Origin: Amylibacter sp.
GTDB taxonomy: Bacteria; Pseudomonadota; Alphaproteobacteria; Rhodobacterales; Rhodobacteraceae
Direction of reading: 5' to 3'
NCBI GenBank assembly: GCA_027083485.1
Contig: JALWOO010000676.1
Span: 1-14,401 of the forward strand
Length of the DNA: 14,401 bases
Made by a program: the position numbers and the translations under genes
The notes under the pieces: model-generated
Seen by the model: the letters and a program-made list of their open reading frames with translations, nothing else
Database searches by the model: none
Told to the model about the DNA's origin: nothing
Shown: piece after piece, positions 1 through 14,401 of the stretch
Numbering within the stretch: position 1 is the first letter of the stretch
How the letters are laid out: every line of letters starts with the position of its first letter

Positions 1-1057
1 TTTCCAGAACCCCGATACGGAATTCGCGCGGCACATCGGGAGCCGTCAACACATGCGTCAGACCTTTGGCCACCTTTGGCCCTTGCAGGGCAAACAATGC
101 CAAGGCCGCGTGGCGGGCGGCTTCGGGGTCGCCCTTGATGGCGTTTTTCACCGCATCCGCCAGTTTATCATCCGTAAACCTGTCCGGATTGGCCGCGATG
201 ATTTTGAACACTTCCGCGCGAACAGCCGGGTCCTTGTCTTCGATCAGATCCCACAACAGGGGCAGATTATTCAAACCGGCATGGCGCACCACGGCGGCAC
301 GCACAGCGGCATCTTCGTCTCCGAACAGGGGCGCAAGGCGGGGATCATCGCCGGGCAGATAGCCCAAAGCCAGCGCGCGGATAGCAGCCGATTCATCCTC
401 AAGCATTTTGGCCCGCAACGCATCGAGGTGAGGGTTATCGGAAACGCCAACCGCACGGGCTATCCGGCGACACAGGCGAGGATTACCATAGCCGAACAGC
501 TTTTCGAGCGCCTTGGCCCCCGGTTCGCCCAATTTTGCCAACGCCTTGAACGCGGGTTCGGTTACGTCCTGCCCCATTTCATCGGCAAGGGCCTTCATGA
601 TGTGGGGAACGGCTTCTTCATCGCCCAAATCTCCCAACCCCCGAATAGCAGCCAGCTGAATATCGGCCCAGTTGTCCCAGCCGGTTTCGTAAAATTCACC
701 TTCATCCCAGGCGATTTCCTCGGCCCCGCGTGACACGGCCAACAATCGCAGGATCGGCACAACCGGCGTGAATTTCATGGCCACCAGCGCCGGAATCACG
801 GCCTTTTTGACCTCGGAGTCCGGATCACCAATCAGGTTATCCATCAGCTTGCGCGCGGTTTTCGGATCTTTCACCTGACCAAGAGCCGTTGCCGCATCCA
901 CCCGCACATCCGGGTCTTCGTCCATCAATGCCGCCACCAGGGCAGCAGTGGTATCGGATTGCGAAACCTGACCCAAAGCCCGCGCTGCAGCACAACGATG
1001 CACATCAATGCCATCCTTCAGAATTTCCACCAGTTTTTGTGTTGCTTGCGATTTCAT
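1..1057 (-). CDS. HEAT-repeat protein (3' end outside window)
   Basis: An open frame starts with ATG at 1057 and reads 352 codons to the window edge without a stop, so the C-terminus is missing. The product is soluble, with no signal peptide or membrane span. It is built of about 30-residue helical repeats of HEAT/PBS-lyase type: recurrent 'D.DP.VR..A..ALG' units are seen at about residues 17-60, 48-92, 133-160, 240-260 and 270-290. A Trp- and acid-rich insertion (about 110-131, containing WDEGEFYETGWDNW) interrupts the repeats and is the most distinctive segment. HEAT proteins are protein-binding scaffolds. Position downstream of the molybdoenzyme gene suggests a cytoplasmic assembly or maturation role, but this is inference and no catalytic motif is visible. 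The ribosome-binding site is weak. A 153-nt gap holding hairpins and an FNR-like box separates it from idrA, so it may have its own promoter. Confidence 0.8.
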   Translation of the reverse strand, partial: MKSQATQKLVEILKDGIDVHRCAAARALGQVSQSDTTAALVAALMDEDPDVRVDAATALGQVKDPKTARKLMDNLIGDPDSEVKKAVIPALVAMKFTPVVPILRLLAVSRGAEEIAWDEGEFYETGWDNWADIQLAAIRGLGDLGDEEAVPHIMKALADEMGQDVTEPAFKALAKLGEPGAKALEKLFGYGNPRLCRRIARAVGVSDNPHLDALRAKMLEDESAAIRALALGYLPGDDPRLAPLFGDEDAAVRAAVVRHAGLNNLPLLWDLIEDKDPAVRAEVFKIIAANPDRFTDDKLADAVKNAIKGDPEAARHAALALFALQGPKVAKGLTHVLTAPDVPREFRIGVLE

Positions 1058-1113
1058 AACGAACCCGTTCTGTTTTGATCCTGCCCAGATTAGCGGCTCC
1101 TCAATGCCCGTCA

Positions 1114-1127
1114 TTGACGGGTATCAA
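1114..1127 (-). promoter_or_regulatory. FNR/Anr-type box, 9 of 10 positions
   Basis: On the minus strand this reads TTGAT-ACCC-GTCAA, which matches the FNR consensus TTGAT-N4-ATCAA at 9 of 10 conserved positions. Its centre lies about 63 nt upstream of the HEAT-protein start codon, similar to the spacing of the perfect box before the CydA-like operon (about 71 nt). It overlaps a small hairpin (CCCGTC-ATT-GACGGG, 1107-1121), so the match could partly reflect that palindrome. Confidence 0.5.
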
Positions 1128-1135
1128 GACCGGAA

Positions 1136-1165
1136 CACCGGCCCCCATACGCATGGAGGCCGGTG
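1136..1165. other. Strong hairpin between idrA and the HEAT gene
   Basis: An inverted repeat pairs CACCGGCC with GGCCGGTG (8 bp), continues inward as CCAT/ATGG after a mismatch, and closes on a 4-nt loop. No T-tract follows it on the minus strand, so it is not a classic intrinsic terminator. It could protect the idrA 3' end, be a processing site, or be a weak attenuator before the HEAT gene. Shorter inverted repeats sit nearby at 1107-1121 and just after the idrA stop. Confidence 0.5.
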
Positions 1166-1210
1166 GTAACATTTCTGTGATCTGGGTGACGGTCACGCCA
1201 CCCTTAGCCG

Positions 1211-3889
1211 CTATACGACGATGTCACGCGGTGCGAAGGACATAGAACGGAACGAGCGTTTGTAAGGTGATTCACCAATTTTGGTGACCTTCGCGATGCC
1301 CATTTTGTAGTTGTAGTTCCCGCTGATCCAGTCGACGACCCGTCCGGCCAAAGCATTGGCTGGCTGGGACGCATGCAGGAAGTCCATATACATGACCCCC
1401 GGCTTGACCGCCCGTGTCACTATGGCGACCGCTGTTACAGCTGCTTCTGTAAACTCCACATTTCCGTTGGCCAACTGACCCGAGAAAGAATAATCGGACC
1501 CTTCAACCCCCAAGGTGGTGTCTTTCAGGCCAGGTACCCGATCGTTGGACAACAGGACCATATCACCGCTTTCGATACCGCGTTTGGCTGCATCTTCTTC
1601 GTTGATTTCAACCCAGTTGGCAGGCCAACGCTGCACGATGTAGGGACGACGGGTATCGTCGAAACCGGACTGCCAGCGTTCATTGGCACGACCCGAAGTA
1701 CACCACAGCTCATCACCCTTCGGTTTCATCCATTCCCAATAGTCAGAGAACAGTGACCATGGTGATTTCTGGATGTTACACTTACCGGTCTGGCTGTTGA
1801 AATGGGTGATCTTCTTGTTGAACATGTTCAACGCGGTTGGCCCGTTTTCCGGCAGCTTTTTGGTGGTGTCATGCAGGCGGACAGAACCTTCCAGCGTGCC
1901 ATCATCATGCATGTAAACCGGTCCCTGAATACCATTGGTCCCCATTTCGCGGAACTTCTGGTGCAGGGTCTTGCCCTCGCGGTGCGCAGCAACTTTGACC
2001 ATGTTAAAGTCTTTGCGGCTACCCCGGGTGAACTTGGCGGCTTCTTCTGCCACATCGTTCGAATTTTCCCAGTCAAAGCCTTCAAAGCCCATTTTCTTGG
2101 CCAGCTGCGAAATGATCCACCAATCAGGTTTCGCCTCGCCCGGTGCATCATAGAATTTTTGATACAGACGGATGCGGCGTTCACCATTGGCCCGCAGGAA
2201 GTCTTCTTCGCCCCATGTTGCGGCAGGGAAGATAATATCCGCGAACTGGTTGCCGATCGGGTCAATCAGATAGATGTCCTGATTGACCAGCACCATGCCG
2301 CCACTATCCACACGCGCCTTGAGCGTTTCGAGAATTTTCTCGCGGTTGATGGATCGGACCTGATGCGGGTTGCCGCGGGTCAGTTCGTGGAAACGGGCGG
2401 ACAGTTGTTGCGAGCCGAGCATGGACTGGATCCACGTTGTCCCGATCACATGCGCCATACGGGTGTGGCCCGCCATGGTGTAGGTATCGGTATCAAGCGC
2501 GCGACGGCGACGACCTGGCAGTTTTTGTGGCGATTTGTTGCGCGGATACCCGCCACCACCGACACCACCACGCTGGTGACCACCGGCACGGCCGATCATC
2601 TGACCCGGACGCCCACCGGCCCCAACGATAATACCCAAGGCAGAAATCGCCTGTGTGTTACCGGTGTTGTTGGACCAATAGAAGCCCTTCTCGATCATGA
2701 TCGAGGTTTTGGGCCGCTTGCCGTCCTCTTTGGGTTTGGCCATCATCTCGGCAGCGAGCTGGATTTTCGCAGCGTCCACACCGGAAACTTCGGCAGCATT
2801 TTCGAGCGTGAACTCGTCTTGTGCCAACAGCCATTTGGCCCAGTCGTCAAACCCTTTGGTCTGGAATTTGCCCCAGGTTGTACGCCACTGCCAAGGGGTG
2901 TTCCGTGTCCCCTGACCAAAGCCGGAGCTGGATCCCCATTTGTCGTTAACCCAGTTCTTGATCCATTCTTTGTCCTGCCAACCATTTTCAACAATGATCC
3001 GCGCGATAGCGTTCACGACCAACAGATCGGTCCCCGGATTCACATCCAGCCACAGGCCGCCATTTTGTTCGGCAAAGGCAACACCGGCAGTTTTGCGAGG
3101 CACCATAAAGATGGCTTTCTGGCCCCCTTGAATTGCCGGCATGATCCACTGCGTAAACAGAATGGTTTTGGTTTCATAAGGGTCTGTACCGCAGATCAGC
3201 AGCGTTTCCGCATCATGCCAATCCTGATAGGACGCCCCGAAGTTATCAAAACCGGCATCCCGGAAACCCGGTGTCGAAGATACGTTCGACGGGGTATCGT
3301 GGAAGGTAAAGTTGGCGGTATTGATCGAACGCAAAGCGTATTTGGTGATCGCATAGGTGTTCTCGATATACTGATACGAGTAGGTTTTCACACCATAGGC
3401 ATTGGTCCCGTGCTTCTTGATAACGTATTTCGCCATCTCGGCTGCGATATCCAGCGCAAAGTCCCATGTCACCGGCTGCAACATACCGTAGATCCGCATC
3501 ATTGGATGCTTCAGACGATCGCGGGTCGGTTTTTCCGGGTTATAACACTTCTGCGCGATACAGCCACCACGCAAGGAACTGTCACCATTGACGTTAACCG
3601 CATGCGCATCTTTGTCAGGAATGATGACAACATGGTGTGGTTCGCCCTTGTGCAGCACGATATTGTGCTGGTTCGGGGCAACCCATGGGCCAAGAGTTTC
3701 GACCGGAAAATCCGCATTGAACGCATTTTCACTGGCAGCCGTGCCACCGGTTTTCCCGCCTTTAACAGGCCAGCGGTAAACCTTGTAGCCACAGGCAACG
3801 ATGCAGTAATCACAAGCAGTAGTGATGACTTCCGCATCCTTTGGCGGCAGGGGGACGTTTTCATCCGGAATATAATATGGAGTAGACAT
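1211..3889 (-). CDS. idrA: Iodate reductase catalytic molybdopterin subunit IdrA (arsenite-oxidase-like)
   Basis: This 892-aa protein is a DMSO-reductase-superfamily molybdoenzyme of the AioA/IdrA branch, and would be the catalytic subunit reducing iodate in the periplasm. The N-terminal cluster motif is C26-x2-C29-x3-C33. At the fourth-ligand position stands GDSSLRGG (about 102-109) with Ser and no Cys, the arrangement that gives a [3Fe-4S] cluster in AioA. The C-terminal cofactor-binding domain is seen from about 728 (TSGRANERW) to 860. Compared with AioA from memory, the Arg-x3-His of its active site is kept (R434-AGG-H438), but the segment carrying its substrate-binding His195 is not (about 200-220). 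A Gly- and Arg-rich stretch follows at 439-463. There is no signal peptide, so export probably depends on the Tat signal of IdrB. A strong GGAGG lies before the ATG, and idrB ends 11 nt upstream. The two neighbouring di-heme peroxidase genes favour IdrA over arsenite oxidase. Confidence 0.85.
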   Translation of the reverse strand: MSTPYYIPDENVPLPPKDAEVITTACDYCIVACGYKVYRWPVKGGKTGGTAASENAFNADFPVETLGPWVAPNQHNIVLHKGEPHHVVIIPDKDAHAVNVNGDSSLRGGCIAQKCYNPEKPTRDRLKHPMMRIYGMLQPVTWDFALDIAAEMAKYVIKKHGTNAYGVKTYSYQYIENTYAITKYALRSINTANFTFHDTPSNVSSTPGFRDAGFDNFGASYQDWHDAETLLICGTDPYETKTILFTQWIMPAIQGGQKAIFMVPRKTAGVAFAEQNGGLWLDVNPGTDLLVVNAIARIIVENGWQDKEWIKNWVNDKWGSSSGFGQGTRNTPWQWRTTWGKFQTKGFDDWAKWLLAQDEFTLENAAEVSGVDAAKIQLAAEMMAKPKEDGKRPKTSIMIEKGFYWSNNTGNTQAISALGIIVGAGGRPGQMIGRAGGHQRGGVGGGGYPRNKSPQKLPGRRRRALDTDTYTMAGHTRMAHVIGTTWIQSMLGSQQLSARFHELTRGNPHQVRSINREKILETLKARVDSGGMVLVNQDIYLIDPIGNQFADIIFPAATWGEEDFLRANGERRIRLYQKFYDAPGEAKPDWWIISQLAKKMGFEGFDWENSNDVAEEAAKFTRGSRKDFNMVKVAAHREGKTLHQKFREMGTNGIQGPVYMHDDGTLEGSVRLHDTTKKLPENGPTALNMFNKKITHFNSQTGKCNIQKSPWSLFSDYWEWMKPKGDELWCTSGRANERWQSGFDDTRRPYIVQRWPANWVEINEEDAAKRGIESGDMVLLSNDRVPGLKDTTLGVEGSDYSFSGQLANGNVEFTEAAVTAVAIVTRAVKPGVMYMDFLHASQPANALAGRVVDWISGNYNYKMGIAKVTKIGESPYKRSFRSMSFAPRDIVV

Positions 3890-3900
3890 GTTTTTCCTCC

Positions 3901-4485
3901 CTAACCGTGCAGGTTATCTTTGCGGCCATAAATCAGGCCAAAAATGCCGGTGGCGTATACGTCGTCACCATCAACTTCCAACAGGATCTGCGGCAGGCTT
4001 TGGTAGGCCTGGCCGGAAATCAGAATCCCGTGGCGAGTCAAATCATAAGTAGACAGGTGCAGCGGGCATGCGCCCAATGACTTGGTGTCTTTCTTATAGC
4101 TGCCATCAAGTGATCCGCCCTGGTGGGTACAGGCGTAGTTGAACGCAACCACATCCTGTTCCGCGCCAACACCACCGCCGGCTTTTACGCCCAGTTTCAC
4201 GATCATGTTGTCGGAATATTCACCTTCGTCGGGATAGCTGAAATCAAACGGCTCATCCTGTTTCAGGCTTGACAGTTTGGTAATGAACTTACGCGGATAT
4301 TCGGTGATTTGCGCAGGAACCTGTTCGGCCTCTGCGGTGCCCGCATTCAGCGTAATCATGATGGTTGTCGTCGCACCGGCCGTACCAATCAGGAAGTTGC
4401 GACGAGAAACCAGACACTTGTGCCCGACCTTCTTTGCAATCTCCTTACGGGCCATGCCGTCTGCGTTTTTTGCTTCGTTAGTCAT
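3901..4485 (-). CDS. idrB: Iodate reductase Rieske [2Fe-2S] subunit IdrB, Tat-exported
   Basis: This 194-aa Rieske protein is the small electron-transfer subunit that partners the molybdoenzyme. A Tat signal with twin Arg (SRRNFLIG, R28-R29) and a hydrophobic stretch follows a rather long polar N-terminus, and cleavage is plausible near residues 50-54. The cluster ligands are C119-T-H121 and C140-P-L-H143, a complete Rieske set with an 18-residue spacer. Length and layout match AioB/IdrB. It should carry the folded IdrA with it through the Tat system, because IdrA lacks a signal. It sits 20 nt after the upstream peroxidase gene and 11 nt before idrA, with a good GGAAAGGA ribosome-binding site, so it belongs to the four-gene operon. 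In the reaction it would pass electrons from a c-type cytochrome to the IdrA iron-sulfur cluster. Confidence 0.87.
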   Translation of the reverse strand: MTNEAKNADGMARKEIAKKVGHKCLVSRRNFLIGTAGATTTIMITLNAGTAEAEQVPAQITEYPRKFITKLSSLKQDEPFDFSYPDEGEYSDNMIVKLGVKAGGGVGAEQDVVAFNYACTHQGGSLDGSYKKDTKSLGACPLHLSTYDLTRHGILISGQAYQSLPQILLEVDGDDVYATGIFGLIYGRKDNLHG

Positions 4486-4505
4486 TGTTAATCCTTTCCT
4501 GACGC

Positions 4506-5657
4506 TTACTCGGAAGCCAGCGCTTCGTAGGGTGGCAATACAGGGGGTTCGACACGCAGCTCATCGCCACTAAAGGCTTCGAGGAAGGAGACCAGTTGCG
4601 CCACTTCTTCGTCGTTCAAACCCAGAGGTTTCAGCTTGCTTGTTTTTGTCGATGCCATTGTGCCATCGGTGAAATCGTTCTCGCCACCACCGGCGTTATA
4701 GAACTGCACAACCTCTTCCAGATCCCAGAAGGCACCATTGTGCATGTAAGGGGCGGTGTAGAGTGTGTAGCGCAGAGGCGGTGTGCGGAACTTGCCCATG
4801 TCTGCTTTTTCCTTGGTGCGGAAATACAGGCCCGGATCGTCCTTCAGCTCGCGGTACATATCCTGAGTCACGCCTTTTGCATAAATCTCGTAGCGGAAAG
4901 TTACCTGTGCAAGGCCGTCTTCTTCCCAACGTTCTGCGGGCGGAACACCAAGATTATAGTAGTTCTCGTCCGTTGCCTGCGCGCCGTTGTGGCATTGAAT
5001 ACAACCGGCTTTGCCGTTGAACAGTTCCATACCTGCAACCTGATCTTCGGTCAGGGCGGATTTGTCACCGGCCAGATATCTGTCAACCGGCGTATCATTC
5101 ACAATCAAGGTGCGTTCAAAGGCGGCAATCGCTCTCCAAGCATCCCCGATCAGCGGATATTCGGTGCCGAACACCTCGTTGAACCGTTTGCGATATTCCG
5201 GAATGAACGCCAGACGGGTTTCCATCACGTCGTTTTCACCATTTCCGGCAACCGCCCCTTTGGCAGCACTCGGAGCCTGTTTTTCAAGCGATGCAGCTGC
5301 ACCGGCCCAGAACAACTGACCCAGATAGGCCGAGTTGATAACCGACTGTGAATTGCGCCAGTGAACCGTGCCCGGATAGCCGCGAGACAGGCTGTCGCCA
5401 AAAGCCCAACCCTGATCCGGTTCGTGACATGTCACACAAGCTGTAGAAGCATCGCCACCGACACGGGGATCCCAAAACAGGATTTTGCCCAACTCGACCT
5501 TGGCGTCCGTCTGCTTGTTATCCAGTGGAATCGGAGGATCACCCAAAGGAGCCAAAGGGGCGTATTTACCCATTTCTCCGGCATTAACCATCGCAGCAGA
5601 CAGTGCAACCGCCGCAGCACCGGCCATGAGAAGGAAAGTATTTTTTACGTTTTTCAT
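4506..5657 (-). CDS. idrP1: Di-heme cytochrome c peroxidase-family protein (IdrP1-like)
   Basis: A 383-aa periplasmic di-heme protein of the bacterial cytochrome c peroxidase/MauG family, with a Sec signal peptide (residues 1-26). It has two c-heme motifs, C74-VT-C77-H78 and C219-IQ-C222-H223, and the family's TAPYMHNGAF segment with M305. Where peroxidases usually read W-D-G-R after the first heme, this protein reads LFWAGA (115-120). The usual NPxEM acid motif is blurred (NDVMETRL, 142-149), so the peroxidatic centre may differ from the norm. In iodate-reducing bacteria two such proteins are encoded with IdrAB and are proposed to remove peroxide formed at the Mo site. The gap to the upstream paralog is 15 nt and to idrB 20 nt. 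Assignment as P1 and not P2 is only by adjacency to idrB and could be swapped. Confidence 0.78.
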   Translation of the reverse strand: MKNVKNTFLLMAGAAAVALSAAMVNAGEMGKYAPLAPLGDPPIPLDNKQTDAKVELGKILFWDPRVGGDASTACVTCHEPDQGWAFGDSLSRGYPGTVHWRNSQSVINSAYLGQLFWAGAAASLEKQAPSAAKGAVAGNGENDVMETRLAFIPEYRKRFNEVFGTEYPLIGDAWRAIAAFERTLIVNDTPVDRYLAGDKSALTEDQVAGMELFNGKAGCIQCHNGAQATDENYYNLGVPPAERWEEDGLAQVTFRYEIYAKGVTQDMYRELKDDPGLYFRTKEKADMGKFRTPPLRYTLYTAPYMHNGAFWDLEEVVQFYNAGGGENDFTDGTMASTKTSKLKPLGLNDEEVAQLVSFLEAFSGDELRVEPPVLPPYEALASE

Positions 5658-5672
5658 GATTTCTCTCCGGTC

Positions 5673-6794
5673 CTAGTTCTGAACTTCGCGCCAATTTTCG
5701 ATGGCGGGATAGTTGGTTGAAATTGGACCTTCCCAAACATATTCGGGACCGGTCAGCGGATCACCAGACAAGGCCTCAAGGAAAGCAACAATGTCTTTTT
5801 GCTCGGCAAAGGTCAGGCCCAGAGGCTTGATCCGTTCGTCCTTGTTGGCATCTTCGCCACCACCGGCATTGTAGAAGGCAACCACTTCAAACAGCGTGTC
5901 GAAAGTACCGTTATGCATGTAGGGTGCGGTGTACTTCAGCTCGCGCAGCGTTGGTGTGTTGAACTTGCCGATATCGCTGCCGTCGGCAGGATGGCGGATG
6001 ATCTGCGCCCCCACATCACGGCGCACGTTCATGTAGTTTTCGACACCCATGAAGCTGGCAAATGCGGCATAGGTCATGTGGCGCATCGGGTCTGACCAGA
6101 TTTCCGGATTTTCAGCCACGCCAATATTATAAACTTTGTCGTCGGTCAGACGCGGGCCGTTATGGCAACTGGAACAACCGGCTTTGCCTTCGAACAGTTC
6201 CTGACCGCGCTTGGCAGCATCGGACATGGAGCCTGTATCAAATGGGGCACCTTTGGAGATCAGCGTCTTCAGGTATTCCGGGATCGCCTTGCGAACAGAC
6301 CCGTTTGAAGGTTCGCCATAACCGGCAGCCTTGAACATTTCGACGTAAATCGGATCCTGCTTGACCCGTTCCTGCATCAGGCGCATGTCCATGTTCATGC
6401 TGTAATCTTCGGTGATACTTTCGCGGGTCACGTCGTTCAGATTTGTGCCTATGCGGCCATCATGGAACCAGTTTTCCGCCAGTGCCGTATTGATCAGGGT
6501 TGGCGTATTTCGAAACCCTTTGGAACCGGGATAGGCCATCGACAAAGGCAGACCATCGGCGAAACCCTTTTCAGGTTGGTGACAGGTTGCACAGGAAATA
6601 GCCGCATCCCCTGACAGGCGTTTGTCAAAGAACAGACGCTTGCCCAGCTCTGCTTTCGCCGCATTGACTTCTGGTCCTACGACAGGTCCCAGCGCCATTT
6701 CATCCGCCATTACCGGCCCGGCCAAGACGGTCGCGCTTAGCAGCGCAGCCCCTACCGTCAGCGCCGATCCGCGTTTGAATCGAGACATCTTCAT
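5673..6794 (-). CDS. idrP2: Di-heme cytochrome c peroxidase-family protein (IdrP2-like), first gene of idr operon
   Basis: A 373-aa paralog of the next gene, with a Sec signal (1-30, ending GPVMA). Its c-heme sites are C68-AT-C71-H72 and C207-SS-C210-H211, and TAPYMHNGTF supplies M293. It keeps the family's W/F-x-D-G-R element (NWFHDGR, 108-114) that the downstream paralog has lost, but the region of the catalytic Glu reads ITEDYSMNM (127-135), with Ser where NPxEM has Glu (alignment from memory). It is the first gene of the idr unit: a perfect FNR-type box lies about 109 nt upstream of the ATG, and a GAAAGGGA ribosome-binding site precedes it. Its probable role, as in described idr clusters, is detoxification of peroxide or reactive by-products of iodate reduction, possibly drawing electrons from the same cytochromes. 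Which copy is P1 and which P2 is uncertain. Confidence 0.78.
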   Translation of the reverse strand: MKMSRFKRGSALTVGAALLSATVLAGPVMADEMALGPVVGPEVNAAKAELGKRLFFDKRLSGDAAISCATCHQPEKGFADGLPLSMAYPGSKGFRNTPTLINTALAENWFHDGRIGTNLNDVTRESITEDYSMNMDMRLMQERVKQDPIYVEMFKAAGYGEPSNGSVRKAIPEYLKTLISKGAPFDTGSMSDAAKRGQELFEGKAGCSSCHNGPRLTDDKVYNIGVAENPEIWSDPMRHMTYAAFASFMGVENYMNVRRDVGAQIIRHPADGSDIGKFNTPTLRELKYTAPYMHNGTFDTLFEVVAFYNAGGGEDANKDERIKPLGLTFAEQKDIVAFLEALSGDPLTGPEYVWEGPISTNYPAIENWREVQN

Positions 6795-6896
6795 TGATTT
6801 CCCTTTCTTGCTAAATGTGAAGTCGACTCACGGGCAACACCCACGGGACAACTCGATAATCCTGAGCAAAGGTCGCAATGCAGGGGGTCAGCGTCA

Positions 6897-6910
6897 TTGA
6901 TGGCTATCAA
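6897..6910. promoter_or_regulatory. Perfect FNR/Anr-type box upstream of the idr operon
   Basis: TTGAT-GGCT-ATCAA matches the FNR consensus TTGAT-N4-ATCAA at all ten conserved positions. Its centre is about 109 nt upstream of the first idr gene and no other gene starts in this interval, so it most likely activates idr transcription under low oxygen. I could not pick a convincing -10 at the distance expected for a site at -41.5; a GATTAT on the minus strand (6856-6861) is the best nearby candidate. Confidence 0.8.
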
Positions 6911-6960
6911 GGTTTTAAGGAAACCTCACTTTTTCGAGAGAATAATGACCTTTTATCCAC

Positions 6961-6999
6961 AAAAACAAAAACCCCGCATTTCCAGGGAAATACGGGGTT
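6961..6999 (-). terminator. Intrinsic terminator of the yfdX-family gene
   Basis: The minus strand reads a long stem (AACCCCG...CGGGGTT, one mismatch, then ATTTC/GAAAT, 4-nt loop; 6970-6999) followed by a T-rich tract TTTTTGTTTTTG. It begins about 23 nt after the yfdX stop. It separates yfdX from the idr operon, which therefore needs its own promoter. Confidence 0.88.
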
Positions 7000-7022
7000 A
7001 AATGTGATTATTTCAGTCGGAA

Positions 7023-7913
7023 TTACTTCTGGGCAGCACCCTGTGGCCCTGAAGACAGACCGGTGAACATCTCTTTCAGGCGGGTAAAGAACCCTTCACC
7101 CGAACCGCCGTTTTTGGTCTTCTTCCGGATGTCCTTCATTTGCCCCTCAAACGCTTCAAAGGCCTCTGCCGTGTCATACTCCAGCGCCTTGCCAAGGGCG
7201 ATCTCGGCATCCAGCCCATCCAGCAATTTTGCCAATCGTGCGTTTTCTTTGTCTGTGCGGTCTGCTTTTTCGCTCAGCTTGGCCGCTTCTGTAATCAGCA
7301 CAGCCGCCCGTAACATTGGCAAAGGCTGGACCTCTTGCAGCACCACAAGTGTTGCCAACGCATTGCCCAGAACCGCCTCGGCGTCCTTGACCTTGTCATC
7401 CTTGATCAACGCCGCTGCGGATTTCAGAGCCAGCGGATAGGTGCCCAAAGGAATATAGGTCACATCAATATCCACTTCGCTGGCCAAAGGCGTAATCAAC
7501 ATTCGTGCCTTTTGGAGCTGGTGGTCTTTCATCAAACGCAATGCCGCACGTTTGGTCGTATTGATTTGATCCGGTGTTAGAGCGGTGTCCAGTACAGTTG
7601 TTTTCACATCAACAGGCACCAGCGCCAGATCTGGGTTGTGAGTCAGCGTGACTTCCAGCTTGCCAACAGCACGTTCAATCGCGGCGATGGCCTCGTCATT
7701 CTTTTTGTCAGCCAGCGCTTTGATCGCCGCATCCGTTTCCTTGAGCGCCTGAAGCGCGTCTTCCATTACCTGCGTCGCCCCATCGCGCGCAGTGGTTTCC
7801 GCAGCCTGATTGGCCGCAGATTTCGTAGTTGTTTCCTCTGCCAGTGCCGGAACCATGGCAAAGCCGGCCATTGACAGAGCCAGTACAGTATTTTTCCAAT
7901 TCAACATTTTCAA
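7023..7913 (-). CDS. YfdX family periplasmic protein
   Basis: A 296-aa exported protein. A Sec signal peptide occupies residues 1-25 (cleavage after VPALA). The mature part is almost wholly alpha-helical and charged. It has the features I associate with the YfdX family: an N-terminal helical region of 'AL..A..AI..L..KK..EA..AIE.A.GKL' type (about 50-95) and a central I-P-L-G-T-Y-P-L-A-L element (about 155-165). The C-terminus adds a Gly-rich linker and a short amphipathic tail (about 265-296). The family has no established enzymatic role; the E. coli member has been studied as a periplasmic chaperone-like, acid-stress-linked protein. It lies between the CydA-like operon and the idr operon with its own terminator, so it may be a separate transcript. 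A stabilising role for the neighbouring periplasmic redox proteins is only a guess. The ribosome-binding site is GAAAGGA. Confidence 0.75.
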   Translation of the reverse strand: MKMLNWKNTVLALSMAGFAMVPALAEETTTKSAANQAAETTARDGATQVMEDALQALKETDAAIKALADKKNDEAIAAIERAVGKLEVTLTHNPDLALVPVDVKTTVLDTALTPDQINTTKRAALRLMKDHQLQKARMLITPLASEVDIDVTYIPLGTYPLALKSAAALIKDDKVKDAEAVLGNALATLVVLQEVQPLPMLRAAVLITEAAKLSEKADRTDKENARLAKLLDGLDAEIALGKALEYDTAEAFEAFEGQMKDIRKKTKNGGSGEGFFTRLKEMFTGLSSGPQGAAQK

Positions 7914-8039
7914 TCCTTTCAGGGTTGGGCAAAAGCCCGTTAGCCCCCTGATCAGGACGATCAGCCGAAGGGAAAGCCCAAAAAAGAATGGCGTGACCGC
8001 AATCCTAAATCAGGAGTTTCGTGCCCCATAAGTATGAAA

Positions 8040-8066
8040 GCCGCCCCATCTTTCAAGGGGAGCGGC
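8040..8066. terminator. Hairpin after the CydA-like/cytochrome operon
   Basis: A stem GCCGC-CCC pairs with GGGG-A-GCGGC around a loop of about 9 nt, 28 nt beyond the stop of the EB_dh/cytochrome gene. The long T8 run lies on the plus-strand side (8070-8077), and only a short TTTC follows on the minus strand. It could end the minus-strand operon weakly and act better against plus-strand transcription. It is the only visible boundary between this operon and yfdX. Confidence 0.55.
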
Positions 8067-8093
8067 CAGTTTTTTTTGAAGTTTCTTCGTGCA

Positions 8094-10364
8094 TTACACG
8101 TTGTTATACCGCCGCCGTGCTGCAATCGCGATGCCGATGAACAACAGGCCTGCCAGTGCTGCCGCTGCCGCTGCAATCGCCATGATCCGGTTGGGGTTTT
8201 CTTCCGGCTCCAGCAGCACCCAATACCACGCGGTAAAGGCCTGGCGCAGCCCTTCTTCGCCATTCAACCCATCCCAATCGGCAAAAGCAATCGGGGTGTA
8301 AACGCCTTCCTCGAATTGCAAATCCTCGGCAGTATCGGTTTTCAGCGACCGCTTGAACACCACGCGCCATTGGCCGTCTTTCCAGACCCCATTGGCCGCC
8401 AATGCGGAACTGTCGGCGCGGGGTTTGGGCGGCTTAGCCTGACCCTTGGCATCGCGTATTTCCACAATTGCGGGGGCCGCGAGATCCTCTGACGGAGCCG
8501 CCCAATACCACAGGTTTACCGGATTCTTTTTGTCGCCAAGCCGGAAATACGGTTTTTCATTGGTGCCGCTTAGCGCAGCCGGGAATTGCAGGGCAACCGC
8601 ATCACGCGTGGGGTCCACCCCCTCCAGACGATAGGCCTTTTCCAGATCGGAGCCGGGAACCGAATAGGTACGGTCATCCATATCCACACGGAATGCAATA
8701 TCCCGATCATTATACAGCACCCGCACAGTGACCATGTCATTCAGGGAGGTAAACAAGCGCGGCTCCTTGATAATATTCGGTGCCATAGCAAAGGTCATTG
8801 GCGGGGCTGTATTCCAGATTTCATCGGCGGGATCGTCGGGCAAATCACCATCCACCCGCAAACCACGGATCACGGAGTCGCCCTCGGTCAACGGGGTCGC
8901 GCTATCGCGCAGGGTCATCACATAATTGGCAATCGCCCAACGGTCCTCAAGGCTCATAGTGCTGGTGTGTTCCGGCATCGGCGTGCCCGGAATACCGGCG
9001 CTCAGACGTTGAAACACATCCGCCGCGGTTTTGGTCCAGCGCCATGTTTCAGGACGGGTCAGGTTGCGCGGCCAGATACGGGCCTGCGCATCGTCCTTGA
9101 GCCGTTTGCCCGAGGTGATATTGCCCCGTCCCGCCTCGCCGTGACATTGCACACAGGCCTTCACAAACTGTTCCCGCCCCAAGGCCAGCAATTCCGGTGT
9201 TACCTCTTTTGGCGGTGTGCCCATTTCGATCGGCGTCAGATCCTCCGGATCTTCTTCTTCCCAACCGCCAAACTCCTTGATCAACTGGATCAGGCCGGTG
9301 ACTTCGGCATCAGACAGCAGGGTTTTCCACGCCGGCATAGCGGTGCCGGGCAGGCCCTCCATGATGGTGCGGCGCAAATCTTCGTCAGTGGGAAATTCGC
9401 TATCTGCATCGGTGGTTTTATATTTGAACAAACCAAGGGTGAAATCACGCGGGGCCGGATACATACGATCCGCCACGACACCAAGCCCGTCGCCTTCTTC
9501 GCCATGACACTGCGAACAGCGTTTCATGTAAACGGCCTCGATCGCATCCGCATCAAGGGGGGCATTCGGGTCAACCGGCGCGGTTTCCGGTTCTTTCGGT
9601 TTGTCTTCCAGCTCCCAGCTGCGTGGCTCATATCCGGTATAGTCATAGAGGAAGGAAATGATTTTCCAGACGTCGTCCTCTTGCAACATTTCCTCCCAGA
9701 CCGGCATGGCCGACGCCCAAGGCGTGCCCTCGCGCGGCAGGCCCGGCCCGCCTTTGGTGATCCGCCAGAACAAGAACGCCTCTTGCAGCTGGGCGATCAT
9801 GCCCACATCCTGAAAATTGATCGGACGAGGGGTGAATGTCTTGGCAAAATGGCCGGTACCGTCCAGCAAATCGCCATGGCAGAACACGCAGTTTTTGTAA
9901 TACAGTTCTGCCCCTTCGGCGACGATTTCCTTGTATTCATCAGAGGCTTCGTCAAACTCTTCGCGATAAGGGTTTTGCAGTTTCAGCAGATCATAAGTCT
10001 TGCCATAAGCCTTGAGGCTGGAAGGCGGGGCTGGATGCACCGTGCGCAATTCAACGGGCGACACGATCTTGGGCTTCACGGCGTTAAAGGTCAGGTATCC
10101 GACACCGGCCACCACACCCACAAAGGCAACAACCCGCAACAGCATCAGGCTTGGTGCCCCGAACAACGCCAGCAAAGGCGCAAAAAAGCGGGCCGCCGTT
10201 TTGTTGTCAAACGTTACCACCAACAGCACGGCGACCGAACAGATCGACATATACCAGATCAACAAAGCCTGCGGGATCGGCGGGTTCAGCACATAGGCGA
10301 ACACAGTGTACAGACCGCCCAGAACAATGGCAGACCACAACAGAGGGTGTTTTAAAAGTGACAT
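8094..10364 (-). CDS. Membrane tri-heme cytochrome c fused to ethylbenzene-dehydrogenase-gamma-like heme domain
   Basis: A 756-aa multidomain electron-transfer protein. In order: about three N-terminal membrane spans (8-27, 32-52, 62-94); three cytochrome c domains with C159-VF-C162-H163, C283-SQ-C286-H287 and C404-VQ-C407-H408; an EB_dh-like domain (about 500-720) whose late segment PIAFADWDGLNGEEGLRQ (691-708) followed by AWYWVLL is typical of the heme-b-binding gamma subunits of ethylbenzene dehydrogenase and chlorate reductase relatives; and a C-terminal span (727-749) ending in RRRY. The hemes would face the periplasm. Each c domain has a plausible distal Met (e.g. SAMPVW, TAMPAW, TPMPEH). 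It is the last gene of the operon, 6 nt after the tri-heme cytochrome. Likely role: to pass electrons between the CydA-like membrane partner and soluble periplasmic acceptors such as IdrB; the direction is unknown. Confidence 0.82.
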   Translation of the reverse strand: MSLLKHPLLWSAIVLGGLYTVFAYVLNPPIPQALLIWYMSICSVAVLLVVTFDNKTAARFFAPLLALFGAPSLMLLRVVAFVGVVAGVGYLTFNAVKPKIVSPVELRTVHPAPPSSLKAYGKTYDLLKLQNPYREEFDEASDEYKEIVAEGAELYYKNCVFCHGDLLDGTGHFAKTFTPRPINFQDVGMIAQLQEAFLFWRITKGGPGLPREGTPWASAMPVWEEMLQEDDVWKIISFLYDYTGYEPRSWELEDKPKEPETAPVDPNAPLDADAIEAVYMKRCSQCHGEEGDGLGVVADRMYPAPRDFTLGLFKYKTTDADSEFPTDEDLRRTIMEGLPGTAMPAWKTLLSDAEVTGLIQLIKEFGGWEEEDPEDLTPIEMGTPPKEVTPELLALGREQFVKACVQCHGEAGRGNITSGKRLKDDAQARIWPRNLTRPETWRWTKTAADVFQRLSAGIPGTPMPEHTSTMSLEDRWAIANYVMTLRDSATPLTEGDSVIRGLRVDGDLPDDPADEIWNTAPPMTFAMAPNIIKEPRLFTSLNDMVTVRVLYNDRDIAFRVDMDDRTYSVPGSDLEKAYRLEGVDPTRDAVALQFPAALSGTNEKPYFRLGDKKNPVNLWYWAAPSEDLAAPAIVEIRDAKGQAKPPKPRADSSALAANGVWKDGQWRVVFKRSLKTDTAEDLQFEEGVYTPIAFADWDGLNGEEGLRQAFTAWYWVLLEPEENPNRIMAIAAAAAALAGLLFIGIAIAARRRYNNV

Positions 10365-10370
10365 TATTCC

Positions 10371-11507
10371 CTACTCCGGCAGGTTCATCAGGTAATCAAG
10401 AAGCAGCGTCATTTCGCTGTCGGCGATGGTATCGCCAAAATCATCCGGCATCAGGTCCGGCTCAAAGCCCTCAGCAATACTCGCATTCGGATCGGTAATC
10501 GCGGTTTGCAATTCTTCGCGGCTCATGCGCTTGGCAATGCCTTGCAGGCGCGGGCCAACGTCGGCTCCGGAATCGTCCAGATCGTGGCAGCCGGCACAAC
10601 CGAACTTGTCGATCACCTCAAGCCCCGACGTAGCCAGCGGCTCTTCCTCGTCGACTTCCTCTTTGGGGGCCGCTTCCGGCAAGGCCAGCAGGTAATCCAC
10701 AATCAGCAGCAATTCGGAGGTGTGCATTTCCTCGGAGAAATCTTGCGGCATCAGGCCGGCGCTAAACCCTTCGGCAATAGTGGCGTTCGGGTCAAGAATG
10801 GCTTCCATGACCTCTGCACGGCTCATGCGGTTGGCAATGCCGCCCAATTCCGGCCCCAGATCCGCTCCGCTGCCCTTCAGGTTATGACAGGCGGCACAAT
10901 TGTATTTATCAATCGCGGCCAATGCATCTGTAACGGGGGCCTCGACCATCCCTTCGGCAGATGGCGTCTCGGCAACCGGGGCTTCATCCGCACTGGGCAG
11001 GGGAACGGTCGGCTCCAGCCCTGCACGGTCCTGAAGGAAGGCGATCACCGCATTCATTTCAACGTTTGACAGCTCGATCGGAGCCTTATCGACCACCGGC
11101 ATCGGCGATTCCGTATCGTTGGTACCCTTTTTCCCGAACCCGGCAACCACATAGGCAGACGGGTGTTGCATGGATTCCCGAATATAGGCCTCGATGGCCT
11201 CCGGCCCCGATTTACCCGCTGATACGCCGGTATATTTTGGATCGGCCAAACGGGAAGGGAATGTTGCGGCAAGATCCATCTCAAGCATGTCAGGGGCACG
11301 CCCCATGCCGTTATGGCAGAGCGTACAGGTTCCCTTGCCGGTGAACAGGGATTCGCCCAGCGCGATCATTCCCTCCATATCCAGACCATCGGTTGACACC
11401 TCGACAGGTTCTGACAGGTCCGGCTCCACTTGCGGCAAAGTATGGGCAAACAGGGCATAAAACCCCAATAATACCGTGCTAAACACGATTACTCTGAGGA
11501 AAGTCAT
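10371..11507 (-). CDS. Tri-heme cytochrome c with duplicated C-terminal domain
   Basis: A 378-aa periplasmic cytochrome, probably held in the membrane by an uncleaved N-terminal helix (3-22). It has three heme motifs: C61-TL-C64-H65, C204-AA-C207-H208 and C304-AG-C307-H308. The first domain (about 45-165) is larger and has SPMPVV as likely Met ligand. Domains two (about 198-278) and three (about 297-378) are close tandem copies, sharing the order ID-KY/F-CxxCH-SGAD-GP-GIA-RMSR-DPNA-IAEGF-LMP-DF-LPE, joined by an acidic Pro-rich linker (279-291). A Pro/Ala-rich linker also joins domain one to two. The ATG overlaps the stop of the CydA-like gene (ATGA), so the two are translationally coupled and probably made in fixed ratio. 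It is likely the c-heme subunit of the CydA-like complex. Confidence 0.85.
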   Translation of the reverse strand: MTFLRVIVFSTVLLGFYALFAHTLPQVEPDLSEPVEVSTDGLDMEGMIALGESLFTGKGTCTLCHNGMGRAPDMLEMDLAATFPSRLADPKYTGVSAGKSGPEAIEAYIRESMQHPSAYVVAGFGKKGTNDTESPMPVVDKAPIELSNVEMNAVIAFLQDRAGLEPTVPLPSADEAPVAETPSAEGMVEAPVTDALAAIDKYNCAACHNLKGSGADLGPELGGIANRMSRAEVMEAILDPNATIAEGFSAGLMPQDFSEEMHTSELLLIVDYLLALPEAAPKEEVDEEEPLATSGLEVIDKFGCAGCHDLDDSGADVGPRLQGIAKRMSREELQTAITDPNASIAEGFEPDLMPDDFGDTIADSEMTLLLDYLMNLPE

Positions 11508-13261
11508 GCTGAACCCTCCGTGCCTTTCTGCTTGGTTTGTCCAAGTCTCGACAGCCAGAAAACGAAAACCATAACGGCCATAAACAACAACGTAACCGCA
11601 GTAATCACGTTGCCTGCATCGCCGACTGTCGGAATATAGGCGTCCACCGAGTTATCCTTCATGATCGTGTAGATATGCCAGTTGGTTCGCAGGCTGGAGC
11701 GGATATACCCCATCAGCCCCATCAGCCATGTAAAAGCCACCGGCAGCACGAACAGCGCATATTGCGACCGTTCTGTCATACGGCCCCAGTGGACCTTTTC
11801 CGAAATCGACCCGCGCAGCATGAACACATCAATGATAACCGATCCGATGATAATGGTCAGCGTGCTGACCACCTGCGGCACCGAGGCCCCGACCTTGTAA
11901 ACAGTCGGGGTGATATAGCCGTAAATGCCCGCCCCGACGATATTGGCTATCCCGATCACATAAAGCGCGACCACAACCATATTGGCACTGCCCGCCCAAG
12001 CCACCACCGGCACACGGGAAGAACGATAGAACATCTGGAACGACATAAAGGTAAACACCAGCATCAGGTTCACTGCCGTATTTTTAGCAGGCATAATGCC
12101 AAGCGGCCCCAGCAACTTATGATGGGTGCCGCCAAGGTTCTGAATTTCCGCCGTTGACAGGATCAACGTGTGCGGCGTGACCCAAACGAGGAACCCCCCG
12201 ACAATCACCACCGCGATATATTTCACGTATTTTGCATACTGCGCCCCGCGATCCGTACGCATCAGGCCGGACCACAGGTAATAATTCGCGGCCAGCATGA
12301 TCGTCCCGATCAACACCGCCTGAATGATAAACAGCCATGCCAGAATCCCGCCCATGGCGGTAATCCCCATCTGTTGGGAATAGGCGTAAATTTCGGCCAT
12401 CAGCCAGTATCCGGCAAAAGGCAACGGGATAAATCCGACAATGGCGATAAAATTGGATGTATACCCCATCCAGTCATAATGCGCCTTTTTGGCGGGGTCT
12501 TTCTCGGCCAGAAACATATAGGCGGAATAGCCCCCGACGATTGCGCCGCCATAAGCGATATTGGCAAGGAAGCGGTGCAGGTTCAGCGGATTCCACAGCG
12601 GGTTGCGGGTGGCCTCCCATACCGTGCCGGTAATGGCTCCACTGGGATCAATCCCGGCAGGCGACATCATAAAACTGGTCCAGGCATTGGCCACAAACAT
12701 CAGCGTCAGGCCAACCGTGTTCAACAACAACCCAATTGACATGTGGTAATACTTGCGGTTGCCCCGCCGCAACGCATCCCATGAGTAAAAATAGATATAC
12801 AGCGTGACCGATTCCAAACCGAACAACGCCGCATAGATCAGCATCTGCCCACGAAAGACCTTGATCATATAGCCCATCAACTGCGGATAAAACACCAGCA
12901 GCACCAACAGCAAACCACCCCCGACAAGGGCGGTCAGCGAATAGGCAGCCATGGTGATTTTCATGAACTCTCTGGCCATATTGTCAAAGCGGTCATCGCC
13001 GGTGACAACGCTCATAAATTCGGTGGCAATTGCAAACAGCGGCACCGCCAACACAAAAGCCGCCAGAAACAGATGCATTTGCGCCATCACCCAAGCCAAT
13101 GTGCGCGCATTGATACCGGCAATCACCGGATAATCCATCCGCGAGGGCTTGGGCGCACCTTCCAGCACTTGTGCAACCTCTTTAGTCGCAGCCAGCAACA
13201 GATCCGGGGCAATCAGGGCAGTCAAAGCCGCCATAATCGCAAACAGGGTCGAAAGTTTCAT
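11504..13261 (-). CDS. Cytochrome bd oxidase subunit I (CydA)-like polytopic membrane protein, divergent
   Basis: A 585-aa protein with about 13 membrane spans after a signal-like first helix. CydA likeness: TLAWVMAQMHLFLAAF (about 54-69, H63 at the place of CydA His19), GLESVTLYIYFYSWDAL (148-164), VANAWTSFMMSPAG (190-203), and MGYIRSS...WHIY (517-531), comparable to CydA's MGRxPWxVY. Aligned from memory, CydA His186 falls on Ala233, Glu445 on Leu516, and the GRxPW motif is absent. This fits the bd-like proteins outside the quinol-oxidase group that work with c-type cytochromes. No CydB is encoded nearby. Start choice: AGAGGG, which overlaps the previous stop, lies 7 nt before the ATG at 13261 but only 1 nt before the ATG at 13267, so 13261 is preferred. 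The stop overlaps the next start (ATGA). Whether it reduces oxygen, oxidises quinol or only relays electrons is not decidable here. Confidence 0.72.
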   Translation of the reverse strand: MKLSTLFAIMAALTALIAPDLLLAATKEVAQVLEGAPKPSRMDYPVIAGINARTLAWVMAQMHLFLAAFVLAVPLFAIATEFMSVVTGDDRFDNMAREFMKITMAAYSLTALVGGGLLLVLLVFYPQLMGYMIKVFRGQMLIYAALFGLESVTLYIYFYSWDALRRGNRKYYHMSIGLLLNTVGLTLMFVANAWTSFMMSPAGIDPSGAITGTVWEATRNPLWNPLNLHRFLANIAYGGAIVGGYSAYMFLAEKDPAKKAHYDWMGYTSNFIAIVGFIPLPFAGYWLMAEIYAYSQQMGITAMGGILAWLFIIQAVLIGTIMLAANYYLWSGLMRTDRGAQYAKYVKYIAVVIVGGFLVWVTPHTLILSTAEIQNLGGTHHKLLGPLGIMPAKNTAVNLMLVFTFMSFQMFYRSSRVPVVAWAGSANMVVVALYVIGIANIVGAGIYGYITPTVYKVGASVPQVVSTLTIIIGSVIIDVFMLRGSISEKVHWGRMTERSQYALFVLPVAFTWLMGLMGYIRSSLRTNWHIYTIMKDNSVDAYIPTVGDAGNVITAVTLLFMAVMVFVFWLSRLGQTKQKGTEGSA

Positions 13262-13272
13262 GTTCATACCCT

Positions 13273-13398
13273 CTATAGCGGCATCAAATCAGCACCCACA
13301 GGCAGGCCCTGCGAGAACATGATTGATCTATCCATGAAGTAGAAAAAAGCAGCCCAGACAACCAGAGCAACCACGAATACCAACAGCTTCTTAACCAT
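13273..13398 (-). CDS. 41-aa single-span membrane peptide (second of two)
   Basis: A small frame starts at an ATG 6 nt after GAGGGG and ends with a TAG that itself forms part of the ribosome-binding site of the CydA-like gene. The peptide begins MVKKLLVFVVALVVWAAFFY, giving one membrane helix (about 5-22) with Lys3-Lys4 on the presumed cytoplasmic side, then a short polar tail (MDRSIMFSQGLPVGADLMPL). In size and topology it resembles small oxidase subunits of the CydX/CydS kind, but I see no sequence motif that proves kinship. Close spacing on both sides (17 nt after the first small gene, start of the CydA-like gene 5 to 11 nt beyond) supports a real, co-translated gene. Confidence 0.7.
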   Translation of the reverse strand: MVKKLLVFVVALVVWAAFFYFMDRSIMFSQGLPVGADLMPL

Positions 13399-13415
13399 CT
13401 GCAGCCCCTCTATCG

Positions 13416-13541
13416 TTAATGGTGAATGGAAATTACGCCGTGATCATAGATCAGCAGCCACCAGAAAAAGATCCCCATCGCCACGGCGGTTGCGGTAAAA
13501 ACCAGCTTCCCCAGCAAGGTATTTTCAGTATTTTTTGCCAT
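13416..13541 (-). CDS. 41-aa single-span membrane peptide (first gene of CydA-like operon)
   Basis: ATG at 13541 is preceded by AAGGAGCAGGA and followed by 41 codons to TAA. The peptide has a short polar N-terminus (MAKNTENTLLGK), one hydrophobic helix (about residues 13-33, including MGIFFWWLLIY), and a C-terminal tail with three His residues (DHGVISIHH). It is the promoter-proximal gene, starting about 65 nt downstream of the perfect FNR-type box. It is likely a small structural subunit or assembly factor of the membrane complex; the His-rich tail could bind a metal or heme, which is speculation. I do not recognise the family. Confidence 0.7.
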   Translation of the reverse strand: MAKNTENTLLGKLVFTATAVAMGIFFWWLLIYDHGVISIHH

Positions 13542-13605
13542 AGGATTCCTGCTCCTTGAGCATCTTCAGAGGCCCCAAGCGAAACACAGCTGTTATTTTT
13601 TGTAA

Positions 13606-13619
13606 TTGATGGCCATCAA
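13606..13619. promoter_or_regulatory. Perfect FNR/Anr-type box upstream of the CydA-like operon
   Basis: TTGAT-GGCC-ATCAA matches the FNR consensus at all ten conserved positions. The centre is about 71 nt upstream of the first small-peptide start codon. For a class II site at -41.5, transcription would start near 13571, leaving a leader of about 30 nt. It lies in the 97-nt gap between the 100-aa gene and the operon. The same site class occurs before the idr operon, so both units are probably in one low-oxygen regulon. Confidence 0.82.
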
Positions 13620-13638
13620 GATTTGACCAATTTGAAAA

Positions 13639-13941
13639 TCAGAAGGCAACTCCGCAGGCTTCTGAAATCCGCTGGCGCAAACGATCCATGTAGTGATCTA
13701 TCTGTTCGCCTTCTTCTTGGGGAATCAGAAAAATAAGCTTGGCCGCCACAATATAGGGGCGCTTTTTCTTGCCGTCCCCCGGCGCATCCGTTGTCAGGAT
13801 TTCCTCAACAATCATGGTGGTTTGCAACGGGTTTTTGCAATAGCGCGGCAAAGCGGCATTGTTTGCATACCAATCCGCACTGTTGAAAATAAACAGCATC
13901 ACGCCCGCTGTCAGAGCAAAAACAATCAGGATTCGGTGCAT
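13639..13941 (-). CDS. Hypothetical 100-aa exported or membrane-anchored protein
   Basis: I do not recognise this family. The 100-aa product starts with a hydrophobic helix (about residues 4-20, MHRILIVFALTAGVMLFIF), probably an uncleaved anchor or signal. The periplasmic part has two Cys residues (C35 in LPRYCKNPL, C96 in SEACGVAF), a Lys-rich turn (about 58-61) and an amphipathic helix near the end (about 78-95). One possibility is a disulfide between the two Cys residues. The ribosome-binding site is weak (GCGAGTCACCG), so the start is less certain than for neighbours. It runs the same way as the CydA-like operon, but the FNR box lies after its stop, so it is probably transcribed separately, from the region facing the divergent regulator. 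Confidence 0.6.
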   Translation of the reverse strand: MHRILIVFALTAGVMLFIFNSADWYANNAALPRYCKNPLQTTMIVEEILTTDAPGDGKKKRPYIVAAKLIFLIPQEEGEQIDHYMDRLRQRISEACGVAF

Positions 13942-14041
13942 CGGTGACTCGCTTGCCAGTTTCCCTTGGTGCCCTGTTTAAATGCCCTCACACCGCCCGA
14001 GGTCAACCGAAAGGCCGGGAATTTGGCCCTGAATCCCGCTT

Positions 14042-14058
14042 TGTAACATTTATTTACA
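14042..14058. promoter_or_regulatory. Inverted repeat TGTAA-N7-TTACA, possible operator
   Basis: This palindrome lies in the 280-nt region between the divergent 100-aa gene and the Crp/Fnr regulator. The half-site sequence TGTAACA occurs again at 14072-14078, exactly 30 bp further on, about three helical turns. The stretch 14041-14095 is clearly more AT-rich than its surroundings. It could be a promoter and operator region for either gene. No regulator is identified for it. Confidence 0.35.
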
Positions 14059-14181
14059 CAGCTTAACAAAATGTAACAAAATTAAAATTCCGGCGAAACA
14101 ACTGCAATTTATCCAATGGCAACAATTTGTCGCCTGCCCTGAGTCGTTCTGACCACGTTGCGACAAACCAGAAACGTTAAC

Positions 14182-14201
14182 GGCCACAAACCAAAGTGGC
14201 C
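14182..14201. promoter_or_regulatory. Inverted repeat GGCCAC-N8-GTGGCC before the regulator gene
   Basis: A 6-bp perfect inverted repeat with an 8-nt A-rich spacer ends 20 nt before the start codon of the Crp/Fnr-family gene. It could be a 5'-leader stem-loop or an autoregulatory binding site. It does not match the FNR box. Confidence 0.4.
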
Positions 14202-14221
14202 ATCATTAGGATCGAACAGGA

Positions 14222-14401
14222 ATGACCCAACGGCCAGCCAAAAAATGCCTGCACTGCTCCATGTATCAAAAAACCGGGAATTTCTGTAACCACCTCACCA
14301 GTTCGGAACTGGAAAGCCTCAGCACCAAATCCCGCACCGCCACCCTGAAACGTGGCGAGGCCATCAACAGCGCGGATTTGCTGACCTGGCCAGTTGTGGC
14401 A
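14222..14401 (+). CDS. Crp/Fnr-family transcriptional regulator, N-terminal part (cut by window end)
   Basis: Sixty codons are present and the frame is open at the window end. The N-terminus carries a Cys cluster, C9-LH-C12-x9-C22, followed by L-x3-EL-x2-L (25-32) and L-KRGEAI (46-52), the layout of the start of the Crp/Fnr sensor domain. The Cys pattern suggests an oxygen- or redox-sensing iron-sulfur member, although its spacing differs from the classical FNR pattern I recall and the fourth Cys would lie outside the window. AGGATCGAACAGGA precedes the ATG. It is divergent to the respiratory locus and is an obvious candidate to act on the three FNR-type boxes downstream, which is inference. 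The DNA-binding domain is not in the window. Confidence 0.75.
   Translation, partial: MTQRPAKKCLHCSMYQKTGNFCNHLTSSELESLSTKSRTATLKRGEAINSADLLTWPVVA

Follow-up and report, generated by a model that had tools for sequence, protein, structure and literature searches.

The closest described relatives of the gene set reported here come from nitrite oxidisers and anammox bacteria. In Nitrospira, a protein termed bd-like_3 is encoded with an alternative NxrC and two cytochromes c; according to excerpts of two papers, this cluster is conserved in Nitrospina and anammox bacteria and was placed with NXR in nitrite oxidisers (PMC6606698, PMC3578206). Iodate reductase, in turn, is encoded by the IdrABP1P2 clusters of Pseudomonas SCT and Denitromonas IR-12, and no link between the two was found in the literature searched. 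Here we describe a 14,401-nucleotide stretch of DNA from the marine bacterium Amylibacter sp. (contig JALWOO010000676.1; hereafter the window), in which such a gene set adjoins the iodate reductase genes. It is this tie that appears to be new. The gene set itself, which the preliminary description of the window thought may be undescribed, is already known from Nitrospira, Nitrospina, and anammox bacteria, as the same excerpts indicate (PMC6606698, PMC3578206). A complex so far known as an orphan from anammox bacteria and nitrite oxidisers is now tied to a second periplasmic molybdoenzyme, and its role can therefore be tested in the named and sequenced Profundibacter amoris, not in slow nitrifiers.

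The five-gene operon occupies the minus strand from 13541 to 8094, and the set named in the preliminary description was recovered in full, i.e., two membrane peptides of 41 aa each, a CydA-like protein, a cytochrome c with three heme motifs, and a tri-heme/EB_dh fusion. Co-transcription is likely because the intergenic gaps are, in order, 17, 5, -4, and 6 bp. The peptides sP1 (13416..13541, minus strand; WWLLIYxHGV-type motif) and sP2 (13273..13398, minus strand; QGLPV...LMP-type motif) contain one hydrophobic segment each. Relatives of sP1 precede CydA in 67 of 80 loci (HMM, E<=1) and those of sP2 stand close upstream in 64 of 80, the models behind both counts being partly built from the very loci counted; sP1 relatives are also present at two Nitrospira-type loci. 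The CydA-like core subunit (587 aa; 11504..13267, minus strand) scored 45.2 bits against PF01654 (cut-off 26.2). C3 (10371..11507, minus strand), recognized from its sequence and a profile search, is a cytochrome c; it has three CxxCH motifs and, at the N-terminus, a hydrophobic segment. EBc (8094..10364, minus strand) combines three CxxCH domains with an EB_dh domain (71.0 bits, cut-off 33.3) between N-terminal hydrophobic segments and a C-terminal one. Directly upstream of the operon is a small conserved ORF, orf100 (13639..13941, minus strand; no Pfam hit), with relatives in 19 of 80 loci. The 5' end of a divergent gene (14222..14401, plus strand) is cut by the contig end, leaving a 60-aa piece with no Pfam hit; the gene at the same position of the relative locus L033 carries HTH_Crp_2, and the divergent gene is probably a CRP/FNR-type regulator, as at the same place in relatives. 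An assembly artefact was ruled out, because the whole gene run is present, uninterrupted, in the single-contig genome of Profundibacter amoris.

The order sP1-sP2-CydA-diheme c-monoheme c-diheme/EB_dh was found in Nitrospira-type genomes. By this genome comparison and the excerpts, the bd-like_3/NxrC_2 cluster of Nitrospira (also in Nitrospina and Kuenenia) shares with our operon the small peptides, the 14-helix CydA-like core, a cytochrome c, a cytochrome c plus EB_dh protein, and the gene order. The present operon is set apart by the fusion of the monoheme protein with the diheme/EB_dh protein, by an additional, third heme motif in C3, by Idr as the neighbouring molybdoenzyme, and by Leu at the EB_dh Met position. 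The operon thus represents a fused version of the known bd-like_3/alternative-NxrC/two-cytochromes-c cluster, and the third heme motif of C3 is a local expansion because most relatives have two CxxCH motifs. The EB_dh part of EBc matches NXR-C (7b04_C) and EbdC (2ivf_C), and in the alignment its Leu609 falls on a Met of EbdC and NxrC that we take to be a heme ligand. Since Leu609 replaces this Met, an EB_dh heme b in EBc is doubtful; the heme count proposed earlier holds for its six c-heme motifs and not for its one EB_dh heme b.

By manual count, the predicted model of the CydA-like protein has 14 membrane helices. It resembles canonical cytochrome bd, CydAB(X), in its predicted fold and, by profile alignment, in the conserved equivalents of H19, E107, and H186, but differs in that there is no CydB, no recognisable Q loop, and an Ala at the E99 position, and in its extra helices and many c hemes. 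The Ala (A146) is invariant in 96 relatives. K252 and E257, residues of the quinol-binding Q loop, align with G301 and G306 where the profile alignment ends, and in the predicted model three helices (310-337, 339-362, and 392-416) follow G306, so that the quinol loop is apparently replaced by them; we infer that the quinol site has been lost. The C-terminal alignment, which covers the E445 and M393 equivalents, is weak (probability 17.6%). A core without CydB had been claimed before, and the operon indeed contains none. The same genome carries a canonical cydA-cydB pair on another contig (C664), which could do the quinol-oxidase job; a distant CydB as partner of our protein, a contrary case already raised in the preliminary description, was rejected because this cydB adjoins its own canonical cydA.

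It is conceivable, though we hold it only tentatively, that the complex is an oxygen reductase, that is, an OR-N-type terminal oxidase fed by cytochrome c and not by quinol, which removes O2 leaking in or formed in iodate breakdown or runs micro-oxic respiration. The retention of the bd-superfamily fold and core ligands argues for this, and FNR control fits micro-oxic oxidases too. In the available portions of two papers, the OR-N CydAA' proteins (Murali et al. 2021, compared here through PMC10839748, PMC12342949) are treated as putative cytochrome c-oxidising terminal oxidases, and they are like the present protein in being CydA-like, in clustering with c-type partners without CydB, and in not keeping the quinol residues in alignment. 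Partial accounts also have three cultivated Nitrospirales without the additional oxygen reductases of other members, and O2 as an end product in the SCT iodate model. However, the complex has a single CydA-like subunit; only one CydA-like gene of this type was found per genome, both here and in the single contig of Profundibacter, and there is therefore no CydAA' pair. Moreover, in two Nitrospira-type genomes the protein matches best the paralogue encoded next to EB_dh/c-heme proteins (768 bits), not the one taken here to be the oxidase proposed in the literature (616 and 621 bits), with further paralogues of these genomes at 647-655 and 317-343 bits. The bd-like_3 cluster is, in the excerpts, reported from anaerobic anammox bacteria as well. 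The E99 position has no discriminating value here, because none of the Nitrospirota paralogues inspected has Glu there either.

Behind the operon lie the syntenic idr genes (IdrABP1P2 cluster, 1211-6794), all on the minus strand: idrP2 (5673..6794) and idrP1 (4506..5657), both encoding MauG/CCP-type di-heme peroxidases by profile search, idrB for the Rieske subunit (3901..4485; TIGR02694, 114 bits), and idrA for the molybdenum catalytic subunit (1211..3889; TIGR02693, 431 bits), whose product is 92% identical to the Profundibacter protein. The order idrP2-P1-B-A is common to the clusters of Pseudomonas SCT and Denitromonas IR-12 and to the Azonexus plasmid cluster, but the latter differs in that a gene for a small c-type cytochrome follows idrA and its 15 listed genes include no bd-like one. 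Both the adjoining iodate reductase genes and the perfect FNR box ahead of the operon, as claimed earlier, were thus located; the box (TTGATGGCCATCAA, 13606..13619) precedes sP1, and a second perfect box (6897..6910) lies ~100 bp before idrP2. Such boxes are expected 0.02 times per window, and two occurred in none of 200 shuffles. FNR boxes stand at both corresponding places in Profundibacter (L120:5610 before sP1 and L120:11234 before idrP2), while a perfect upstream box is present in only 7 of 74 relatives.

The system could in principle operate oxidatively, in the manner of NXR in nitrite oxidisers, with electrons from iodide or another high-potential donor passing through the bd-like core to O2 or quinone. 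IdrA exceeds the score threshold for arsenite oxidases, several carriers are named as lithotrophic genera, and the excerpts report a complex built in the same way together with the oxidative enzyme NXR (PMC6606698, PMC3578206). We nevertheless consider this direction very improbable: the FNR boxes would indicate low-oxygen expression, iodate reduction was shown, in the part of the report available, in aerobic marine alphaproteobacteria that possess idr clusters (PMC11445184), and, in a tree built without the tested enzymes, the family's idr clusters that lack the complex fall in a clade adjacent to that of the window.

The preliminary description proposed comparing the five-gene set with idrA across genomes, and their link proved non-random. 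Among 394 genomes of the window's family, 18 carry idrA, which is present in 7/7 with the complex and 11/387 without it; in a gammaproteobacterial order the counts are 29/32 and 7/163, with both on one contig within 15 kb in 19 of the 29. Chance association was rejected on these statistics, all of whose P values are inflated by shared ancestry and the transfer of one island. IdrA was also found in 55 of 67 genomes examined behind the genome-scan loci (17 adjacent, plus 38 of 50). The view that the split-EB_dh layout is unlinked to Idr was dismissed when whole-genome searches and further stretches placed Idr just upstream, beyond the first-seen flanks, and a plasmid-borne module was rejected because the CydA-like protein has no plasmid match at E <= 1e-20. 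Idr also occurs without the complex, in 11 of the 18 idrA-positive family genomes and on a Vibrio plasmid, and can therefore do without it; conversely, the complex lacks a detected IdrA in 3/32 genomes of the gammaproteobacterial order and 12/50 of the genome scan, many of them MAGs. These cases would fit an accessory bystander that shares a mobile island with idr and serves other acceptors. We regard this as unlikely, since one of the two gene orders recurs in alpha-, gamma-, and deltaproteobacteria-named loci at about 55-90% identity and FNR boxes are paired in two genomes.

The reading we prefer, although we would place no more weight for it than against it, is that this membrane redox complex is a dedicated partner of IdrAB, most likely relaying electrons and probably containing a non-standard tetrapyrrole. 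The operon's composition, predicted fold, and gene order, its co-inheritance with idr, and the paired FNR boxes are the observations behind this reading. The periplasmic molybdoenzyme IdrAB would be served by an OR-N/bd-like membrane complex in which a CydA-like core of 14 helices is joined by two tiny helices and by c-heme arms on the periplasmic side, the same architecture as in the bd-like_3/alternative-NxrC complex of nitrite oxidisers. When oxygen is limiting, as FNR would signal, the six c hemes of C3 and EBc would carry electrons between a membrane pool, either quinol or a membrane cytochrome, and IdrAB with its peroxidases IdrP1P2; on this view the complex may supply IdrAB with electrons instead of serving as a terminal oxidase. 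This is a candidate electron path for iodate respiration, on which published models disagree.

The tetrapyrrole would be made or inserted by co-inherited genes. In the window's family, a USP-PCP_red gene is present in the 7/7 complex genomes and one more, and absent from all 11 idrA-positive genomes without the complex; in 99 Nitrospirota genomes, the complex and USP-PCP_red occur together in 31 and either alone in one. Because this gene co-occurs with the complex and pairs with a radical-SAM gene, often also with a HemY-like gene, a dedicated tetrapyrrole is suggested, and from the co-occurrence one would expect complexes of this type to contain an unusual heme, a prediction open to direct chemical testing. 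More speculatively, there may be a membrane-wired second kind of iodate respiration, in which an OR-N bd-like complex with a dedicated new tetrapyrrole from USP-PCP_red, NirJ/AhbD-like radical SAM, and HemY-like proteins feeds IdrAB with electrons, possibly conserving energy, while OR-N complexes in general, nitrite-oxidiser ones included, rely on the same cofactor pathway. The radical-SAM gene is present in genomes G000 and G003 (Profundibacter amoris), where over-long ORF calls had masked it. G087 and G564 have the maturation genes with no CydA-like gene detected, and G581 shows the reverse. HEAT-repeat genes (k3) were not counted among the maturation genes, because they lie behind idrA even where the complex is absent.

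The tight row of five genes with two tri-heme proteins and one EB_dh domain, as read in the preliminary description, was recovered in full: five consecutive minus-strand ORFs spanning 13541–8094, with gaps of 17, 5, -4, and 6 bp, encode two 41-aa membrane peptides (sP1 and sP2), a CydA-like protein, a tri-heme cytochrome c (C3), and a tri-heme/EB_dh fusion (EBc). The C3 and EBc genes each contain three CxxCH motifs, and the C-terminal part of EBc is the EB_dh domain. The CydA-like protein, the largest membrane protein, matched a single Pfam family (PF01654, 45.2 bits; cut-off 26.2), and nothing in NCBIfam matched it at E ≤ 0.01. The perfect FNR box proposed ahead of the operon is located at 13606, and a second lies at 6897, ahead of idrP2; 0.02 boxes were expected in the window by chance, and two occurred in 0 of 200 shuffles. 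The iodate reductase genes idrP2, P1, B, and A come next, in the same orientation. Between EBc and idrP2 stands a YfdX-family gene (7023–7913, minus strand; PF10938, 104.6 bits), which is probably an insertion in the window's lineage because EBc and idrP2 are adjacent, with no such gene between them, in Profundibacter (stretch L120).

A distant cydB partnering the operon would have spoken against a complex lacking CydB. The window's genome, a MAG of 3.23 Mb in 854 contigs (93% complete, 6% contamination), does encode cydB (183 vs. an NCBIfam cut-off of 117 bits), but directly behind a canonical cydA on contig C664. That cydA (554 bits) and the operon's CydA-like gene (59 bits here) are the only two PF01654 matches in the MAG.

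At least 542 relatives were detected in a scan of GTDB species genomes, and two layouts recur among the best 80 of these at least 542 loci. Loci of the first layout have one CydA-like gene with C3 and the fused c/EB_dh gene (mostly ~720–880 aa) behind it; idr genes lie beyond the fusion on the same strand in 18 of the 28 such loci having at least 5 kb of sequence there. Loci of the second layout have two genes in place of the fusion (products of ~255 and ~516 aa), often with a paralogous CydA' gene (~720 aa) and its own cytochromes ahead; idr is upstream of CydA' in the ten genomes whose IdrA stretch was read, which were chosen because IdrA had already been detected in them. Two 738-aa relatives (P0038 and P0040) carry a cytochrome c domain and a CydA-like domain in one protein, a domain fusion that would fit a physical complex.

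The association with idrA is non-random, as anticipated. Among 394 genomes of the window's family, all seven with the CydA-like gene are among the 18 with IdrA (≥73% identity; Fisher P = 1e-10, ignoring shared ancestry and single-island transfer). Among 195 genomes of the order of a Sedimenticola (G531), the CydA-like gene occurs in 32 (E ≤ 1e-50), IdrA in 36 (E ≤ 1e-100), and the two together in 29 (P = 1e-24, with the same two effects ignored), with the two genes on one contig and ≤15 kb apart in 19 of the 29. When five genomes first reached via CydA loci were omitted, IdrA was present in 25 of 27 CydA-like genomes. Other CydA-like loci led to 50 genomes, and 38 of these have IdrA as well (best matches at least 56% identical). 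Profundibacter amoris has the run orf100-sP1-sP2-CydA-C3-EBc-idrP2-P1-B-A, orf100 being a small conserved ORF, continuing as HEAT-CpdReg-FGE-type gene-USP/PCP_red-radical SAM-HemY-like. Counting against the link, the complex is absent from 11 of the 18 idrA genomes of the family and from a Vibrio plasmid carrying idr. These 11 formed one clade of the IdrA tree (65 sequences, quick method, midpoint root), nested in a larger clade with alphaproteobacterial CydA-positive IdrAs.

In G599 and G611, which we infer to be Nitrospira from their phylum, four paralogues, and layout, the protein that best matches the CydA-like protein (768 bits) belongs to a cluster encoding sP1-sP2-CydA-diheme c-monoheme c-diheme/EB_dh. 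Such a cluster, bd-like_3 with an alternative NxrC_2 and two cytochromes c, is described in the accessible part of PMC6606698, with a duplicate close by and conservation in Nitrospina and anammox bacteria; the suggestion that the gene set is undescribed must be given up. The clusters share sP1-sP2-CydA, c hemes, and EB_dh, whereas the monoheme and diheme/EB_dh proteins are separate there and fused in the window. An accessible section of PMC3578206 gives the bd-like protein 14 helices, three of them replacing the Q loop, and calls its function enigmatic. The OR-N CydAA' family is presented as putative cytochrome c-oxidizing oxidases (excerpts of PMC10839748 and PMC12342949). The parts common to the clusters associated with Idr and with the nitrite oxidoreductase system (NXR) suggest a membrane complex exchanging electrons with a periplasmic molybdoenzyme. 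Published models have a cytochrome c as the electron donor of Idr (PMC8692401, in part), and a small cytochrome c gene stands behind idrA in an Azonexus idr cluster. On these grounds, we favor, with about an even chance of being right, that at low oxygen the complex would relay electrons to IdrAB and IdrP1P2; an oxygen-reductase role is the less likely alternative. In the open-licence PMC papers covered, mostly as listings, no link between iodate reductase and a CydA/cytochrome bd complex was found.

Leu609 of EBc aligns with the Met of EbdC and NxrC that we take to be a heme-binding residue. First-layout proteins mostly carry His at this position (32 of 37) and second-layout proteins Met (20 of 28); in the paralogous set, Arg predominates (18 of 21).

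Among the genes that recur beside both layouts are three that may form a dedicated tetrapyrrole set. They encode a fusion of a universal-stress protein with several PCP_red domains (USP-PCP_red), a radical-SAM protein that ends in PCP_red and is closest to NirJ2 (309 bits in the window's genome) and AhbD (298 bits there), in each case below the cut-off of 500, and a HemY-like flavoprotein above the protoporphyrinogen oxidase cut-off (252 vs. 97.9 bits). In BchB, a subunit of protochlorophyllide reductase, PCP_red makes up the C-terminal domain. The three genes are consecutive on contig C20 of the window's genome. USP-PCP_red is present in 8 of the 394 family genomes, namely the seven with the complex plus G087 (P = 3e-14), and in none of the 11 idrA family genomes without it; a close radical-SAM relative (≥56%) is found in the same eight among 15 genomes searched. 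Among 99 Nitrospirota genomes, the CydA-like gene and USP-PCP_red each occur in 32 and together in 31. In five inspected double-positives, the USP-PCP_red gene adjoins the radical-SAM gene; the pair is either on a different contig from the CydA cluster or >500 kb away from it, and no HemY-like gene was seen by the pair (one stretch being only 4.8 kb). All three adjoin the CydA cluster in G534. There are exceptions to the co-occurrence: G581 lacks USP-PCP_red despite its CydA-like gene, and the trio stands without a detected CydA-like gene in G087 (L122) and G564 (L275). We infer that these genes may make or insert the complex's cofactor. No link of PCP_red, USP, or radical SAM to a bd-like complex was found in the open-licence PMC papers covered, mostly listings; the nearest, PMC8115632, reports Nitrospira marina bd-like oxidases and universal stress proteins, not joined in its accessible part.

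A further nearby tetrapyrrole gene is one for ferrochelatase, which several Rhodobacterales carry ahead of the operon (L031:7326-8429, PF00762, 337 bits; L034, L035, L120, L127), in some beside a CRP-type regulator. Between CpdReg and USP-PCP_red, Profundibacter has a gene of the FGE-sulfatase (formylglycine-generating) type (L276:3755-4504), and G069 and G095 have a similar-sized ORF at its place.

The genes around idrABP1P2 are described as poorly conserved in the portion of PMC8692401 available. The HEAT-repeat gene is behind idrA even where the bd-like complex is absent (L201-L211), so its product may be associated with Idr in general. Genes for a sigma-54 response regulator and a PAS histidine kinase (families k18 and k25) recur near the clusters (L074:251-3483, L190, L119:2342-5445; Pfam-tested in L074, weak scores in L119). 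In several gammaproteobacteria, a SCO1/SenC-type gene lies between EBc and idrP2 (L067, where the assignment was Pfam-tested, L047, L059, L061, and L071).
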